Source of the DNA: Bythopirellula goksoeyrii
Lineage (GTDB): Bacteria > Planctomycetota > Planctomycetia > Pirellulales > Lacipirellulaceae
Length of the DNA: 64,000 nt
NCBI RefSeq assembly: GCF_008065115.1
Contig: NZ_CP042913.1
Span: forward strand, 4,065,658-4,129,657
Reading direction: 5' to 3'
Shown: in pieces, positions 1 to 64,000 of the stretch
How positions within the stretch are numbered: the first letter of the stretch is position 1
Layout of the letters: every line of letters starts with the position of its first letter
The notes under the pieces: generated by a model
What the model was told of the DNA's origin: nothing
The model's database searches: none
What the model saw: only the letters and a program-made list of their open reading frames with translations
Program-made: the position numbers and the translations under genes

Positions 1-576
1 GGCCTGGTGGTCGTCGATTGCGACGCCCCAGACGATGCCGAGTTTTGGCAAGCAAGCTTTCCCAGCTCGCCGCTTACCGTCTCGACGGGGGGTGGTGGAG
101 TTCATGTGTATTACCGGATGCCAAAAGATAACGATGTCAGAAACCGCATAAAGATTCTTGGCCGGCGGATTGATGTTCGTGGGGAAGGGGGGTATGCAAC
201 GTCTCCACCGTCGCTGCATCCAAGTGGCAAGCAGTACGCTTGGCTCAGCTTTGATACCAATACGATGCTCCCAGAATTTGATGCCGATTGGCTCATCGAC
301 AAGTCACAGCCAGCACGCCTTTCAAACAGTAAGCAAACCTCCCCCGTGCGAAACGCAGTCGCTTACATTCGCCGCATTCAGGCCAGGGCAGGGGAGGGGG
401 GCCACAATGCCACTTTTAGGGCGGCGTGTAAGCTGCGTGATGCAGGCCTTTCAGCAGAGGAAGCTCTGATAGTGCTTAGCGATTGGAATGAAACCAACGC
501 GACTCCCCCTTGGAGTCTAAAAGACCTGCGACACAAGGTTTGTTCGGCATTTGATTCGGCAGTGCATCGTCGTTAG
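1..576 (+). CDS. Bifunctional primase-polymerase (Prim-Pol) domain protein, 5'-truncated by window edge
   Basis: The reading frame is open from base 1, so the start lies outside the window. The first visible residues (VVVDCDAPDD, then STGGGGVHVYYR and IDVRGEGGYATSPPSLHPSGKQYAW) match the N-terminal archaeo-eukaryotic primase-polymerase fold of phage and plasmid replication proteins: an acidic metal-binding DxD-type pair, the sTGGGGxHxYY strand with its catalytic His, and the RGxGGYxxxPPS loop. The ~90 residues after it are a helical tail with a GGHNATFRAACKLRDAGL segment, typical of the domain that follows Prim-Pol. No helicase domain follows before the stop, so this is either a stand-alone Prim-Pol or the helicase was lost. 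It converges with the toxin gene and overlaps its 3' end by about 100 bp. A prophage or plasmid-derived origin is inferred; the rest of the element is out of view. Confidence 0.85.
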   Translation, partial: GLVVVDCDAPDDAEFWQASFPSSPLTVSTGGGGVHVYYRMPKDNDVRNRIKILGRRIDVRGEGGYATSPPSLHPSGKQYAWLSFDTNTMLPEFDADWLIDKSQPARLSNSKQTSPVRNAVAYIRRIQARAGEGGHNATFRAACKLRDAGLSAEEALIVLSDWNETNATPPWSLKDLRHKVCSAFDSAVHRR

Positions 577-1062
577 TCAGTGGGACAACGTATTCAGCAA
601 GGGGAGGCGACGCGAAGAGCTTCAAGGCTTCCGGTGGGGTGAGGATTTGCAAGAGGGGAAAGCGGCTCAAGAAGTCCTGTCCATCAGTCGTTGCGGGGTC
701 CCGGAATGACAACAAATCCTTATCGCGGGAGACGATCAGCGAAGCCTTCGCGGCGACGGCTAGGTCGTCGTAGGGGGCGTCTTTGGGGTCGCGTGGAAAA
801 TCGAAGACGTGGGGAACGTCGTCAAGCTTCTCTGCGAATGCGTGCAGCCGGGTGATGAAGCGATCGACAACTTCTGAGGGGATGCGGTATTTGGCGGCAA
901 ATTCAGCGTTGCTGGTGACGCGACGTAATTCGTCAAAGCCGTAGTCGGAGATAACCAGCGGAATTTTCTTTGCAGCACCAAGTCGAGCAGGTGGGCGGCT
1001 GGGCCGCGAGAAGACATCAGCGATTGCAGGTAGACGTTGCAGTCAAATCCGACGCGCTGCAT
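476..1062 (-). pseudogene. PIN-domain toxin (VapC-like), one-base frameshift
   Basis: The start at 1062 reads MQRVGFDCNVYLQSL, with the first PIN-domain Asp, and continues to DLVLQRK. There the frame breaks in an A4 run (minus strand, bases 964-967). Adding one A restores KIPLVISDYGFDELRRV and then DAPYDDLAVAAKASLIVSRDKDLL, which supplies the remaining PIN acidic residues. The restored frame runs without a stop to 476. PIN domains are Mg-dependent RNases that act as toxins of VapBC modules. The gene begins 8 bp after the stop of the antitoxin, so they form one operon. Because the shift is a single base in a short homopolymer, it could be a true inactivation, a phase variant or a sequencing error. 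The final ~35 residues overlap the primase gene on the other strand. Confidence 0.8.
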
Positions 1063-1070
1063 GATTTGGT

Positions 1071-1328
1071 TCAGGACCTGGCCGTTTTACGTTCATAACG
1101 TAACTCGTGCTTGATACGTTCGAAATCTTCGACCGCTTCGTCTTCAGTGATGCCAAGCTTTTCCATGCGTGGGTAAACCGGAGCCATGAGTTCCCGCAGG
1201 TCGGCTAGCGGGTCGAGTGTGCGGGTCACGGCTTCGAGGACGATTTCTGCGGGAGAAGTTCCTTGGGTCCTGGCGGCCTCGGTGACCTTGGCGGCTAACG
1301 GGTCGGGGATTTCAACGTGGATGGTCAT
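1071..1328 (-). CDS. Antitoxin of the adjacent PIN toxin (VapB-like, ribbon-helix-helix type)
   Basis: An 85-residue protein starting MTIHVEIPDPLAAKVTEAAR, the beta strand plus helix pattern of ribbon-helix-helix antitoxins, followed by an acidic C-terminal tail (KLGITEDEAVEDFERIKHELR) of the kind that wraps the toxin. The start has a good ribosome binding site (GAGGAG about 7 bp upstream). It ends 8 bp before the PIN gene, the usual antitoxin-first order. Such proteins neutralise the toxin and repress their own promoter. The family assignment rests on context and length; no specific signature beyond the N-terminal strand was seen. Confidence 0.75.
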   Translation of the reverse strand: MTIHVEIPDPLAAKVTEAARTQGTSPAEIVLEAVTRTLDPLADLRELMAPVYPRMEKLGITEDEAVEDFERIKHELRYERKTARS

Positions 1329-1401
1329 ACTTTTCTCCTCTCTCTGTGGTGTACCCCACGGCCTGAGCCGTGGTCAAGTTTTCTCTGCAAGGGTGGAATG
1401 C

Positions 1402-1611
1402 TCATTTGGCGTCCTCCTGGTTGTCACCCAGGACACCCAGAAGAAGTCGAGTGCAACGCAGAGAGGCCTCGGCGTCGTTGAGTTCGTCGGCGAGGAATCT
1501 CTCGATGTGGGTGGCCGCGAGCAGATTTCCAAAGGCCAGGAGGTTGGTTTCGTACTCAGCAAGCATCGCGTACATTTCGTAGGTTAGCTGCTCAGCGTTG
1601 TCGTCGCTCAT
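1402..1611 (-). CDS. Small hypothetical protein upstream of the toxin-antitoxin pair
   Basis: From the ATG at 1611 this gives 69 residues (MSDDNAEQLTYEMYAMLAEY...), acidic and mostly helical, with no recognised domain. The frame is open further back to a GTG at 1653, so the start is uncertain. Neither start has a strong ribosome binding site. It lies between a frameshifted hypothetical gene and the antitoxin, all on the minus strand, and could be co-transcribed with them. Function unknown. Confidence 0.45.
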   Translation of the reverse strand: MSDDNAEQLTYEMYAMLAEYETNLLAFGNLLAATHIERFLADELNDAEASLRCTRLLLGVLGDNQEDAK

Positions 1612-1667
1612 GAGATAATAAAACTCTTTGGCGAGAATAAATAACCAATCCACGAGTCATAGTTTCA

Positions 1668-1930
1668 TCAGGGCCTCCTGGGGGATTGGTCGCGAGCGAT
1701 TTCGGTAATTCGCCGGTCCACGTCGTCCCAATCGGCTGGCTGGCATCGTGGAGGATGGATTCTAGCAAGCTGATGTCCGGTTCCGGTAAGTTGTCGTGAA
1801 ACTCTTGCTCCAGTGAAGAGGTTAATCTACCTGCCGGCAAGCATTCTGCTTTGCCTTGCCAGGCAAATAGCCATGCTCGTTCTCCTGTCAGCCAGTTCAG
1901 AATGCAAGAAGTAGCCAAGTTGGTTGTCAT
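1668..1930 (-). pseudogene. Hypothetical gene with a probable frameshift
   Basis: The ATG at 1930 has an AGGA six bases upstream and reads MTTNLATSCILNWLTGERAW through to ISLLESILHDASQP. Around base 1731 the natural-looking reading moves to another frame, giving ADWDDVDRRITEIARDQSPRRP and a stop at 1668, next to the following gene. Without the shift the protein ends in an arginine-rich tail overlapping the next gene. About 87 residues, no recognised domain. The frameshift is inferred from amino-acid character only. Confidence 0.4.
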
Positions 1931-1958
1931 GAATTCCTGCAAGTTGTGTTAGACGTTA

Positions 1959-1982
1959 AGAGCCGAACGTCGGCTCTTTTTT
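1959..1982 (+). terminator. Rho-independent terminator hairpin
   Basis: A perfect 8-bp stem (AGAGCCGA / TCGGCTCT) with a 3-nt loop ends in a run of six T on the + strand. It stands just upstream of the minus-strand gene starting at 1930, so it would stop rightward transcription entering from the primase side. The stretch from here to 2265 contains no gene I can support. Confidence 0.65.
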
Positions 1983-2265
1983 GATTCCTGCCAATCGTAG
2001 AATCAAAAAGTGACCACTCAGAGGGGGTGGACCCAACCTAAAGAAATTCTGCTGCGAGTCGGGAATGGGATCTCTTGGACGAAGCGACTACATCCGCAGT
2101 ATCTATGCTAAGGACAATAAACAGGCACCTGAAATCAGGAAGCAGGCGTTCGCCAATTCATGAGTAGTAGGGGAATCCCTCATAGCTGGATGGGTTGAAG
2201 TGTTTCGTGCGACGGCCGGAAGCAGCAACGGAGTCTTGCCTATTTTGCATCATACCCGTGTCGGT

Positions 2266-5200
2266 TCAGCCCAACTTCGGAGTCAAGCCGACCAACAGGC
2301 CACGAGTCATAATTGGCCACGAAAGCTCCCATGTCGGAATCCACCGAGCGCCACCGATTTGACTACGGTTTTGGCTTTCGGTATCTGCCGTCTGTGGTGG
2401 TGACCTCTGCGCTGATGGGCAGATTCCCCGAGCTAGCGGATGATGCACCCGCTGTGAGACAGAATTACGTCGAAGATCAATATGGGTGAGCGTCACCGTT
2501 GAGACACCGTAGCCTAACTTTTCGGCTAGGCAACCTCGGCGCAGGCGGTGCAAGAGTAATACACCGCCAAGGGACGCCAGCCAAGCGGTTGAAGGTTCGG
2601 GCACGGCGGTTGAGGTTGGCACGGTTTTGTTTTGAGAACCGTAGTTCGTTTGCCAGTCGGTCAAATCATTGGCGTCAAAACTGGTGCCCAATTCGCGTTG
2701 CCAGAGCAGGAAATCGCCGCCGTCGACGATGCCGTCGCTGTTGAAGTCGCCGGGTGGAAACGGGAGTTCGGTGTCAAATGTAATCCGCAATACGTCGCGG
2801 TTCACACCGGTAGGGTTCTCGGCGTCGATCGTCGCGGGGTCGAGCAGGTTCAAAATCTCATGCGAGAAAGTCATGCCATCGACAATCGGAAAGGCGAAAT
2901 CGAGCGATCCGTCTAAAATGATTTGGTCGGCCGACAGGATGTCGAAGAAGTTGCCTTCGCCCGGCACAAATCCTTCTTGCAACATGACGCTTATCTCGAC
3001 GACCCCGTCGAGCGTGAGCGTATCGAACACGTGTACCTGATCGTACTGGGTGGTGTAAGACCCGGTACGCGATTCGACGTTCACTCGACTTGCATTCGGA
3101 GCGAAGCTGTTGACATTGGTGCCAACCAGGTCGAACTCGATCGCCGTCCCGTCAAGCGTGGTAGGCGCATCGAAGAAAAAGCCCCCCACGGTGGTCGACG
3201 CTTGCGAAGGGGCGAGCACGGCGGAGTCGCCCATGGCGATGGAGCTGACGATCATCTCGCCGTGCCCCTCAATGCGATTGTCGACATTCGCAAAGGCAAA
3301 CGCGCCAGTGACCATGGGGCTGACGTCTGCACCGTTGGGGAAGTAGGCAAGTGTGCCGCCGCCAGAGAGCGTCAAGTCGTTGCCGAGGATGAGGTCAGGG
3401 TTCGCCGAGTTGGTGAACGACATCCGGCCCTCGTTCACAAAGGTACCAGTCACTGTGACGGTCTGCACCGTGGTGATACCGGCATTGGTCACGTCCTCGA
3501 AGAATACGGGGTTACCGTTGGTGGTGATGCGCCCGTCCTGGTCGGTGACGAGAGTGACTCCTTGCAGTCGAGTACTAAACATTCGGATCAGGCTGCCTGC
3601 GCCAACCGCTTCGATGGTGCCCCCCTCGATAGCGACGGGGGAAAATAGGTTCATCTCGCCATCGCTAGAGGCCCGCAAGGTGCCGCCGTTGACGAACTGA
3701 GCCGCGCCCGCGCCCACCGTCATCTGGGTGCCTGACACATTGGCCTCGATCACGCCTAGGTTCGTCAAAGTGCCACCGATTACGCGTATGACGCCACGGC
3801 CGGTGATGTGTTGGCCGGCGCCGATCTGCAGGTCCGCGTCGCCGCCGCCGGTAGAAATGACTCCATGCATCTGGATCTCACCCGCACCCTCGATCGACAG
3901 CGGATCGCCGAATGGGGCTTGTAGCGCTGTATTCGAATTAGAGCCGCCGCCGCTCTCGAGCACAATCCGCCCGTTGTTTTCCACCACGCCCCCGTGGACC
4001 GTCAGGCGCACTTCGGGCGTGATTCGCAGCTCGTCGTCTGGGTCGAGCCGCACCTGTCCCACATTGATGGTGGCCGGGTTACTGCTCGAGTTGCGGTCGA
4101 CGGAAACGACCGACGCGGTCGCATCACCAGAATCGACGAGCGCGATGTCGGTTTGGTTGGGGACGAAGCCGGTGCTCCAGTTCTCGCCATCGTGCCAGTT
4201 GCCGGTCCCGCCGATCCACACGGGGCCCTCGGGCGAAATCGTCGAAAACAGAGTCACGTCGTTCCCGTCGCCGCCGGCGTAGGTGATGAACAGGTTGGTG
4301 TCGTTAAATGTGCCAACCAGGGCGCCTTCGCCGAGCCCATTGAACTGGCCGCTAAGCGCGCCTCCGACCTCGAAGATAGGGTAGGTCTGGTCGTTGGAGA
4401 GAGTCAGGCCGCTTATCAGCGAAACCGAAAGCCCGCCCGACAGGGTAGCGTCGCCGGCAAGTACGAACTGGTCGAACTGCCCGGTAGCGGAGCCGCCGAT
4501 CTCGAAAAAGGAGGACGAGTTTTCTCCAAGTACAAGGTTTCCGCCAAGGGAAACCGAGGCGGGCGAGTCGCCGGGGTGGACTTCGCCATCGAGCTGCAGG
4601 GTCCCGCCACCAGTGATGCCTCCTGCGCCCGAATACGTGCCACTCACGAAGACCATCGCGCCGGGGTCGATCTTAAATGTTCCCGATTGACTAAGGTTTG
4701 ATTGAAAGACGATTGAGTCGCCGGTGCCGACATTGATGAGACCCGTGTTGGTGACTTCGTCCGCGAACCTCAGCGGCCCGCTGATCGTGCCCACGTTGCT
4801 GACAGGGCCAACGATAGTCGCTTGGTCGACGGTGCTGTCGAGTTGTGATCCCGTGTCCAGGTTGATACCGCCCCCAGCATTGGCAGCCACAAACGTGGGA
4901 TCTGAGCCGAAATGACTAATCTCTAGCAATGCGCCGGTCCGGAGGTTGAGTTCGCCGCCGACGATTATCTTGCCACCCGAGACAGCCGTTAGCGTCCCGT
5001 GATTCTCCACGTCACCGGTGACGTCCAGAGAGACGCCGTTTCCGCTCGCGGACATTAGCCCGCGGTGCACCAGTCTACCTTGGATGCTCAACGTCCCTAC
5101 GGGGCTGAGAAAGCTGCCGCTGTTGGCAATGACATCGCCGATCACGGTCCCCGTTCCGTGGACCCTGCCGTTGCTTAGGACCTGCAGCCCACCGGCCGCG

Positions 5201-7152
5201 TCAACAGTTGCATTGCCATCGAGCTTTAGATCCGCGATCGGCCCTACACCTCCGCCAACGCGGAGGATGCCGTTAGAGTGGAGTTCGCCGCCTACTGGGA
5301 GGTGTATCTCTCCTTGATTCGAGATATTTCCAAGCACCATCATTCCGCTAGCGGCGTCAACCTCCACGACGCCGAGGTTCACCAGGACTCCCGCAATCTG
5401 GCTGACGCCGGCGATTTCGCCGCCGGTCTCAATGAGTACATCGCCAGCTAGATTTCCGCCTGTCACTCGGCCATTCTCGTGGACCTCGAATCCCTCGACG
5501 GCGGTAAGCGTTGTTCCGCTCGCGATTTGCAAGGTGCTTTCGCCGCTGCCGCCGCCCACTTCCAAAAACTTGACAGTCCGGCTGTTTGCCAACACGACCG
5601 CTGTGTCCGCGTCCGTGCTGATCGACGCTCGGTGCAGAACAGTAGGAGCAAAGGCAAGCGTCCAGTTATTCCCCTGTGTGAAATCGCCATCGGTCTCCGA
5701 ACGGTAACGTAAATCCGGGGTGAATAGCCGGGCCTGGGTCGAACCGTCACCCATGACGGCCAGGTAGGCAACCTGGCCGCTGCCGCTGTTAAACGCGTTG
5801 GCGGCGACGGAGAAGTCGGCCACTTCGGCGCTCGCCGCGCTGGGACTGCTTGTCACAACCTGCACTAAGTCGATGCCGTCACCCAGAAAATAGCCGCGAC
5901 CCGCCCCACCACCCGCTGTGGGGAACAACGTGCTTTCGAAGCCAACAATGTTGGAGTCGGTGAACGTGGACAGGGCCAATTCGTCTAGCACATAGTCCCC
6001 TGCAGGAGTTAGATCGCCAGTCGCGGCAACAGGGCGCAACACCCCGGCGTTGGGCTCATTGGCATAGGCCGAGAGGATGATAGCCTGATTGGGATCGGAG
6101 TTGCCATCTAATTGCGCTATGAACGCGACATTCTGTGTGTCGTTAATCAGCACCTCGCGCTCAAAGCCGTGGTGGAACCCTGTTGCACTGGTATCTCCGA
6201 ATTCACTAATGACCTCGATGCCCGCTGAAGTATGAACGAGGATATTCTGCTCGAAGGTGATTGGGTCGTACGCCTGCATTGCGACCTGGTCAAGATTGTT
6301 GATCGCCGGGGTCGCCGAGCCGAACGCTAGATTCGGGAGATCGGCTAGGCGAATCAAATCGAAGGAGGTCCCGTTGGGAACGGCGAGGAAGTATTGCCTC
6401 CGACTTCCTTGTGAGATGTCGGCGACGACTCCGAAAGCCACGTTCCCCGATTCATTGGCGTGCGAGAACGTCGTGAATTGATCGGTGCCGATAAAGGTAA
6501 AAATTTCACCCCCGGTGGGAAGCGACTGCCCTTGCGTGGCAACGACCCTGAGCGTCGCTCCATCGCCGACCAGGAGGCTTTGTTCAACGATGCCCGAGTT
6601 CGCTGTGAAGACGACTTCGCCCGCCAGGTTCGATTGATCGGAGATATCGCCTAACTCTGGGAAGACCTCCCCGACGCCCTCGCGGGCGATCTCAGCAACT
6701 TGCCCTGAATCGAATCGAAGAAGGGACGGAACCACGCTCGAGCCATCGACCACCTGGCTAGTGAAATGAGCTTCGCCATTCGTGTTGAGCCCCCTAAGCT
6801 CAAACGGCCCGAGGGTGTCGGTCCCGCTGCCAAACGTGGCGCCGCTGCGGACGAGCTCGCTGGTTGTTCCGCTGGAGAGTTGCAAGATCGCGCGGTTGTT
6901 GGTGGCGTCGATCCCGGCGCCGTTGAGCTCGACTTGGTAGGTGAGGGCGCCGAAATCGTCGACCAATATTGGTCCAATGACTTGGCTAATCTGCCCGCCC
7001 CCCGCGGCCGCGTCCCCTTGCTTCACGACGATTTCTTGGCGCCCCTGCGCCGACGCGATTTCCATGGTGACGAGCAGCAGCGTTGTTTGCAAAAGGGCGA
7101 CAATGCTCCGTCTCGCAATTGCGCCTTCGCAGAATCGATGCGGGAAAGTCAT
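2266..7152 (-). CDS. Very large PEP-CTERM and dockerin-like secreted protein
   Basis: From the ATG at 7152 this is 1628 residues (an earlier in-frame ATG at 7344 precedes a poor leader). The N-terminus has a signal peptide (SIVALLQTTLLLVTMEIASA). Residues ~40-480 carry spaced N-x-x-G-x-x-A/V-F motifs (NTNGEAHF, NLAGEVVF, NESGNVAF), the tandem repeat type of planctomycete surface proteins. Then comes a long Gly/Asn-rich beta-solenoid-like region with two WxxGxGNWxxxxNW-like modules, and near the C-terminus a dockerin-like GDFNSDGIVDGGDFLLWQRE. The PEP-CTERM tail (VPEPSTAWLASLGG...LLHRLRRG) is followed by about 70 extra residues, which is unusual because this sorting signal is normally terminal. 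Likely exported and anchored or released at the cell surface, possibly polysaccharide-associated (inferred). It is divergent from the LuxR gene at 7376. Confidence 0.85.
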   Translation of the reverse strand: MTFPHRFCEGAIARRSIVALLQTTLLLVTMEIASAQGRQEIVVKQGDAAAGGGQISQVIGPILVDDFGALTYQVELNGAGIDATNNRAILQLSSGTTSELVRSGATFGSGTDTLGPFELRGLNTNGEAHFTSQVVDGSSVVPSLLRFDSGQVAEIAREGVGEVFPELGDISDQSNLAGEVVFTANSGIVEQSLLVGDGATLRVVATQGQSLPTGGEIFTFIGTDQFTTFSHANESGNVAFGVVADISQGSRRQYFLAVPNGTSFDLIRLADLPNLAFGSATPAINNLDQVAMQAYDPITFEQNILVHTSAGIEVISEFGDTSATGFHHGFEREVLINDTQNVAFIAQLDGNSDPNQAIILSAYANEPNAGVLRPVAATGDLTPAGDYVLDELALSTFTDSNIVGFESTLFPTAGGGAGRGYFLGDGIDLVQVVTSSPSAASAEVADFSVAANAFNSGSGQVAYLAVMGDGSTQARLFTPDLRYRSETDGDFTQGNNWTLAFAPTVLHRASISTDADTAVVLANSRTVKFLEVGGGSGESTLQIASGTTLTAVEGFEVHENGRVTGGNLAGDVLIETGGEIAGVSQIAGVLVNLGVVEVDAASGMMVLGNISNQGEIHLPVGGELHSNGILRVGGGVGPIADLKLDGNATVDAAGGLQVLSNGRVHGTGTVIGDVIANSGSFLSPVGTLSIQGRLVHRGLMSASGNGVSLDVTGDVENHGTLTAVSGGKIIVGGELNLRTGALLEISHFGSDPTFVAANAGGGINLDTGSQLDSTVDQATIVGPVSNVGTISGPLRFADEVTNTGLINVGTGDSIVFQSNLSQSGTFKIDPGAMVFVSGTYSGAGGITGGGTLQLDGEVHPGDSPASVSLGGNLVLGENSSSFFEIGGSATGQFDQFVLAGDATLSGGLSVSLISGLTLSNDQTYPIFEVGGALSGQFNGLGEGALVGTFNDTNLFITYAGGDGNDVTLFSTISPEGPVWIGGTGNWHDGENWSTGFVPNQTDIALVDSGDATASVVSVDRNSSSNPATINVGQVRLDPDDELRITPEVRLTVHGGVVENNGRIVLESGGGSNSNTALQAPFGDPLSIEGAGEIQMHGVISTGGGDADLQIGAGQHITGRGVIRVIGGTLTNLGVIEANVSGTQMTVGAGAAQFVNGGTLRASSDGEMNLFSPVAIEGGTIEAVGAGSLIRMFSTRLQGVTLVTDQDGRITTNGNPVFFEDVTNAGITTVQTVTVTGTFVNEGRMSFTNSANPDLILGNDLTLSGGGTLAYFPNGADVSPMVTGAFAFANVDNRIEGHGEMIVSSIAMGDSAVLAPSQASTTVGGFFFDAPTTLDGTAIEFDLVGTNVNSFAPNASRVNVESRTGSYTTQYDQVHVFDTLTLDGVVEISVMLQEGFVPGEGNFFDILSADQIILDGSLDFAFPIVDGMTFSHEILNLLDPATIDAENPTGVNRDVLRITFDTELPFPPGDFNSDGIVDGGDFLLWQRELGTSFDANDLTDWQTNYGSQNKTVPTSTAVPEPSTAWLASLGGVLLLHRLRRGCLAEKLGYGVSTVTLTHIDLRRNSVSQRVHHPLARGICPSAQRSPPQTADTESQNRSQIGGARWIPTWELSWPIMTRGLLVGLTPKLG

Positions 7153-7375
7153 TCCACTTCTCGTTTCACTGTGGTTTCGGCGAACACATGAAAACTTGGC
7201 CGCAAAACAGTTCTCGCTAGAGCGCCCAAATTTATCGTTAAAAATAGGCTTGAAAGTGACCGCTAGATTATTGACCGCCACCGGGCCGGCCGCCATACTC
7301 GTAAACACGGGTACCGCGATTCTCCGGCGAATGTAGCGCCTCACATCACCAATCCTCTAGCCCAGTTGTGAGCCG

Positions 7376-8176
7376 ATGGGTGAACCAAGCAGCTTACGCC
7401 TGAGCGACATGCGGGCCATCTTTCAACTCGTGGGGCAGTGTCGTGAGTTGCGGCTCGACTCGACCATCTGGCGGCGACACATGCTTGTCGAACTCGCGGG
7501 GCTCACTGGCGGGCAGGTCGCCATGGGGGGACCCGCCGCGCTGCGGGGCAATCAACTGCAGCCCGACCCCGCGCCGCTGGTCGATCTTGGATGGAATGGC
7601 GAACGCGAACGTGGCGTGTTCGAGCAGTTCCTCCAGCACGGCGTGCATCAACACGATCCATCTTTGACTTCCTTTGGCAAACAGATTGCCAGCCTGTCGC
7701 GGAGCCACAATCTCCTCACACGCAGCCGCTCGCAGCTTGCCAGTGATCGCAGTTGGTACAATAGCCAAGCATATTGCGACTACCGACGGAAATCGGGAAC
7801 GGACGATTCTATGATGTCCGTCGCCAGGCTGCCCGACGGGCAGTGGCACGCAATTCTGCTCTGTCGCCCACCCGGCGAGAAGAGATTCTCCGATCGGGAT
7901 CTCCAACTGCTAAACTTGTTTCACGACGAGCTGAGGCCATATCTTCAAACCGAGTTGGCCCCGCCAGAAAGCAATCCGGTTTCTAGCCTGACGCCCCGTT
8001 TGAGGGAAGTGCTCGATTGCCTGCTAGAAGGAGAGGCCGAGAAGCAAACGGCCCTGCGGCTCGGCCTTTCGCCTCAGACGGTCAATCAATACGTGAAGGC
8101 AATCTACCGCAGCTTAAAGGTACACAGCCGCGCCGAGCTGATGGCCCTTGTACTTCGCAATCCGTTTACTAGATAG
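7376..8176 (+). CDS. LuxR-type helix-turn-helix transcriptional regulator
   Basis: A 266-residue protein. The C-terminal ~60 residues (LTPRLREVLDCLLEGEAEKQ, then TALRLGLSPQTVNQYVKAIYRSLKVHSRAELMA) are a GerE/LuxR DNA-binding domain with the usual LxxREx and AxxLxxSxxTV pattern. The upstream ~190 residues are a sensor-like domain without obvious identity, ending FSDRDLQLLNLFHDELRPYL, as in planctomycete LuxR regulators with a PAS/GAF-like N-terminus. There is no receiver domain with a phosphorylatable Asp. It starts about 220 bp from the divergent start of the giant PEP-CTERM gene, so control of that gene is plausible but not shown. Confidence 0.85.
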   Translation: MGEPSSLRLSDMRAIFQLVGQCRELRLDSTIWRRHMLVELAGLTGGQVAMGGPAALRGNQLQPDPAPLVDLGWNGERERGVFEQFLQHGVHQHDPSLTSFGKQIASLSRSHNLLTRSRSQLASDRSWYNSQAYCDYRRKSGTDDSMMSVARLPDGQWHAILLCRPPGEKRFSDRDLQLLNLFHDELRPYLQTELAPPESNPVSSLTPRLREVLDCLLEGEAEKQTALRLGLSPQTVNQYVKAIYRSLKVHSRAELMALVLRNPFTR

Positions 8177-8856
8177 AAGCAATCGGCGACAAGCTCGATC
8201 GAAGAGCAAGTCTATTTAACTACGGCCGGTTTTGGTTGGCGACCTGGTAAATCGGCCATTGTGGGAGATTCGCGAAAAACGCGACACGTCACAGAGAACT
8301 ACGCAATACTGCCTTAACCAAGCAAATGAGTGCCGGTTTGTGCTGCGTTGGTGCCCGAAGTTGGACCAACACCAGCGAGTTGGCCGGTCGGCTAAGTCGC
8401 AGCGGTCTTGTTCGAGAAGTGACACCGCTGCACCTTGGCAGAAGTTCTTCCAGCGGTCGGGTGATGCAACCGCCTTGATTTAGAGCGATGTCGAACTGAC
8501 AGCAGTGCGAAGACCGCTCCGGGAGGTGGCGGGTACTTGTAGCAGCGACCAAAGGTTTCCCCAACCACTTTCAGCAAAACGGCTTACGGGCCGATTCCGG
8601 CTTTCTTCTTGACGCTAGGTTCCCCTAAAAACGCCCCAAAATCTTCCCGACGTGATTACCACGGGGAAGGGCCGCTTGTTATACTCACAGGAATGCGAAT
8701 TCCCGCAGCGTGCGTATGTCCAATACCTTTCCCTGATCCGACTCACGGCAAGGCAACTCACCAAGCCGTAAAACAGATTCCCAGACCTATTCTAAGTTGC
8801 ATTTAGCCACGGCAAGATATCGAACTAATCCCGGCCTCGTTAGTCCCTTGATCACC
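8177..8856. other. Intergenic region containing repeat copy A
   Basis: No credible gene. It holds one full copy of the dispersed structured repeat (8357-8473) and, before the next gene, AT-richer sequence with a possible -10 like TTATACT near 8680. The repeat lies about 180 bp after the LuxR gene on the same strand. Confidence 0.6.
8357..8473 (+). repeat. Dispersed structured repeat, copy A
   Basis: Head GAAGTTGGACCAAC; hairpin 1 GCGAGTTGGCC / GGCTAAGTCGC; hairpin 2 GCAGCGGT / ACCGCTGC with a 17-nt loop containing TTCGAGAA; tail GGGTGATGCAACC. It aligns over its whole length with copies B (17483) and C (33151) and more loosely with five or more others in the window. Confidence 0.8.
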
Positions 8857-11745
8857 ATGCGGAGTAGTCTCGTGAAACGCTTACTACCTGACCGCAAATT
8901 CGATAAGCTTTTCCGCTTTGCACAGTTCTTGTTTTGGGCGACGCTTATCTCTCCGACCTACGCGGTGGAGAAACTCCACACTTTCACTTTCGCTGGGCAA
9001 ACACCGATAACCACAACCACGCTCATTCAGGAAGGCTTCTCTTTCGAAGGCGAGCTGATTGGGGTCCAGGTCAGTGCAAGCTTTACGAATCTGCTATCTA
9101 GCACCTTTGTTGCTGACACGCCGATCGATAACGTATCGCTAACACTTGAGGCGGAGCAGGCAATGAGCGTAACGCTTCCGTGGGGATCGTTCACGGTCGA
9201 CCTAAACGGCCCTCCAGTACTATCAACGATAAATGACCTTGAAATCGACGATTTGTTTACCTTGAGCACGATCATCGAAGGCGTGGGTGGTGAGACTTTT
9301 TCTCCTGTGAGTCTCCAAAGCGGTCAAGATATTCCGATCACGATCAACTGGGCCCCAACCGTCCCGATAACGGTCCGTAATTTCTTTACGGAGCTTCCGG
9401 TGTTGCAAGGGAACGGTTTCTTTGGCGGGACGAGCTTGATGAACATCACCCTGAGTCCCATCGTGCAAGATATTCCCGAGGGCTGGATCAATCCTGACGG
9501 AGGCGCCTTTCAGACAGGAGCCAACTGGAGCAACGGGGCGTCGCCAACCAGCGGCGAAGCAGCCATATTCAACATACCGGCAGTTTACACCGTTGATTTG
9601 AGCTCGGACGTTCGCAACAGCATGGCGAAGGTCCAGAATGGCGCCGTAAAACTCAGCGTTGAAGACTCCAAATACGAAGTTGACCAACTCAATGTCATTG
9701 CCGCGCCTGGGCAAACAGCTTTGTTGACCGTGGACCGTGCCAATGTGGAATCGACGGCCCAACAGGGGATTTTCGCTCGGGAGATCGTGGTCGGTGCGAA
9801 CAGCACCTTAAGAACCGGTGACTTCGATCAGTTGTTCGAGAGCGACCCCAACAATCCTCTGGTCAACGCCAGGGAGTTTGTCCGCGTCGAGCAAGGGGGA
9901 AAGATGGAGGTCTTGAGCCTCAGTATCACCGGCCCAGGACCCAGCAACGGTGTGGCGCTTGCCCAGGTGCGGGGATTCGGATCGGCCATGAAGGCCGGCT
10001 ATATCAACGTCGGACAACCAATGGTGAGTGGCGGGGGTCCTGGCACCGCGGGACGTCTTGAAGTGACCAATGGCGGCAAGATCACTAGTCCCGATGTTGC
10101 CCTACAGATTGTTGTTGATTCGGGCGACGCCACCCTCCAGGGTTCGCTGCTTCTCTCAGGAGTAGCGACCTCAGGAGGCGACACTGCAGTGAGCGAAATC
10201 GAAGCTACCATAATCATCATCGGTAACTCGGGACGCGGGCGGTTCGATTTGGGCGAGGGTGCCTTGATGGAAGTCGACAAGCTAGTCCTGGGGCAAAGCA
10301 GAAACCTCAATGTCGGGACCGAGTCGTACGGCCAGGCGAACATCAGCGGGACGGGGACGATTCTTCGATCGTTCGGTCGCGACTTCGCAAGCATCATCGT
10401 AGGAGACCGAGGTCGTGGAGAGCTTACGATTACCGAGGGGGCGCATGTGGAAGCCTCGATTCAACTCGCCGCAAACTCTGACGAAGGCCCACAGCAAGGC
10501 ATCGTTAATATCGGTGGCGCGGGAACCCGCTTAAAAGGTGTGGTGCTCAACGTTGGGAGTAAGGGCGCGGGCGAGATGAAGGTGATGGACGGCGCTGTGG
10601 TTGAAAACCAAATTGCGGTGATCGGAGAGCTAGATGGAAGCCTGGGATTGTTGAGTATTACCGGTGCCGAGACGCGCTTCCTATCAGAGCTCCAGCTCAC
10701 CATCGGTGGGGATACCCAGCAGACCGGCAGCGCTCGGATGACGCTATCCGAGGGTGCCCAGGCGACAATTCTTGAACCCGATGACACGGATGGCCGAGTG
10801 AGAATCGGCAATCAAGGCGTGCTGGAGGTCGAGTCGGGTGCCTCGCTTATTGCGAAGACGATCGATGTCAACGGCGGAGACATCTTCATCAAAGATGCTA
10901 ACTCAACACTCCTATCAGACTTCGGACTGACTCTCGATGGAACCCTGAGCGTCTCCGAGGGACTCGCGACGGTCAAAGGAGGACAGCCCCTAACGATCGA
11001 GTCGCAAGGTGTAGCTAACGTCACAGAAGGGGGCGCCGTCCGAACCGCCAGACTCTCAATCGATCAGGGAGGTGAGTTCCTTGTCACCGGCGAGGGGTCG
11101 CAGTTGATCCTCGACGCCTCGCTGTCGAACGGACCCGCAGCCGATGAAACCCTCCTCGCTGGCGCGATGGCCGTGTCCGGCCGACTCACCATCAACCAGA
11201 ACGGACTGGTTGCAGCGGAACGGGTCGTCGTCGAACAGGGGGGGCGGATCGATGGCAACGGCGGCGTGATCGACGCGGGAGAGACACGCCTCGCTGGCAA
11301 CGCTTTCTTCAACCAGGGCTTGGTTGCAGCGGGTGCGTCGCCCGGAAAACTCACCATCGAAGGCGACTTCGTCCAGGAAGAGACCGGCATCATCGAGATC
11401 GAGATCGCAGGACTCCTGCCGGGCGTTGAACATGACGTCCTGGAAATTACCGGCGAAGCCGTGATCGACGGTTTCGTCGTGCTGCAATTCGTCGAGGGTT
11501 TTGCTCCCTCTCAGGGAGATGTGCTCAAGTACCTTCAAGTGGGCGAGTTTGCCGACCTGACAGGAGTCGACTACGAGGTCCGCGGTTTGCTTCCCGGATT
11601 CGAATTTGAGATATCTCGCGACCCCCTCAGCGGTGGCTTCCAGATGCTCGCCCTCAATGATGGCTTCGCTGTACCCGAGCCAGCATCTGCGTGCATCGCT
11701 CTCGTCTGCAGTGTTTGCCTTGTTCTTCGAAAACGAGCCTGGTAG
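8857..11745 (+). CDS. Large PEP-CTERM secreted protein with beta-solenoid-like repeats
   Basis: From the ATG at 8857 this is 962 residues. The signal peptide (FRFAQFLFWATLISPTYA) is followed by a ~150-residue N-terminal domain, then a W-x-x-P-x-G-G-A-F-x-x-x-x-N-W-S-N-G-x-x-P module at about 210-230 and hundreds of residues of short Gly/Val/Asn-rich strands (VGDRGRGELTITEGA, VGSKGAGEMKVMDGA), a pattern typical of right-handed beta helices of planctomycete surface proteins. It ends FAVPEPASACIALVCSVC..LRKRAW, a PEP-CTERM signal for recognition by an exosortase/archaeosortase-like enzyme. There is no dockerin motif, unlike its neighbours. An upstream in-frame ATG (8797) would place the signal peptide too far inside the protein. 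Confidence 0.85.
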   Translation: MRSSLVKRLLPDRKFDKLFRFAQFLFWATLISPTYAVEKLHTFTFAGQTPITTTTLIQEGFSFEGELIGVQVSASFTNLLSSTFVADTPIDNVSLTLEAEQAMSVTLPWGSFTVDLNGPPVLSTINDLEIDDLFTLSTIIEGVGGETFSPVSLQSGQDIPITINWAPTVPITVRNFFTELPVLQGNGFFGGTSLMNITLSPIVQDIPEGWINPDGGAFQTGANWSNGASPTSGEAAIFNIPAVYTVDLSSDVRNSMAKVQNGAVKLSVEDSKYEVDQLNVIAAPGQTALLTVDRANVESTAQQGIFAREIVVGANSTLRTGDFDQLFESDPNNPLVNAREFVRVEQGGKMEVLSLSITGPGPSNGVALAQVRGFGSAMKAGYINVGQPMVSGGGPGTAGRLEVTNGGKITSPDVALQIVVDSGDATLQGSLLLSGVATSGGDTAVSEIEATIIIIGNSGRGRFDLGEGALMEVDKLVLGQSRNLNVGTESYGQANISGTGTILRSFGRDFASIIVGDRGRGELTITEGAHVEASIQLAANSDEGPQQGIVNIGGAGTRLKGVVLNVGSKGAGEMKVMDGAVVENQIAVIGELDGSLGLLSITGAETRFLSELQLTIGGDTQQTGSARMTLSEGAQATILEPDDTDGRVRIGNQGVLEVESGASLIAKTIDVNGGDIFIKDANSTLLSDFGLTLDGTLSVSEGLATVKGGQPLTIESQGVANVTEGGAVRTARLSIDQGGEFLVTGEGSQLILDASLSNGPAADETLLAGAMAVSGRLTINQNGLVAAERVVVEQGGRIDGNGGVIDAGETRLAGNAFFNQGLVAAGASPGKLTIEGDFVQEETGIIEIEIAGLLPGVEHDVLEITGEAVIDGFVVLQFVEGFAPSQGDVLKYLQVGEFADLTGVDYEVRGLLPGFEFEISRDPLSGGFQMLALNDGFAVPEPASACIALVCSVCLVLRKRAW

Positions 11746-11923
11746 ATGGCTCGCGGGTGGGGCCTTACGATCTGAGGCGGACGGGTCTACTGGACAAGCT
11801 ATCACGTGTCACTGAGGGGGTTGATGCACCGTAGCGTATGTACCCACTCAACAGGCACGTCTGCACAACTTGACGCCGAGGTTGGACCACCGAATGGTGT
11901 GCGCTCAGTGAACCCCAGCCGCG

Positions 11924-12178
11924 TTACTGCCCCGCCACCGGCTCGGCCTCGTCGTCGGCCTTCCAGACGTCGGGTAGGAACTGCGCGAGCTCGGCTGCCG
12001 ACGTCTGGCCGATCTTGGCCAGCACGCTGGTCAGATACCGCTGCGGATCGACACCGTGCCGTTCGCAACTGGCGATCAGACTCCACAGCCGCGCGTGGTT
12101 CGCACCGGCCCGGTCGTTGCCGGCAAACAGTGGTGTAGGCCCGGGAGTTTCACCCGGGCCCCAACTGTCTAGCGACAA
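11924..12178 (-). pseudogene. IS66-family transposase, C-terminal remnant
   Basis: Reading leftwards, LFAGNDRAGANHARLWSLI, then ASCERHGVDPQRYLTSVLAKI match the end of IS66-type transposases (conserved GNDRaG...A.L.SLiatckrhGvdP..YL..vL). The sequence before that motif (12128-12178) looks unrelated and includes a GC hairpin (12138-12160), so homology begins abruptly. Only ~70 residues of a ~500-residue enzyme remain; no accessory TnpB-like gene or terminal repeats were found. It marks an old insertion between two PEP-CTERM genes. Confidence 0.75.
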
Positions 12179-12179
12179 T

Positions 12180-12790
12180 TAGTTTTCCCTCTCCGCGACA
12201 ATTAGAAATCCCCTGCTAGCTGACGAGCGTGGGGTTTGTGCTATCGCGTTGGCGATACCTCGGTTGCACTCGTTCTCTTTCGCTCGCCGAAACGTTTAAC
12301 CTTCAGATCAAAGGAATAGAGAAGAGGGGCCCGTAATGCTCCACCGAGAAATGGCGTCATCACGCCCGACGCCCATTGACAATCATCGGTACATCTTCGT
12401 GGAGTGAGTTACCTCAGTACCACGCAAAACTCGCTTCCAGTTGCTGGTCAGGCTCTACTGGACGGGGTTCGCACCCGCAAGGTTCCGCTGAAAGGTTTCA
12501 GATCTGCAAATTACATTTCATTCCCCTTTCCCAAGCTTTGCTTGGCGCAATTGATGCAACCGACGCGAGTTCCAGAGTCGCGATTCCTGCACAGAGCATC
12601 GATGCCGCGGCCTAGCTGCAACGCGGCAGTTAGCACCGCAATCCAGCGTCCGAGCGGGGCAAAATGCGCCAATTCTTCGCGCCCCAAGAATTTCCCCCAA
12701 AAATCTACTACTACTTCTATAACGGGGTGATATAGTGGGAAGCTCCCTCGGAAAACCGCAGGCTACGTTCCGCACCCACGAGAGGATCCA
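12180..12790. other. Gene-free stretch with transposon debris
   Basis: No gene supported. An 11-base word GCGACAATTAG occurs twice close together (about 12172-12182 and 12197-12207), possibly an IS end. A weak tail of the dispersed repeat (ATTGATGCAACC) is seen around 12550. The last 130 bases are AT-richer and probably carried the promoter of the wrecked gene that follows. Confidence 0.4.
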
Positions 12791-12791
12791 C

Positions 12792-13024
12792 TAAAGAAGG
12801 CTACCGCCGCTTTGGCACTCACACTCCTCCTGCACCTCAGTGCGCGGGCTGGCGGCGGCGTCATCTTCGACTGGGCCACGATCGGCCGTTAACACCGTAT
12901 GGCGCAACGGTCTCGGCAGCACATACAACCAGTACGACTACACGATCTGGAAGAACAATTTCGGCACAACTTCGACCACCGGCGCGGTGCCCGCCATAGC
13001 CGCGTTGCTGCTGGCAGACGGTAA
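12792..13024 (+). pseudogene. Internally deleted PEP-CTERM/dockerin gene remnant
   Basis: Bases 12795-12888 read as a signal peptide plus mature start (ATAALALTLLLHLSARAGGG, then VIFDWATIG), which resembles planctomycete PEP-CTERM sulfatase-modifying-like proteins. After a stop and frame change at about 12890 the sequence becomes a dockerin half-motif (NTVWRNGLGSTYNQYDYTIW, KNNFGTTSTTGAVP) followed by IAALLLADG. The middle of the gene is thus deleted, joining its head to its tail. The dockerin part closely parallels the end of the next gene ([20 protein letters not shown]), suggesting recombination between related genes. The expected ATG is replaced by CTA before AAGAAG. No product expected. 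Confidence 0.6.
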
Positions 13025-13069
13025 CGGGCTAACTACCACTGATCAAAACTTCCACGCGAGAGACCTACC

Positions 13070-16000
13070 ATGCGACAGCAGCTTCGAAGAAATGGCTCGC
13101 AAAGTCTTTGGCGGCTGCTCGTGGCGTGCATCATAAGCAGCGTGGGCGGAGGCCTCAGTCAAGCAGCGGAGTTCACCTTCAACTTCGCTAACCCAATCGA
13201 ACTGGGAGCCGCACTAGATGGCGCCGGGGTGGGCGACTTCGTCATGGACCCGCTCTTTCTCGGCACGGAGTTTGACAAAACAATCCGCGGCGGCACGATC
13301 GTCGGTTCGCCTGATGCGTTGATCTTTCCGGCGATTCCATTGCTAGGAATTCCCGAGGTACGCGCCGATACGCGGACCGGTGCGCGGCTCGAGGCGAATA
13401 TCACGGGCCGTGCAGGGCTCGAACTCAACGCCGGATTGAGCCTCGGCGGACTCGAGGCGGACGCAATCTTCAATTATAGTCCCACGCTCGTCGTTCCGGA
13501 TGTGATTCGCAGTGGGCAATTCTTCTCGCTGCGCGGGACGTCGGGGCTCGATACGAGCGGCGCATTTGGAGCAGGACAGATCGATCTCCCTTCGGCGTCG
13601 TTTAGCGCGGATGTGATTTTCGACGTGAACGCGGCTGGCAAGGTCGACTACGGCTTTGTCGGAGTTGTGCCGTACAACTCGCAGCCATTCGACTGGAACG
13701 TGGTCCCTCAGCCGACCGACGACGACGGTAACTGGACGTTGTTCGGCGTGGGGGTGGACCTCGACAACACAAACGACTTCGCGACGCTCACCGTCGCCGG
13801 GCAGGCGATCGGCATCAACCCGGGCGACAACGATACGGTCTTCGGGTACGACATCAGTCTCGACGCGCCGGGCGCGCAAGAGACCGACCCGCCACTGTTT
13901 AATCGCGATGTGGGGCGGATCGAGATTGTGAAGCCAACCTTGGGCGACACGCTGTTCGTCAACACGTCGCTCACCAGCGACCGCGGTATCGGCTACACGA
14001 TCGATTCGAACATCCTGCGGTTGGGGGTCGACATCGACGGCATCGCCTCGACGATCGCCGCCGGGGCATCTTACACTGATTTCTCGAAGACAATCGGGCA
14101 GCCAGACAGCGACATCAACGGGTCAATCGATGGCACGATCTTGGACCTGAAGTACGGCCCCGAACTGGGCTACAAGTACGAGTCATCGATCGATGCTAAG
14201 TTTGATGCGACGCTCACGTTCAGCGAAGACGTGGCAGTGATCGCCTCGGACGGCACGTTGCAGATTACCGACACGGTATCAGGCAGTTGGCACGACTTGC
14301 CGCAGATCGCTGTGCTGGGCAGCAATCAGGTCGATGTCGACGTGACATTCGACCGTTACGAGGCTCGCCGCACCGACCGCGGGGCGCTCACCATCGGCGA
14401 CTATCTGGAGTTTCAGGCCCTGGCGATTACCGCGAATCTGAACATCGGGCCGTTCTCGGTGGAACTGGCCGGCCTTGGCCCCGCGATCCATGAGCGAACT
14501 AGCATACTGGGTGGCCTGCTCGGCGAGATCGAGATCGACCTATTTGAGAACAAAGACATCTTTCTGGTTGAGGCGGAGATCAACGAAACGGGCAGTTTCA
14601 CACTGCAAGCCGCGCCGAACCAGTTGCTCTATCTGCCGGCGACTACGTCGGATCTCGACGAGTTGTCGTCCTGGCGGATTCTCGGCACGACCACAACGCC
14701 CGCCTCGTTTGCCGGCAACACGCTGGTGATTGGCCTCGGCGATGCCTCGGCTACGCATGTCGACGACCTACTCCCGACCACCGTGATCGACAACTCGACG
14801 TCGTTTCAGCACGTCACCGCCAGCGAGCTGCAGATTCTCGAGGGGAGCTCTCTATCGTTCGGCTCCAGTACGCAGCGGGAATGGACGCTCGATCGGATTC
14901 AGAACGACGGGACCTATAGCAGCCTGGGCGGACCCACGACATTCGCGGCGGGGCCCGTCGGCTTGCTGCGGATCGACGGCAACGGGTCCATCTCCGTCAA
15001 GGCACCTGCGTCGCGCATCGAGGCGGCTGTGCTCATCAACGGCGAGGGCCACGAGTTGTCGTTCAGCATCGGTGAGCTCGATATCACGCAAGCGATCGAT
15101 AACGCGGGGATTCTGAACGTCGGTGCACTCACCTCGCCGGTTGCGCTCACAGGCGAGTTCCGCAACAGCGGCGAGTTTCACGTGTCGAGTTCCGCGACAA
15201 TCCTGAGTAGCGGCGGTATTGTCAACGACGGGCTCGTTCGCGTCGCCAGCCAGATTGGCACGGCGGAGCTCGTTTTGCCGTCCAACCTCGGCTCGCCCAC
15301 CGGCAAGGGCGTCTACGCCGCGGGGCCTGGCGGGACTCTTCGCACCTTTGCGGCGCAGTTGAAGCCTGGCGAAGAGATGCTGTTCCACGCCGAGTCGGGT
15401 GGCGTCGTCGACCTCCGAAATGGTTTTAGTGTGCCGGGTACGGCCAACTTCTTGATCGACGACGGCGGAACGCTGATTCTCAACGGGGTCGATGTCTTCG
15501 ACCAGGGAAAAATAGACATCGTCAACCGCGGGCTGCTGCTGGTCGCATCGGGGACTAACACCATCTCCGATCCCGGCGGCGGCACAATCGTGCCGGTGAA
15601 TCTCGACAACAACGAGGGGACTGTGCGGATCGAAGCGGACGCCCGATTCTTCATCTCCGCGACAATCGAGGACTACTCTGGCGGCGGTGCGACGTTCGAC
15701 GCGGGCGAGTGGCAGATCATCGGCAACCCCGCTTTGTTTGACACCCGCGACTTCTTCAGCGCGGGCGGCGAAGACAAGGCGTCTCTCGGGATCACCATCA
15801 CGGGGGTGACCGCCGCGGACAACTATCTTGGGGAGTTCGAGTTCGACGATGAGCCGGGCTTTGACCCGGCGGTCCCCGGCTCCGGCTACCAGTTCGAGGA
15901 TTTCGACACGACGCTCGCGATCAACGCGTCGAAGGTCACGCTGAGTGGCGCCGCCTACTTCCCCTACTTCAACACGGTCCGAGAGAACCGGGGCGTGATC

Positions 16001-17416
16001 AACCTACGCGAGGGGATCCGCTTCTCCACCGAGGGGAACCTCACCAACTCGGGCGAGATCAACGTCGAGAATGGCGCCCAGTTGATCGTGAATGGCGACC
16101 TGCGGATCGAACCGGGCGGGTCGCTGCGCGTCGATGGCAGAAGCGGGCTGGAGGCCGAGGACGAGGCGCGGCTCGTGCACGATTTCACGCAGTTCGCAAT
16201 GGAGATCGTCGGCGGCGAGCTGACGCTCGGGCCCGAGGCATCGCTCTCGCTGTTCGACGGCCAGAGCGAAGGATATGTGCTGCTGGGCGACTGGACCGTG
16301 CGAGAGAGCGTCGAGATCGACCCGGTAACGCAGGAAGAGGTGGTTCGGCCCGCGGTCGTCGACCTCGGTGCGGTGGACCGGATTGCTCGCTTTGGGGATG
16401 GGCGGCTGATCCTCGACGGCGCCACTGTGCACTTTCCCGCGATCCACTCGATCGGTTCAGTGCAGGGCTCTTCGAACGCGATCGAGATCCTCGGCGGATT
16501 CGAGCTGGCGATCGACAGCAACATCCTGTCCCCCGAACTCGGCTTCGCCACCGAGACCGACCTCTTCCTCGCGTTCGACAGCGCACAGGTGCTCGTCGAT
16601 GGCGGCGGCAAGCTAATTACCGAGGTCTTCTTTGCCTACAACGACACCCACATTGGGGAACAGGGCTACGTGGCGGCCAGCGACCGGGTGGAAATCGCGA
16701 TCTCGTTCGATGACACCGCGTTGCGTGTCGATGGCGTGCTTGAGACCCCGCTGGTGATCGTGACCGACACGTCTAGCTTCTTACCCGGCGGGAGCCAGGC
16801 GGGCCGGCTCCGCGGCAAGGGCGAGATCTACGGCGATGTGGATGTTCAGACCGGCATCCTAGCGCCCGACGCCGACGGCTTGGAGATCTACGGCGACTTG
16901 TCGCTCTCCGCGACGTCGCAGACGCTCATCGAGCTCGGCGGCGAGGGGCACGGCAGGCTGACGGTCGGCTCCGCGACGCTCGGCGGAGTGCTCGAAGTGC
17001 TGCTTGGCGCGGGATTCAGTACGATCGACGGTGAGCAGTTCGAACTGATTGGCTTGGTCGACGGCGCGGGCGGTGTATTGGACGGGGCATTCGACAGCGT
17101 GCTGCTGCCGGTTTTGGACTTTGGCAGCTTATCGCTGACCGCCGACAGCAGCCGCGTGTTGCTCGAGTTCGCCGCGGCGCTGGGCGGCGACTTCAACGTC
17201 GATGGCACCGTTAACGCCGCCGACTACACCGTATGGCGCGACAACCTGGGCGGGTTGTACACTCAGAGCGACTACATGGTCTGGAGAAACAACTTCGGGG
17301 CGACTTCGGCCAGTCTGCCAGCCGGGTCGCCAGCAGTGCCCGAGCCGTATAGTGTGGCTCTGCTCGGTCTGGGGTGTTTACTCGCCTTGGCAAGTCGCCG
17401 TCTTTCAGGTTTCTGA
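13070..17416 (+). CDS. Very large PEP-CTERM, dockerin-like secreted protein
   Basis: A 1448-residue protein. Signal peptide [22 protein letters not shown] at the N-terminus, a ~450-residue first domain (annotated in similar proteins only as beta-rich), then a long region of Asn/Gly/Asp-rich strands with repeated statements of the type NxGxxxVxxGA (solenoid-like). Near the C-terminus come the dockerin-like [20 protein letters not shown] and [12 protein letters not shown], then [22 protein letters not shown], a standard PEP-CTERM tail with terminal arginines. Likely exported and processed at the envelope. Its 3' end is the intact relative of the fragment just upstream. GC-rich like its neighbours. 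Repeat copy B follows 66 bp after the stop. Confidence 0.87.
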
Positions 17417-18020
17417 GTCATCGATTGCCAAGCTAGGGAGGTGAGCATATCCTCGTTGCATCTGAGATGTCTCAAACTGCCCGAAGATGGACAAACACCA
17501 GTGAGTTAGCCAGTCGGCTAACTCGCAGCGGTCTAGTTCGAGATGTGACACCGCTGCGCTTTAGCAAAATCTCTTCCAGCGGTCGGTTGATGCAACCGAT
17601 CGCACATACCAAATGCTGTAAGTCGTGGCGGTCGTGGATCGCTCGGCAGGTTTGAAGCCGCCCGTCGCCTACAGACTTTTGAATACCTTACCGACGTTCT
17701 GCTCCGAAACTCTTATTGCGAGCCTTCATGACGGTCCGGGGCATGGAAAGCATGAAGGCAAGGGGGTGGTCGAATTGGTGCTTGTCTATTCCTTTGTGAT
17801 GTGAAAAGGCGCCGTGAAGAGCAATTAGCCGGGAAGGTTGCCGTTGCGCATATCGCACTGCCGATGCCGTAGTTCTACGAATGGGATCCACTTCCGGCAC
17901 ATGATACGGTCAATGTGCAAGTGTCGACAAATCAGTGAATCAGTACTATGCTGTCGACTGGGTCTGTTACAAGTGGAAAGTCCATTTCTGCCGGTCCGGC
18001 AAAAAAAAAGGAGCATCGCA
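17417..18020. other. Intergenic region with repeat copy B and leader of the dszB-like cluster
   Basis: Besides repeat copy B (17483-17602), no gene can be supported. The 180 bases before the dszB-like start are less GC-rich, presumably hold its promoter, and end in a nine-A run immediately before the GGAG ribosome binding site. Confidence 0.5.
17483..17602 (+). repeat. Dispersed structured repeat, copy B
   Basis: Head GAAGATGGACAAACACC; hairpin 1 GTGAGTTAGCC / GGCTAACTCGC, nearly perfect 11 bp with loop AGTC; hairpin 2 GCAGCGGT / ACCGCTGC; tail CGGTTGATGCAACCG, a perfect 6-bp palindrome. Relative to copy A, changes in one arm of hairpin 1 are matched in the other (GGCC/GGCTAAG against AGCC/GGCTAAC). 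Confidence 0.8.
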
Positions 18021-19214
18021 ATGATGGCCAACGAAGTCAAAGCTACGACGTTTGAGAACACAAAACTAAATACGGTAAAGCTTGATTGGAAAGAGGTGTA
18101 CTACACCAACTGTCCGCTAGTCTCGGCGTCGAATGTCGACGAAGGCGTTGGCTTGACCAAGAAGGAGTTCAAGAAGATCGGGGTGAACTATCGCTACCTG
18201 CGTTCCACTCCCGAAAACGACTGGTATCCGCACTACATCCACAACCTGGACAACCTGATCCGCTTCGGCGGACTGTTCCCGGCCATCGACGCCCACGCCG
18301 ACTACCGCCGGACCTGCCTTCTGGGAGTCACGCAGATGCCGGCCGAAGGCGGTGTGATGATGGTGCGTTCTGGAGACGACATCTACCGGATGTCCGATCT
18401 GAAAGGCAAGAAAATCGGTCTTTCCAAGAGCATGAACCAGATCAAGAACGACTGGTGGCGCATTCAGGAGCACCAGGGGATCGAGCTCATGCTCCGGATG
18501 AATGGAATGACCATGGACGACATCGAGCTCGTCGAGTTCCCGTATGCCGACGACTGGTACAACGATCCGAAGATGGTGGGACCTGAAATGGAACTCTCCA
18601 TCGATCTGTGGCTCAAGCGCGACCACAAGCACGATCTTGCCTTCCGCCCGCTGGAAAGCGCACTGGAAAAAGGAGTCATCGACGCAATGTATACGCAGAC
18701 CAAGCCGCTCCAGCAGCTCTCCGAGGATACAGGCAAGTTCGCGGCGATCGAGGACCTCTCCCGCTCCCCGGACTGGCGCCTGCAGGTGGCCAACATTCCC
18801 GCTGCCATCACCTGCACTAAGGTTATGGCCGACAAGCATCCCGAACTCGCCGTCACCTTCATGAAGGGCATGATCCGAGCCGGTCGCTGGGCCAACGAGA
18901 ACAAGCGCGCCGCAGCGGAGATTCTCGACCAGCAGACCTTCTACCGAGACATCGAGCACACCTGGCAGGGCATCCGGGACGTGGACCTTGTGCCGAACCT
19001 GTCCCTCCTGAACCTGGCCTCCGTCAACATCGGCAAGGAGTTCATGGTCAGCCACGGCTACATCAAGAACGACTTCGATGTGAACGAATGGGCCGCGCCC
19101 GAGTTCTTGGAACAAGCCAGCCGGGAACTGCTGGAGGAGGAATGGAAGAAGCGGAGCACCGCCAAGCTTCCCAAAGCTGCGAGCCCGCTTGCAGGCGGAG
19201 GAAAGCTCGGCTGA
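18021..19214 (+). CDS. DszB-like sulfinate desulfinase (ABC substrate-binding fold)
   Basis: A 397-residue protein from ATG 18021, with a strong GGAG ribosome binding site behind an A9 run. It belongs with 2-hydroxybiphenyl-2-sulfinate desulfinase (DszB), which cleaves a C-S bond to release sulfite. The DszB active-site residues known as Cys27, His60 and Arg70 have counterparts here: Cys31 in YYTNCPLVSAS, His71 in YPHYIHNLDN and Arg81 in IRFGG, with the same 10-residue His-Arg spacing. Near the end WAAPEFL also matches DszB. There is no signal peptide, so it is cytoplasmic and not a transporter binding protein, although it shares that fold and automatic annotation would say ABC transporter. 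The natural substrate is unknown; dszA and dszC are absent. First gene of a cluster; a terminator-like hairpin follows. Confidence 0.8.
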   Translation: MMANEVKATTFENTKLNTVKLDWKEVYYTNCPLVSASNVDEGVGLTKKEFKKIGVNYRYLRSTPENDWYPHYIHNLDNLIRFGGLFPAIDAHADYRRTCLLGVTQMPAEGGVMMVRSGDDIYRMSDLKGKKIGLSKSMNQIKNDWWRIQEHQGIELMLRMNGMTMDDIELVEFPYADDWYNDPKMVGPEMELSIDLWLKRDHKHDLAFRPLESALEKGVIDAMYTQTKPLQQLSEDTGKFAAIEDLSRSPDWRLQVANIPAAITCTKVMADKHPELAVTFMKGMIRAGRWANENKRAAAEILDQQTFYRDIEHTWQGIRDVDLVPNLSLLNLASVNIGKEFMVSHGYIKNDFDVNEWAAPEFLEQASRELLEEEWKKRSTAKLPKAASPLAGGGKLG

Positions 19215-19231
19215 CAAACCCGCAACCATGA

Positions 19232-19257
19232 GGCGCCCTCCCACCCGGGAGGGCGCC
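19232..19257 (+). terminator. Strong GC hairpin after the dszB-like gene
   Basis: A perfect 11-bp stem GGCGCCCTCCC / GGGAGGGCGCC with a 4-nt loop lies 18 bp after the stop codon. The following bases (GCTTGGTTT) have only a weak T run, so it may attenuate or protect mRNA ends rather than fully terminate before the downstream genes. Confidence 0.55.
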
Positions 19258-19369
19258 GCTTGGTTTCCGTCCGCACCATACCACCAAAGGCGACCGGGCC
19301 TGATTCGCGAACCAAGCGCCATCACCGCCGGTCCGGTGATGGGCAATGAATCAACCGAAAGCCACAACG

Positions 19370-19471
19370 ATGTCTGACGAAACAGACAAAAGTGGAGACC
19401 CGACAGCAAGTTCTGCCGGCGAAATCGGAACAAAGAACAACCCGCGCAAGGTGGGTGGACGAATGTTATGA
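19370..19471 (+). CDS. Small ORF translationally coupled to the crotonase gene
   Basis: A 33-residue ORF, MSDETDKSGDPTASSAGEIG then TKNNPRKVGGRML. Its stop overlaps the start of the following gene (ATGA-type overlap), which suggests coupling. The composition looks like the soluble, disordered N-terminus of a longer membrane protein, so it may be the stump of a deleted permease gene. A start at 19370 without an obvious ribosome binding site makes this uncertain. Confidence 0.3.
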   Translation: MSDETDKSGDPTASSAGEIGTKNNPRKVGGRML

Positions 19472-20325
19472 CTGACCACAATACCACGCGGATGCAGCGA
19501 CTCGGTTATCGCCAGCCGGCCGAAGTCGCGGAGCCCGATGAACTCGTCCTGGTCGAGTTCGTGTCTGATGGGCGCGTGGCGATCATCACCCTCAATCGGC
19601 CGCATGCCGATAACGCCATCACCACGGAACTGGCCGCGCAACTGATCGAGGTCCTCGAGACGATCGCAGCCCGTTCCTCCGTGCGTGTCGCCATCCTGAC
19701 CGGAGCGGGAGACCGGGCCTTCTCGGTGGGCGGCGACCTGTACCAGCGTAAGGATATGACCAAAGAACAATGGTTGCGGCAACGCCAGGTTTTTGATCGC
19801 GTGCTTTACACGCTGCGCCAGTTGCGTCGGCCCATTATCGCAGCCGTCCACGGGATGGCATACGGCGGCGGCTGCGAGATGGCCATCAGCACAGACTTCA
19901 TCATCGCCTCCGATGATGCCGTCTTTGGCCAACCCGAGGCGATGGTTGGCCTGTCGGCCGGCGGCGGCTCGCCAGTGCTGCTTCCCCGCGTGCTCCCTCC
20001 GGGCAAGGCCATGCAGATGCTCATGACCGGCGATCCGATCACGGCTCAGGAGGCGCACCGGTTGGGCATGGTTAACGAACTCCACCCCAGAGACAAACTC
20101 ATGGAGGCGGTCCTCCGCATCGCGGAGCGGATTGCCAACAACTCACCGACAGCCGTGCAGGCGGTCAAGCGTGCCGTTCAAATGGGACAGGGTGAGCCAG
20201 TGGAACAGGCGGTTGCGATCATGATGGATGAGCACTGGCGCTCGGTGGTTCACCCCGACCGCGTCGAGGGCATCCGAGCCTTCACCGAAGACCGGGAGCC
20301 GATGTTTCCGGATCCGGACTTTTGA
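19468..20325 (+). CDS. Enoyl-CoA hydratase/isomerase family protein (crotonase fold)
   Basis: A 285-residue crotonase. The oxyanion-hole motif GMAYGGGCEMAISTDFIIAS and the second acidic motif FGQPEAMVGLSAGGGS are both present, with Glu at the two positions used by enoyl-CoA hydratases, so it may be active. A ~25-residue N-terminal extension precedes the domain (VFVSDGRVAIITLNRP region). Such enzymes hydrate or isomerise CoA thioesters in degradation of fatty, aromatic or organosulfur acids. It lies between the DszB-like gene and a ferredoxin-nitroreductase on the same strand, so its substrate is probably part of that pathway (inferred). Confidence 0.85.
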   Translation: MTDHNTTRMQRLGYRQPAEVAEPDELVLVEFVSDGRVAIITLNRPHADNAITTELAAQLIEVLETIAARSSVRVAILTGAGDRAFSVGGDLYQRKDMTKEQWLRQRQVFDRVLYTLRQLRRPIIAAVHGMAYGGGCEMAISTDFIIASDDAVFGQPEAMVGLSAGGGSPVLLPRVLPPGKAMQMLMTGDPITAQEAHRLGMVNELHPRDKLMEAVLRIAERIANNSPTAVQAVKRAVQMGQGEPVEQAVAIMMDEHWRSVVHPDRVEGIRAFTEDREPMFPDPDF

Positions 20326-20375
20326 GGAATGATTTGTCGGACTCAACAAATCACCCAACCAAGAGCAAAGAGAGA

Positions 20376-21218
20376 ATGAGCAACGCCTACACGATGGATA
20401 CGATCATCAAGGTCGAAGAGAATCTCTGCATTACCTGCGGCAATTGCATCCGCACCTGCCCGGCTGGTTTGATCACGAAGAAGGAGTTCCCCCTTCCCAT
20501 CGACAACGCGTGGGATCTTTGTATTGACTGCGGCCATTGCGTGGCCGTCTGCCCCACCGGAGCTCTGCATCAACGCGTGATGGGGCCGGAGGATTGCGAT
20601 CCGATAGATATTCACCTGATTCCCAGATGGGAGGAAGCACGACAGTTTCTGGTCTCGAGGCGTTCGACACGCGTCTACGTCAACAGGCCCGTCGAAAAGG
20701 ATAAGATTCTGCAGGTCCTGGACGTCGCCCGCTTTGCTCCATGGGGAGGGAACCGGCAAGGCGATCATTTGCACTGGGTAGTCATCAGCGACCCCGCCCA
20801 AGTTCATCGTGTGGCTGAAATGTCCATCGAGTGGATGAAGAGCGTCGGGGAGTCGAACCCGGGGATGTACAAGGAGGCCAAACTCGAGCTTTTCACCAGC
20901 GCGTGGGACGAGGGTGAGGATCAGATTTCCCGAGGCGCACCCTGCTTCATCCAGGCATGGGCACCCAAGGACGAACGCACCGCGCCCCAAGGCGCGACAA
21001 TCGCCTTGGCCTATGCGCAATTGGCCGCGCATGGTCTCGGCCTCGGCAGCAGTTGGAGCGGCGGCATCAACACCGCCGCGCAGGCATACCCTCCGTTAAT
21101 TGAACTCCTGGAGTTGCCGGAGGGGATCGTCTCTTACGGAACCATTCTGCTCGGATACCCCGCCGAGCCGTTCATGAAGATTCCGGCGCGAAAGCCGCTA
21201 AATGTGACCTGGCGTTGA
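20376..21218 (+). CDS. Ferredoxin-nitroreductase fusion protein (2x[4Fe-4S] + FMN)
   Basis: From ATG 20376 (AGAGAGA just upstream), 280 residues. The N-terminus carries two cluster motifs: CITCGNCIRTCP and CIDCGHCVAVCP, with eight cysteines for two [4Fe-4S] clusters. Then a nitroreductase-like FMN domain begins with RRSTRVYVNRPVEKDKI and ARFAPWGGNRQGDHLHW, the usual phosphate- and flavin-contacting start, and continues through GLGLGSSWSGG. Proteins of this layout move electrons from clusters to FMN for reduction of nitro, enone or similar substrates. It starts ~50 bp after the crotonase, hence one operon. Role: probably the reductive step of the organosulfur pathway (inferred). Confidence 0.87.
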   Translation: MSNAYTMDTIIKVEENLCITCGNCIRTCPAGLITKKEFPLPIDNAWDLCIDCGHCVAVCPTGALHQRVMGPEDCDPIDIHLIPRWEEARQFLVSRRSTRVYVNRPVEKDKILQVLDVARFAPWGGNRQGDHLHWVVISDPAQVHRVAEMSIEWMKSVGESNPGMYKEAKLELFTSAWDEGEDQISRGAPCFIQAWAPKDERTAPQGATIALAYAQLAAHGLGLGSSWSGGINTAAQAYPPLIELLELPEGIVSYGTILLGYPAEPFMKIPARKPLNVTWR

Positions 21219-21385
21219 GACCACGTGAAAAGAACGCCTGATTGCTAACCAAACAATTCGACAAGCGCCGCCCGTCAGCCCAGGGGCCTGATGGCGGGCA
21301 TGTGCTCGTTCGATTACCGCTCGCCGCAAGTCAGCCGTGGAATCGTAGCTTGGCTTTGCGGATCCTAAACTTGAAGGAGAACATA

Positions 21386-22030
21386 ATGCAAACAACAATT
21401 CACCTTGGGATGTTCCTTGACCAAACTGCCGCAGTTAACATGCTATTCGGCTTGGCTGTCATTATTGCTGTGGGTGTCGTGACGCCGGTTGCCTGTGCTC
21501 AAGAAACCAAAGCCGAAATCCCTGAGGCAAAACAAACGACCCTTGGTCTTTATGTCACCCCCGTACAGGCCTATGAAAAGTGGAAGGCCGCTCCGGAAAA
21601 AGTAAAGGTGATCGACGTGAGAACACCAGAAGAGTACGCGTTTGTCGGCCACGCGGAGATGGCATGGAACATTCCCGTTGCCTTTGTGGAGTATCAACGA
21701 AAAGACGGTAAAACCGCATACGGCGCGAGACCCAATCCGAATTTTGTTGCCGAGGTCAAGAAGTTGGTCGGACCAAACGACAGTCTACTGCTTATGTGCC
21801 GATCGGGAGGTCGTTCCGCGATGGCCATCAACCAACTCGCGGCTGCCGGTTTCAAGAACGTCTACAACATTACTGACGGGTTCGAAGGAGACAAAGTTGA
21901 AGATCCCGGCAGCGTCTTCTTTGGCAAAAGGATGCGGAACGGCTGGAAGAACTCGGCGCCCTGGATCTACGACGTTGACCCCGAGAAGGTCATCCTCGAA
22001 GAAGGCGCCTCCAAAGAGACCGATCCCTAA
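21386..22030 (+). CDS. Exported rhodanese-like sulfurtransferase
   Basis: 214 residues from ATG 21386 with an AAGGAG site. Signal peptide (MLFGLAVIIAVGVVTPVACA, ending before QETK), so periplasmic or lipoprotein-like. The rhodanese domain has VKVIDVRTPEEYAFVGHAEM, the start of the Cdc25/rhodanese fold, and the active-site loop CRSGGRS with the catalytic Cys. Rhodaneses move sulfane sulfur between donors and acceptors. It follows the ferredoxin-nitroreductase by ~170 bp, supporting a sulfur-handling role for the whole cluster. Single-domain length is normal. Confidence 0.88.
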   Translation: MQTTIHLGMFLDQTAAVNMLFGLAVIIAVGVVTPVACAQETKAEIPEAKQTTLGLYVTPVQAYEKWKAAPEKVKVIDVRTPEEYAFVGHAEMAWNIPVAFVEYQRKDGKTAYGARPNPNFVAEVKKLVGPNDSLLLMCRSGGRSAMAINQLAAAGFKNVYNITDGFEGDKVEDPGSVFFGKRMRNGWKNSAPWIYDVDPEKVILEEGASKETDP

Positions 22031-22079
22031 TACGCAATCGCACTGGAAGTCCACCATTGCCGAGTCGGAACTAATAAAT

Positions 22080-22421
22080 ATGACCAAGAGCGAACCGACG
22101 AATTGGCTCGTGGATCCGAAGCGTGGTCAGTTGCTACCGCTCACGGGGATCTGGATTCTCGCGCTCGATTGGCTACTTTTTTCATCGAATCTCATGACGG
22201 CCGGCCTAGCAACGCCGCTTGTCGTTAGCATTGGTTTCGTACTGGGAGCCAGTGGCACTCTGGTTTTCCAAAAATGGTTCGCCGGAGACTCGCTTTGGAA
22301 AGCTGCGTTAATAGCTCTTGCCCCGGGAATCGTCGTGGGTACTCCCTGGCCATTGACCGGGACACTAGTTGGCGGTTGGATACTGTTGGCGTCAGGCATC
22401 AAGACTACCAAACGCGAATAA
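22080..22421 (+). CDS. Small integral membrane protein of the sulfur cluster
   Basis: 113 residues from ATG 22080, with four hydrophobic stretches: LTGIWILALDWLLFSSNLM, TPLVVSIGFVLGASGTLVF, AALIALAPGIVVGTP and LTGTLVGGWILLASGI. It starts 49 bp after the rhodanese stop. There are no conserved motifs I can name. Similar small proteins of unknown function occur beside rhodanese genes; a partner or transporter role is only a guess. Confidence 0.65.
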   Translation: MTKSEPTNWLVDPKRGQLLPLTGIWILALDWLLFSSNLMTAGLATPLVVSIGFVLGASGTLVFQKWFAGDSLWKAALIALAPGIVVGTPWPLTGTLVGGWILLASGIKTTKRE

Positions 22422-22957
22422 CTGACTACCTACGTTCATCTCCCGGTTGTGAGCACACCTCTGGCAGTTGCGCGTAGATCAAATATGCTGAGGTTGGACC
22501 ACTCGCTGCAGCTTGGAGAGTCGGCGTAAGCGCAGAGGTCTCCTTTCCGCGAGGACACCTCTGTCAGTTCGCTGAGAGCCCTAGCCGCACAGGCTGATGC
22601 ATCCTCAGCGAGTTGGCCAGTTGCCAAAGTGAACGAAGTCAGATTCCCCGCTGCGCGCAAGGGGGCGAAACAAATGATGATCGGAAACGGATCGATAGAG
22701 AGTGGCATCGCCTCGGTAGATGTCTCACGCGTCGCCGATTCGATGGCAGTCCGGCACTATGATTTCCGACATAAGTTTAAACACAAATGCTGTGAAGGTA
22801 TTGCTGCGAATAGACTTATATCGTTTGGTGCCGTCAAACGAAGGTTTCTGAAACACAAGGCCGAGCCCCATCTTGAAGCAGCCAATTCCCCGAGTTGAGG
22901 GCTGATCCATCGCCAGTGCAATGGCGGTAGAATCGGTGGTAATGAGCAACGGTTAGG
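22422..22957. other. Gene-free region containing repeat copy F
   Basis: Contains a divergent copy of the structured repeat (22489-22609), with an extra partial copy just before it (ACACCTCTGGCAGTTGCG near 22453) and a further fragment after it (GCGAGTTGGCCAGTTGCC near 22608). No gene supported. An 89-codon open frame at 22629 has no protein-like character. Confidence 0.5.
22489..22609 (+). repeat. Dispersed structured repeat, copy F (second subtype)
   Basis: Head TGAGGTTGGACCA; hairpin 2 is CAGAGGT / ACCTCTG, that is, both arms changed relative to the GCAGCGGT / ACCGCTGC of copies A and B so that pairing is kept; tail GGCTGATGCATCCTCAG. The same tail subtype occurs in copy H. Confidence 0.7.
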
Positions 22958-23194
22958 TCACTCAACCTCGTCGACTTCGCCCGTCTCAATCAGAGCATTT
23001 GCCTCGTCGACCGTAAGCTGCCAGCGGCCGATCTCATCCGCGCTGTCTTCATTCTCGCTGGCGTCCTGGGTGGGCCAAAGTATGCAGTCACCGACGGCGG
23101 CCTGGAGCCAGAGATAGGCGTTCTCGCCGGATTTGTTTTTCGCAGATAAGATCTCTTCGATTTTCGAAGTCATGGCGTTCATGTGTACGTTCAT
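22958..23194 (-). CDS. Small acidic hypothetical protein
   Basis: 78 residues, or 71 from the inner ATG (MTSKIEEILSAKNKSGENAY). Acidic and soluble, ending WQLTVDEANALIETGEVDEVE. There is no signal peptide or known domain. The ribosome binding site is weak for either start. The protein-like composition supports it as real. Confidence 0.5.
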   Translation of the reverse strand: MNVHMNAMTSKIEEILSAKNKSGENAYLWLQAAVGDCILWPTQDASENEDSADEIGRWQLTVDEANALIETGEVDEVE

Positions 23195-23556
23195 TGGAAA
23201 AGCGGAACCGGCAAACTACCGGTTTGCGAAATCTGTAATCCTCAGTGAAACTCCATTCACGAGTCAGTACCTAGCGCTGATTCATTTTGGTTCGCGCTGC
23301 TTCTGACAACAAGCCTAATGATAATGCCTTTGGCAACATTCGCACAATGCTCAATTCGCGAATTGCAAGTCACGAGACATAGTTATTGACGTTCGACCGC
23401 TTAAGAGATGTGATAAGCTCAAGTGGGGATGCCCCGATCGGGTGGTGCCGTAAAGCCTTGACTGAATGTTCATTGGAACACTTGGTCAGTCCTAGCTAAC
23501 AACATACTCTGAGACGGACGCAATAACCTTGGTGTAATCTGAACTGGAAGAATTAG
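23195..23556. other. Intergenic region, nothing recognised
   Basis: 362 bases between two minus-strand genes. No ORF, repeat copy or clear terminator was identified. Confidence 0.4.
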
Positions 23557-24894
23557 CTAGGGAGCCTCGGCCTCAAGAGAGCGCAGTTTGTAGATTAGTG
23601 CACGGCGGCTGATGCCCAGTTTCTTCGCGGCGTGTGTGCGGTTGCCATCGCATTCATCGAGTGTGGCTAAGATCGTTGCGCGTTCGACTTGAGAAAGTCG
23701 ACCGGCATCGGCGTTCTGCAAACTGTCTTGGGATACGAGACCGGCAATCTTTGCTGGCAAATGCTCCGGCATAATGACATCGCCTCGACATAGCAGACAT
23801 GCACGCTGTACGGCATTGCGAAGTTCTCGCACATTCCCGGTCCATGTGTTTGCCAGCAGGCAATTCATCGCTTGCGGCGAGAGACGCACCGGGCCGCCGG
23901 CGAATTGAGTAGCGAACATTCGGGCCAGCTTTGGTATATCCTCTCGGCGTTCACTAAGTGATGGCACGATAAGTTCCACGACATTGATGCGATAGTAAAG
24001 GTCTTCACGAAATCGGCCATCGCGGACCGCGCTGGCAAGGTCGCAATTGGTGGCCGCTAATAACCGCACATCGACCTCCACTGGTTCGTCGCTGCCAAGT
24101 GGTGTGATCTGGCCAGACTCCAGGGCTCGCAACAGTTTGGGTTGCAGGTGCAAAGGCAACTCCCCGATCTCGTCCAGAAAAAGCGTGCCGTGATGGGCTG
24201 CGCGAAAGAAGCCCAGACGGTCAGCGGATGCGTCGGTGAATGCTCCTTTCTTGTGTCCAAATAGCTCACTTTCGATGAGCGACTCCGGCAAGCCGGCGCA
24301 ATTTGCGACGATCAGCGTCTCTTTGGCCCGTCCGCTCCAGCGATGGATCAACTGTGCGATGACTTCCTTGCCGGTGCCGCTAGCGCCCATGATCAACAAG
24401 GGAACGTCGGACGGTGCAACTACCGCTGCTGTCTTCACCACATGGCGCATGGCCGAGCTCTCGCAGATGAAATCTTCAGGCAGCTCAGGCATTGCCTGTT
24501 TGCCGCCTGAAAGACCGACAGAGGTCGAACCCATCGCATCGGCGATGGCGGCGGCTAACTCATCCAGATCGACCGGTTTAGACAGGTAGTCGTCCGCGCC
24601 ACCTTTCATTGCGTCGACGGCCTGGCGCAAATCAGCATAGGCGGTCACGAGCAGCACCGGTAGATTACCAGCGAACTCACGGATTTCTCTCAGTGCGTCG
24701 ATGCCGCTCATACCTGGCAGGCGGACATCGAGCAGTACCATCTCGGGGCGTTTGCGGCGAATGGCTTCGAGCGCATCTTCCGCGCACGGCATTTCAAGGG
24801 CCGTGTATCCGAGAGAGCTGATAAAATCACCCATCAGCCGGCGCTGGGCCGCCTCATCATCCACCACCATAATTGTGCGTTGGTCTTTACCCAT
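23557..24894 (-). CDS. Sigma-54-dependent response regulator (NtrC/ZraR type)
   Basis: 445 residues from ATG 24894; an in-frame ATG at 24903 also exists. Both starts lie at the very 3' end of the kinase gene, indicating translational coupling. N-terminal receiver: TIMVVDDEAAQRRLM, phospho-acceptor Asp in VLLDVRLPG, and the Lys in YLSKPVD. AAA+ domain: Walker A GASGTGKE, the sigma-54 contact loop GAFTDA, Walker B TLFLDEIGELP and the arginine finger region FREDLYYRINV. C-terminal Fis-type helix-turn-helix: LDECDGNRTHAAKKLGISRR. All catalytic landmarks are present, so it should remodel sigma-54 polymerase. Its targets are unknown; the upstream DUF2202 gene is a candidate. Confidence 0.95.
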   Translation of the reverse strand: MGKDQRTIMVVDDEAAQRRLMGDFISSLGYTALEMPCAEDALEAIRRKRPEMVLLDVRLPGMSGIDALREIREFAGNLPVLLVTAYADLRQAVDAMKGGADDYLSKPVDLDELAAAIADAMGSTSVGLSGGKQAMPELPEDFICESSAMRHVVKTAAVVAPSDVPLLIMGASGTGKEVIAQLIHRWSGRAKETLIVANCAGLPESLIESELFGHKKGAFTDASADRLGFFRAAHHGTLFLDEIGELPLHLQPKLLRALESGQITPLGSDEPVEVDVRLLAATNCDLASAVRDGRFREDLYYRINVVELIVPSLSERREDIPKLARMFATQFAGGPVRLSPQAMNCLLANTWTGNVRELRNAVQRACLLCRGDVIMPEHLPAKIAGLVSQDSLQNADAGRLSQVERATILATLDECDGNRTHAAKKLGISRRALIYKLRSLEAEAP

Positions 24895-26224
24895 GGATTC
24901 CATCCAACCAGAAGATCGAGCCTCCGCTGGAGCGCGGCGAGTAACTGGCTTCCCAACCATGCATGCTTGCAATATGTTGAACGATAGCCAGTCCCAAGCC
25001 GGTGCCGTCCGATCTCGTGGTAAAGTAAGGCGTAAACAGCGACTTGACCACTTTATCGGGAATCGCAGAGCCTCGATTCACGACCTCGATTCGACATTTG
25101 CCATTTTGCCGGATACGCATGCGAATCTCAATCGTTTCTTGAACTGGAGACGCGTGAATGGCGTTCTGAACTAAGTTGAACAGGGCCTGGCGAAGCATCT
25201 CGCGGTCCGCACAAATGGGATTGATTAGCTCAAGCGATTGGCAATCTAGCGTCAATTTTTTTTCACTCAAGTCGGGTTCCAAGAGGATCGCTAACTCATC
25301 GATCAATTCTTTGACGTACACCCGCACTAGCTTGGGTTCTGTTGGCCGGGCGAAAGCCAAAAACTGGTTGATCCGCGCCGTCACGCGGTCGCATTCCTCG
25401 ACAATCGCCTCGACTTGATCTTGCTGCTGAGACGATTGGCCGCCGGATTGGGCCAGTCGCTGCGCCCAACCACGGATCAAGCCCAGCGGGTTTCGGGTTT
25501 CATGGGCCAACCCCGCGGCAGCTTGACTCAGGTCGCGGAGATGCCGCGATTCGATTTCCAGCAGTCGAGCCCGACCTGCCATTTGAACGGTCTTCCACCA
25601 AGCCAAGGATAATCCCAACAGTAGCAATCCACTCGCGGCAGCGACCGAGCCGCGCAACCAGGCTGCGTCACGGCATCGAGCATCGACCTGGGATCGATCT
25701 AAAATTAAGACGGCAGTAAAGTTGCCGTCAGCCGAGAGAGGGCTCTCGAACTCCTCAGGGCCAAACGCGTCGGCGGGCGGTCCTCGCCCTCCGCCCCGAC
25801 CGCCCCGAGCCTGCTCATGAGGCGGTGGCAACTCAAATCGTTCAACAAGGCGAAATCCGGCTGCATCCCAATAGTCACCTGCGTCGGTAAGGGAAACTGT
25901 ACTCAATAGTTTTGTCTTGCCGGCGGAGAGACAGAGTTGCCCCTCTTCGGTCGCAACACCAATCGCGAGAATGTCATCCGACCGCACAATACCCTGGAGC
26001 AAGCCAGCGATCTGATCGGCAAAATAATTCCCGCGACGACGGTGGGCTTGAAAACCTCCGACCAGGGCATTCATCACGGCATGAGACTCTCGGCGCAACG
26101 TCTCCCGAATTAGTTTGCTCTCCTGGAGATATTCGTGGTGCTGCCACCAACCCAACGCGGCCAGCGATAGTGTAAGAGATGCAGTGACTAACCAAGGTTG
26201 CCATCGCATGGCAGGCTTTTCCAT
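24887..26224 (-). CDS. Membrane sensor histidine kinase, partner of the sigma-54 regulator
   Basis: 445 residues. One membrane segment at the N-terminus (WLVTASLTLSLAALGWW) and a second near residue 200 (AAASGLLLLGLSLAWW) enclose a ~160-residue periplasmic domain with a glycine/arginine patch (ARGGRGGGRGPP). The kinase core follows: H-box LAHETRNPLGLIRG with the phospho-His, N-box LFNLVQNAIHASP, G1-type IPDKVVKSLFTPYFTT and G2 GTGLGLAIVQHI. The architecture resembles ZraS/NtrB-type envelope stress kinases. Its stop lies just inside the start of the response regulator. The periplasmic Gly/Arg patch echoes the Gly-rich region of the DUF2202 protein upstream. Confidence 0.93.
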   Translation of the reverse strand: MEKPAMRWQPWLVTASLTLSLAALGWWQHHEYLQESKLIRETLRRESHAVMNALVGGFQAHRRRGNYFADQIAGLLQGIVRSDDILAIGVATEEGQLCLSAGKTKLLSTVSLTDAGDYWDAAGFRLVERFELPPPHEQARGGRGGGRGPPADAFGPEEFESPLSADGNFTAVLILDRSQVDARCRDAAWLRGSVAAASGLLLLGLSLAWWKTVQMAGRARLLEIESRHLRDLSQAAAGLAHETRNPLGLIRGWAQRLAQSGGQSSQQQDQVEAIVEECDRVTARINQFLAFARPTEPKLVRVYVKELIDELAILLEPDLSEKKLTLDCQSLELINPICADREMLRQALFNLVQNAIHASPVQETIEIRMRIRQNGKCRIEVVNRGSAIPDKVVKSLFTPYFTTRSDGTGLGLAIVQHIASMHGWEASYSPRSSGGSIFWLDGIHG

Positions 26225-26393
26225 ATGAAGTCCACGACGTTAAATAGCTGCAAGCGACCCGCATATTTAGAGTACTTGGGTCGCTTGCACGCATTCTATT
26301 ATCACTTTACGACGACTGCTCGCCCACCCTCTCCTTATGGCCTGAGCAGTTTTATTTACACTCCTTGGCTAGATTGGACGTGAATTTTGTTCC

Positions 26394-27674
26394 TCAGAAC
26401 TTATCGTTCGGATCACTAATCATCATGCATCGCTCGAGGTCGCTATTTGCGATACGGTCAAATTCGGCTTGGCTCAGGTGCTTTGTCGAGTAGATAACGC
26501 TATATCGACTGAGCTGCCGGGCGAAAGCGCGCAGGTGGTTGCGCGATCCCTTGAGCAGGTTTTGGTAGACGACTTTGATGTCGTCGTTGTCCGTCTCGTC
26601 GATTTGGCGTCTCAGATCGGCGATGTCGAGTTCCTCGATTTCGGCACCGACTTTGATCGCTTCTTCGACCGATTGCTCCCCCTGCGTGACGAATTGGTCA
26701 TACAGGTCTTGCATTGTCGGGCTAGGAAACTTGCCCAGGGCCTGCTCGTCGATCGGATCGTCTAGGCCATATCGGTCGAGCAGCAACTTGACGAACTCCA
26801 TATGCCGCGATTCAGCCTGGGAGATATTCGCCAACGGACGAAGCTCCCACTTCTTGTCCAGCGTGACGTACACGTCTTGAGCCAGTTTCTCTTCCTCTCG
26901 CATGAGGAGCAGGGCTTTACGCTCCTCTTCACTCAACGCACTTTTTGGAAGCGCGTCGAGCATGGCACCAAGTTGCTGCTCGCAACGGAGGCCTTGCCCC
27001 CTACCGCAACCTTTTTCCTGGCTGAAACCTTGTTCCTGGCTGAATCCGGGTCCCTGGCCACGGCCTCTTCCAAGCCCCTGTCCTTGGCCCCGGCCACCAC
27101 CACGTCCTTGCCCATTGGCAAAGTTGCGACCTCTACCTTGTCCTTGACCGTAAGCCGGTCCATTTCCCTGTCCAGGCCCCAGGTCGCTGACGTCCACCGC
27201 TGTCGAACTTTGGTCGCGACCCTTTTGCTTTCCGCGACCACCAGCCCATCTGGGACGCAGGTTTTCATCTCGCAAGGGGATCACGTCGTCACCGATGGAT
27301 ATTGATTGAGCCACGTAGTTGTCCTCGGGCAGCTTGTCGGTGCGAAATGCTTGGACTGCCACTGTTTGGCCAACAACTAGTTTATCCGCCACCGATCCAA
27401 CCGATGCTGTTGGCCCCAAGTGAATATTCAACTCGCCTCCTGTTGTCGGCTCTAGCAGGATGTGCGTCCCTTCCTCCGATCGGCCTGTGGTCATTTTGCA
27501 TGGCTCAGTGATGATCGCCTTCACCGTTCCTGACAAAGAAACCACCTTAGGTTGGACCGCTTGCTGCGCGACGCCAACTGGATCGCCGACCCCTCTTTGT
27601 GCCTGAACTTGAATAGCTGCAAAAGCAGCGATCAGCCCACATGCCAAACTTAAACTATGTTTGCATCTCATCAC
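26394..27674 (-). CDS. Exported DUF2202 protein with a glycine/glutamine/arginine-rich linker
   Basis: 426 residues. Signal peptide (LACGLIAAFAAIQVQA). Residues ~40-130 form a beta-rich domain (VVSLSGTVKAIITEPCKMTT...VGQTVAVQAFRTDKLPEDNY). A low-complexity block follows (about 155-235: repeated GQG, GRG, FSQEQGFSQEKG). The C-terminal ~190 residues are a ferritin-like DUF2202 domain (LLLMREEEKLAQDVYVTLDK, SQAESRHMEFVKLLLDRYGL), a four-helix bundle with possible metal-binding Glu/His residues. Upstream of the kinase and regulator genes by ~170 bp and on the same strand, so it may be co-expressed with or sensed by them. Metal or stress function is inferred. Confidence 0.8.
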   Translation of the reverse strand: MMRCKHSLSLACGLIAAFAAIQVQAQRGVGDPVGVAQQAVQPKVVSLSGTVKAIITEPCKMTTGRSEEGTHILLEPTTGGELNIHLGPTASVGSVADKLVVGQTVAVQAFRTDKLPEDNYVAQSISIGDDVIPLRDENLRPRWAGGRGKQKGRDQSSTAVDVSDLGPGQGNGPAYGQGQGRGRNFANGQGRGGGRGQGQGLGRGRGQGPGFSQEQGFSQEKGCGRGQGLRCEQQLGAMLDALPKSALSEEERKALLLMREEEKLAQDVYVTLDKKWELRPLANISQAESRHMEFVKLLLDRYGLDDPIDEQALGKFPSPTMQDLYDQFVTQGEQSVEEAIKVGAEIEELDIADLRRQIDETDNDDIKVVYQNLLKGSRNHLRAFARQLSRYSVIYSTKHLSQAEFDRIANSDLERCMMISDPNDKF

Positions 27675-28222
27675 TCGATTCCTCCTATGTTTGAGACCAT
27701 CAGCGGGACATGTTGCCCCCCGGTCTGTTGAACATCGAGGCGCCCTGCAAATATTTCACACGGGTCTCCTGTCTGCGCGCCACCTTTTTGCAGCGCTGGT
27801 CTCTCATCGGTTACCAGCCATCTGCTAGTTTTCCCACTACGAGGTTGCGAAGACATGGGAAACCGCCGAGTCGCAATGAATGGAGCGTCTCTTGACATTC
27901 GATCACCACTCGGCCAGACGAAGTCGTTTCAGGTCTCGTCCGATCAAGCAAGACGCAACAATCATGCCTAAACGTCGAGGGGTCGCCACATTGTGGGACC
28001 GCTGAACACCCCTGCGACCAACGTCCAGCTCGATACTGGGTGTTTGAACCAGAATCGAGCAGTGCCACCTGGTCATTGGCGTCGCCAGTGCCTTTCTGCT
28101 CCGTATCGGTCACCCGCAGATGAGAGAGGCAGCGATAGAGGCACACTGTTTGCATCTCATTGAGATGTGTCAACGAAGTGCATTCATTTTGCCTTCAGAC
28201 CAGATCGGAATCGAGGTGTGCC
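27675..28222. other. Intergenic region, nothing convincing
   Basis: About 550 bases. Open frames here have no protein-like composition. It should contain the promoter of the DUF2202 gene; I looked for a -24/-12 sigma-54 promoter and did not find a convincing GG-N10-GC pair. Confidence 0.4.
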
Positions 28223-28468
28223 ATGTTTCCTATAGTGTTCCTGTTCTTGCCAGCGATTCTACTTCTTGGATTTGTTGTTGGAGTAATTATGTTTATCGAC
28301 GTGGTATTAGAAGAACTTTTTCCATCGACCTGCTCACCCGATGTTCCTTGCAACCGACGTTCTCCGCTTGTCCAAGGCGAGAACCGCCGTAGTGGCGCAG
28401 CTAATCACGAGACATCGAACACATCTTCTCATAGACCCGCTCGTAGCGTTACTTTGTTGCACACCTAA
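28223..28468 (+). CDS. Small single-pass membrane protein
   Basis: 81 residues from ATG 28223 with GAGGTG upstream. One N-terminal membrane helix (FLFLPAILLLGFVVGVIMFI) then a short acidic turn and a Ser/Arg/His-rich tail. No known domain. The tail is of low complexity and the true end could differ. Confidence 0.45.
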   Translation: MFPIVFLFLPAILLLGFVVGVIMFIDVVLEELFPSTCSPDVPCNRRSPLVQGENRRSGAANHETSNTSSHRPARSVTLLHT

Positions 28469-28717
28469 CGGTTAGCGACCGGAGTAATACTGCACAGCAT
28501 GCTACAGTCGGAGCCTCCCATAGCGATTCCGCATGGTGAGGCATCGCAGCGCTCGGCCTGCTAGAACGAACATTTCCCAATTTGCGTTGAAGTTGCGGCC
28601 ACAGCTCCGAGATCTTGGCGTACGCCACTGTAGAGATATCACATTCTCCGGCACCTAATTTGCACTCATAATCCCTTGTCACTCACGTTTGTTGCTGAAA
28701 GCAAGGAGAATCAAACC

Positions 28718-28987
28718 ATGGAATCCAAGGCTGAATATGATGATTATCTTGTGGTGTTGAGAGAGAACGTCTGTAGCCACTGCATTGAGCGGCAACCGGG
28801 TTGCCCGCCATGTGCGCCACAGGGCAAGGCGTGTGGCATTGAGCAGCACATTCCCGAGTTGGTCAAAATCTGTCGCACTACAGATAGTGTGCAGATGGAG
28901 CCTTACATCCAACAGCTACACGACAAGATTTGTGAGGACTGCGCGTATCAAGACACCCCAACCTGTCCATGTCCGTTGGACTATTGA
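28718..28987 (+). CDS. Small cysteine-rich, probably metal-binding protein
   Basis: 89 residues from ATG 28718 with an AAGGAG site. Nine cysteines in spaced groups: NVCSHCIERQPGCPPCAP and, near the end, ICEDCAYQDTPTCPCPLDY. The two halves look like duplicated Cx2C/Cx4-5CxxC modules, consistent with binding zinc or an iron-sulfur cluster. Similar short Cys-rich proteins occur in several bacteria without assigned function. Cytoplasmic by lack of a signal peptide. Confidence 0.65.
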   Translation: MESKAEYDDYLVVLRENVCSHCIERQPGCPPCAPQGKACGIEQHIPELVKICRTTDSVQMEPYIQQLHDKICEDCAYQDTPTCPCPLDY

Positions 28988-29254
28988 TTGAAGTTGGCAG
29001 TCGAAGCCGTTGAACGGGTCCAACAGCGAGGTGCCGCTCAGTCCGCATCTGGACTGTGTTAACTGCGTAGTCCTTAGTCTCGAGTGAGGGTCGAATTGCA
29101 TTTGGGGACGCACGTACCGGTTCGAGGGAATGATGCGAGCCCAATTCAGGTCGAGTGTCGTCGGCTCGGTTGCGTTTTCGAGTTTCAAGATCTCATTAAT
29201 ACGTGGCACTGCCAAGAACTGACCGTTGTATGATCTAAAATCAGTACAGCATCA

Positions 29255-29479
29255 CTAGATCATCGAAGCCATAAAGTTCGAACCGAGGCTCGAATCAGGT
29301 GGTGAGTGCCGGTGAAAAGAAATGTCCGACCACTCGCCCAATTCGCATCGCACAACATGCACTTCCTTCGGAGCTTCAATCCCAATCTTCACGCGGTTGC
29401 CATTGATCCTCACGATCTTCACTTTGATCTTCCCGTCGATGTGGATCGCCTCACCGACCTTTCTACTAAGTACCAACAT
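29255..29479 (-). CDS. csrA: Carbon storage regulator CsrA
   Basis: 74 residues from ATG 29479, preceded by GGAGG at good distance (an upstream in-frame ATG at 29494 overlaps that site). MLVLSRKVGEAIHIDGKIKV, VRINGNRVKIGIEAPKEVHV is the full CsrA beta fold, including the GxxVxIGIxAPxxVxVxR RNA-binding core. At the usual RxE position it has VVRCELGEW and then a ~20-residue Ser/His-rich tail not common in the family. CsrA dimers bind GGA motifs in mRNA leaders. The target mRNAs cannot be told from here. Confidence 0.88.
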   Translation of the reverse strand: MLVLSRKVGEAIHIDGKIKVKIVRINGNRVKIGIEAPKEVHVVRCELGEWSDISFHRHSPPDSSLGSNFMASMI

Positions 29480-30061
29480 AATCCTATCCTCCATGAACCA
29501 GAAGTGATTGAGGAACGCATTTTTGTCCCTTATCCCGAAGCGGGTTTGTACTCATGCTATGGCACTCAAAATGTGAGTTATGTGAAACAAGTTATGTAAT
29601 GCAAGTTGTGTACCGTTTAGGTTGACGATGCCTGGTTCGTTTGCAATGTGTTGACAGCCAGTTAGTTGGCAATGCTGTCATAGTAGTGACAGCGGTTTAA
29701 GCCAGCGAGCAACCTAGCGCACTCTATGACGATTCCGCACAGGGCAGCCATGTCTAGTCGGAAGGCTCCTGCAGCTACTCCGACCGTTTGTCAAAAAGGA
29801 AGAGAGGGTATTCAAGAAGATGTGATCATCCTCAATGCGAACTGAAAGTCCGCTCCCAGCAGCCCAAACAACTCAGTATTGCATGTCTTCCGATTGATCA
29901 AACTGGGTTATCAAATCACCTATTCTTCGGACACGCAGGAATCGTTGAAAAGGCAACCAAACTGGGAGAGGGCCGACTGATTTGGAGAGGAGGGCACACA
30001 CTGTGTGATGGATGTGCAATGGGAAGACTAAGGGCTGTTGCCCCTTTCATTTGATTGAAGC
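29480..30061. other. Gene-free stretch with inverted TGACAGC words
   Basis: Apart from a weak 88-codon open frame (29788, no good start) no gene is supported. Around 29652-29680 TGACAGC and its complement GCTGTCA form a 7-bp hairpin, with a third TGACAGC at about 29687. Confidence 0.4.
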
Positions 30062-30316
30062 TTAGGACTTGTCGTCGCTGTGAGTGCCAAGAGAGGTCAT
30101 CTGCGACCAGAACGCTTTTTGGATTGTCAGCAAACTCTCCAATCCCACGGGGAACCCTGCCTTGATCATCTCTGCGGGCTGCAATGAGCTGATATTGGAC
30201 ATCATCCGTTCCTGCAAATCCTTGAGCATTTCCTCCTGCATCGGTGCTACGTCCGGCAGTCCCATGTACTGGCGGGCTTCCGTGGGTGTGCAGTCGATAT
30301 TGATAGTGATCTTCAT
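30062..30316 (-). CDS. DUF6489-family small protein
   Basis: 84 residues from ATG 30316. MKITINIDCTPTEARQYMGL, PDVAPMQEEMLKDLQERM and the final LTIQKAFWSQM match a small conserved family mostly known from proteobacteria (KxxIxxDCTPxEARxFxGLPDVxP...FW.qM). Cytoplasmic, no enzyme motif; function unknown. Full family length. Confidence 0.75.
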   Translation of the reverse strand: MKITINIDCTPTEARQYMGLPDVAPMQEEMLKDLQERMMSNISSLQPAEMIKAGFPVGLESLLTIQKAFWSQMTSLGTHSDDKS

Positions 30317-30779
30317 AATTAGGCACCTCGCGATACATGGCATTTTGAATAACGCGAGTGTATGCCGTTCGCTGTTTCGGAGCAAGTTGCCGTGTGATTG
30401 GTCACGTGGATGTGGTCGGTCGAAAAGAGAATGTTCGATAGGTCGGGCTAAGTGCAACTCGTGCTGCTTTTGAGACTTCCCAACAAACTACCTAAAAAAT
30501 CCGGACGGGCTTCGATGGGAAAGCGCACTCGGGGGGGCTATTTCAGCAATCGCACTTTCCGCATTATTTTTTCGTTGCCCAAACTCTCGTCTGTCGACAT
30601 ACCAGCGTTTCCTTGGGCATGTGATTTGCACCTTATTTCATTGTGGCGTTTATGAGCCAGCCGGAATCGCGGCCAACACGCTGAGAGTGTGTGTTTGCGC
30701 GTGCGAAATGGCGCAGAGGGTGAGTCATTGTGTCAAAGTATCTGGTTGCCGAGAAGTTGAACCTCGAAGTGGAGATCAC
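30317..30779. other. Intergenic region upstream of a PEP-CTERM gene
   Basis: No gene supported. Contains the divergent promoters of the DUF6489 gene and the PEP-CTERM gene. Open frames reading into 30780 lack protein character before the GTG start. Confidence 0.35.
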
Positions 30780-31604
30780 GTGATTCAGCATTTTTTAAGA
30801 ATATGTTCCTTGCTCATTGCACTTTTGTGCTCCAGCCTAGCTGGTGCGTCTACGATCCAGTTTGTGGACGACGTTAACGGGGATTTCCGGATCGACAAGG
30901 TATTTTACGTCTGGCTGGACGAAGTGGCGTACACCGCGACGTTCACACACGACATCTCAGGTCAAGAATGGCTGATAAATAGTCCCGACGGGCCGACAAT
31001 TACGGGCCATCAGGATGCTATCTTCGCCGCTGGTGCCATAAGTGATGTGATCGCTGAGCAGAACTTGTCGATGGCAAGCGGGACGAGGTTTACACGGAAC
31101 GCATTTGTGCCCTATGTGGCGGCGGGGCCCTTTCCCGCAGCTGTGTTTATTACCCTCGCTGAGGAGTCGCCGTTGCATTACGAAAACGGGGATTCGTCGT
31201 TGTTGGTGCAGGCAATTAACAAGTACCCGGAGTGGGCAGTGGTGTCCTTCACACCGGCAATTCTGTCCGGTGACTACGATAACGACAGCGACGTGGATGG
31301 AAAAGATTTGCTTGGCTGGCAACGAAATCCCAGCATCGGCAACCTCAGCGATTGGCAAGCGAACTACGGGACCTCCGTTCCTCCGTTGGAGAGCAGTGTA
31401 GCCGTGCCTGAGCCGGAACCATCAACCTGGATAATACTGGGTCTAGCAGCAGTTATAGGAGACAAACTTGCCCGGAGGAAAAATTGCGTTGGCGAGACTG
31501 AATCGAATGCCCTTAGGCATTCTCAGAATCGCATTGCCGGACCTGTTGTTCTTCCTCGCCAGTCTGGCAAAAGTCGCCAATTGAGAGAAGTGAACGATGG
31601 CTGA
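30780..31604 (+). CDS. PEP-CTERM, dockerin-like exported protein with an extended tail
   Basis: 274 residues from GTG 30780 (TGGAG just upstream), chosen because it directly starts a signal peptide (FLRICSLLIALLCSSLAGAS). The mature part begins STIQFVDDVNGDFRIDKVFY; then a beta-rich domain and a dockerin-like GDYDNDSDVDGKDLLGWQRN. The PEP-CTERM signal (VPEPEPSTWIILGLAAVIGD, LARRK) is followed by ~38 further residues, so the sorting signal is not terminal. The last codons overlap the start of the next gene. Either the stop codon was lost or the tail is genuine. Confidence 0.75.
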   Translation: MIQHFLRICSLLIALLCSSLAGASTIQFVDDVNGDFRIDKVFYVWLDEVAYTATFTHDISGQEWLINSPDGPTITGHQDAIFAAGAISDVIAEQNLSMASGTRFTRNAFVPYVAAGPFPAAVFITLAEESPLHYENGDSSLLVQAINKYPEWAVVSFTPAILSGDYDNDSDVDGKDLLGWQRNPSIGNLSDWQANYGTSVPPLESSVAVPEPEPSTWIILGLAAVIGDKLARRKNCVGETESNALRHSQNRIAGPVVLPRQSGKSRQLREVNDG

Positions 31605-31941
31605 CACCAAAGAAAACGAACTGCGCAAAGTTGCAAAGCAATGTTGTGATTATTTCGCAAGTCGCGACATTGCGGTCTTCAAGAGCGAGGGCGAACAATT
31701 CTACCGAATCTGGATGGCCGGTCATGTGATGGAACTACACTTTGCCAAATTGGATAACCCGTTTCCGTTTGCTGCCGATGGGGGAATCTATGGTGGTCCC
31801 GTCTGGTGCTTCGCTATCAGACTTGCAGACGGAAGGTATTGCACAGAAACATCAGGTGGTGATTTATCGCTCATGAATCGTTTCGATGAGGCTCTCAATA
31901 GATTGTTAGAAGATATTCAACACTTAACTCAACCGAACTAA
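31597..31941 (+). CDS. Hypothetical protein overlapping the PEP-CTERM gene end
   Basis: 114 residues, MADTKENELRKVAKQCCDYF..., with GAGAAG upstream. Soluble, mixed alpha/beta. A WMAGHVMELHFAKLDNPFPF and GGIYGGPVWCFAIRLADG centre suggests a small stand-alone fold. No family recognised. The 8-bp overlap with the previous gene suggests translational coupling. Confidence 0.55.
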   Translation: MADTKENELRKVAKQCCDYFASRDIAVFKSEGEQFYRIWMAGHVMELHFAKLDNPFPFAADGGIYGGPVWCFAIRLADGRYCTETSGGDLSLMNRFDEALNRLLEDIQHLTQPN

Positions 31942-32308
31942 AAGAACGAACGGCGGCTGGTTGATCAAACAACCGTTATGCGGACTCCACAGAGTGATGC
32001 AGTGACAATCACGTGATGTGGGCAGATGAATGGGTTGCCCCGATCTGAGGCACAATTGCTCGTCCTGAATAATGACTTGTCTGACTCCGCCTGCTACTGT
32101 GCTGGTAATCTGAAACACTATCAGAAAAAAGCCCTTTTGGCGGCTTAGGACCTCGAAATCTACTCCCCATTACAGAGACTATATGAAGTTAAGAATTCAT
32201 ACTGAAATACCTCAGCAGAATTATCCCAAATAAGATCTGATAAGATGATAGCTGGGCATAAAATGACCTTTTTGAGGAAAATTCGATTTAGCCCAGGGGA
32301 GTTCTCTG
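31942..32308. other. Intergenic region
   Basis: No gene. It contains GGTTGATCAAACAACCGTTATGC (split as GGTTG / CAACC arms plus GTTATGC) at about 31958, reminiscent of an attC end, but without a matching start. Confidence 0.35.
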
Positions 32309-33046
32309 ATGACGCACCAATTAGAAAGAAAGCTCATGGTAATCACTGTGAAACGAATGTTGTCTTGGACGATCAACAGTGTCATCATCATGATCGTGTC
32401 TAATGCTCACGCAGATACGCTGAATTTTACGCTGGATAATCTCCTATTGGATGACGGTGGACAGATCACTGGCACGTTTGATTGGACCTTTAGCGCGGGG
32501 GACTTTGAGGGGGGGAGCGGGGCATTTACTGCGCTAGACATACCATACACTGCATACAGCTTTGCTGCTGGTAATCTGAATACGGATGTACAGTCCAATG
32601 CCATCGAGATTTCTGGAAACGGCAACTACCATGATATGGGCTTAGATATAAGAATCGTTCTCTCACAGTCTCTCTCACCCACTCAGTCTGTGCCGATTGA
32701 TACGGACCCAACCCAAAGCTTCTTCGAGTGCTGTGGCAATGGTTTCCAAGACCAGCCTTTCCTAAGTGGAAGAGTGGTTCCTACTGCCCTTCTCAACGGC
32801 GACTTCGACATCGACGGTGATGCGGACGGCCATGATTTTCTTGAGTGGCAGCGAGGTAATTCTCTCGACCCACTGAGTGCGAGTGACCTTGCTGCTTGGA
32901 AGAACAATTACTCAGTGTCTCTGCTCGTGGCTACAAGCGTGGCCTTGCCGGAGCCATCGACTGTGGTGCTGCTATCGTTCGCTGTAGTGTGGAGCAATTT
33001 GACCAGAAGGCGGCTCATCGCCTCGATAGTCTCAAGAACTCATTGA
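32309..33046 (+). CDS. Small PEP-CTERM, dockerin-like exported protein
   Basis: 245 residues, with GGGGAG upstream. Signal peptide ending SNAHA; beta-rich mature domain starting DTLNFTLDNLLLDDGGQITG TFDWTF (annotated in relatives only as a surface protein). The dockerin-like GDFDIDGDADGHDFLEWQRG is followed by the PEP-CTERM signal LPEPSTVVLLSFAVV and TRRR, then 10 residues. Compact relative of the larger surface proteins in the window. Repeat copy C follows ~105 bp after the stop. Confidence 0.82.
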   Translation: MTHQLERKLMVITVKRMLSWTINSVIIMIVSNAHADTLNFTLDNLLLDDGGQITGTFDWTFSAGDFEGGSGAFTALDIPYTAYSFAAGNLNTDVQSNAIEISGNGNYHDMGLDIRIVLSQSLSPTQSVPIDTDPTQSFFECCGNGFQDQPFLSGRVVPTALLNGDFDIDGDADGHDFLEWQRGNSLDPLSASDLAAWKNNYSVSLLVATSVALPEPSTVVLLSFAVVWSNLTRRRLIASIVSRTH

Positions 33047-33687
33047 TGATTGACACTATCGGGAACAGACCGTTTTCTGAGACGCAGCTTAACAACTCTT
33101 TGCACGCGGCGGTGTGCACATCCTCGTTCAATTGGAGACAACTCAAAAGTGCAGCGGGTGGACCAGTTTCAGCGAGTTGGCCAGTCGGCTAACTTGCAGC
33201 GGTCTTGTTCGAGAAATGACACCTCTGCAACTTCGGAGAAGCCCCAATTCAACGCGGTTGATGCAACCGACGCTCGGTAGCTCGTGGACGATTTCCCGGT
33301 TTAACGACGGACCGGTTCAAGTGGTTAGTCACATCGCTGCCGATGCAACGGGTCGATGACGAGGTGTCTACAAAGTTGGGGTATCTGCCCCATTTTGTCG
33401 AGCGGCTGCCCACCGTGTGCCGCAGTACAACCGACCGCGTATAGCACCATCCCGACTAACCAGAATGGGGGGGGCAGGGCATCGAAGAATCGATTCGGCT
33501 CCTGAATTCTTGCGCCGTAGGTGGCGAATCGTGCGGTTTCGGATACATATCGACCCAATCGAAGCAATTGTGGCCACATCTTCTGTCAATTTGGTGATCA
33601 CTCCTCTATGATTGCAATTAACCTCAAGCGTTATTGCCTTGTCTGTTGAAGCAGCGGCGCAATTTTCTCTTTGCTTTGGGAGTGGTC
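33047..33687. other. Intergenic region containing repeat copy C
   Basis: The structured repeat occupies 33151-33270. The remaining sequence has no supported gene and should contain the promoter of the next large PEP-CTERM gene. Confidence 0.5.
33151..33270 (+). repeat. Dispersed structured repeat, copy C
   Basis: Altered head GCGGGTGGACCAG; hairpin 1 GCGAGTTGGCC / GGCTAACTTGC pairs throughout if G-T wobbles are allowed; hairpin 2 GCAGCGGT / ACCTCTGC with one mismatch; tail CGGTTGATGCAACCG, perfect palindrome. Confidence 0.78.
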
Positions 33688-36600
33688 ATGAATGCTTTCG
33701 CTCAACTGAAAATTGCGGGAGTATCGTCTCTTTCGCAGCAAATTGGCAAGATCGCACGCCGGGTACTTTGGACGTTCATTGTGATCGGCGGTGTTCACCT
33801 GCTCCTTTTTCAATCCGCCGCGCCAGCCGCAACGTGGACAGGAGCGTCGGACCCATTATTTGGAAGTGCGAATTGGTCAAACCCGTTTAATTGGGAGCTT
33901 AACGCGGGTCCAGGTACCTTAATCGGTGGAGATAACGTGATCTTTGCCGAGGCCCTTCCTCCTGGATTTAGAAGCCATTCCACTGTCGACTCGATCATCA
34001 GTATAGATTGGATCTCATTTCGCGGCTCCGTCGGCGTTGATCCGGAATTCGTAGTTAATGCAGCGGCCGGCGCGAAGATCACGCTGACCACCGAGGACGG
34101 CGTAAATCTGTTCGGCAGCTTCACCGATCTGCACGAAGCCGACCAAACCATCAATGCGCCGATAGATCTTGGGAACTCTGTCGTCAAATTTCAAACCCAG
34201 TACACGGAAGGCCAACTGCGCATTACGGGAAATGTCGATCTAAAGGGAAACGAGTTATACGCCATTCCCGATAGATTACTCGACGGCGGGGACATCCTCA
34301 TCAGCGGGCGGATCTCGGGTAGCGGTTCTTTGAAAGTTGGTCATCTGTTCGGAAACAGTCTGGGCGGCGTACTCAGCTTAACTGGCACCAATGACTACAG
34401 CGGTCCCACCCACATCACGGACCGGGCCGTACTGGCACTAACAGGCAGCGGTCGCCTCCCTGACACCGATTTGACCATCGACAATTTTGGTAGTTTGAGA
34501 ATGACTGGTATGACGGACTCGATCCGAAGCCTGAACGGCACTTCTACAGCGAGCGTCTTATTACTCTCTAACGCCAAGCTGGTCCTCGGCAATAATGGCA
34601 TCCCTGGAGGCGGGTCGTTCAGTGGCAATATCTCGGGAGCAGGCAGCCTGGAGAAGAGGGGATTTGCGATGTTGACCCTGCGAGGGATCAATTCTCAAAC
34701 GGGTGGAACCATAGTAAGGGACGGCATACTGGCGGTGTCTGGCAATGGGCAATTGAGTGGTGGAGATGTTCATGTCCAGGCCGGCGGCAACTTGAGACTC
34801 GACGGCGGCACGATCTCGACCGGCAATCTCGATGTCAATGCAGGCGGGACTTTCGATTTTCAATCCGGTACGGTGAATCTTCTAACGGGCACTTCCCAAT
34901 TCCTGGCTGGGGACGTGCGCGTGGGCACTAATGGATCCGGCACGTTGACATTGGATGGGGCTGCCTCGGCGGCGTACGAGTTTTCGAACCTGATAGTCAA
35001 CAACGCCGACGACACCTTGACCGTCAAAAATGGTACGACGACGGTTAATACTGTGGATAACTCCGTCGGTGGAACTCTCAACTTCACTGGTGGGACACTC
35101 AATTTGGCAGACGCCAGTGGCGGGCTGATCACCGGCGCCCAGGATGAAACTCTGCTCGGAAGCCTCACCGGAGTGGGTGGCGTGACAAAAGTCGGTAACG
35201 GAACGCTCCGGCTGTCAGGCGTTAGCACCTACAGCGGCCCGACGTCAGTCACCGGCGGCGAGCTGCGCGTCGTCGGCTCGATCAACGACACCAGTGCCGT
35301 GAGCGTCGTCGGCGGCGGATTGCTCACCAACCAAGGCGTTCTTACGCTCGCAGTGGGTGGTTCCGTTTCCCTGTCAAGCGGCGGCGAAATCGACTGGGAC
35401 AATTCAGAGTTTTCCGTTACCGGCAACGGCGCGAGTGTAACCATCGAGAACCCCGACTCGCAGTGGACCCACGGCACTGGCGACTTTCAGATCGGAACCA
35501 CCGCAGGCAGCCCAGGCAATCCAATCACCCTCGACATCCTCGACGGGGCGGTGCTGGATGCCGAAGGGAGAATCCTGCTCAGTGACGTCGCGGGTTCTCA
35601 CAGCGAGACCACCGTAAGCGGCTTCAACGGAGTCGCTTCTCACCTTAAGGCGGGCTCAAATCTCTTTGTCGGCGACCAGAGCGTCGCTGTACTGACCGTC
35701 AGCTCGGGGGCGATCGTGGAAGCCGTAGGGGACATTCAGATCGGCGGCTGGGACGAGGGCGACGGCACGGTGTTGGTCACCGGCAATTCGTCGCAGCTCA
35801 TCTCCGGCGGCCACACGATGCTTGGCGACGGGAATGGGACCTCGGGCATCGGCGACTTGACCATCGCCAACGGCGGCACGGTTCAGACCGACCAGCGCGC
35901 CATGCTCGGCAGCAAGCCGGGCGGCACCGGAACCGCCACTGTCAATGCGTCCGGAATCTGGAATGCCGGTTCGATGTACGTCGGTGGAACAAACACCGAA
36001 GAAGCCGGCACGGGGATGCTCGAGCTGAAGCCGGAGGGGGAAATCAACGTCGCCACCGAGCTGAAGGTCTGGGGCACAGGCACCGTGAACTTCAGCGGAG
36101 GTACGCTCGACATCGCCACGCTCGACGTGTCCGCAGCGGGCAGCACTTTCAACATGACCGGCGGGCGTCTGGAGGTCGAAACAGTGGAGGGAGATTTAAC
36201 TGTTGTTGGCGGGACCTTGGCTCCCGGCGAGTCTCCCGGTTTGACGACAATAACTGGCGACTTCAATCCCCAAACAGCGGCAACCCTGGAAATCGAAATT
36301 GGCGGTACCATGGCCGAAACCGAGTACGATGTCCTGGATGTTACTGGCACAGCGATGCTCGACGGAATCTTGAATCTTTCCTTCGTTGACCTCGGAAGCG
36401 GAACATTCGCGCCAACCGCCGGCGATACATTTGAGATCCTGACTGCAGCAAGCGTGTTGGGCGAATTCGACACGGTGACCGTCCCCGCATTGCCGGGGAA
36501 CCTAGTCTGGTTTGTGAACTACGCAGCCACATCAGTCGAATTAGTTTCCACCTTCGCTGGAGACTTCGACTTGGATGGCGATGTCGATGGACGCGATTTT

Positions 36601-36786
36601 CTCGTTTGGCAACGGGGCGGTTCTCTCATCCCACTCAGCCAAGACGACCTTACCGCTTGGCAGACCAACTACGGAGCGATTGCACCGCCATTAGCCGTTT
36701 CGGCTGCCGTGCCTGAACCTACGAGTTTGCTGCTCGTAATCGGGGCGACCCTTTGCTGTGTTTACCGAAGGTGCATCACCCGCTGA
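33688..36786 (+). CDS. Large autotransporter-like PEP-CTERM, dockerin-like secreted protein
   Basis: 1032 residues from ATG 33688, with GGGAG 8 bp upstream. The signal peptide region (VLWTFIVIGGVHLLLFQSAA PA) is preceded by a ~25-residue leader. A W-TGASDPLFGSANWSNPFNW module is followed by autotransporter-associated strand repeats (LSLTGTNDYSGPTHITD; LRLSGVSTYSGPTSVTGGEL; LEKRGFAMLTLRGINSQTGG) and then solenoid repeats (VLTVSSGAIVEAVGDIQIGG). It ends with the dockerin-like GDFDLDGDVDGRDFLVWQRG and VPEPTSLLLVIGATLCCVYRR. No beta-barrel translocator, so these repeats are used without an autotransporter pore. Exported and surface-sorted (inferred). Confidence 0.88.
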   Translation: MNAFAQLKIAGVSSLSQQIGKIARRVLWTFIVIGGVHLLLFQSAAPAATWTGASDPLFGSANWSNPFNWELNAGPGTLIGGDNVIFAEALPPGFRSHSTVDSIISIDWISFRGSVGVDPEFVVNAAAGAKITLTTEDGVNLFGSFTDLHEADQTINAPIDLGNSVVKFQTQYTEGQLRITGNVDLKGNELYAIPDRLLDGGDILISGRISGSGSLKVGHLFGNSLGGVLSLTGTNDYSGPTHITDRAVLALTGSGRLPDTDLTIDNFGSLRMTGMTDSIRSLNGTSTASVLLLSNAKLVLGNNGIPGGGSFSGNISGAGSLEKRGFAMLTLRGINSQTGGTIVRDGILAVSGNGQLSGGDVHVQAGGNLRLDGGTISTGNLDVNAGGTFDFQSGTVNLLTGTSQFLAGDVRVGTNGSGTLTLDGAASAAYEFSNLIVNNADDTLTVKNGTTTVNTVDNSVGGTLNFTGGTLNLADASGGLITGAQDETLLGSLTGVGGVTKVGNGTLRLSGVSTYSGPTSVTGGELRVVGSINDTSAVSVVGGGLLTNQGVLTLAVGGSVSLSSGGEIDWDNSEFSVTGNGASVTIENPDSQWTHGTGDFQIGTTAGSPGNPITLDILDGAVLDAEGRILLSDVAGSHSETTVSGFNGVASHLKAGSNLFVGDQSVAVLTVSSGAIVEAVGDIQIGGWDEGDGTVLVTGNSSQLISGGHTMLGDGNGTSGIGDLTIANGGTVQTDQRAMLGSKPGGTGTATVNASGIWNAGSMYVGGTNTEEAGTGMLELKPEGEINVATELKVWGTGTVNFSGGTLDIATLDVSAAGSTFNMTGGRLEVETVEGDLTVVGGTLAPGESPGLTTITGDFNPQTAATLEIEIGGTMAETEYDVLDVTGTAMLDGILNLSFVDLGSGTFAPTAGDTFEILTAASVLGEFDTVTVPALPGNLVWFVNYAATSVELVSTFAGDFDLDGDVDGRDFLVWQRGGSLIPLSQDDLTAWQTNYGAIAPPLAVSAAVPEPTSLLLVIGATLCCVYRRCITR

Positions 36787-36893
36787 CAATCGAAGAAATA
36801 CGATGGCAGGCTTAGCAGATTAGTGTCAATGACGCACCTCGAAACCGGCTTCGGTTGAGTACACCGAAGCGACTGTGCCTGTTTGCTTTCACG

Positions 36894-37010
36894 CGGAGGT
36901 TGGACCAACCACCCACAGGAGGGGTTCGTGGCTATCTGCGGAGTTCTACCCACAGCCAAGACACCTCAGTCAGTTCGCCGTGTCCCCTAACACCGCCGAA
37001 TGCCCGCGCG
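36894..37010 (+). repeat. Dispersed structured repeat, degenerate copy G
   Basis: Head GGAGGTTGGACCAACC, with the strongest GGTTGG-A-CCAACC palindrome of all copies, followed by a body that keeps only AAGACACCTCAGTCAGTTCG and lacks a clear tail. About 110 bp after the PEP-CTERM gene stop. Confidence 0.5.
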
Positions 37011-37036
37011 TCAGGTTTCAGCGAGTCTCTGTTACG

Positions 37037-38365
37037 TTATTGCAGTTTCATCTCAGAAATTCTCCGCTCGGCCATGATTTGCATCCTCTTTCCAGCTTCT
37101 TCGGGGGTGAGCTCTCCCTGAAGCAGCGCTCGAAGAGCGGGACGCATGGAGTCGAAGATTGCTCTCAGTTCGTATTCTACCGGCATCGGTCGACCCCGCT
37201 CAACTTGCTTGACTGAGACGGTAAATATCTTGTCGCTGCTGGAGAGTGCTTCTTCGTACAGTACATGAAGCGAAGAGACGATCCGCAATCGCTTTACTAA
37301 ACGGCGTTGCACTTCCTCTGAAGTCATGTACTGGACAAACAACATCGCAGCATCTGCGCGCTCACCCTTGGCATTGGCATTCAGCGAGTAACCAATGGGC
37401 GCCACCATCGGTCGCATTGGTATGCCGGTACCACTGACCGCTGGCAACACGGCGACGGCTGCGTTTAGCTTGGGATTGCCCAGATAGTCACTCCAGCTCC
37501 AATCGCCGTTGATGATCATGGCGGCTTTGCCATCTTTGAACAGAGCGTCGGCAATCGCGTAATCGCAATTTGGCGGTGTCACCAGTTCTTTATTTACGAT
37601 ACGATGAATCAGCGCGTAAGCTGCGATGGCTTCGGGAGTATCCAAATTAGGAACGCCGGGCGAGTTTTCGTCAAATACCCAGGCGCCGCAACCTGTTAGG
37701 AAAGGGACCGCGAAGAACGGCTCCGAGCAGTTCCACACTAGGCCATAGCGTTCTGGACGCCCGTCCTGATCCTCATCAATCGTCTGCTGCTTGGCGATCT
37801 GGATCAGGTCCTCAGTCGTTTGGGGAGGCTCGGAGACATAATTCTGGTTAAAGACAAGGGCAAGGTGGTTGCCGACGCGACCACCCACCAGAAGCAGTTC
37901 CTCTTTGGAAGAGTCATCTAGGCCTGGCAATTTGATCAAGGAGCCCTCGCCAAATTGTTGCTGTTGTGTTTTGCTGATCCATGGTGTCATGTCCTGGATG
38001 ATCCGCTTGCTTTGAAAAAGCTCCACCGCATCGGAGGGGCCGTAAACAAGATCGGGACCTATGCCATCCAGGGCTGCTGACTCATAGCCACTTTTCGAAA
38101 GCGCTCGCACGTCGATTTCTGGGTGCAGTTGGCGGAATCGTCCAATTTCGGCGTCGATTGCTTCTCGTTCGCCTGAGACCATGTGGTGCTGCCACATCGT
38201 GATTATCAGTCGATCGGATTGCTGGGCTGCGCATGCCGCGATGATGAACAGGAAGCTTAGGCACGCCAAAACAATGAGGGTGATCAGTCGATTCAATGTG
38301 TTCCTCTTGCTTCTCAGAATTATCGAAGGCGACGATCCATCCGAATCTAAAGTTAGCCATCGCAT
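37037..38365 (-). CDS. ABC transporter solute-binding protein (sugar family 1)
   Basis: 442 residues. N-terminal membrane/signal segment LITLIVLACLSFLFIIAACA with a possible lipobox Cys. The fold signature is clear: IITMWQHHMVSGEREAIDAE at the N-lobe, later AMIINGDWSWSDYLGN and QYMTSEEVQRRLVKR, typical of maltose-type binding proteins. It captures a sugar or other solute outside the cytoplasmic membrane for an ABC importer. No permease or ATPase genes are adjacent, so it is an orphan in this window. Repeat copy G lies just beyond its 3' end. Confidence 0.85.
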   Translation of the reverse strand: MRWLTLDSDGSSPSIILRSKRNTLNRLITLIVLACLSFLFIIAACAAQQSDRLIITMWQHHMVSGEREAIDAEIGRFRQLHPEIDVRALSKSGYESAALDGIGPDLVYGPSDAVELFQSKRIIQDMTPWISKTQQQQFGEGSLIKLPGLDDSSKEELLLVGGRVGNHLALVFNQNYVSEPPQTTEDLIQIAKQQTIDEDQDGRPERYGLVWNCSEPFFAVPFLTGCGAWVFDENSPGVPNLDTPEAIAAYALIHRIVNKELVTPPNCDYAIADALFKDGKAAMIINGDWSWSDYLGNPKLNAAVAVLPAVSGTGIPMRPMVAPIGYSLNANAKGERADAAMLFVQYMTSEEVQRRLVKRLRIVSSLHVLYEEALSSSDKIFTVSVKQVERGRPMPVEYELRAIFDSMRPALRALLQGELTPEEAGKRMQIMAERRISEMKLQ

Positions 38366-38672
38366 GGTTCACCTCCCCCAGAATAAGTTTTCTGCCTTCA
38401 TAGGGTAACTGCCGAAAAGACCGCGTTGCCCGAAATCTATTCTGCGAATTTTTGGCGGCGATTTCTGAATTGGCTCCGCTGTGTCTTTTATGTCTTTCTG
38501 TCTCCTTTGCGTGCGATCCTGCACACTTTTCGCGGCCGCAAGCCACCCGGCTCCGGGTTTTCGGCCTCTTTAAGTTCACGAGATTAGAATGTGCAATATT
38601 CGTTCCTAGTTGCTCAGCCCCCTCGCGTCTTCGGCTAAATCGCAGCATAGCTTTGCAGCGAAAAAGAAGAAT
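38366..38672. other. Intergenic region before the lone cassette gene
   Basis: 307 bases with no gene supported. No attC or attI recognisable at the left boundary of the cassette, although GCGTTATAAG occurs just after the chosen start (38683). Confidence 0.35.
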
Positions 38673-39155
38673 ATGTATGATTGCGTTATAAGAAGGAAAT
38701 CCCCACCCATTACTTGTTATGTTGCTTGTTTGATGACTTTTTCCCGGACGCCTGTAATGCAATGGGCGATTATCGTCGGACATTCCATGACGGGAATGCT
38801 CATCGGAGCTTACGCGCCAGACGCGTTTTCCGTTGAATTGGCGTCAACTGCTGAAATAATCTACTTTGGCAGCATCACCGCAGGATTCGTTGTCGGAACG
38901 CTCTTGGCAGTTCGATGCAGTGCTAAAAAAATACTCCGTTGGATTGCGATGGCTCAACTTTTCATAGCCACGGTGATTGGTGTGATCATCAACTTGGGGA
39001 GCCTTGGAGAAGATCCTTATGAAATCTATGCATACGTATTTCGACATTACGTGTACACTTCACTAGTGATTGTTTTCGCCGCTCTTTTCGTTGTCGGTTC
39101 CCATATGTGTTGGACTCGACGCGTGCGCCGCCAGCTCAAAGATCCCGCAACATAA
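38673..39155 (+). CDS. Four-helix membrane protein carried in an isolated integron cassette
   Basis: 160 residues from ATG 38673 (AAGAAG upstream); an inner ATG at 38733 (MTFSRTPVMQW) is also possible. Four hydrophobic stretches: MQWAIIVGHSMTGMLIGAYA, EIIYFGSITAGFVVGTLLAV, LRWIAMAQLFIATVIGVIIN and YTSLVIVFAALFVVGSH, then a basic tail. No known family. The TAA stop is embedded in the first core box of an attC site (39150), exactly as in several cassettes of the integron 14 kb away. This is the main sign that the gene is a cassette. Confidence 0.65.
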   Translation: MYDCVIRRKSPPITCYVACLMTFSRTPVMQWAIIVGHSMTGMLIGAYAPDAFSVELASTAEIIYFGSITAGFVVGTLLAVRCSAKKILRWIAMAQLFIATVIGVIINLGSLGEDPYEIYAYVFRHYVYTSLVIVFAALFVVGSHMCWTRRVRRQLKDPAT

Positions 39156-39241
39156 CAAAGCGATCAACCGAAGTCGCGGTAGCCGGGCGCCTTGACAATG
39201 GAAAATCAACTCCCGCGACTCGGTTATCGCGGACGTTATGC
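39150..39241 (+). other. Solitary attC recombination site
   Basis: 92 bp from ACATAAC (R'' type RYYYAAC) to GTTATGC (R' type GTTRRRY). The inner arms GCGATCAACCGAAGTCGCGG and CCGCGACTCGGTTATCGCGG are complementary except for two unpaired bases (C and A) in one arm, the extrahelical-base pattern by which IntI recognises the folded strand. No integrase is adjacent, so this is an integron remnant (attC lacking an integrase). Confidence 0.8.
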
Positions 39242-39743
39242 AGCTAGTGCAGCTCTCCAACTAACAGCGATGTTCCCAACCGCCGCAAGTTTAGGGGCGG
39301 CGTAAGTAGCGGCGGTCGATAAATCCGCCGGACTTGGCGACAGGCAGTTATCGTCAGCGGTTTTCACGCCGACTGCACAACATGGCGGTTCGTTCTGGGT
39401 CACGATAGCAGTCGCTCGCAGGCCGCCAAACGTGGCCAGGCGCTATCGCTTTGACTGCGCCTTTCACTGACCCGAACTCGCTGAGGCGTCTGCTGACGCG
39501 AGACACCTCCAGCAGTTTGCTAAAGTCCTAAACCGCCGCGGCTGATGCATCCTCAGTGAGTTCAAGTTAAACCTAGTTGAAGTCGGTCTGTTTCACGTCT
39601 GAACTTAGCAACCGTCCCCTGAGGCACTTGGGTGAGCGAGCCCCCAATCAGCAGAACGGTTCAGCAGATGACTGAGTTTCTCGCGGAGGTTGTCTTCCAG
39701 GTACAACTGTTGAGCAAGGCGTAGACAATTCCACCGACCCCGC
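39242..39743. other. Gene-free region containing repeat copy H
   Basis: GC-rich, with several short inverted repeats (for example AACCGCCGC / GCGGCGG near 39280-39330). Repeat copy H occupies about 39475-39560. No gene supported. Confidence 0.45.
39475..39560 (+). repeat. Dispersed structured repeat, copy H (second subtype, no head)
   Basis: Aligns with the centre and tail of copy F: GCTGAGGCGTC...GACGCGAGACACCTCC (hairpin 2 core GAGG / CCTC) and CGGCTGATGCATCCTCAG. The GTTGGACCA head is missing. Confidence 0.6.
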
Positions 39744-41015
39744 TCAATAACGGAAAACCTTCAGCGAAGTGAGGTCGCGAACTAACAGGCCGCCATCAAA
39801 AACCCCCAGGTAGCCCCACGAGTCGTCAGCGACTTGGCGCGTGGATTGAATGACAAGATTTTGAGGATCGGCCTTCACGAGCAGCAGCTCGCCGCGAGAG
39901 CTGAGCCCGAGAATCGCGTGCCGGTTCCGAACGAGGCTTTGGTATTTGCCGACCGGCTTGCTGGTCCATCGGATCGCTCCGGTCTCGACGTCCAAAGCGG
40001 TCAGTCGCTCAGCTTTCGAATGGAGATAGATCGTTTGTGCGTCAGCAACCGGCGACGACATGTACCCCTGGGTTTTCTGATTCCAGACCTCTTCGACCGT
40101 CCACGACCCTTCCGCGAACGTAACCGCGAAACATTGCGACCTCCCGGTGTGAGCCGCCATGAAGACCCGGTCGCCGATCACGGTTGGGGTGAGAATGTTC
40201 ATGTTGCGATATGCCTGGATAGGTACCTGCCACAAAACGCTTCCTTTTTCGAGTTCGACCCCGCACAGCCGGGTCCGGGTCTGCACGACCAACTGCCTTA
40301 TCCCCGCAATAGAAGCGATGATTGGGCTGCTGAGGGCGTCATCGTCCTCGCCCTCGTCGGCTAGGGTCCTCCAGACCGTCGATCCGTCGTCGATGGCAAG
40401 CTTGACTGTCCCGCCGCCGCCCATGACGTAGACCGCGTCGCCGTCGATCAACGGTGAGCAAACCCCGCCAAACGTCTGTCTCCGCGCTGCGAACCGGTCC
40501 GCTAGGTCTACCTTCCATCGCTGCTCACCAGAAGTCTGGTCGAGGCACACCAGCTCGTCCCGCATCCCGAGGACGACCAGGGAGCCACTCCCGAGGGCGG
40601 GCGTCGACTTGATACACGAGCCATTTTCTGCCGCATAGGGGGGGACGACGATCGCCCCGTCCCACTCCGACTCCCAGAGCACCGCCCCAGTCTCCATGTT
40701 GAACGCAGTCACCCTCTCGAGTGACTCATCGACGGTCTCAGTTGTGAAAACGGCTTGCCCGTTGGTCACGGGCCCACTGTAAGAAGGCCCAAGGCTCTTC
40801 TCCCACGCCAGGGCCAGCTCATCGAGCGTTTCCGGCAGGTTACCCTGCCAGGCGCCATCCCGCTGTGGGCCACGCCATTGATCCCAGTCGCCCTCACCCG
40901 CTTCGACCGAGCTTACGGTCATGGCGAGGGCTAGGCCGGCCAACTGGCAAAAGCGAACCGCGTGGACGGTCAACCAGGGCAATGCGGAGAGTGTTTTGTA
41001 GGAAGCGTTGCTCAT
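39744..41015 (-). CDS. Exported PQQ-like beta-propeller protein
   Basis: 423 residues. Signal peptide (FCQLAGLALAMTVSSVEA) followed by a mature start EGDWDQWRGPQRDGAW, the W-x-x-WRGPxRxG signature of planctomycete PQQ-like propeller proteins. Repeated blades appear as FNMETGAVLWE, LDQTSGEQRWKVD, VELEKGSVLWQV and LDVETGAIRWTSKPV. Such proteins resemble BamB and often sit in the periplasm as scaffolds, or as subunits of dehydrogenase-like systems. There is no fused kinase, and there is no evidence that it really binds PQQ. Single gene on its strand, divergent from nothing nearby. Confidence 0.88.
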   Translation of the reverse strand: MSNASYKTLSALPWLTVHAVRFCQLAGLALAMTVSSVEAGEGDWDQWRGPQRDGAWQGNLPETLDELALAWEKSLGPSYSGPVTNGQAVFTTETVDESLERVTAFNMETGAVLWESEWDGAIVVPPYAAENGSCIKSTPALGSGSLVVLGMRDELVCLDQTSGEQRWKVDLADRFAARRQTFGGVCSPLIDGDAVYVMGGGGTVKLAIDDGSTVWRTLADEGEDDDALSSPIIASIAGIRQLVVQTRTRLCGVELEKGSVLWQVPIQAYRNMNILTPTVIGDRVFMAAHTGRSQCFAVTFAEGSWTVEEVWNQKTQGYMSSPVADAQTIYLHSKAERLTALDVETGAIRWTSKPVGKYQSLVRNRHAILGLSSRGELLLVKADPQNLVIQSTRQVADDSWGYLGVFDGGLLVRDLTSLKVFRY

Positions 41016-41360
41016 GTGGATTTCTCGAATCAGCGCGACGGGGCCAGGTACAGGAGAGAGTCATGGCGAAAGGCGGCTCCGTTCTCCCCATCCGGCGCCG
41101 TCTTCGCACCGATTGTATCCTTGGTTGCGCTCGCTGTGTAACCCCGACTGCCTGCGACCCTGCATATCCTCAGAGGTGTCACTGGCCAAAACATACCGCT
41201 CACACTTTGCAGAAGTGCTTGTCCGCGCCGGGTGATGCACCCTCAGCTGCGGATGCATCGCATGAACTCGCAGAGGTCAAGATCACCAAAGCAATCTTGC
41301 TGTGATTGCTTGACATCCAGGGCGTTTTTCCTTCTCGCCTCTCTTGGGGTCTGTTGCGGA
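41016..41360. other. Intergenic region with partial repeat copy K
   Basis: No gene supported. Holds a partial repeat (41171-41246): CAGAGGTGTCACTGG and the tail CGGGTGATGCACCCTCAG, whose palindrome GGGTG-ATG-CACCC is the double-substituted version of GGTTG-ATG-CAACC. Confidence 0.5.
41171..41246 (+). repeat. Dispersed structured repeat, partial copy K
   Basis: Only half of hairpin 2 and the tail remain. The tail palindrome GGGTGATGCACCC is perfect but with different bases from copies B, C and E, a compensatory pair. This copy is opposite in orientation to the gene upstream of it, unlike most others. Confidence 0.55.
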
Positions 41361-41789
41361 TTAAAGCCAAGCGTTCTGCTTAGCGTTGGGATGGTCGACG
41401 ATGAGTGAGAGCAGGTCGGCAATCTTGCAGTGGGCCTCGATTGGGTGGCGCAAGTAATGATCGGACTTCACTCGGTAGTGGTTGCGACGCCCGATCTTCT
41501 CACGTTCGATGAACCCCTCTACTTCAAGGTCGGCGATGATTTGCTGGATCGCCCGCTCGGTGATCTCCACCCGCGCGGCAATCTCTCGCACCACGAGGTC
41601 CGGCTCGGCGTGGAGCAGGATAAGAACGTGAGAGTGGTTGGTCAGGAACGTCCAGCGGTGGCGGGGCTCTGGTCCAGCCTTAGTCGGCGGAGCCGCAAGC
41701 GGCGGCAGCGATTGATCGGTCGATCCCGCCCGATCCTTGGGTTGCTTCCTCGCCTTGGGCGGTCGGCTAGTCGCATTCTTCTTTGGCAT
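41361..41789 (-). CDS. Winged helix-turn-helix regulator divergent from the dab-cys operon
   Basis: 142 residues. A disordered Lys/Pro-rich N-terminus (~40 residues) precedes a winged-helix domain: [56 protein letters not shown], the ArsR/MarR-like pattern with recognition helix [11 protein letters not shown] and a basic wing. The last part ([18 protein letters not shown]) is typical of short planctomycete and archaeal relatives. It is divergently placed 219 bp from dabB, and a TTTAAATCATTTTAAA inverted repeat lies between them, so it probably controls that operon (inferred). Confidence 0.8.
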
Positions 41790-41934
41790 CTAGTTAGCTC
41801 AGAACTTCAAAAAAGTAATGGAATCGGCTTGCGGCAGTTCGGCGGCGACAACTACCGACGCCGGCAGTCAACGCTGTCTCCTCATCAGTTTAAATCATTT
41901 TAAAGAAAAAATGGGGTAAACACCAGAAGCCCAA

Positions 41935-41963
41935 TTGACGAAATAAAATTCCGGTATTATATT
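41935..41963 (+). promoter_or_regulatory. Sigma-70-like promoter of the dab-cys operon
   Basis: TTGACG and TATATT are separated by exactly 17 bases, about 45 bp ahead of the dabB start. Just upstream (41889-41904) TTTAAATCATTTTAAA makes an AT-rich inverted repeat that could be an operator for the divergent winged-helix regulator. Confidence 0.55.
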
Positions 41964-42008
41964 TCGCATTTTATCTCCGCTTCCCCGAAACCTCCGGCCG
42001 GCATTCCC

Positions 42009-43598
42009 ATGACGAACTTCGTACTCCTGATTCTGATTTCCTCGACTTTTGCCCTGTTTTCCTTCTGTGCGGCGTCCGCCCCTGCCTGCAACCGCCACCC
42101 GGTGGCGGTCCGGTCTACCGTTACGCTTCTGGTCGGGTGGCTGTTTGGAACTGCATCGGCCGCGCTTCTTGGCCGCCTGCTGGGTGGCATCGATCCGATC
42201 GCCGAACTGAGATGGCCGCCGGTGGGCCCCCTGGCGTGCGGAGCTTACTTGGACGGTGTTTCGAGCCTAACTCTTGTGCTGGTCAGTTTCGTAGGGCTCG
42301 TTGTCTGCCGATACTCGATTCGCTACCTCGACGGCGACCCGGGCCAAGGCAACTACTTCCGCTGGGTCGCCGCGACGATCGGCAGCGTCTCACTGCTGGT
42401 GCTGTCAGGTAACTTGTTGATGCTTGTCGGCGCCTGGATCGCCACCAGCCTTTCACTACACCACTTGCTCCTACACTTCTCATCGCGGTCAGGCGCCCAG
42501 CGGGCCGCGTGGACGAAGTTCGCCATCAGCCGTGCGGGCGATGTCTTCCTGGTCGCAGCCCTGGTGCTCGTTTTCATTGAATTTTCGACCTTCGATCTCT
42601 CACAAATATTTGCCGCGATCGGGCCGGTCCAAGACCTTTCATCCGATCGAGCGAACGCTCTAGGGTGGATCGGCAGTTTGATCGTGTTCGGCGGGATCAC
42701 CAAGTCGGCCCAGTTTCCTCTGCACAGTTGGCTCCCCGAGACTCTGGAGACTCCCACGCCGGTCTCGGCGTTGATGCACGCCGGTGTGGTGAATGCCGGC
42801 GGCTACCTGATCATTCGGCTGAGCCCGCTCGTCGTCCACGCGCCGGCTTCCCTTGAACTGCTTGCCATCGTCGGGACAACGACCGCCGTTTACGGGGGGA
42901 TAGTAATGATGACCCAGTCGAGCGTGAAGAAGGCGCTTGCCTACTCAACGGTCGCCCAGATGGGATTCATGATGCTGCAGTGTGGGCTGGGCGCCTTTTC
43001 GGCGGCGATGCTCCACCTGGTCGCCCACTCGCTGTACAAGGCCTACGCCTTCCTTAACAGCGGCAACGTACTCAAGGAAGAGCAAGCCACTCGATTCGAT
43101 AAACCACTCAAAGCGTCTCCTAGAGCAAACCTCGCCAAATTGCCCATCGTCGCGGCGTCAGTGCTCATTGGTTGTGGAGCGATCGCCTGGCTGATAGGCT
43201 TCGACCTCTCCGCCAAACCTGGTGGGTACGCTCTTGCCACAGTGTTCTGCCTGGCGCTGTCGATCGGAGTGTGGGAATCTTTGGCCATTCTAGGTCGAGA
43301 GGTTCGCGGCATAGCGGTGACGGCCGCCTGCGGCGTCGCAGCGCTCTATATCGGTGGCTATGTGGCGATCGACGGTCTCGTCGGAAGCTACGTAGCCCAC
43401 CCGCCAGGCAACGCCACAGCTGTCTTCGCAGGATGGCTCGTTGTGGCCGCTTTTGTGGGGCTCGCCGCCTTGCAGGTCATGCTGCGGACGCCGGCAGCTC
43501 GCAGAGTGCAAGAATACCTCTACGTCCACGCCCTGAACGGTTTCTACGCCGACGCCGCCATCGACCGTCTCTCCGGCCTCCTCGCGCTTCGCAAGTAA
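42009..43598 (+). CDS. dabB: DabB, proton-channel-like subunit of the DAB inorganic carbon uptake complex
   Basis: 529 residues, strongly hydrophobic with about 13-14 membrane helices. The Nqo12/NuoL-type core is plain: GGITKSAQFPLHSWLPETLE, TPTPVSALMHAGVVNAGGYL and SSVKKALAYSTVAQMGFMML, with the conserved Lys and His of antiporter-like subunits. Shorter than NuoL (no long lateral helix), as expected for DabB. It is immediately followed by dabA (43 bp), which fixes the assignment. In the DAB system this subunit uses the cation gradient to drive CO2 hydration by DabA and trap bicarbonate in the cell. Confidence 0.9.
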   Translation: MTNFVLLILISSTFALFSFCAASAPACNRHPVAVRSTVTLLVGWLFGTASAALLGRLLGGIDPIAELRWPPVGPLACGAYLDGVSSLTLVLVSFVGLVVCRYSIRYLDGDPGQGNYFRWVAATIGSVSLLVLSGNLLMLVGAWIATSLSLHHLLLHFSSRSGAQRAAWTKFAISRAGDVFLVAALVLVFIEFSTFDLSQIFAAIGPVQDLSSDRANALGWIGSLIVFGGITKSAQFPLHSWLPETLETPTPVSALMHAGVVNAGGYLIIRLSPLVVHAPASLELLAIVGTTTAVYGGIVMMTQSSVKKALAYSTVAQMGFMMLQCGLGAFSAAMLHLVAHSLYKAYAFLNSGNVLKEEQATRFDKPLKASPRANLAKLPIVAASVLIGCGAIAWLIGFDLSAKPGGYALATVFCLALSIGVWESLAILGREVRGIAVTAACGVAALYIGGYVAIDGLVGSYVAHPPGNATAVFAGWLVVAAFVGLAALQVMLRTPAARRVQEYLYVHALNGFYADAAIDRLSGLLALRK

Positions 43599-43641
43599 GT
43601 CCCCAGACCCAAGCCACCTCCAACCCCTATCGGACATAAAC

Positions 43642-46308
43642 ATGATTACTGAAACTCAGGACGAGGTCATCGGACCGATCTCGCCAATTAGTGAAACAAG
43701 TGACCTCGCCCGACTGGCCGCTGAGGCATGCTACGTCGTGGCTCAAACCGTCGCGCCGGTCTGGCCGCTCGCCGACTACGTCGCTGTCAATCCCTACCTT
43801 GGCCTGACAGCCACAAGTTTCATCAAAGCACGCAAGCACCTGCAAAGCTTCTCCGATTGCGAACTCTTGATGCCGGTCGCGTACTACTCTCAGCGGTTCA
43901 AAGAGGGGCAGTTCGGCCGAGCTGACATCTACTCGGCGATCGACGAATTGGTCGATGCCGGAGTCGATGGCGCCGAGTTGCTGACCGGTAGAGGTCTTGA
44001 GCAACTGCTTTCGGAGCCGTCGCCTGTAGGATGCGATGCCGAAGCAACCGAGCCCTCGCCAAAGCCATCTCGCCTTCAGTCAATTTCTGCCGCTTACGAC
44101 GAATCCGCGTGCGTGTCCTGGACCGCCAAGATTCACGAAGAGATTGGTAAGCACTGCGCCGCTCATTACGACCGGGGACAGGCTTTTTGGCCAAGCCCCT
44201 GGCAAGCTCAGCCTCTGTACTCCGCGTGGCGATCGGCGATGCGGCACGACCGGCGATTGGAGGTTATGGGGCTTCGTGGAGTACGCATTCTTGCCAAGAG
44301 TTTGCCGAACGAGCCAGCGGCTGCCGTCGCTCGGTTGTTGCAAGCCTCCCGTGTTCCCTCCGAACTCTGGCGGGCCTACCTGCTTTGCTTAGCGTACGAG
44401 TTGCCCGGCTGGAGCGCATGGACTCAATATCAGGCGTCCTGGGTCGAGGGGGGCGAGGCGCGTGTGGGCGACGGGCAAGGCGACGACCTGATCGGGCTGC
44501 TAGCTATTCGTCTCTCCTACGATGTCGCGCTGGCAAAACAGTTTAACTTCTCAATGAACGTTTTGGGGGTTCTCGAATCGCAAGTGCTGTGCGCCGAGGA
44601 GGCTGCGGCCGCTCAGCAGTGCCCAGCGGATCGCGGGCTCGTGCGATACGCCTTGCTGCGAGCCAACGAACTCGGATACCGCAACCACGTCCTCCGCCAA
44701 CTATTGGCTCCGTCTGCAGCGGCGCGGCATGCTGACGACGCCGATGGGTATTCCGACAGTCTCGATTCCAAACCACAAAAACTCGCCCAAGTGGCCTTCT
44801 GCATCGACGTGCGTTCCGAGCGGATTCGTCGCCACTTTGAGTCGGCCAACAAACTGATCGAAACGATCGGCTTCGCCGGCTTCTTCGGGATTCCGTTCGC
44901 CTACGAGCGACTCGGTGAATCGACCGCAACTAATCAACTGCCGGTGCTCGTTCCGCCTCAGTTCAAGGTCGTCGAACGCGTCCGAGCAGAAGCCGCCGAT
45001 CAGCAAGAGGGCGTCGCCGTTCGGCGGGGCTTTGTGCGAAGCCTGCGGAAAGCGTGGAAGCGATTCCAAACCGCATCGGCAAGCGCCTTCGCTTTCGTCG
45101 AAGCCACTGGCATGTTCTTCGGGCTAAAGCTGCTCCGGCGGGTCGTTTCCATTCGGGCTGGTTCGCTTGATCCGCGGTGCGACGGCGTCGCTAAGGAGCA
45201 ACGCAACCGGTTGGGACCCGATCTGGCGGCTCTCGATACGCAGGGACTGAATCTTGATCGGCAGGCCGACTTAGCATTGTCGATTCTTACCGGAATGGGG
45301 CTGCTAAAGGACTTCGCTCGCCTCGTCGTCTTCTGCGGTCACGGGAGCCAGACCGAGAATAACCCACTCGCAGCGGGGCTCGATTGTGGCGCTTGCGGAG
45401 GCCATTCCGGCGAGCCGAATGCGCGGCTGGCCGCCCAGTTGCTCAACAGCTCCGAGGTTCGCTTCCGGCTGCTCGCGAAGGGAATTGAAATCTCCGCCAA
45501 CGTTCACTTTCTTGCCTGCTTGCACAACACGACTACGGACGAGATTAGCTTCTTCGATCTTGACCTGATTCCGTCGTCTCATCGGGAGGACTTTGAGCAA
45601 CTTCGCGCGGCGGCCAAAACAGCAGCCAATCAAACAAGACTTGAGCGGCTCCCACTGCTTTCAACCAACAAGGCGAGCGATCCCTTCAGGCGCGCCCTCG
45701 ACTGGTCCGAGGTGCGGCCCGAATGGGGGCTCACCGGCAATGCGGCGTTCATCGTTGCGCCGCGTAGACTGACCGAGTCGATCGACCTAGGCGGGCGGGC
45801 ATTCCTGCACAGCTACGACCATCGTAACGACCCCGAAGGAAAGGTGCTCGAAGGGATCCTGACCGCTCCGATGGTCGTAGGGAGTTGGATCAACCTCCAG
45901 TACTACGCATCGACGGTCGACCCCCGCCACTTCGGTAGCGGGAGCAAGACGATTCATAACGTCGTAGGCCGCTTCGGCGCCTTCTCGGGTAACGGGGGGG
46001 ACCTCACGACGGGCCTGCCGTGGGAATCGATCCGCGACAGCGACCGCTACCAACACGACCCTGTGCGGCTGTTGTCGGTGGTCGCCGCCCCCCGCGCTCA
46101 GATCGCCAGAATCCTCAGCCTATATAGCGGGGTCGAACAGCTTGCCGCGAACGGGTGGATTCACTTGGTCGCGCTCGACGGCGGAAAGTTCTATCGGTTC
46201 ACTCCTCAGAAGACGTGGCAGGCGATCGATTTGGATCTAGCACTAAATGGCGTCCAGATCGAAGAGCCAAGGGTCTCCGAGGCCCCGATCCCATCTCTTG
46301 TTTATTAG
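43642..46308 (+). CDS. dabA: DabA, zinc-dependent carbon-trapping subunit (DUF2309)
   Basis: 888 residues. The beta-carbonic-anhydrase-like zinc site is complete: Cys387 and Asp389 in VAFCIDVRSERIRRHFE, His567 in VVFCGHGSQTENN and Cys582 in LDCGACGGHSGEPNAR. Both spacings (2 and 15) equal those of the Cys-Asp-His-Cys set known from studied DabA proteins. Other family marks: WPLADYVAVNPYLGL near the start and LPWESIRDSDRYQHDPVRLL near the end. Cytoplasmic and attached to DabB. With DabB it forms an energy-coupled CO2 hydration pump, often found in autotrophs and also in heterotrophs with high bicarbonate demand. A 61-bp gap to the next gene suggests one transcript. Confidence 0.93.
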   Translation: MITETQDEVIGPISPISETSDLARLAAEACYVVAQTVAPVWPLADYVAVNPYLGLTATSFIKARKHLQSFSDCELLMPVAYYSQRFKEGQFGRADIYSAIDELVDAGVDGAELLTGRGLEQLLSEPSPVGCDAEATEPSPKPSRLQSISAAYDESACVSWTAKIHEEIGKHCAAHYDRGQAFWPSPWQAQPLYSAWRSAMRHDRRLEVMGLRGVRILAKSLPNEPAAAVARLLQASRVPSELWRAYLLCLAYELPGWSAWTQYQASWVEGGEARVGDGQGDDLIGLLAIRLSYDVALAKQFNFSMNVLGVLESQVLCAEEAAAAQQCPADRGLVRYALLRANELGYRNHVLRQLLAPSAAARHADDADGYSDSLDSKPQKLAQVAFCIDVRSERIRRHFESANKLIETIGFAGFFGIPFAYERLGESTATNQLPVLVPPQFKVVERVRAEAADQQEGVAVRRGFVRSLRKAWKRFQTASASAFAFVEATGMFFGLKLLRRVVSIRAGSLDPRCDGVAKEQRNRLGPDLAALDTQGLNLDRQADLALSILTGMGLLKDFARLVVFCGHGSQTENNPLAAGLDCGACGGHSGEPNARLAAQLLNSSEVRFRLLAKGIEISANVHFLACLHNTTTDEISFFDLDLIPSSHREDFEQLRAAAKTAANQTRLERLPLLSTNKASDPFRRALDWSEVRPEWGLTGNAAFIVAPRRLTESIDLGGRAFLHSYDHRNDPEGKVLEGILTAPMVVGSWINLQYYASTVDPRHFGSGSKTIHNVVGRFGAFSGNGGDLTTGLPWESIRDSDRYQHDPVRLLSVVAAPRAQIARILSLYSGVEQLAANGWIHLVALDGGKFYRFTPQKTWQAIDLDLALNGVQIEEPRVSEAPIPSLVY

Positions 46309-46370
46309 CTTTCGTGTCACAAACCAAGAGAAAACAAGATTTTCCTCAATCACGAAACGGAGAGTCAGAA

Positions 46371-46928
46371 ATGATCACAGTAAGCAAACCCCTAGAGTGC
46401 AACCGGCACATACAAGATCTTAAGAAGGTAAGCCAACAGGCGGATCGCCAACTTTCTTGGGTCGTATTCGCAGACGACGACCCCGTGATGCTCCGACAGC
46501 TTCGCGAGGCCCTTAAGAAAGAGTCTGCCGCAATCATCCCGACGCCCCAATATCTGTGGAGTGGCGGAGAAGACACGCTCAAAGACGCTGTTCTTTGGTC
46601 GATCGAAGAACTTCCGATGACTTCCCTGGTTTTGGTCGGTAACTCCGCAGCGGCTGTATCGGTAAGCGAACCAATGCTGTCAGGCCAGATCACCGCGGGC
46701 GAAGGCGAGAATGAAATACTCGCGTCGGTCCGCGTGGCTGAGAGGAAGCGGTGTCTGGCCGCAGAGCACTTCTCGCAGCAGGTCCAGGCTATGATCAACG
46801 TCCCTGAGATAAGCGGCAGTCTGATGACTGGCTCTCTTGCTTTGCACTGCTTGTTCTACCGCGCCGAAAGCGGGGTGTTCGCGTTCTACGATCCGCGGGA
46901 TGGTTCTTTTCGGTCGCTAATAGGCTAA
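46371..46928 (+). CDS. Beta-carbonic-anhydrase-like protein lacking the zinc ligands
   Basis: 185 residues from ATG 46371 with GGAG upstream. I align it to beta-carbonic anhydrases as follows. LSWVVFADDDPVML takes the place of the CxDxR strand: the Cys position is Ala34, Asp36 is kept and Arg is Pro38. TLKDAVLWSIEELPMTSLVL then VGNSAAAVS takes the place of ...LVVGHSDCGAV, with His changed to Asn91 and Cys to Ala94. The C-terminus SGSLMTGSLALHCLFYRAES and GVFAFYDPRDGSFRSLIG matches the family end (G.L.LHG..YD..TG....YD). So the fold seems kept but all three zinc ligands are gone. It lies between dabA and cysD. A regulatory or assembly role with DabA is a guess; the alignment was made by eye. 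Confidence 0.6.
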   Translation: MITVSKPLECNRHIQDLKKVSQQADRQLSWVVFADDDPVMLRQLREALKKESAAIIPTPQYLWSGGEDTLKDAVLWSIEELPMTSLVLVGNSAAAVSVSEPMLSGQITAGEGENEILASVRVAERKRCLAAEHFSQQVQAMINVPEISGSLMTGSLALHCLFYRAESGVFAFYDPRDGSFRSLIG

Positions 46929-46958
46929 CTACACTTTAATTCGTCAGGAGACTGCACA

Positions 46959-47918
46959 GTGGTCACACAGCCAATCGACCCCAAGGAAAGCACCCGAGCG
47001 CGTGGCGTGGCTTCAGCAACGACGCCCCACCTTGACGTGCTGGAATCCGAGGCGATCCACATCCTGCGTGAGGTTGCCGCCGCGTTTGAGAACCCGGTCT
47101 TGCTATACTCGATCGGCAAAGACTCTTCGGTCATCTTGCACTTGATGCGTAAGGCGTTTTTTCCCGGCAAGCCGCCGATCCCGCTACTGCACATCGACTC
47201 GACATGGGAGTTCCGTGAAATGACGGACTTCCGAGAGCGTTACGCACGCCAAGCGCTTGGCTTGCGTGTGATCGTTAAGATCAGCGAGGAAGGACGGCAG
47301 ACTGGTGTGAATCCGTTCGATTACGGTAGCAACGCCTACACCGAAGTGATGCGCACCCAGCCCTTGAAAGAGGCTCTCACTGAGAATGGTTTTGACGCGG
47401 CCATTGGCGGCGGCCGGCGTGACGAAGAACGCTCGCGAGCGAAGGAACGGGTTTTCTCATTCCGCGATCGAAGCCACCGCTGGGACCCGCGCAACCAACG
47501 CCCGGAATTGTGGAACATCTACAACACATGGCGCCGAACAGGCGAATGTCTGCGTGTCTTTCCTCTCTCAAACTGGACCGAGTTGGACGTCTGGCAGTAC
47601 ATCGCGAGGGAGCAAGTTCCGCTTCCTGACCTCTACCTCGCCAAACCCCGACCGGTCGTTAAGCGTGGCGGCGACCTGATTGTTGTCGACGACGAGCGGA
47701 TGCGATTGGAAGATGGTGAACGGCCCGAAGTCCGGTCGGTCCGCTTCCGAACCCTTGGATGCTACCCGGTTACTGGGGCAATCGAGTCCGAGGCGTCGAC
47801 GATCGAACAGGTCGTTCAGGAATTGGTCGAGACGCGAAACTCGGAGCGTCAGGGGCGTGCGATCGATCGTGATGAGGCGTGCGCGATGGAACGCAAGAAA
47901 CGAGAAGGCTATTTCTAA
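46959..47918 (+). CDS. cysD: Sulfate adenylyltransferase subunit 2 (CysD)
   Basis: 319 residues from GTG 46959 with CAGGAG upstream. PP-loop ATP pyrophosphatase start [20 protein letters not shown], then [35 protein letters not shown] and [15 protein letters not shown], all standard for CysD. With CysN it makes adenylyl sulfate from sulfate and ATP, the first step of sulfate assimilation. A 15-residue N-terminal extension is seen relative to E. coli. It is 30 bp downstream of the carbonic-anhydrase-like gene, so it is in the dab operon; this coupling of carbon and sulfate uptake genes is unusual. Confidence 0.97.
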
Positions 47919-48003
47919 ACACCATTCCTGTGAGTAGGCAAGACTCGGTGACACATTGAAGGACTGGGTCGCATCTCACGCTCTTGAGAAAAAGAAAATC
48001 CGC

Positions 48004-49968
48004 ATGACATCGATTACAACCCCCACCACAAGGAACGATCTAGCCGTCAAACCAGTCGAGAAGGGCCTCTTGCGCTTCATCGCATGCGGGAGCGTCGACG
48101 ATGGCAAAAGCACACTGATCGGTCGGCTGATGCTCGATGCGGGAGCGGTGTACAGCGACCAGTTGGTCTCGCTTCAGGTGGAATCGGAAAAGCACGGCAC
48201 GAACGGCGGTGAAATCGATACAGCCCTCCTGCTAGACGGGCTCGAAGACGAGCAGCAGCAGGGGATCACCATCGACGTCGCCTACCGGTACTTCGCAACC
48301 AAGAAGCGCAAATTCATCATCGCCGACACGCCCGGTCACGAGCAATTCACCCGTAATATGGCCACCGGCGCGTCAAACGTCGACCTCGCCATCCTCCTTG
48401 TCGACGCCACCAAGGGGGTGCTGACGCAAACTAAGAGGCACGCGTTCATCGTCTCGCTCCTCGGGATCAAGCACGTTGTCCTGGCGGTGAACAAGATGGA
48501 CCTTGTTGACTACGACGAGGGGACGTTCGAGACCATTTGCCAAGAATTCAAACGCTTTGCGGCGAAGCTCGAAATCACGGACCTGCGCTTTGTGCCGCTC
48601 TCGGCGCGGCACGGGGAGAACGTCGCCGAGCCGAGTGCTAAGATGCTGTGGCACGCGGACGGGTCGCTTCTGCATCAACTCGAAACCGTCTACACCGGGT
48701 CGGACCGAAATCTGCGCGACTTCCGCTTTCCGGTGCAGTGGGTCAATCGCCCGGACGAGACCTTTCGGGGGTTCAGCGGTACGATCGCCTCAGGAGGTAT
48801 CCGTGCGGGCGAAGAGATCGTTGCCCTGCCTTCGGGCAAACGCTCGCGGGTCCGTAGCATCGTTACTATGGACGGTCCGCTAGAAGAGGCGACCGCACCG
48901 AAGTCGGTCACGCTTACGCTTGAAGACGAGATCGATGTCACCCGCGGAGACATGATCTGCCGCCCCGGCAATCAACCGCACGTCTCACGCAGCGGCGAGG
49001 CAATGCTCGTGTGGATGTCGGAACAGCCGCTGCAGCTTGGCCGTCCCCTCTGGTTTAAGAACGTGGCAGGCCGAGCGATTTGTGAGGTCGAGTCGCTCCG
49101 GTACGAGATCGATGTCAACTCGCTTCACCGCACGCATGCCCAGAAGCTCGGCCTCAACGCGATCGGCCGCTGCTCGATGAGTTTCCACGAGCCGGTCGTC
49201 TACGACGCGTACGACAGGAATCGCAAGACCGGCGCCTTCATTCTCGTGGATCGTATTACCCACGAGACGCTTGCCGCGGGGATGTTCCTCGAACACGACA
49301 TGTCGGGCGAGTCAGGCGAAGGACCAGCGAGCTTTCTGCCCGCTCGCAAAATCAAGAGCCAGGTTGCTCCCGAGCTTCGGTCGCAAAGGTACGGGCACGA
49401 ACCCTTCACCGTCCTGCTGACCGGGCTGCCAGCGTCAGGGAAGACAACCATCGCCAAGCAACTGGAGCAACGGCTTTTCGATCTTGGCGCCATCGGTATG
49501 TTTATCGACGGCGAGGCGATGCGGCAGGGAATCAGCAAGGGCCTCGGCTTCTCGACCGAAGAACGATCCGAGAACCTCCGTCGCGGCGCGGAAGTGGCCA
49601 AGCTGCTAAACGATTCTGGACAGTTCTGCATCGCTGCGTTCTGCGCGCCCGAAGAGGCCATGCGACAGAAATTCGTCGAGATCGTTGGAAGCCATCACGT
49701 GGTCCATGTCCACCTCGACGCTTCAGTTGCCGCGTGTCGCGCCCGTGACACCACCGGCCGCTACGTCGCCGCTGATAACGGGCAGATTGAAGGGTTTCCC
49801 GGAGTGGACGTCATCTACCAAAAGCCGCCTGCTCCGGATTATACGATCGCGACGGAAGACCGAATCGACGTCGAGGAATTGGCCGGCAAAGTATTTGCCC
49901 CATTCTGCCGAAGGACGAACGTAGTCGCGAATCTGAGTGAAATTGTTTTTCGCGAGGACTCGATCTAA
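48004..49968 (+). CDS. cysNC: Bifunctional sulfate adenylyltransferase subunit 1 / adenylylsulfate kinase (CysNC)
   Basis: 654 residues from ATG 48004. The N-terminal GTPase of CysN has G1 GSVDDGKSTLIGRLM, G3 DTPGHEQFTRNMATGAS and G4 NKMDL. Beta-barrel domains follow. From about residue 465 the APS kinase CysC domain begins: VLLTGLPASGKTTIAKQLEQ, then FIDGEAMRQGISKGLGFSTE. The product drives sulfate activation with CysD and phosphorylates APS to PAPS. Fused CysNC is common in planctomycetes and proteobacteria. Starts 85 bp after cysD. Repeat copy D (now split by an IS) begins 16 bp after its stop. Confidence 0.96.
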   Translation: MTSITTPTTRNDLAVKPVEKGLLRFIACGSVDDGKSTLIGRLMLDAGAVYSDQLVSLQVESEKHGTNGGEIDTALLLDGLEDEQQQGITIDVAYRYFATKKRKFIIADTPGHEQFTRNMATGASNVDLAILLVDATKGVLTQTKRHAFIVSLLGIKHVVLAVNKMDLVDYDEGTFETICQEFKRFAAKLEITDLRFVPLSARHGENVAEPSAKMLWHADGSLLHQLETVYTGSDRNLRDFRFPVQWVNRPDETFRGFSGTIASGGIRAGEEIVALPSGKRSRVRSIVTMDGPLEEATAPKSVTLTLEDEIDVTRGDMICRPGNQPHVSRSGEAMLVWMSEQPLQLGRPLWFKNVAGRAICEVESLRYEIDVNSLHRTHAQKLGLNAIGRCSMSFHEPVVYDAYDRNRKTGAFILVDRITHETLAAGMFLEHDMSGESGEGPASFLPARKIKSQVAPELRSQRYGHEPFTVLLTGLPASGKTTIAKQLEQRLFDLGAIGMFIDGEAMRQGISKGLGFSTEERSENLRRGAEVAKLLNDSGQFCIAAFCAPEEAMRQKFVEIVGSHHVVHVHLDASVAACRARDTTGRYVAADNGQIEGFPGVDVIYQKPPAPDYTIATEDRIDVEELAGKVFAPFCRRTNVVANLSEIVFREDSI

Positions 49969-49999
49969 GCCGATGGCGAAGCTGCCGAGGTTGGACCAT

Positions 50000-51630
50000 C
50001 TCATCGTTCCACATAAGTCATCGTCAAAAAAAAGAGAACTAGTCCGGTCCGAATGTCTGCCAGGCGGTGGACAGGTCGTAAACTCGCTGCAGCCCGAACC
50101 ATAGTGTTTGCGTACCCGGGCGTGTCGATTGTCGGATGACGTAGCCTCCTAGCGAAGCAATCATGCGGATCATCTCATTCAATGGCGGTGGGGTAGATGG
50201 CGGATTCGCTTTGCGAATCGTCATCCACACCGACTTCCACTCGCTCGGTTCGAAGATCAGCTCACAACTTAGTTCTGGACACTCGCTTCCCAGTCGCGAT
50301 AGATACATCACCTTCCAAGCGATAATGGCGTAGACTGCCAAACAATTGAGGATTCGCTCTAGTGTCTCCAACTGACGATCTTCTATCCGACAGCCGCTCT
50401 TCAGCGTTCGAAAATAGATTTCAATTTGCCAACGAATGCAGTAGTAAGCAATGATTTGCCGCACTTGCTGGACCTCTTCGATCGGAAGTGTTGTCGCGAG
50501 CAACCATTGGATCGGTGCAACGCCATTTGGGGGATTGGATTCTTCGGCGAGGACGAGGTTTAACGTGACGTCGGACAGTTTGCGATTGCGACCTGCTCGA
50601 TACGGAGGACGCACCGTCACGGTGGTGGCTCGGACTTCTAGTTCCGCAAGGCGTGCCTCGCGTGATTCGTGACGTTTGCGCTTATTCGTGGGCCGTTTCG
50701 TGGTGCGACCACTGACGTTCACGCTACATTGATACAGACACTTTGTAGCGCGAGCCGCTTCTAGCCACGTCACCTCCGTGTCCACCGTAATCCGCTTCTT
50801 GCAGGCACGCACTAATAAGTGCACCTCGCCACTTGAAGTTGTTCGTGGTTCGCAGTACAGTTCATAAACGTCCGCTTCACTGTCGGCAATGCAGACACAA
50901 ATCGTCTGGGGACAGGTGTCGGCAACTTCGCGCGCTGCCCGCAGGCCTTCGATCCACCTATAAGTTTCTTTTTCTTCGATGGGTGTCTTTCGTACCCAGC
51001 GCCCCTTTTCGTTCGTGGTCATTTTCTTGATCTTGCTACGAGTCCAACATTTCTGCCAGGCGATGCCGAGGGGCAAGCCGTGTTCATTAAAGGCAACCAA
51101 CGGGTGAAAGAAAGCGCCAAGACGAGTATGGTATTCCAGAGGGCCAGCCCCGCGGACTTGCTGCTTCGGTCGGGTCAAGTCGAGATCTGTCGTATCCTGG
51201 ACTAACAAGGCAACCTCGGCTTGAGAAACTCTTTCCCGTGTGGCCTCGATATGCGGCTTGAGGATTCTTTCGGGCGAGACCTTGTCATTGTCGAAGAAAC
51301 GATAAGCGGCTTCCATTTCCGCTCGACCATGGGTGGCGGCGGGGACGCTCATGTTGGGCTTCGCGCCGAGCGATTCAATGACCTTGCCCAGCCGTATGGT
51401 CAACCGATGGTCGCCAAGCTTGGCACCGCGAACTTCGTCTCGTAGCGAAACGGACATCGGGGACCTCCATGAAAGAAGCAAAGAAAAGTAACGTGCTTCT
51501 CAACACAGTCCCTCGAAAATGACAAGCCAAAGAATCATTCGCAGCCAAGCTGATCTGGGCAAGGTCGATAGCAATACTATCACGAGACGCTGGTATAGCA
51601 GTGCATGCGAGACTTGTGTGGAACGATGAG
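50000..51630 (-). mobile_element. Complete IS4-family (IS50-like) insertion sequence, 1631 bp
   Basis: Ends are 20-bp inverted repeats (CTCATCGTTCCACATAAGTC left; CTCATCGTTCCACACAAGTC read inward from the right), 19 of 20 identical. It is bordered by a perfect 9-bp direct duplication TTGGACCAT (49991-49999 and 51631-51639), the size made by IS50/Tn5-type enzymes. It carries one intact transposase gene, so the insertion is probably recent. Confidence 0.9.
50039..51457 (-). CDS. IS4-family transposase, Tn5/IS50-like
   Basis: 472 residues from ATG 51457 (GGAGG 5 bp upstream; another ATG at 51481 lies before the site). N-terminal Tn5-type DNA-binding domain: LRDEVRGAKLGDHRLTIRLG, then AATHGRAEMEAAYRFFDND. 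DDE catalytic core: ALLVQDTTDLDLT (first Asp), VCIADSEADVYELY (second Asp), and the YREK-like motif IAYYCIRWQIEIYFRTLKSG with the catalytic Glu. Intact along its whole length, so transposition may still occur. It fills nearly the whole IS. Confidence 0.93.
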   Translation of the reverse strand: MSVSLRDEVRGAKLGDHRLTIRLGKVIESLGAKPNMSVPAATHGRAEMEAAYRFFDNDKVSPERILKPHIEATRERVSQAEVALLVQDTTDLDLTRPKQQVRGAGPLEYHTRLGAFFHPLVAFNEHGLPLGIAWQKCWTRSKIKKMTTNEKGRWVRKTPIEEKETYRWIEGLRAAREVADTCPQTICVCIADSEADVYELYCEPRTTSSGEVHLLVRACKKRITVDTEVTWLEAARATKCLYQCSVNVSGRTTKRPTNKRKRHESREARLAELEVRATTVTVRPPYRAGRNRKLSDVTLNLVLAEESNPPNGVAPIQWLLATTLPIEEVQQVRQIIAYYCIRWQIEIYFRTLKSGCRIEDRQLETLERILNCLAVYAIIAWKVMYLSRLGSECPELSCELIFEPSEWKSVWMTIRKANPPSTPPPLNEMIRMIASLGGYVIRQSTRPGTQTLWFGLQRVYDLSTAWQTFGPD

Positions 51631-51889
51631 TTGGACCATCTTCGGCTTCTTAGCCCGCCAGCTACGGCGCAGCGGTCTTGTCCGAGATCTGACACCTCTG
51701 CGAGTTCCGTGAGACTCGATCTCAACGAAGATGATGCAACCGCCAGCACGAAGCAAACGTCCCCTGTCGCATCGGTCTCAACCACCTCGTGTTCTGCCCA
51801 TTTGCTCGTATCGACCGCCATTGTTTGATTTCGCAGTGTCCCGCGGCTCTACTATTGGGTGCTATCCGAGTACCTGATGGAAACTTGCC

Positions 51890-52918
51890 GTGACCAACTC
51901 GTCGCAGCATCGCCGCACACCTTTGGGTTTGTTCGCCGACAAGCCAGCGCCCCGGCTCTATGATTACATGGTCGAGGTACTCCGTGTCCGGCACTATAGT
52001 CGCCGCACGGAGCAAGCCTACGTCCACTGGGTTCGCAGATACATCGACTTTCACAGTTGGCGCCACCCACGCGAACTTGCCGAAGACGAGGTCAACCGTT
52101 TTCTAACACACCTGGCCGTCAATGAGCACGTCGCTGCGTCAACGCAGAATCAGGCGCTCTCGGCGATACTCTTTCTCTACGAGCATGTTCTGCGGCAACC
52201 GCTCGACCGAATCGAAGGCGTCGTTCGCGCCCGTCGCCCCAAGCGGTTGCCCGTCGTTCTGACGGTCGATGAAGTCTCGCGCGTGATGACGCATCTGGCG
52301 GGCGAGAAGTGGTTGATCGCGATGCTACTCTACGGGGGTGGGCTGCGACTGCTCGAAGCACTCCGACTGCGAGTCAAGGACTTGGACTTCGAGCGTGGTG
52401 AGATCACCGTTCGCGAGGGAAAGGGAGACAAGGACCGCGTAACGACGATGCCGCGGGCTATCGCGCATCCTTTGCAGGAACACCTGGAGCAAGTCAAGTC
52501 AATTCACCAGCAAGACGTGGCCGACGGCTTCGGCCGCGTGGAGCTTCCTCACGCGCTGGCCCGCAAGTACCCTAATGCCAACCGCGAATGGGTTTGGCAG
52601 TACGTGTTTCCTCAATCGCATCGCTGGAGCAATGCGAAAACCGGCGACCAAGGAAGACATCACGTTCACGAGTCACTCGTCCAAAAGGCCATCAAGCAGG
52701 CTGTTCGACAAGCTGGGCTGACGAAACGAGTCACGAGCCACACGTTCCGCCACTCGTTCGCCACACACCTGCTGACGGACGGGTACGACATACGCACGGT
52801 TCAAGAACTTCTTGGGCATAAGGACGTGCGGACGACAATGATCTACACGCACGTCCTGAATCGCGGCGGACGCGGCGTCCGGAGCCCCGCCGACGGGCTG
52901 CGCCACCGGACTCGATGA
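51890..52918 (+). CDS. intI: Integron integrase IntI (tyrosine recombinase)
   Basis: 342 residues from GTG 51890. N-terminal SAM-like domain: [40 protein letters not shown]. Catalytic residues are in [19 protein letters not shown] (Arg), [13 protein letters not shown] (His, Arg), [16 protein letters not shown] (His, Tyr). The extra IntI-specific segment is present as [16 protein letters not shown] followed by [16 protein letters not shown], which separates IntI from XerC/D. It recombines attI with folded attC sites to capture cassettes. Here intI is transcribed in the same direction as the cassettes and attI lies at its 3' side, opposite to mobile class 1 integrons; this inverted layout has been described for Treponema and some planctomycetes. 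Confidence 0.95.
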
Positions 52919-53009
52919 GCGCTAGACAGGGGCGGCCTATCACGCAAAACCAGGGGCGCCATCGAAGCAAGCCACTGCTACAATAGAATTTACAACAAAC
53001 CACTGCCTG

Positions 53010-53076
53010 CGCGTTAGGCCGCACATTTGCGGTCTACAGGTGATAGGCAGAAACTTCCTATAACCAAGTTAGGCGA
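53010..53076 (+). other. attI-like primary recombination site region
   Basis: Between the intI stop and the first cassette gene there are two G^TTAGGC core boxes, at 53013 (GCGCGTTAGGC) and 53068 (CCAAGTTAGGC). The second resembles the AAGTTAGGC crossover end of attI1 and is 17 bp before the first cassette ORF. Which one is attI and which a degenerate cassette end cannot be settled by eye. Confidence 0.55.
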
Positions 53077-53084
53077 CTTCAGAA

Positions 53085-53315
53085 ATGAGCTGGTACGGCA
53101 CACATGCCATCCGCACTAAAGAAGAAGTCAAAAGCATGCTCCCTGCAGCGGCTTGTAAGCACTGTATCTATTGGTTCCAGGTCGCAATCGGCTCGTCTTC
53201 GGAGACGTGGTATCACCGATACGAAACCTGCCCCCGCTGCGGGATTCGGCAATGGGACCTTTTAGACCAGTTCACCGCTGAGGCAAACAGTCGCCTAACC
53301 ACCGGCTGCAGTTGA
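53085..53315 (+). CDS. Cassette 1: small zinc-ribbon-like protein
   Basis: 76 residues starting MSWYGTHAIRTKEEVKSMLP. Two CxxC pairs (CKHCIYW and CPRCGIRQWDL) fit a four-cysteine zinc site. No known family. Its stop codon lies inside the attC that follows, 14 bases past the first core box, so the last residues (AEANSRLTTGCS) are partly encoded by attC sequence. Promoter presumably in or beside attI. Confidence 0.65.
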   Translation: MSWYGTHAIRTKEEVKSMLPAAACKHCIYWFQVAIGSSSETWYHRYETCPRCGIRQWDLLDQFTAEANSRLTTGCS

Positions 53316-53400
53316 CCGGCAGCGCCCGCGAGTAGAATGTTGTGGTCGGTTGGACGCCTGCTCCCGCGGGCGGCCGGCAACTGAGCCTTTTACGTTAGAT
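53293..53400 (+). other. attC site of cassette 1 (108 bp)
   Basis: GCCTAAC ... GTTAGAT. Inner arms GGCTGCAGTTGACCGGC and GCCGGCAACTGAGCC pair with two unpaired bases in one strand (G and A), the extrahelical mark of attC. Almost the same sequence as the attC of cassette 3. Confidence 0.88.
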
Positions 53401-53412
53401 TGAGGAGGATTC

Positions 53413-53625
53413 ATGATGCCTAAAAGAACCAGGACCTCTCGGTGCGAGAGCGGTGGCCTGAAGCCTCACGTCGTAAGCATGGGTGTTGCCCTGGGTGCAG
53501 CAGTTGGAGTTGCACTCGGTCTTGCGCTCGACAACATCGGTGTCGGTATTGCAATTGGTCTCGGGAGTGGTACTGCGCTCGGAGCGGCCTTTTCCATGCT
53601 GAGCCACCATGGAGAAGACATCTAA
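53413..53625 (+). CDS. Cassette 2: small glycine-zipper-like membrane protein
   Basis: 70 residues, with an excellent site (GAGGAGG 5 bp before ATG). After a basic start (MMPKRTRTSRCESGGLKPHV) a long Gly/Ala helix follows: VALGAAVGVALGLALDNIGV, GIAIGLGSGTALGAAFSML, with G-x3-G spacing as in glycine-zipper membrane proteins. The TAA stop is part of the attC first core box. Possible pore-like or membrane-associated role; not known. Confidence 0.65.
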   Translation: MMPKRTRTSRCESGGLKPHVVSMGVALGAAVGVALGLALDNIGVGIAIGLGSGTALGAAFSMLSHHGEDI

Positions 53626-53676
53626 CCAGTGCATGCACAAGTCGCGCTCCGCGCGCATGTGATGCAAACGTTAGGG
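53620..53676 (+). other. attC site of cassette 2 (57 bp)
   Basis: ATCTAAC ... GTTAGGG. Short form with arms AGTGCATGCACA and TGTGATGCA, and the central GTCGCGCTCCGCGCGC stem. One base is unpaired in the arm. Confidence 0.8.
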
Positions 53677-53687
53677 GCCTCTACCGG

Positions 53688-53894
53688 ATGGGTGAAAAGG
53701 CAAGTGCATTTACAAAAGGTGGTTGTGGCTGCTTGCTTGCCTTCGCTGGTTTTGCAGTGATCGCTCTACTGCTAGGCGGCAGCGCCCACATAGATATTGG
53801 CGGAGCAATACTTCTGTTCTTGATCGGTGGACTGCTCGGATTGCTGATCCTCTGGATATACAACAAGGGCAAGAACGACCGCGGCGGCCCCTAA
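53688..53894 (+). CDS. Cassette 3: two-helix membrane protein
   Basis: 68 residues from ATG 53688, 12 bp after the previous attC. Two hydrophobic helices: GCGCLLAFAGFAVIALLLGG and GGAILLFLIGGLLGLLILWI, then the basic end YNKGKNDRGGP. The TAA stop falls in the core box of its attC. No weighty homology seen; many cassette genes encode such small membrane proteins. Confidence 0.65.
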   Translation: MGEKASAFTKGGCGCLLAFAGFAVIALLLGGSAHIDIGGAILLFLIGGLLGLLILWIYNKGKNDRGGP

Positions 53895-53996
53895 CCACCG
53901 GCTGCAGTTGACCGGCGACGCCCGCGAGTAGAATGGTGTGGTCGGTTTGACGCCTGCTCCCGCGGGCGGCCGGCAACTGAGCCTTTTACGTTATCT
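53889..53996 (+). other. attC site of cassette 3 (108 bp)
   Basis: CCCTAAC ... GTTATCT. Nearly identical to the attC of cassette 1 (about six differences in 108 bases), suggesting the two cassettes come from the same source integron. Confidence 0.88.
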
Positions 53997-54091
53997 CGCT
54001 TAGCTTAGACAACACGATTAGCACAAAAACGAACGAACCCGATCAGATCCCAACTCGCAAAGCGTCGAAATCTTGCCTTCGTTCATGTGCA

Positions 54092-54469
54092 TTGGCACTG
54101 TTTATCTTGGTGACGGCGCCGGTCTTTCTCTATTGGTTCGTTTTCCCTGCCCCGAAATACATCGGGAATAAACCAAACGGAGAATCGTACATCGCCACAA
54201 AATTCGAGTTTCGCTATGGTTACGCAACGAGATTCGTTGATGATCCGCACAACAAAATGCAATGGGTTTTCGGAGAATTGCCCGATTCAATTACTGTTGA
54301 TGATTCCGGTTTGAGGCTAATCGTTTACAATTCCCACAATGCGATCATCAAATCATCGATAGATTCCATGGAGGCCTACGACGATTCGTTCAAACACAAG
54401 GGCTACATGGGAATCTGGGACGACGAGCGGGAGAGCTTTGCGGTTGATTCGAGTGGAACCATTGAATAA
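54092..54469 (+). CDS. Cassette 4: membrane-anchored hypothetical protein
   Basis: At least 125 residues; the only common start codon in frame is the TTG at 54092, but the frame is open back to the cassette boundary (53990) with an ATT at 54017, so the true start is uncertain. One membrane helix near the N-terminus (LFILVTAPVFLYWFVF) followed by a soluble domain beginning PAPKYIGNKPNGESYIATKF, then FRYGYATRFVDDPHNKMQWV and ending with VDSSGTIE. No known family. The stop lies 23 bp before the attC. Confidence 0.55.
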   Translation: MALFILVTAPVFLYWFVFPAPKYIGNKPNGESYIATKFEFRYGYATRFVDDPHNKMQWVFGELPDSITVDDSGLRLIVYNSHNAIIKSSIDSMEAYDDSFKHKGYMGIWDDERESFAVDSSGTIE

Positions 54470-54492
54470 GCCGCTGAAGCACGACGATCGCG

Positions 54493-54583
54493 AGATAACA
54501 AAGGGTTGCACACGGAGCCGCGGGTCGCGCGGGTTTCAATGTTTAGCGAGTTCGCCGCGGCCCGGTGAACCCGGACGTTATGC
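54493..54583 (+). other. attC site of cassette 4 (91 bp)
   Basis: AGATAAC ... GTTATGC, with arms built on AGGGTTGCACACGGAGCCGC and its counterpart before CCCGGACG. Same general type as the lone attC at 39150. Confidence 0.85.
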
Positions 54584-54595
54584 CCCTCAACTCCA

Positions 54596-55336
54596 ATGCG
54601 TTTACCAGCAATTAGCGGTGTGATTGATCGACGTATTCTCGCGAACTATCGCATCGATCCCGAGTGCATGGCGGCCGCGTTACCTTCGCCATTCCGGCCA
54701 CAATTGGTCGATGGTTACGCGATCGGCGGCATCTGCCTTATTCGCCTGAAACGGGTTCGGCCAAAAATGTTTCCAATTCCTTGGGGTATCGGGTCGGAGA
54801 ACGCTGCGCACAGAATTGCTGTCGAATGGGAAGCAAACGGTCAAACGATGAATGGTGTCTACATTCCTCGCCGAGATACCAATTCAATGCTCAATTCGTT
54901 GGCCGGTGGCAGGATCTTTCCCGGAATTCATCATCACGCAAAGTTCACTGTAGAAGAAATTGGTGATCACTATTCCGTCACGATGGCAAGCGATGATGGC
55001 GGTGCCAAGGTTCATGTTTCTGGCACGGTCGTCCCCGCGATATCGGAATCATCAGTTTTCGACTCCCTCGAATCCGCCTCCAGCTTTTTTGAATTGGGCT
55101 CGCTTGGGTATTCAGATACCAGCACTAATGGCAAATTCGATGGTCTTGAATTGCAATGCGAAAACTGGCACGTCGCATCCTTAAACGTCGACAAGATCCA
55201 ATCCAGCTATTTCGAGGACGAATCACGCTTCCCAAATGGTTCGGTTGAATTTGACTGCGCTTTGTTAATGCGAGATATTGTTCATGAATGGCATGGTCGC
55301 CCCGATCTATGTTGTGCACCAAAAATCGGGGCATAA
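54596..55336 (+). CDS. Cassette 5: DUF2071/YqjF-like protein
   Basis: 246 residues from ATG 54596, 19 bp after the previous attC boundary. It belongs to the DUF2071 (YqjF) group with an acetoacetate-decarboxylase-like fold: IDPECMAAALPSPFRPQLVD, GYAIGGICLIRLKRVRP, NGVYIPRRDTNS and GIHHHAKFTVEE. Function in the family is unproven. The TAA stop is within the GCATAAC core box. This is the largest gene in the array and one of few with a known family. Confidence 0.75.
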   Translation: MRLPAISGVIDRRILANYRIDPECMAAALPSPFRPQLVDGYAIGGICLIRLKRVRPKMFPIPWGIGSENAAHRIAVEWEANGQTMNGVYIPRRDTNSMLNSLAGGRIFPGIHHHAKFTVEEIGDHYSVTMASDDGGAKVHVSGTVVPAISESSVFDSLESASSFFELGSLGYSDTSTNGKFDGLELQCENWHVASLNVDKIQSSYFEDESRFPNGSVEFDCALLMRDIVHEWHGRPDLCCAPKIGA

Positions 55337-55422
55337 CAATCGCATGCACCTGAGTTGCCGCTGGTGCCGTTTTCTGAAATTGAGCATCGCTGGCGGCAAC
55401 CCGGTGATGCGTGACGTTCGGC
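55331..55422 (+). other. attC site of cassette 5 (92 bp), array end
   Basis: GCATAAC ... GTTCGGC. Inner arms ATCGCATGCACC and GGTGATGCGTGA, and TTGCCGC / GGCGGCAA pair with offset bases. The crossover GTT is kept but the following bases (CGGC) are less typical. It is the last attC before non-integron sequence. Confidence 0.8.
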
Positions 55423-55478
55423 ACCGGTCTCTTTTTGGCGGGGACTCCTCGTGCAGTTCGGCCAACGCTCAAGCTGCT

Positions 55479-55595
55479 GAAGTTGGACCACCCGACTGGA
55501 GTTACGCTCGACGCCAACTCGCAGAGGTGTACTTCGAGATTTGACACCGCTGCGCCATGGGAAAAACCGTCCGAGCGGTCGGTTGATGCAACCGA
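55479..55595 (+). repeat. Dispersed structured repeat, copy E
   Basis: Head GAAGTTGGACCACC; hairpin 1 GAGTT / AACTC; hairpin 2 GCAGAGGT / ACCGCTGC with one mismatch; tail CGGTTGATGCAACCGA, perfect. It begins 57 bp after the last attC, so the integron is bracketed by copy D on the left and copy E on the right. Confidence 0.78.
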
Positions 55596-55689
55596 AGTCT
55601 CGAAGCGATCTGGCTATCTGCTGGCGGTGAAACAGACCGACGCGGCTACTAGAGCGGCTTTCAAATTGACGTAGCCAATACCGCGTTGC

Positions 55690-55959
55690 TTGATTATTCC
55701 AATCTTCCGAAAACAGAATGAGTCCACCGGCGATCAATAGTGCGGGAATAGAAATCTTCAACGCGCCAAGAATGACGGATCCCAGCACGACAAAGATGCA
55801 GCAGACGATGGCGGAAACGAGCACCGTTCTGAGGGCGATCTTTCGCTTCAGCTCGGCATCGGCGGACTTCGTCATCCCCACGAAAACGATCGCAGCGCGA
55901 GTCGGCCCAATGGTAGCGAGCAACAGGATAGCGATGCTTGCGAGGTCCATATTCGTCAA
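55690..55959 (-). pseudogene. Truncated MarC-family membrane protein gene
   Basis: The N-terminal ~87 residues read MTNMDLASIAILLLATIGPT and GALKISIPALLIAGGLILF, matching the first three helices of MarC-family proteins (about 200 residues). Downstream the frame runs on through repeat-region sequence without similarity (RQFESRSSSRVG...), so the 3' half is missing. The break, near 55700, is ~100 bp from repeat copy E. The gene was probably cut when the integron/repeat segment arrived or was rearranged. Confidence 0.65.
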
Positions 55960-55978
55960 CCAGGCGGGACTGGCGAGT

Positions 55979-56803
55979 TTATTTTGGAAAAATGCAGCCC
56001 ACGAATTTTGAGGTGTCCAGCGGGTCGCTAAAATTCGGTGGGCGCTTATTCATGAAGGCGTCGGCTCCCTCGCGGAGGTCCTGTGTACGCTGTAGCACAT
56101 CGAGCACGTCAAGCAGCTTCGCGATTGCCTGCTCCTCGGGCAAGTAGATGCCATACCGCAACGCCTGCTTGGCGGCACAAATGGCCTGCTTCGGAGCGCT
56201 TGCAAGCCTTGCAGCAATTACTTGCGCGTGTGCGAGCACCTCGCCCTTAGGCTTAATGTGATTGGCGTAGCCCCACGCGAGCGCTTGCTGTGCATCGATC
56301 ATATCGCCCAGCAAAAACAACTCACTGGCGCGGCCAAAACCGATACGCCGTGTTATACGCACTGAGCCTCCACTGCCGGGTATGGCGCCAAGGTTTATTT
56401 CGGGTACGCCAAATTTTGAATTTTCGGCGACTACGATGATGTCGGCGCCGGCTGCGAGTTCCATGCCGCCGCCTAGCACATAGCCTTCAATGGCCACGAC
56501 TGTGGGTTTCGTGAAATTGGCGAATTTGGTGAATGTTTCGTTCTCAGGACCGAGCTTGGTAGACACGACGGTACCGTCCGCCAGAAGTCCAGGAAATTCC
56601 TTGATGTCGGAGCCAGTACCGAAAGCGCGGTCACCGTCGCCTGTGAGTACAATCGACCCTATCGCTGGGTCAGCCTCCAGGCTGGTCAGGGCCTCGTCCA
56701 ACTCTCGTCGCATGTCCAGTGTCATCACGTTCATCGGCGGGTTAACCAGGAACACGGTTGCTACGCCGCCATCGATCTCCACGCGTACTTTTTGGTCACT
56801 CAT
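55979..56803 (-). CDS. Enoyl-CoA hydratase/isomerase (crotonase)
   Basis: 274 residues, AGAGGAAG upstream. Crotonase fold with oxyanion-hole loop GYVLGGGMELAAGADIIVVA and catalytic-Glu loop FGVPEINLGAIPGSGGSVRI. The first CoA-contact region is RAFGTGSDIKEFPGLL (GxGsDIKeF form). Last gene of a minus-strand acyl-CoA gene set with another crotonase, CaiB transferase, MaoC protein and acyl-CoA ligase. Both catalytic Glu positions are filled, so an active hydratase is likely. Its end abuts the truncated marC gene. Confidence 0.9.
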   Translation of the reverse strand: MSDQKVRVEIDGGVATVFLVNPPMNVMTLDMRRELDEALTSLEADPAIGSIVLTGDGDRAFGTGSDIKEFPGLLADGTVVSTKLGPENETFTKFANFTKPTVVAIEGYVLGGGMELAAGADIIVVAENSKFGVPEINLGAIPGSGGSVRITRRIGFGRASELFLLGDMIDAQQALAWGYANHIKPKGEVLAHAQVIAARLASAPKQAICAAKQALRYGIYLPEEQAIAKLLDVLDVLQRTQDLREGADAFMNKRPPNFSDPLDTSKFVGCIFPK

Positions 56804-56856
56804 TTTTTTCTTCCTCTAGTAGATATAAGTCGTATGTGAGCTACACGCTGATCGTT

Positions 56857-57645
56857 CTAGCTTCTTGTGAACACTGGGTGTCTTTTCTCTACAAATGCTT
56901 TGGTCCCTTCCGCCTTGTCATTAGAATTAGCAACTACTCCAAAGACTGACGCTTCCTGGTGGATACCATCTTTATTTGACATGTCATTTCCAGCATTCAT
57001 GACCTGCTTTGCACTTGCAACGGCAAGTGGACCATTTCTTCCTATAACCTTTAAACACTCAACTGCTGCTTCCAGGCAGCTTGCTTTATCATCTGATACT
57101 TTATTCACCAATCCCCACTCATAGGCTTTATCAACATCTATAAAAGTGCCCGAATAGATAAGCTCTTTTGCCCGGTTTCGACCAATGTATTTTGGAAGTC
57201 TTTGGGTTCCACCAAAAGCAGGTAACACACCCCATTTAACCTCAGGCTGTCCAAAAACTGCTTGCTTCGAAGCATAAATGAAATCGCAAGACATTGCCAT
57301 TTCACATCCACCGCCGAGTGCAAAGCCTTGAACACAGGCAATAAGAGGCAGGGCCAAGTCTTCCATGGCCAAGGTGACGGCCTGTCCTGTTTCAGCAAAG
57401 ACTTGTGTTTCTTCCGGAGTCATTTCAGACATCGCAGCTATATCTGCACCTGCCATAAAAGCCTTTTCTCCAACACTTGTCAGAATAGCGCCTTTGTATT
57501 TTGAAACATCGATACTTTTTATCGCATCCAACATTTCATCCAACACCGTTTTATTTAGTGCATTCAGCTTGTCAGGCCTGTTTACTTCCAGATAGAAAAT
57601 ATCATCTTTTTCATATGTATTGATTGTTTTGTAGCTAGTGCTCAT
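56857..57645 (-). CDS. Enoyl-CoA hydratase (Crt/FadB-like), AT-rich
   Basis: 262 residues. Canonical motifs: KAFMAGADIAAMSEM, QGFALGGGCEMAMSCDFIYA (first Glu), FGQPEVKWGVLPAFGGTQRL (second Glu), and the C-terminal FVEKRHPVFTRS. It would hydrate short-chain 2-enoyl-CoA. It is visibly richer in A/T and AAA-type codons than the genes on either side, and has a different style from the other crotonase here (274 aa), suggesting separate acquisition. It is 53 bp upstream of that gene on the same strand. Confidence 0.92.
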   Translation of the reverse strand: MSTSYKTINTYEKDDIFYLEVNRPDKLNALNKTVLDEMLDAIKSIDVSKYKGAILTSVGEKAFMAGADIAAMSEMTPEETQVFAETGQAVTLAMEDLALPLIACVQGFALGGGCEMAMSCDFIYASKQAVFGQPEVKWGVLPAFGGTQRLPKYIGRNRAKELIYSGTFIDVDKAYEWGLVNKVSDDKASCLEAAVECLKVIGRNGPLAVASAKQVMNAGNDMSNKDGIHQEASVFGVVANSNDKAEGTKAFVEKRHPVFTRS

Positions 57646-57715
57646 GTCTTTCCGTCTTTCTTTATTGTTTGGCTAATTGTTTGTTTTTCTGCTGGCTTAA
57701 GCCCGTCTCGGATTT

Positions 57716-57741
57716 CCTCCAGCCGCGTCTGCGGCTGGAGG
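57716..57741. other. Perfect intergenic hairpin
   Basis: CCTCCAGCCGC and GCGGCTGGAGG pair over 11 bp with the 4-nt loop GTCT, between the CaiB and crotonase genes. There is no T run on either side, so it may be an mRNA processing or stability element rather than a terminator. Confidence 0.45.
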
Positions 57742-57818
57742 TATCAATTGCATTCACCCTCGTTGAGCGATCAATCGTGACCCGAGTGCTACGCCGTGAC
57801 TTATGTCAAACAGCGCAC

Positions 57819-58991
57819 TCATTCGGCGCTCTTACTGCCATCTGCGGCCAAACCAAGTTCGCTAAGGATCTCTTCGGTGTGTTCACCGAGCTGTGGCGCC
57901 ATTATCCTTGTAGTACAAGGGGCGTCACTGATATGAACGGGGCAACCGATAGTCGTAATTTTACCAAGAATCGGGTGATCTATATCTAGTATCATATTGT
58001 TGATCTTTGTTTGTGGGTCTTCCATTACTTCGCTTAATTTCCGGACCTTGGAACAAAGTACATCCTGCCCTTCAAGACGTGCCAAAGCTTCGTCCATGGT
58101 GTATTTGGCAATTTCCTTGCGCAGTGTGTCCTGTATAAGCGCCTTGTTTTTGATCTGAGAAGCCATATCCGGATAGGGTATGGTAAGATCATCTATTTCG
58201 AATGCAGCGCACATGGCCTTCAGCGGGTTGGGCATGAACGCTCCAATCACCACAATTGGTCCATCCTTGGCCTCGGAGTGAATAGCGAGTGGCATTGCCG
58301 CCCAGTTCAGCACTTGTTTGTATTTGCTCCAGTAGGCCGCTTCCTGCAGTTGCGTATGAATCATCGAATCATAAAGACACACATCTACTTTTCGACCGGC
58401 ACCGGTTTTTTCCCGTCCAATCAACGCGGCCATAATGCCCTGACAGAGATGCATTCCGCCGGTATAATCGCAGATAGCTGTTGGAACTATCGATTGTGGA
58501 ATTGAAGGGTCCGCGGTCTCATACATAAAGCCCGTTACAGCTTGGGCCACCATGTCCTGCCCAGGTTTTTTGACATTTGGTCCTTCAGGTCCGTAGCCAG
58601 TTGCGGACGCAAAAATAATGCGTGGATTAATCTCCTTGAGCTTCTCATAACTGAAGCCCATTTTATCCATTACGCCGGGGCGAAAATTGTTTACGACCAC
58701 ATCTGACACTTTGACGAGTTCATAAATAACCTTCTTTCCTTCTTCAGTTCTCGTATCAAGTTCCATCGAACGCTTGTTGCGATTCATGGCTACATAGGTT
58801 GGATTGTTCGTCGCCTCTATAGAAGTCCCGCCAACCGTATGCCGACTCAGATCACCCACGCCCGGGCGCTCGATTTTGATCACATCGGCACCGAAATCAG
58901 CGAGCTGTAGAGTGCCAACGGGGCCCTGCTCAGCCTGTGTGAAATCTATAACGCGAATTCCGTCTAACGGAAGGTTGGAAGTATCGGTCAT
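57819..58991 (-). CDS. CaiB/BaiF-type (family III) CoA-transferase
   Basis: 390 residues, AAGGAG upstream. Family III start: LDGIRVIDFTQAEQGPVGTL, DFGADVIKIERPGVGDLSR; then SMELDTRTEEGKKVIYELVK and NFRPGVMDKMGFSYEKLKEI. The catalytic Asp that forms the acyl-enzyme intermediate is in TAICDYTGGMHLCQGIM (around residue 170). Transfers CoA between carboxylic acids such as carnitine, bile acids or aryl-succinates. Placed between MaoC and crotonase genes; the likely role is activation of an unusual acid for beta-oxidation-like breakdown. Substrate unknown. Confidence 0.93.
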   Translation of the reverse strand: MTDTSNLPLDGIRVIDFTQAEQGPVGTLQLADFGADVIKIERPGVGDLSRHTVGGTSIEATNNPTYVAMNRNKRSMELDTRTEEGKKVIYELVKVSDVVVNNFRPGVMDKMGFSYEKLKEINPRIIFASATGYGPEGPNVKKPGQDMVAQAVTGFMYETADPSIPQSIVPTAICDYTGGMHLCQGIMAALIGREKTGAGRKVDVCLYDSMIHTQLQEAAYWSKYKQVLNWAAMPLAIHSEAKDGPIVVIGAFMPNPLKAMCAAFEIDDLTIPYPDMASQIKNKALIQDTLRKEIAKYTMDEALARLEGQDVLCSKVRKLSEVMEDPQTKINNMILDIDHPILGKITTIGCPVHISDAPCTTRIMAPQLGEHTEEILSELGLAADGSKSAE

Positions 58992-59060
58992 GTACGTCTC
59001 CTTAGATGATGGTTAGATCACCCTGTAATATCGGGTTAGCGAGCAGATTCAGCGGTAATC

Positions 59061-59525
59061 TTAGTCGACGGTTTCGTAGTAAAGTATCCATTCGGCGTAG
59101 AGCGCTGGCTTTTCCTCACCTTCAATTTCAACGGTCACACCAACCTTGAACTTGCAGTTGTGCTCATCCTTCCAATGGACATCCTGAACCACGCCGTGCA
59201 TGCGTACCCGCTTACCTGTGCGCACCGGCGCCAGGAAACGAACCTTGTCATACCCATAGTTCAGACCATGAGGCATATTCTCGGGTACTGGAAAGTTATG
59301 CATCAGATAAGGTGTCAACGACAGCGTCAACAAGCCGTGAGCAATGGTTCCACCCAAATCAGTTTTTTTCGCTTTTTCGACATCAACATGCATGAAGTAG
59401 TTATCGCCTGTGCAGTGGGCGAATTCGTTGATGCGTTCCTGCGTAACTTCATACCATCCGGTTGGTTCAACCTTGGTCCCAATGTAATTGACTAGCTCAT
59501 CTTTAGGTACGATTTTGTTTGCCAT
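59061..59525 (-). CDS. MaoC-like (R)-enoyl-CoA hydratase
   Basis: 154 residues, AGGAGAAG upstream. Hot-dog fold with the hydratase-2 catalytic pair in ERINEFAHCTGDNYFMHVDV (Asp, His) and the loop GGTIAHGLLTLSL, then NYGYDKVRFLAPVRTGKRVR. Forms (R)-3-hydroxyacyl-CoA from enoyl-CoA. Together with two (S)-type crotonases nearby, the pathway may process an acyl chain by more than one hydratase. Confidence 0.92.
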   Translation of the reverse strand: MANKIVPKDELVNYIGTKVEPTGWYEVTQERINEFAHCTGDNYFMHVDVEKAKKTDLGGTIAHGLLTLSLTPYLMHNFPVPENMPHGLNYGYDKVRFLAPVRTGKRVRMHGVVQDVHWKDEHNCKFKVGVTVEIEGEEKPALYAEWILYYETVD

Positions 59526-59622
59526 GTTCTTCTCCTAGTTTTTAAAAGTGAAATCATCACGACGCTATTTACGTCCCGCCTCGGTAAGCACCAAGACATG
59601 ACGCTCTGAAACGCCGTAAATT

Positions 59623-61161
59623 TTACGGGCCTAGCTCGCGAGCCTGCCTTTCAAGAGCCTGCAGGTCGTTTTTCCCGGTCGCCAAGAGCGGCATCTCGTC
59701 GATGAAGTAGATATGGCGCGGATGGGAGTATGCGGGTCCGCGCGCTATGTAGTAGTCGATGAGTTCCTTCTCGCTGAGGTTCGACCCGACGTTGCGCACG
59801 ACGAAGGCCACCGGAACCTGGCCCTTCACCTCGTGGGGGACAGGAACGACACAGACGTCCCGCACTTCCGGATGAGTGGCGAGGATGCTCTCGACTTCGG
59901 CCGGGAAGACGTTCTCGCCTCCCACGTTCATCTGGTCGTCGACGCGCCCCCTGAAGGTGAACCAGCCGTCGGGGTCGCACGACACCATATCCCCGGTATA
60001 GACCCAGCCGTCCCGGAAGCGCTCCGCCTGGGCGTCCGGCCGGTTGTAATAGCCGAGGGCGTTGCACTCGCTCCGCACGACAAGTTCCCCCGCCTCTCCC
60101 TGTGGCAAAATGTTCCCGTCGGAGTCGATGACCTTGCACTCGAAGCCCGGAAGAGCGGGACCGATCGTGCCCAGCTTGTTTCGGCCGCGTGGGTTGAGGG
60201 TGATGATGGGCCCAGACTCCGTCAGCCCGTACCCTTCGATCACATCGACACCAGGCATGGTCTGGACCAGTTCGTCGAGAAGCGCGCGTGTCATGGGAGC
60301 AGATCCCACTGCGATGAACTCGAGGCTGGAGGCATCCACGTGCGTTCTTTGCCGCGCGGCAGCAAGAATCAGCTTGTAGGTGGCCGGTACACCGGTGGTG
60401 TACGTGCAGCCATGCGTCTCAATCGCATCGATCACGCGCTCCGCGTCGAACTCCTTGAGAATGACCACCGAGCCGCCCTGGCTCAGGCACGGGAAGAGCC
60501 CCGCGGCAGTGGCGTTCATGTGGAAGAGCGGCGTCGACAACAAGACCCGTGAGTTCTCGTCGATCCGGTTGGACTCCGCTTGGAGCTGAACGTTACGCAG
60601 TAGGCCACGGTGCGAGAGAAGAACCCCCTTGGGCCGTCCGGTCGAGCCCGAGGTGTACGCCTGGATGCAGACGTCGCTGCCGGCCGACCCATGATCGCAG
60701 CGTTCGGGCGAAGATGAGGCCAGCCAGTCGTCATAGCCTCGAAGCGGACCCCGGTCGGCATCGACGACGATACCGACCTCGGCAACCCCGTCGGCCAGGC
60801 AGGCGACGACGGATTCGACCGTCCCGGCGCTGCCGAAGACGATGCGACTCCCACAGTCTCGAGCCAGGTCGATGTGCTGCGGCGGCTTGAACTTGAAGTT
60901 GACCGGGACCGCTACGGCGCCGGCCCTGACGATACCGAGCAGGACTTCGGGGAAGCGGATGTCGTTCTCGAAGATGACGAGGACGCGCTCGAACCGCTCG
61001 ACTCCGAGCGAGATCAGCCCATTGGCGACCCGATTGATGCGCTGCTCGAGCTCTGCATACGTCATCGACCGCTTGCCCTGGATGAGGGCGACTCGCTGCG
61101 AGTCTAGGGATAGGCCGGTGTCGCACAGCCGCGCGAGGCTGGACGCGTCGTCATCGAACAT
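59623..61161 (-). CDS. AMP-dependent acyl-CoA synthetase (ligase)
   Basis: 512 residues from ATG 61161 (GGAG 9 bp upstream); ATGs at 61170, 61176 and 61215 are also in frame. ANL superfamily motifs in order: A3 AYTSGSTGRPKGVLLSHRG, A5 GYGLTESGPIITLNP, A7 YTGDMVSCDPDGWFTFRGR, A8 DDQMNVGGENVFPAEVESIL and the C-terminal Lys in LATGKNDLQAL. It activates a carboxylic acid to the CoA ester, here probably for the MaoC/CaiB/crotonase genes transcribed after it. It is GC-rich compared with the next genes, so parts of the cluster differ in origin. Confidence 0.9.
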   Translation of the reverse strand: MFDDDASSLARLCDTGLSLDSQRVALIQGKRSMTYAELEQRINRVANGLISLGVERFERVLVIFENDIRFPEVLLGIVRAGAVAVPVNFKFKPPQHIDLARDCGSRIVFGSAGTVESVVACLADGVAEVGIVVDADRGPLRGYDDWLASSSPERCDHGSAGSDVCIQAYTSGSTGRPKGVLLSHRGLLRNVQLQAESNRIDENSRVLLSTPLFHMNATAAGLFPCLSQGGSVVILKEFDAERVIDAIETHGCTYTTGVPATYKLILAAARQRTHVDASSLEFIAVGSAPMTRALLDELVQTMPGVDVIEGYGLTESGPIITLNPRGRNKLGTIGPALPGFECKVIDSDGNILPQGEAGELVVRSECNALGYYNRPDAQAERFRDGWVYTGDMVSCDPDGWFTFRGRVDDQMNVGGENVFPAEVESILATHPEVRDVCVVPVPHEVKGQVPVAFVVRNVGSNLSEKELIDYYIARGPAYSHPRHIYFIDEMPLLATGKNDLQALERQARELGP

Positions 61162-61600
61162 ATTCGTCATCTCCATATCACTCGCCCAAAACCACGCCGA
61201 GGCCTTCTGCGCCAAGTCTCTACCCTCATGGCTTTGGATGCTGAGGAACGCTTGTTAGTGGTAGAGTGCTCGTAACCACATCGCTTACTCCTTCGTTCTT
61301 CGCTGTGCGGAGACCACTACACAGCGTACAAGATTGGTCCGCGAGACGGCAGTCCACGCAACAGAAAAAAACGTTCAAATCATCCTTAACTGGGATTTGT
61401 CGGCGGAGGCGAATTGGAAACCCCTGGCTGGAAAACGCCGCAAAAACCGAGGAAATGCCCGCGCCATTCAGCGGAAGGCTTGAAGCCGAGAAATCAATAT
61501 GCAAAACGCGCAATCGACCTTCGGTGCGCTAATAGCGCTCCCAAATCGTTCAAGTGCAAGACGCTTCGGTCGGCACGTGCTACCGCGACGCCTGAATATT
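61162..61600. other. Gene-free stretch
   Basis: No ORF with protein character. It contains the start region of the ligase gene and leads into the decayed glycosyltransferase. Confidence 0.35.
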
Positions 61601-61614
61601 CAAGGTTGGACAGG

Positions 61615-62324
61615 GCCGACCGTCGTTACGCGGCTTGGTGGGATTCGGAAGGGCTGCCGTTCGTGCATGGTCCGAACATGCTGTTCAAGCATTCCGGATC
61701 GCCACGGATTGATGCCGAAGAATGAGCTCTGCTGGATGCAGCCAACTGCCGAGCGATATTCTGCCACACCGAATGGTACGCGGACTTGATCCGAAAGCAC
61801 CGCGGGCGAGCCAACCAGTGGCCCATCATCCTGTGGCCATACCCGATCGATCCTTGGCCAGGCGAGGCGCTGCCGGATGAGTATGACTTGCTCATTCATG
61901 CCAAGAATGAGCACCGGCCGCAGTTGCTTGAGCATCTTGCTGAAGTCTTCCCGAGCCACATTCAGATTCACTACGGTCAGTACCTGCGCTAGGAATTGTT
62001 CGAAGCAGCAAGTCGCTCACGGGCGTGTGCGTACCTGGCGGACGATGACCACGGCCCGCTTGCGCTCCAGGAGATTTTGCTGGCGGGCTGCCCGACCGTC
62101 GGGGTGCGGACGGGAGCCTCGTTCGTACGGACAGGTGAAACAGGCGTCAGTGTGCGGAATCGGACGATGACGTGCGGGCTCTGGCGGTCTTCATGGCGGC
62201 CATCGAACAAGCCCAGGCGATGGATCGCCAAAGTGTGCGGGATAGGGCCGCCTGGCAGTTGGACACCGACCGGATCATGGACAGCATCACCACCGCTGTC
62301 AACAAGGAGACGGCAAGCGTATAA
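61615..62324 (+). pseudogene. Decayed glycosyltransferase (GT4-like), 5' part missing
   Basis: One frame reads RRYAAWWDSEGLPFVHGPNM LFKHSG, stop TGA (61723), then ALLDAANCRAIFCHTEWYAD, LLIHAKNEHRPQLLEHLAEV, PSHIQIHYGQYLR, stop TAG (61990), then ELFEAASRSRACAYLADDDH, GPLALQEILLAGCPTVGVRT. After a frameshift near 62155 it ends DDDVRALAVFMAAIEQAQ ... NKETASV. The SRACAYLxxxDxGPLALQExxLxGCPxVG motif is the nucleotide-sugar binding end of GT-B enzymes. Two in-frame stops and a shift make it non-functional. The N-terminal domain is absent. Confidence 0.7.
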
Positions 62325-62573
62325 TCACAGGCGTGAAAATATTTTTTAAAAAGCCTCGCCTATGAATGACGTTACGCAGATAGCAGCTACCACCTGAGCT
62401 ACATGGACGACGCGGGCTATCGCGAACTCGGTGATGGTGAGCGCTATGATCTAACGCAGTCTCTGAACCAAATCGAATTGACTAGTGCCGCATTTTGGCG
62501 GAACAGATCTCGTGCGGGCGTTTTGTACGGCACGAATCTCGATAAACGCTTTTCCCAGAACAGGATAACGCTG

Positions 62574-64000
62574 ATGAAATCCCAGGTAACAGACAAATTG
62601 GGCGAGTCCGTAACACGACGACAGTTCACAAAAGAGGCTGCCATGGTTACGGCGGCGAGTGTCGTTGCTCCTTCATTGCTTTATGCCAATGCAGCGGACG
62701 ACTCTCTGGATCTCGTAATCAAAAACGGTCGGGTCATGGACCCCGAAACAGGATTCGACCAGGTCGCCAACGTGGGGGTGAAGGACGGACGGATCGTCGC
62801 GATCACGGGCGATGCGATTACCGGCGCCCGCGAGATTGACGCGTCCGGCCATGTCGTGGCACCAGGCTTCATCGATACCCACTTCCACTGGCCGCGGCCG
62901 ATGGGGAACAAGCTGGCCCTTCTCGACGGTCGCACCACGGTCATGGACCTCGAGATGGGTACCTTGGGCGAGCATGTGGCCGACTGGTACGCAGAGCGCG
63001 AAGGCAAGAACCCCATCAACTTCGGTTGCGCGTCCGCCCATGAATTCGCGCGGGCACGGGTCCTAGACGGTATCACGACAATTGACACGCCGGAAGCAAT
63101 GAACCATCGCGGTTCGAATAAAAACGGCTGGTCCCTGACGCGGCCGGACTTGGCGAGGGGAAACGAGATCCTGCGGATAATCGACGCGGGGCTTGCGGCC
63201 GGGGCCATCGGCATGGGCTCGACGCTCGGCTATATGCGCGACGGGGTCTCGGCCCGGGAGGTATTCGAGATTCAGCGGCTTACCGGGCGCTACGGACGTC
63301 CGTCGGCGTTCCATTTCCGCTACACGCCGGGCACCGACACTTCGGAAGCGAACGGCATCCAGGAGATGTTGGCCAATGCCGCCGCGCTAGGCGCTCCGGC
63401 CATCGCTTGCCACTTCAACAACCCCGGATACAACCTCGTCCATGAATTGCTGGTGCGGCTACGGGAACAAGGGCACAACGTCTGGGGAGAGCTTTATCCA
63501 TATGCAGCGGGATCCACGGCGCTCAACGCCGTCTTCCTCGAGCCCGAGGTCTGGGTGGACCAGCTGGGATACAAGTACGAGGAAACGATCCAGGATGCGC
63601 TGAGCGGCGAATTCTACACGCAGGAATCCCGGGCGGCGATGGTCGCCAAGGAACCGGCGCGTCTGGTGCAGGTCTACAAGATGCCGCAATCGGCGATCAT
63701 CGACTGGCTTAAGCTCCCAGACGTGGCAATTGCATCAGATGGGATGCCGATAATCGGTGACGATATCACTTGGGACACGCCCTTCGATGAGCTTCCCAAT
63801 TCTCACCCGCGCGGCGCCGGGTGCTGCGCCAGAGCCCTGCGGATGGGTCGGGAAAACGGCATCCCGTTGATGCAAAGCCTCGCGCAACTGAGCTACAACT
63901 CGGCGCGCCCGCTGGGCAAACTCGGTCTGAAAGCCATGCAGGAGCGGGGCCGCATGCAGCAAGGCATGGTGGCCGACATCACCATCTTCGACCCAGCCAA
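62574..64000 (+). CDS. N-acyl-D-amino-acid deacylase / amidohydrolase, 3'-truncated by window edge
   Basis: ATG 62574 with AGGA upstream; open to the window end (475 residues visible). A Tat-like signal (TRRQFTKEAAMVTAASVVA) suggests export. The amidohydrolase start is clear: LDLVIKNGRVMDPETGFDQV, then HVVAPGFIDTHFHWPRP with the HxH metal ligands, AIGMGSTLGYMRDGVS, HFNNPGYNLVHELLVRL and AIASDGMPIIGDDITWD (Asp ligand). Family members hydrolyse N-acyl-D-amino acids or related amides. It is convergent with nothing; a glycosyltransferase remnant lies upstream and the end is beyond the window. Confidence 0.85.
   Translation, partial: MKSQVTDKLGESVTRRQFTKEAAMVTAASVVAPSLLYANAADDSLDLVIKNGRVMDPETGFDQVANVGVKDGRIVAITGDAITGAREIDASGHVVAPGFIDTHFHWPRPMGNKLALLDGRTTVMDLEMGTLGEHVADWYAEREGKNPINFGCASAHEFARARVLDGITTIDTPEAMNHRGSNKNGWSLTRPDLARGNEILRIIDAGLAAGAIGMGSTLGYMRDGVSAREVFEIQRLTGRYGRPSAFHFRYTPGTDTSEANGIQEMLANAAALGAPAIACHFNNPGYNLVHELLVRLREQGHNVWGELYPYAAGSTALNAVFLEPEVWVDQLGYKYEETIQDALSGEFYTQESRAAMVAKEPARLVQVYKMPQSAIIDWLKLPDVAIASDGMPIIGDDITWDTPFDELPNSHPRGAGCCARALRMGRENGIPLMQSLAQLSYNSARPLGKLGLKAMQERGRMQQGMVADITIFDPA

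Follow-up and report, generated by a model that had tools for sequence, protein, structure and literature searches.

A complete chromosomal integron of Bythopirellula goksoeyrii, comprising an integrase gene (intI), an attI site and five gene cassettes, has been copied whole as one 3759-bp unit within the chromosome, and we interpret it as a platform of the chromosome that moves in one piece. Our preferred reading, with a probability of roughly 0.7, is that a working-looking integron of the inverted-IntI clade was copied as a unit, likely at repeats, and has also been transferred across genera. The route by which integrons escaped from chromosomes into mobility is an open question, and it underlies the spread of resistance carried on cassettes. 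Here a complete chromosomal platform has been caught soon after duplication of the whole unit, with defined borders and a cross-genus relative, providing a natural system in which to study the first mobility step outside the class 1 story.

The integron occupies positions 51890-55422 of the window, the whole 64,000-nucleotide stretch analysed here, and its status as a genuine complete integron is confirmed. The integrase and the duplicated unit lie as follows.

51890..52918, + strand: intI, integron integrase (342 aa, GTG start)
51732..55490, + strand: duplicated unit (3759 bp, zero mismatches to G000:C1:2048253-2052011, L009 8254-12012)
55416..55479, + strand: conserved right end, directly after attC5 (similar sequence follows an attC in genomes G039 and G016)

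The intI product matched the NCBIfam integron integrase model TIGR02249 with 475.1 bits (E 1.1e-142, cutoff 265), and its residues 29-335 aligned with Vibrio IntI4 (PDB 2a3v, E 9e-87). This alignment spans the IntI-specific segment preceding HTFRH, so that the extra segment claimed by the first-pass annotation of this DNA is indeed present.

The unit extends from just left of intI to just beyond the last attC, and is present twice in the same chromosome, with 100% identity, 2.07 Mb apart. The flanks of the two copies differ on both sides. A supposedly fixed chromosomal integron has therefore been copied whole. This second identical copy and the repeats at its borders are the new part of the observation, and in the portions of the open-access literature covered by our search no chromosomal integron that is both duplicated and bounded by repeats is described. 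The first-pass annotation, made from the letters of the window only, mentions neither the second copy nor the surrounding repeats.

At both places a 115-bp hairpin repeat, here called repeat B, lies on either side of the unit, in copies that have diverged from each other. The window contains the following copies of it.

51628..51742, + strand: left flanking repeat B (115 bp as aligned; the first three bases are the end of an insertion sequence)
55480..55594, + strand: right flanking repeat B (115 bp)
8358..8472, + strand: other repeat B copy
17484..17598, + strand: other repeat B copy
33155..33269, + strand: other repeat B copy

The identity of the unit ends at the conserved termini of repeat B on both sides. 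The left repeats of the two copies are 59% identical and have TGATGCAACCG in common at the inner end, and the right repeats are 72% identical with AAGTTGGACCA in common at the inner end. The flanking repeats are direct copies of one family, 55% alike in the window and 78% alike at the second copy, a likeness that does not represent a fresh target-site duplication and could hide one. Repeat B measured 115 bp in 9 of 11 aligned copies, which had been chosen as near full length. Covariation lends its consensus structure weak support, with a positive covariation term and a two-sided change in 3 of 18 pairs, and four single repeats folded with z of -3.9, -1.2, -4.8 and -0.5. When the sequences after the 20 genomic TGATGCAACCG sites were compared, only the two integron copies matched each other over 700 bp; among the GTTGGACCA sites (30 with a locus, of 91) one pair was alike, over 114 bp at 78%.

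The unit itself contains no transposase. Aligned for terminal inverted repeats, its two ends scored no higher than shuffled sequence, which did equally well in 379 of 500 cases; the 7/9 inverted match of its outermost 9 bases, seen by eye, comes from the ends of the flanking repeat. No tRNA that could serve as an insertion site was found in the window, where Rfam at the gathering threshold also gave zero matches. In the genome nearest for the left flank (G023), searched for an empty site, synteny breaks off close to where the sulfate gene ends, and beyond it lies only a weak partial repeat match (E 0.0024). The gene left of the second copy was found in 0 of 40 other genomes searched, so these yielded no empty site.

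The strongest competing explanation, which we rate at slightly under an even chance, is that an ordinary sedentary integron of the inverted type happened to be duplicated when interspersed repeats, usual substrates for ectopic exchange, underwent homologous recombination or gene conversion. Repeat B is common in intergenic DNA and dispersed in the genome (14 matches to one query, the query itself included; 20 occurrences of TGATGCAACCG versus 2 of a reversed control), the borders fall at the end of homology, and both lie within identical runs of the repeats. However, the identical runs at the borders are just 11 bp, and the right repeats of the two copies (R1 and R2) contain longer identical runs inside the repeat, of 14 and 15 bp, that went unused; that a simple homologous exchange should end at the border is therefore not obvious. 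We also considered a circle model, with excision by exchange between the flanking repeats and reinsertion into a third repeat. Such a single event would leave one repeat pair identical at both loci; none was observed, the repeats being 59% identical on the left and 72% on the right, and this model was rejected.

A Tn5/IS4-like insertion sequence lies inside the left repeat.

50000..51630, - strand: Tn5/IS4-like insertion sequence (transposase 50039-51481, - strand)

It is flanked by a 9-bp target duplication, TTGGACCAT, at 49991-49999 and 51631-51639. Both of the two copies of this element are inserted at TTGGACCA, the motif of one repeat terminus, with 9-bp duplications; the end motif of repeat B would also be the target of the resident Tn5-like element. 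That both copies lie inside repeat B was clearly borne out for the window copy only, as the left flank of the second copy matched the repeat weakly (reverse strand, E 0.0043) and its right flank did not match. A bolder reading, which we regard as possible but rather doubtful, is of a repeat-addressed mobile integron, whose platform, in this bacterial family, would travel as an invariant unit both within a genome and from one to another, entering precisely at hairpin-repeat ends and driven in trans by a resident enzyme, for which the Tn5-like transposase and one of the Y1-type single-strand transposases (such as that at G000:C1:4140181) are candidates. If this were true, the 'sedentary' integrons of the inverted clade would not be sedentary.

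It is very improbable that the second copy is an assembly artefact. Assemblies do err at identical multi-kilobase repeats, and the duplication is known here from assembled sequence. However, both copies lie on a single contig of 6.47 Mb, the flanks differ on both sides, with even the flanking repeats differing by 28-41%, and misassembly swaps flanks but does not easily create a second copy.

Consistent with our preferred reading of a platform copied as a unit, related integrons point to passage between genera of the bacterial family. We infer this because a truncated second copy in G039, a genome of another genus, has 91.6% DNA identity to the window genome (G000) over 545 bp, which exceeds the 74.7-79.6% identity of the rpoB region between the same genomes; this copy is cut at the left, and its right end is not shown. 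The full intI of G039 has 80.9% DNA identity to the window intI, hardly above rpoB. The G039 integron is flanked by repeat matches on the left (E 0.0022) and, beyond an insertion sequence, on the right (E 6e-5). Within the genus, IntI was absent at E<=1e-40 from 12 of 13 genomes searched, which are 76-97% complete, and was 54% identical in the remaining one.

The attI region and cassettes were delimited as follows.

53013..53074, + strand: attI region (crossover G^TT between 53068 and 53069, placed from similarity ends)
53069..53394, + strand: cassette 1, ORF 53085-53315 (76 aa); attC1 53293-53400, 108 bp
53395..53670, + strand: cassette 2, ORF 53413-53625 (70 aa, Gly-rich); attC2 53620-53676, 57 bp
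53671..53990, + strand: cassette 3, ORF 53688-53894 (68 aa, hydrophobic); attC3 53889-53996, 108 bp
53991..54577, + strand: cassette 4, ORF 54092-54469 (start uncertain); attC4 54493-54583, 91 bp
54578..55416, + strand: cassette 5, ORF 54596-55336 (246 aa, DUF2071); attC5 55331-55422, 92 bp

An attI-like site had been proposed, and the break in similarity to two other genera puts the probable crossover within it: local alignment ends at 53072 with G039 L123 (91.6%) and at 53070 with G051 L026 (73.5%), and after the common GTTAG at attI, G039 L123 has a different cassette (junction read by eye).

The bottom strands of attC1 to attC5, with some flank included, folded into hairpins with unpaired bases (z of -2.9, -3.9, -2.3, -1.9 and -2.5 against 200 single-base shuffles). 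A loose scan for such folds was too unspecific: it found 3 of the 5 sites, with 22 matches in 48 kb of the rest of the window and 9 on six shuffles. Since the scan misses sites and matches elsewhere, single attC folds are weak evidence, and the scan was replaced by pairing and chain tests. In the pairing test, which compares the first 9 bases of a cassette with its own R'' box, cassettes 1, 3, 4 and 5 paired at 9/9 and the first bases of cassette 2 at 7/8; the background was 3 unrelated matches on the + strand within the integron region and 9 in the 48-kb control. The chain test is more specific, adding that the R' of one cassette begins the next. It joined all five cassettes through all four junctions (53068-53394-53670-53990-54577-55416), although at one junction the listed partner was the start of cassette 1 rather than 3. 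The folds and this chain bear out the five attC sites of 57-108 bp with extrahelical bases claimed by the first-pass annotation, and the chain together with the TIGR02249 score confirms the complete chromosomal integron that it had described. We consider it practically out of the question that the five hairpins are palindromes that arose by chance next to an orphan tyrosine recombinase: single folds are not rare in the DNA of the window, but the chain test gave just 1 chain in the 48-kb control on both strands, in two other genera the same attC type follows other ORFs next to intI, and IntI is a clear family member.

attC1 and attC3 are 96% identical, and their type recurs in those two genera at 86-93% identity. 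The best match per site was 89-93% in the inverted-type integron of G039 (3 sites) and 88-93% in the canonical integron of G016 (3 sites), which shows, as judged by similarity, one attC type common to two oppositely laid-out integron types within one bacterial family.

No Pfam family scored above cutoff for the ORFs of cassettes 1-4, in agreement with the earlier description of four of the five cassette proteins as unfamiliar. The more specific labels did not hold: the 'glycine zipper' match falls below cutoff, and there were zero zinc-ribbon family matches. The cassette 4 ORF has no ATG, and its TTG start at 54092 is a guess. The cassette 5 protein matched DUF2071 (E 1e-8) and is about 48% identical to Streptomyces plasmid proteins. 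Gene order conserved in relatives, raised by the annotation as a counter-argument, was not seen; the five cassette proteins gave no match in the other loci searched (tblastn, E 0.01).

The cassette array lies 3' of intI and runs in the same direction, as the first-pass annotation had noted in likening it correctly to Treponema and some planctomycetes. This layout is already known and not new. In the available text of PMC3607928, Treponema intI is co-oriented with its cassettes and branches with Kuenenia, Synechococcus, Chlorobium and Blastopirellula, and the consulted parts of PMC8352920 and PMC3607928 describe an 'inverted IntI' clade with intI and cassettes facing the same way. Our own IntI tree recovers this clade, with the caveats that the search was brief, that it had no bootstraps and that the outgroup sits on a long branch. 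The window IntI fell in a multi-phylum co-oriented branch of 33 rows (SH-aLRT 96) containing 14 labelled co-oriented rows and 0 of the 17 labelled canonical. L039 (too short) and L123 were left out of the tree; L069 and L104, with one downstream match each and both among canonical IntIs, were left unlabelled, and other single-match loci were kept. The fewest layout changes on this tree were 1, or 3 with L069 and L104 labelled, 2 with chain calls alone, and 1 with better-supported labels (11 co-oriented, 10 canonical), meaning loci with two or more matches or agreeing in both tests. A first layout census of 107 loci, some overlapping and four representing one or other copy of the unit itself, placed the array downstream of intI in 19, upstream in 10 and on both sides in 1, with no call in 77; a second, of 103 loci, gave 12 downstream, 15 upstream and 76 none. 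Single-match calls are unsure: with one match per 48 kb in the control, counted over both strands, either census would be expected to contain about 9 chance matches on the single strand examined (879 kb in the first, 846 kb in the second).

By analogy with its family, IntI would join attI, at G^TT (53068/53069), to attC sites folded as single-stranded hairpins, and each new cassette would thereby enter next to intI. Transcripts of intI could continue into the cassettes, given that the gene points at attI and that the interval separating it from cassette 1 showed no terminator-like site. A promoter scan of the same interval found none; TGCTACAAT at 52976-52984 is a candidate cassette promoter, picked by eye only. 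The copy was most likely made through exchange or insertion at repeat B.

As in the inverted chromosomal integrons of Treponema denticola and the Chlorobium, Synechococcus, Kuenenia and Blastopirellula branch, as far as the consulted sources describe them, intI runs toward attI in the direction of the cassettes; unlike them, this is a short five-cassette platform in two identical, repeat-bounded copies. REP/BIME hairpin repeats are targets of insertion sequences, and repeat B resembles them as a dispersed palindromic repeat entered by an insertion sequence at a fixed motif (one clear case, and a second at the same motif), but it is a 115-bp element that also marks integron borders. PMC2426708 reports nearly identical copies of intI in a single genome, as a functional gene plus a pseudogene. 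Here, by contrast, the copying took in attI and all five cassettes as well as intI, without a change. The transposon or conjugative plasmid carriage of mobile integron classes 1-5 was not found: both copies lie on the chromosomal contig, the unit has neither transposase nor inverted ends, and the best plasmid IntI match among the 5000 matches listed was 60%. Gillings (2009, cited in PMC8618304) is reported to have described class 1 integrons bounded by miniature inverted-repeat elements, and TIME-COMPs (PMC13367494) are placed here with these integrons. The repeats bounding them carry terminal inverted repeats recognised by a transposase, which the ends of our unit did not show. Like them, our unit is a whole integron between two copies of a short repeat, seemingly moving as a unit; unlike theirs, its flanking repeats are diverged and direct and are not carried along with the unit, being members of a hairpin family scattered through the chromosome.

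The integron platform, consisting of intI, attI and five cassettes (C1-C5), is present twice in the Bythopirellula goksoeyrii genome, which is assembled as one contig of 6.47 Mb; the window covers its bases 4065658-4129657. The unit at 51732-55490 (3759 bp) and its second copy (locus L009, G000:C1:2048253-2052011) are 2.07 Mb apart and differ by zero mismatches. The flanks of the two copies are unrelated, except that copies of a dispersed hairpin repeat, repeat B, lie on both sides in the same orientation. The core of this repeat is 115 bp in 9 of 11 aligned copies, picked as near full length, with conserved ends GTTGGACCA and TGATGCAACCG and a variable hairpin middle. One repeat B query gave 14 genome matches, 13 of them on the + strand, and the window holds five copies:

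Copies of repeat B in the window
8358-8472, + strand, repeat B
17484-17598, + strand, repeat B
33155-33269, + strand, repeat B
51628-51742, + strand, repeat B
55480-55594, + strand, repeat B

Compared between the two loci, the left flanking repeats are 59% and the right 72% identical, and integron identity extends into each by only the 11 conserved bases. Repeat B was therefore not carried along with the unit, and the DNA that moved is bordered by the repeat termini. Two other dispersed repeats are common to both regions (window 22487-22604 and L009 16557-16675, 92% over 119 bp; window 38352-38606 and L009 6389-6642, 83.5% over 255 bp).

The intI gene (51890-52918) is intact and matches TIGR02249 with 475 bits. 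Residues 29-335 of IntI align to Vibrio IntI4, the IntI-specific segment included, bearing out the first-pass annotation of an integrase with this segment; among named relatives the nearest comes from a Pirellula MAG (74%). Strain comparison, which that annotation had suggested for mapping attI, places the predicted crossover at 53068/53069, because similarity to two compared genomes ends near the G^TT at 53068. The end of intI and attI match a second integron in G039, from another genus, at 91.6% over 545 bp; this similarity ends at 53072, just beyond the G^TT, where a different cassette starts, and the local alignment with G051 ends at 53070. The second G039 integron (L123, G039:C7:48000-66000) is truncated and co-oriented, with several cassettes.

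The bottom strand of each of the five attC sites folds roughly as expected. Since lone folds are not unusual in the hairpin-rich DNA here, and a loose fold scan recovers just 3 of the 5 sites, stronger evidence comes from a chain test, which requires that each cassette opens with bases complementary to the R'' box of that cassette and that the R' box at the end of one cassette begins the next. Pairing was 9/9 in four cassettes and 7/8 in cassette 2, and one chain connects all five (53068-53394-53670-53990-54577-55416), against a background of one chain per 48 kb of control DNA, both strands. The proposed series of attI and five attC-bounded cassettes after intI was upheld. attC1 and attC3 are 96% identical, and this 104-bp type also lies 3' of other ORFs in G039 and G016 (three sites each, 86-93%). 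A lone attC of this type (L162, G000:C1:5599796-5599900; 91%, 105 bp), distant from both intI copies, is possibly a stray cassette end. Four of the five cassette ORFs had been called unfamiliar, and a family search of C1-C4 indeed returned nothing over the cutoff. The C5 product belongs to DUF2071 and shares 47-49% identity, across almost its entire length, with Streptomyces and Nonomuraea proteins; these are annotated mostly as DUF2071, with an ArsR-type regulator listed under the same match. None of the five cassette proteins was found in the other loci compared.

As first annotated, the cassettes are found 3' of intI and point the same way. In 107 IntI loci, taken from related genomes and from public ones, a strict pair test placed the array downstream in 19, upstream in 10 and on both sides in 1 (77 no call); the chain test on 103 loci gave 12 downstream, 15 upstream and 76 no call. 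Orientation calls from lone hits are unsure, as about 9 chance hits are expected per locus set at the control rate. A 97-row IntI tree has one 33-row branch (SH-aLRT 96) that takes in all 14 rows labelled as co-oriented and no row of the 17 labelled as canonical; among its labelled members are planctomycetes, cyanobacteria, Chlorobiaceae, Coriobacteriia, Rokubacteria and Krumholzibacteriota. With these labels the tree needs one orientation change, or three once two single-hit rows left unlabelled are added; with the better-supported labels only (11 co-oriented, 10 canonical) it needs one. Both layouts occur within this bacterial family, G016 and G038 being canonical by pair and chain tests. 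The canonical integron of G016 (L127, G016:C1:341000-356000) shares its type of attC site with the family's inverted integrons.

A full integron in G039 carries one cassette and an IntI 86% identical to that of the window, with a weak repeat B match directly to its left (E 0.0022) and another to its right, past an IS (E 6e-5). Beyond the final attC, about 60 bases are similar between the window and G039, and a search with these two also found them in G016 (E 1.7e-11), which has a canonical-type IntI. Judged by eye, this sequence closes 3 of the 4 arrays whose end was read; it was not seen in the truncated G039 copy, and its relatives are dispersed in the B. goksoeyrii genome itself. DNA identity to the window is 91.6% for the truncated copy, non-coding attI included, and 80.9% for the full G039 intI, barely above the 74.7-79.6% of the rpoB region. 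IntI at E<=1e-40 was absent from 12 of the 13 same-genus genomes searched, and the IntI of the remaining genome is 54% identical. The 91.6% match and this absence point to transfer of the platform between genera.

We consider the best explanation, with a probability of about 0.7, to be an inverted-clade integron that was copied whole, most likely by exchange or insertion at repeat B, and passed between genera. Plain ectopic recombination between interspersed repeats is a strong rival account of the second copy. A bolder alternative is a repeat-addressed mobile integron, moved as a fixed unit into repeat ends by a resident enzyme; against it, no terminal inverted repeats were found at the unit ends, no empty insertion site for either copy's surroundings and, among the sites examined, no other sort of segment sharing the unit's borders. 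A Y1-transposase (14 matches over cutoff in the genome) and a Tn5-like transposase are candidate movers only. The Tn5-like IS has two identical copies, the only ones found in the genome:

Copies of the Tn5-like IS
Window 50000-51630, Tn5-like IS
G000:C1:3949809-3951439, Tn5-like IS

Each has TTGGACCA(T/A) as its insertion site and is accompanied by 9-bp duplications, and TTGGACCA also marks where the integron unit is bordered on the right. Of the two, the window copy is clearly within the left repeat B. For the second copy the motif is sure and the flanks match repeat B weakly or not at all, which slightly lowers our confidence in the favored explanation.

The inverted IntI clade has been described (PMC8352920, PMC3607928), so the layout of this integron adds a member rather than a new type. 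MITE-bounded class 1 integrons are on record and intragenomic intI duplicates have been reported (PMC2426708); the searchable literature yielded no report of a chromosomal integron duplicated in full between hairpin repeats of a dispersed family. What appears to be new here, in an integron of known layout, is the second, identical copy of the whole platform between copies of repeat B.
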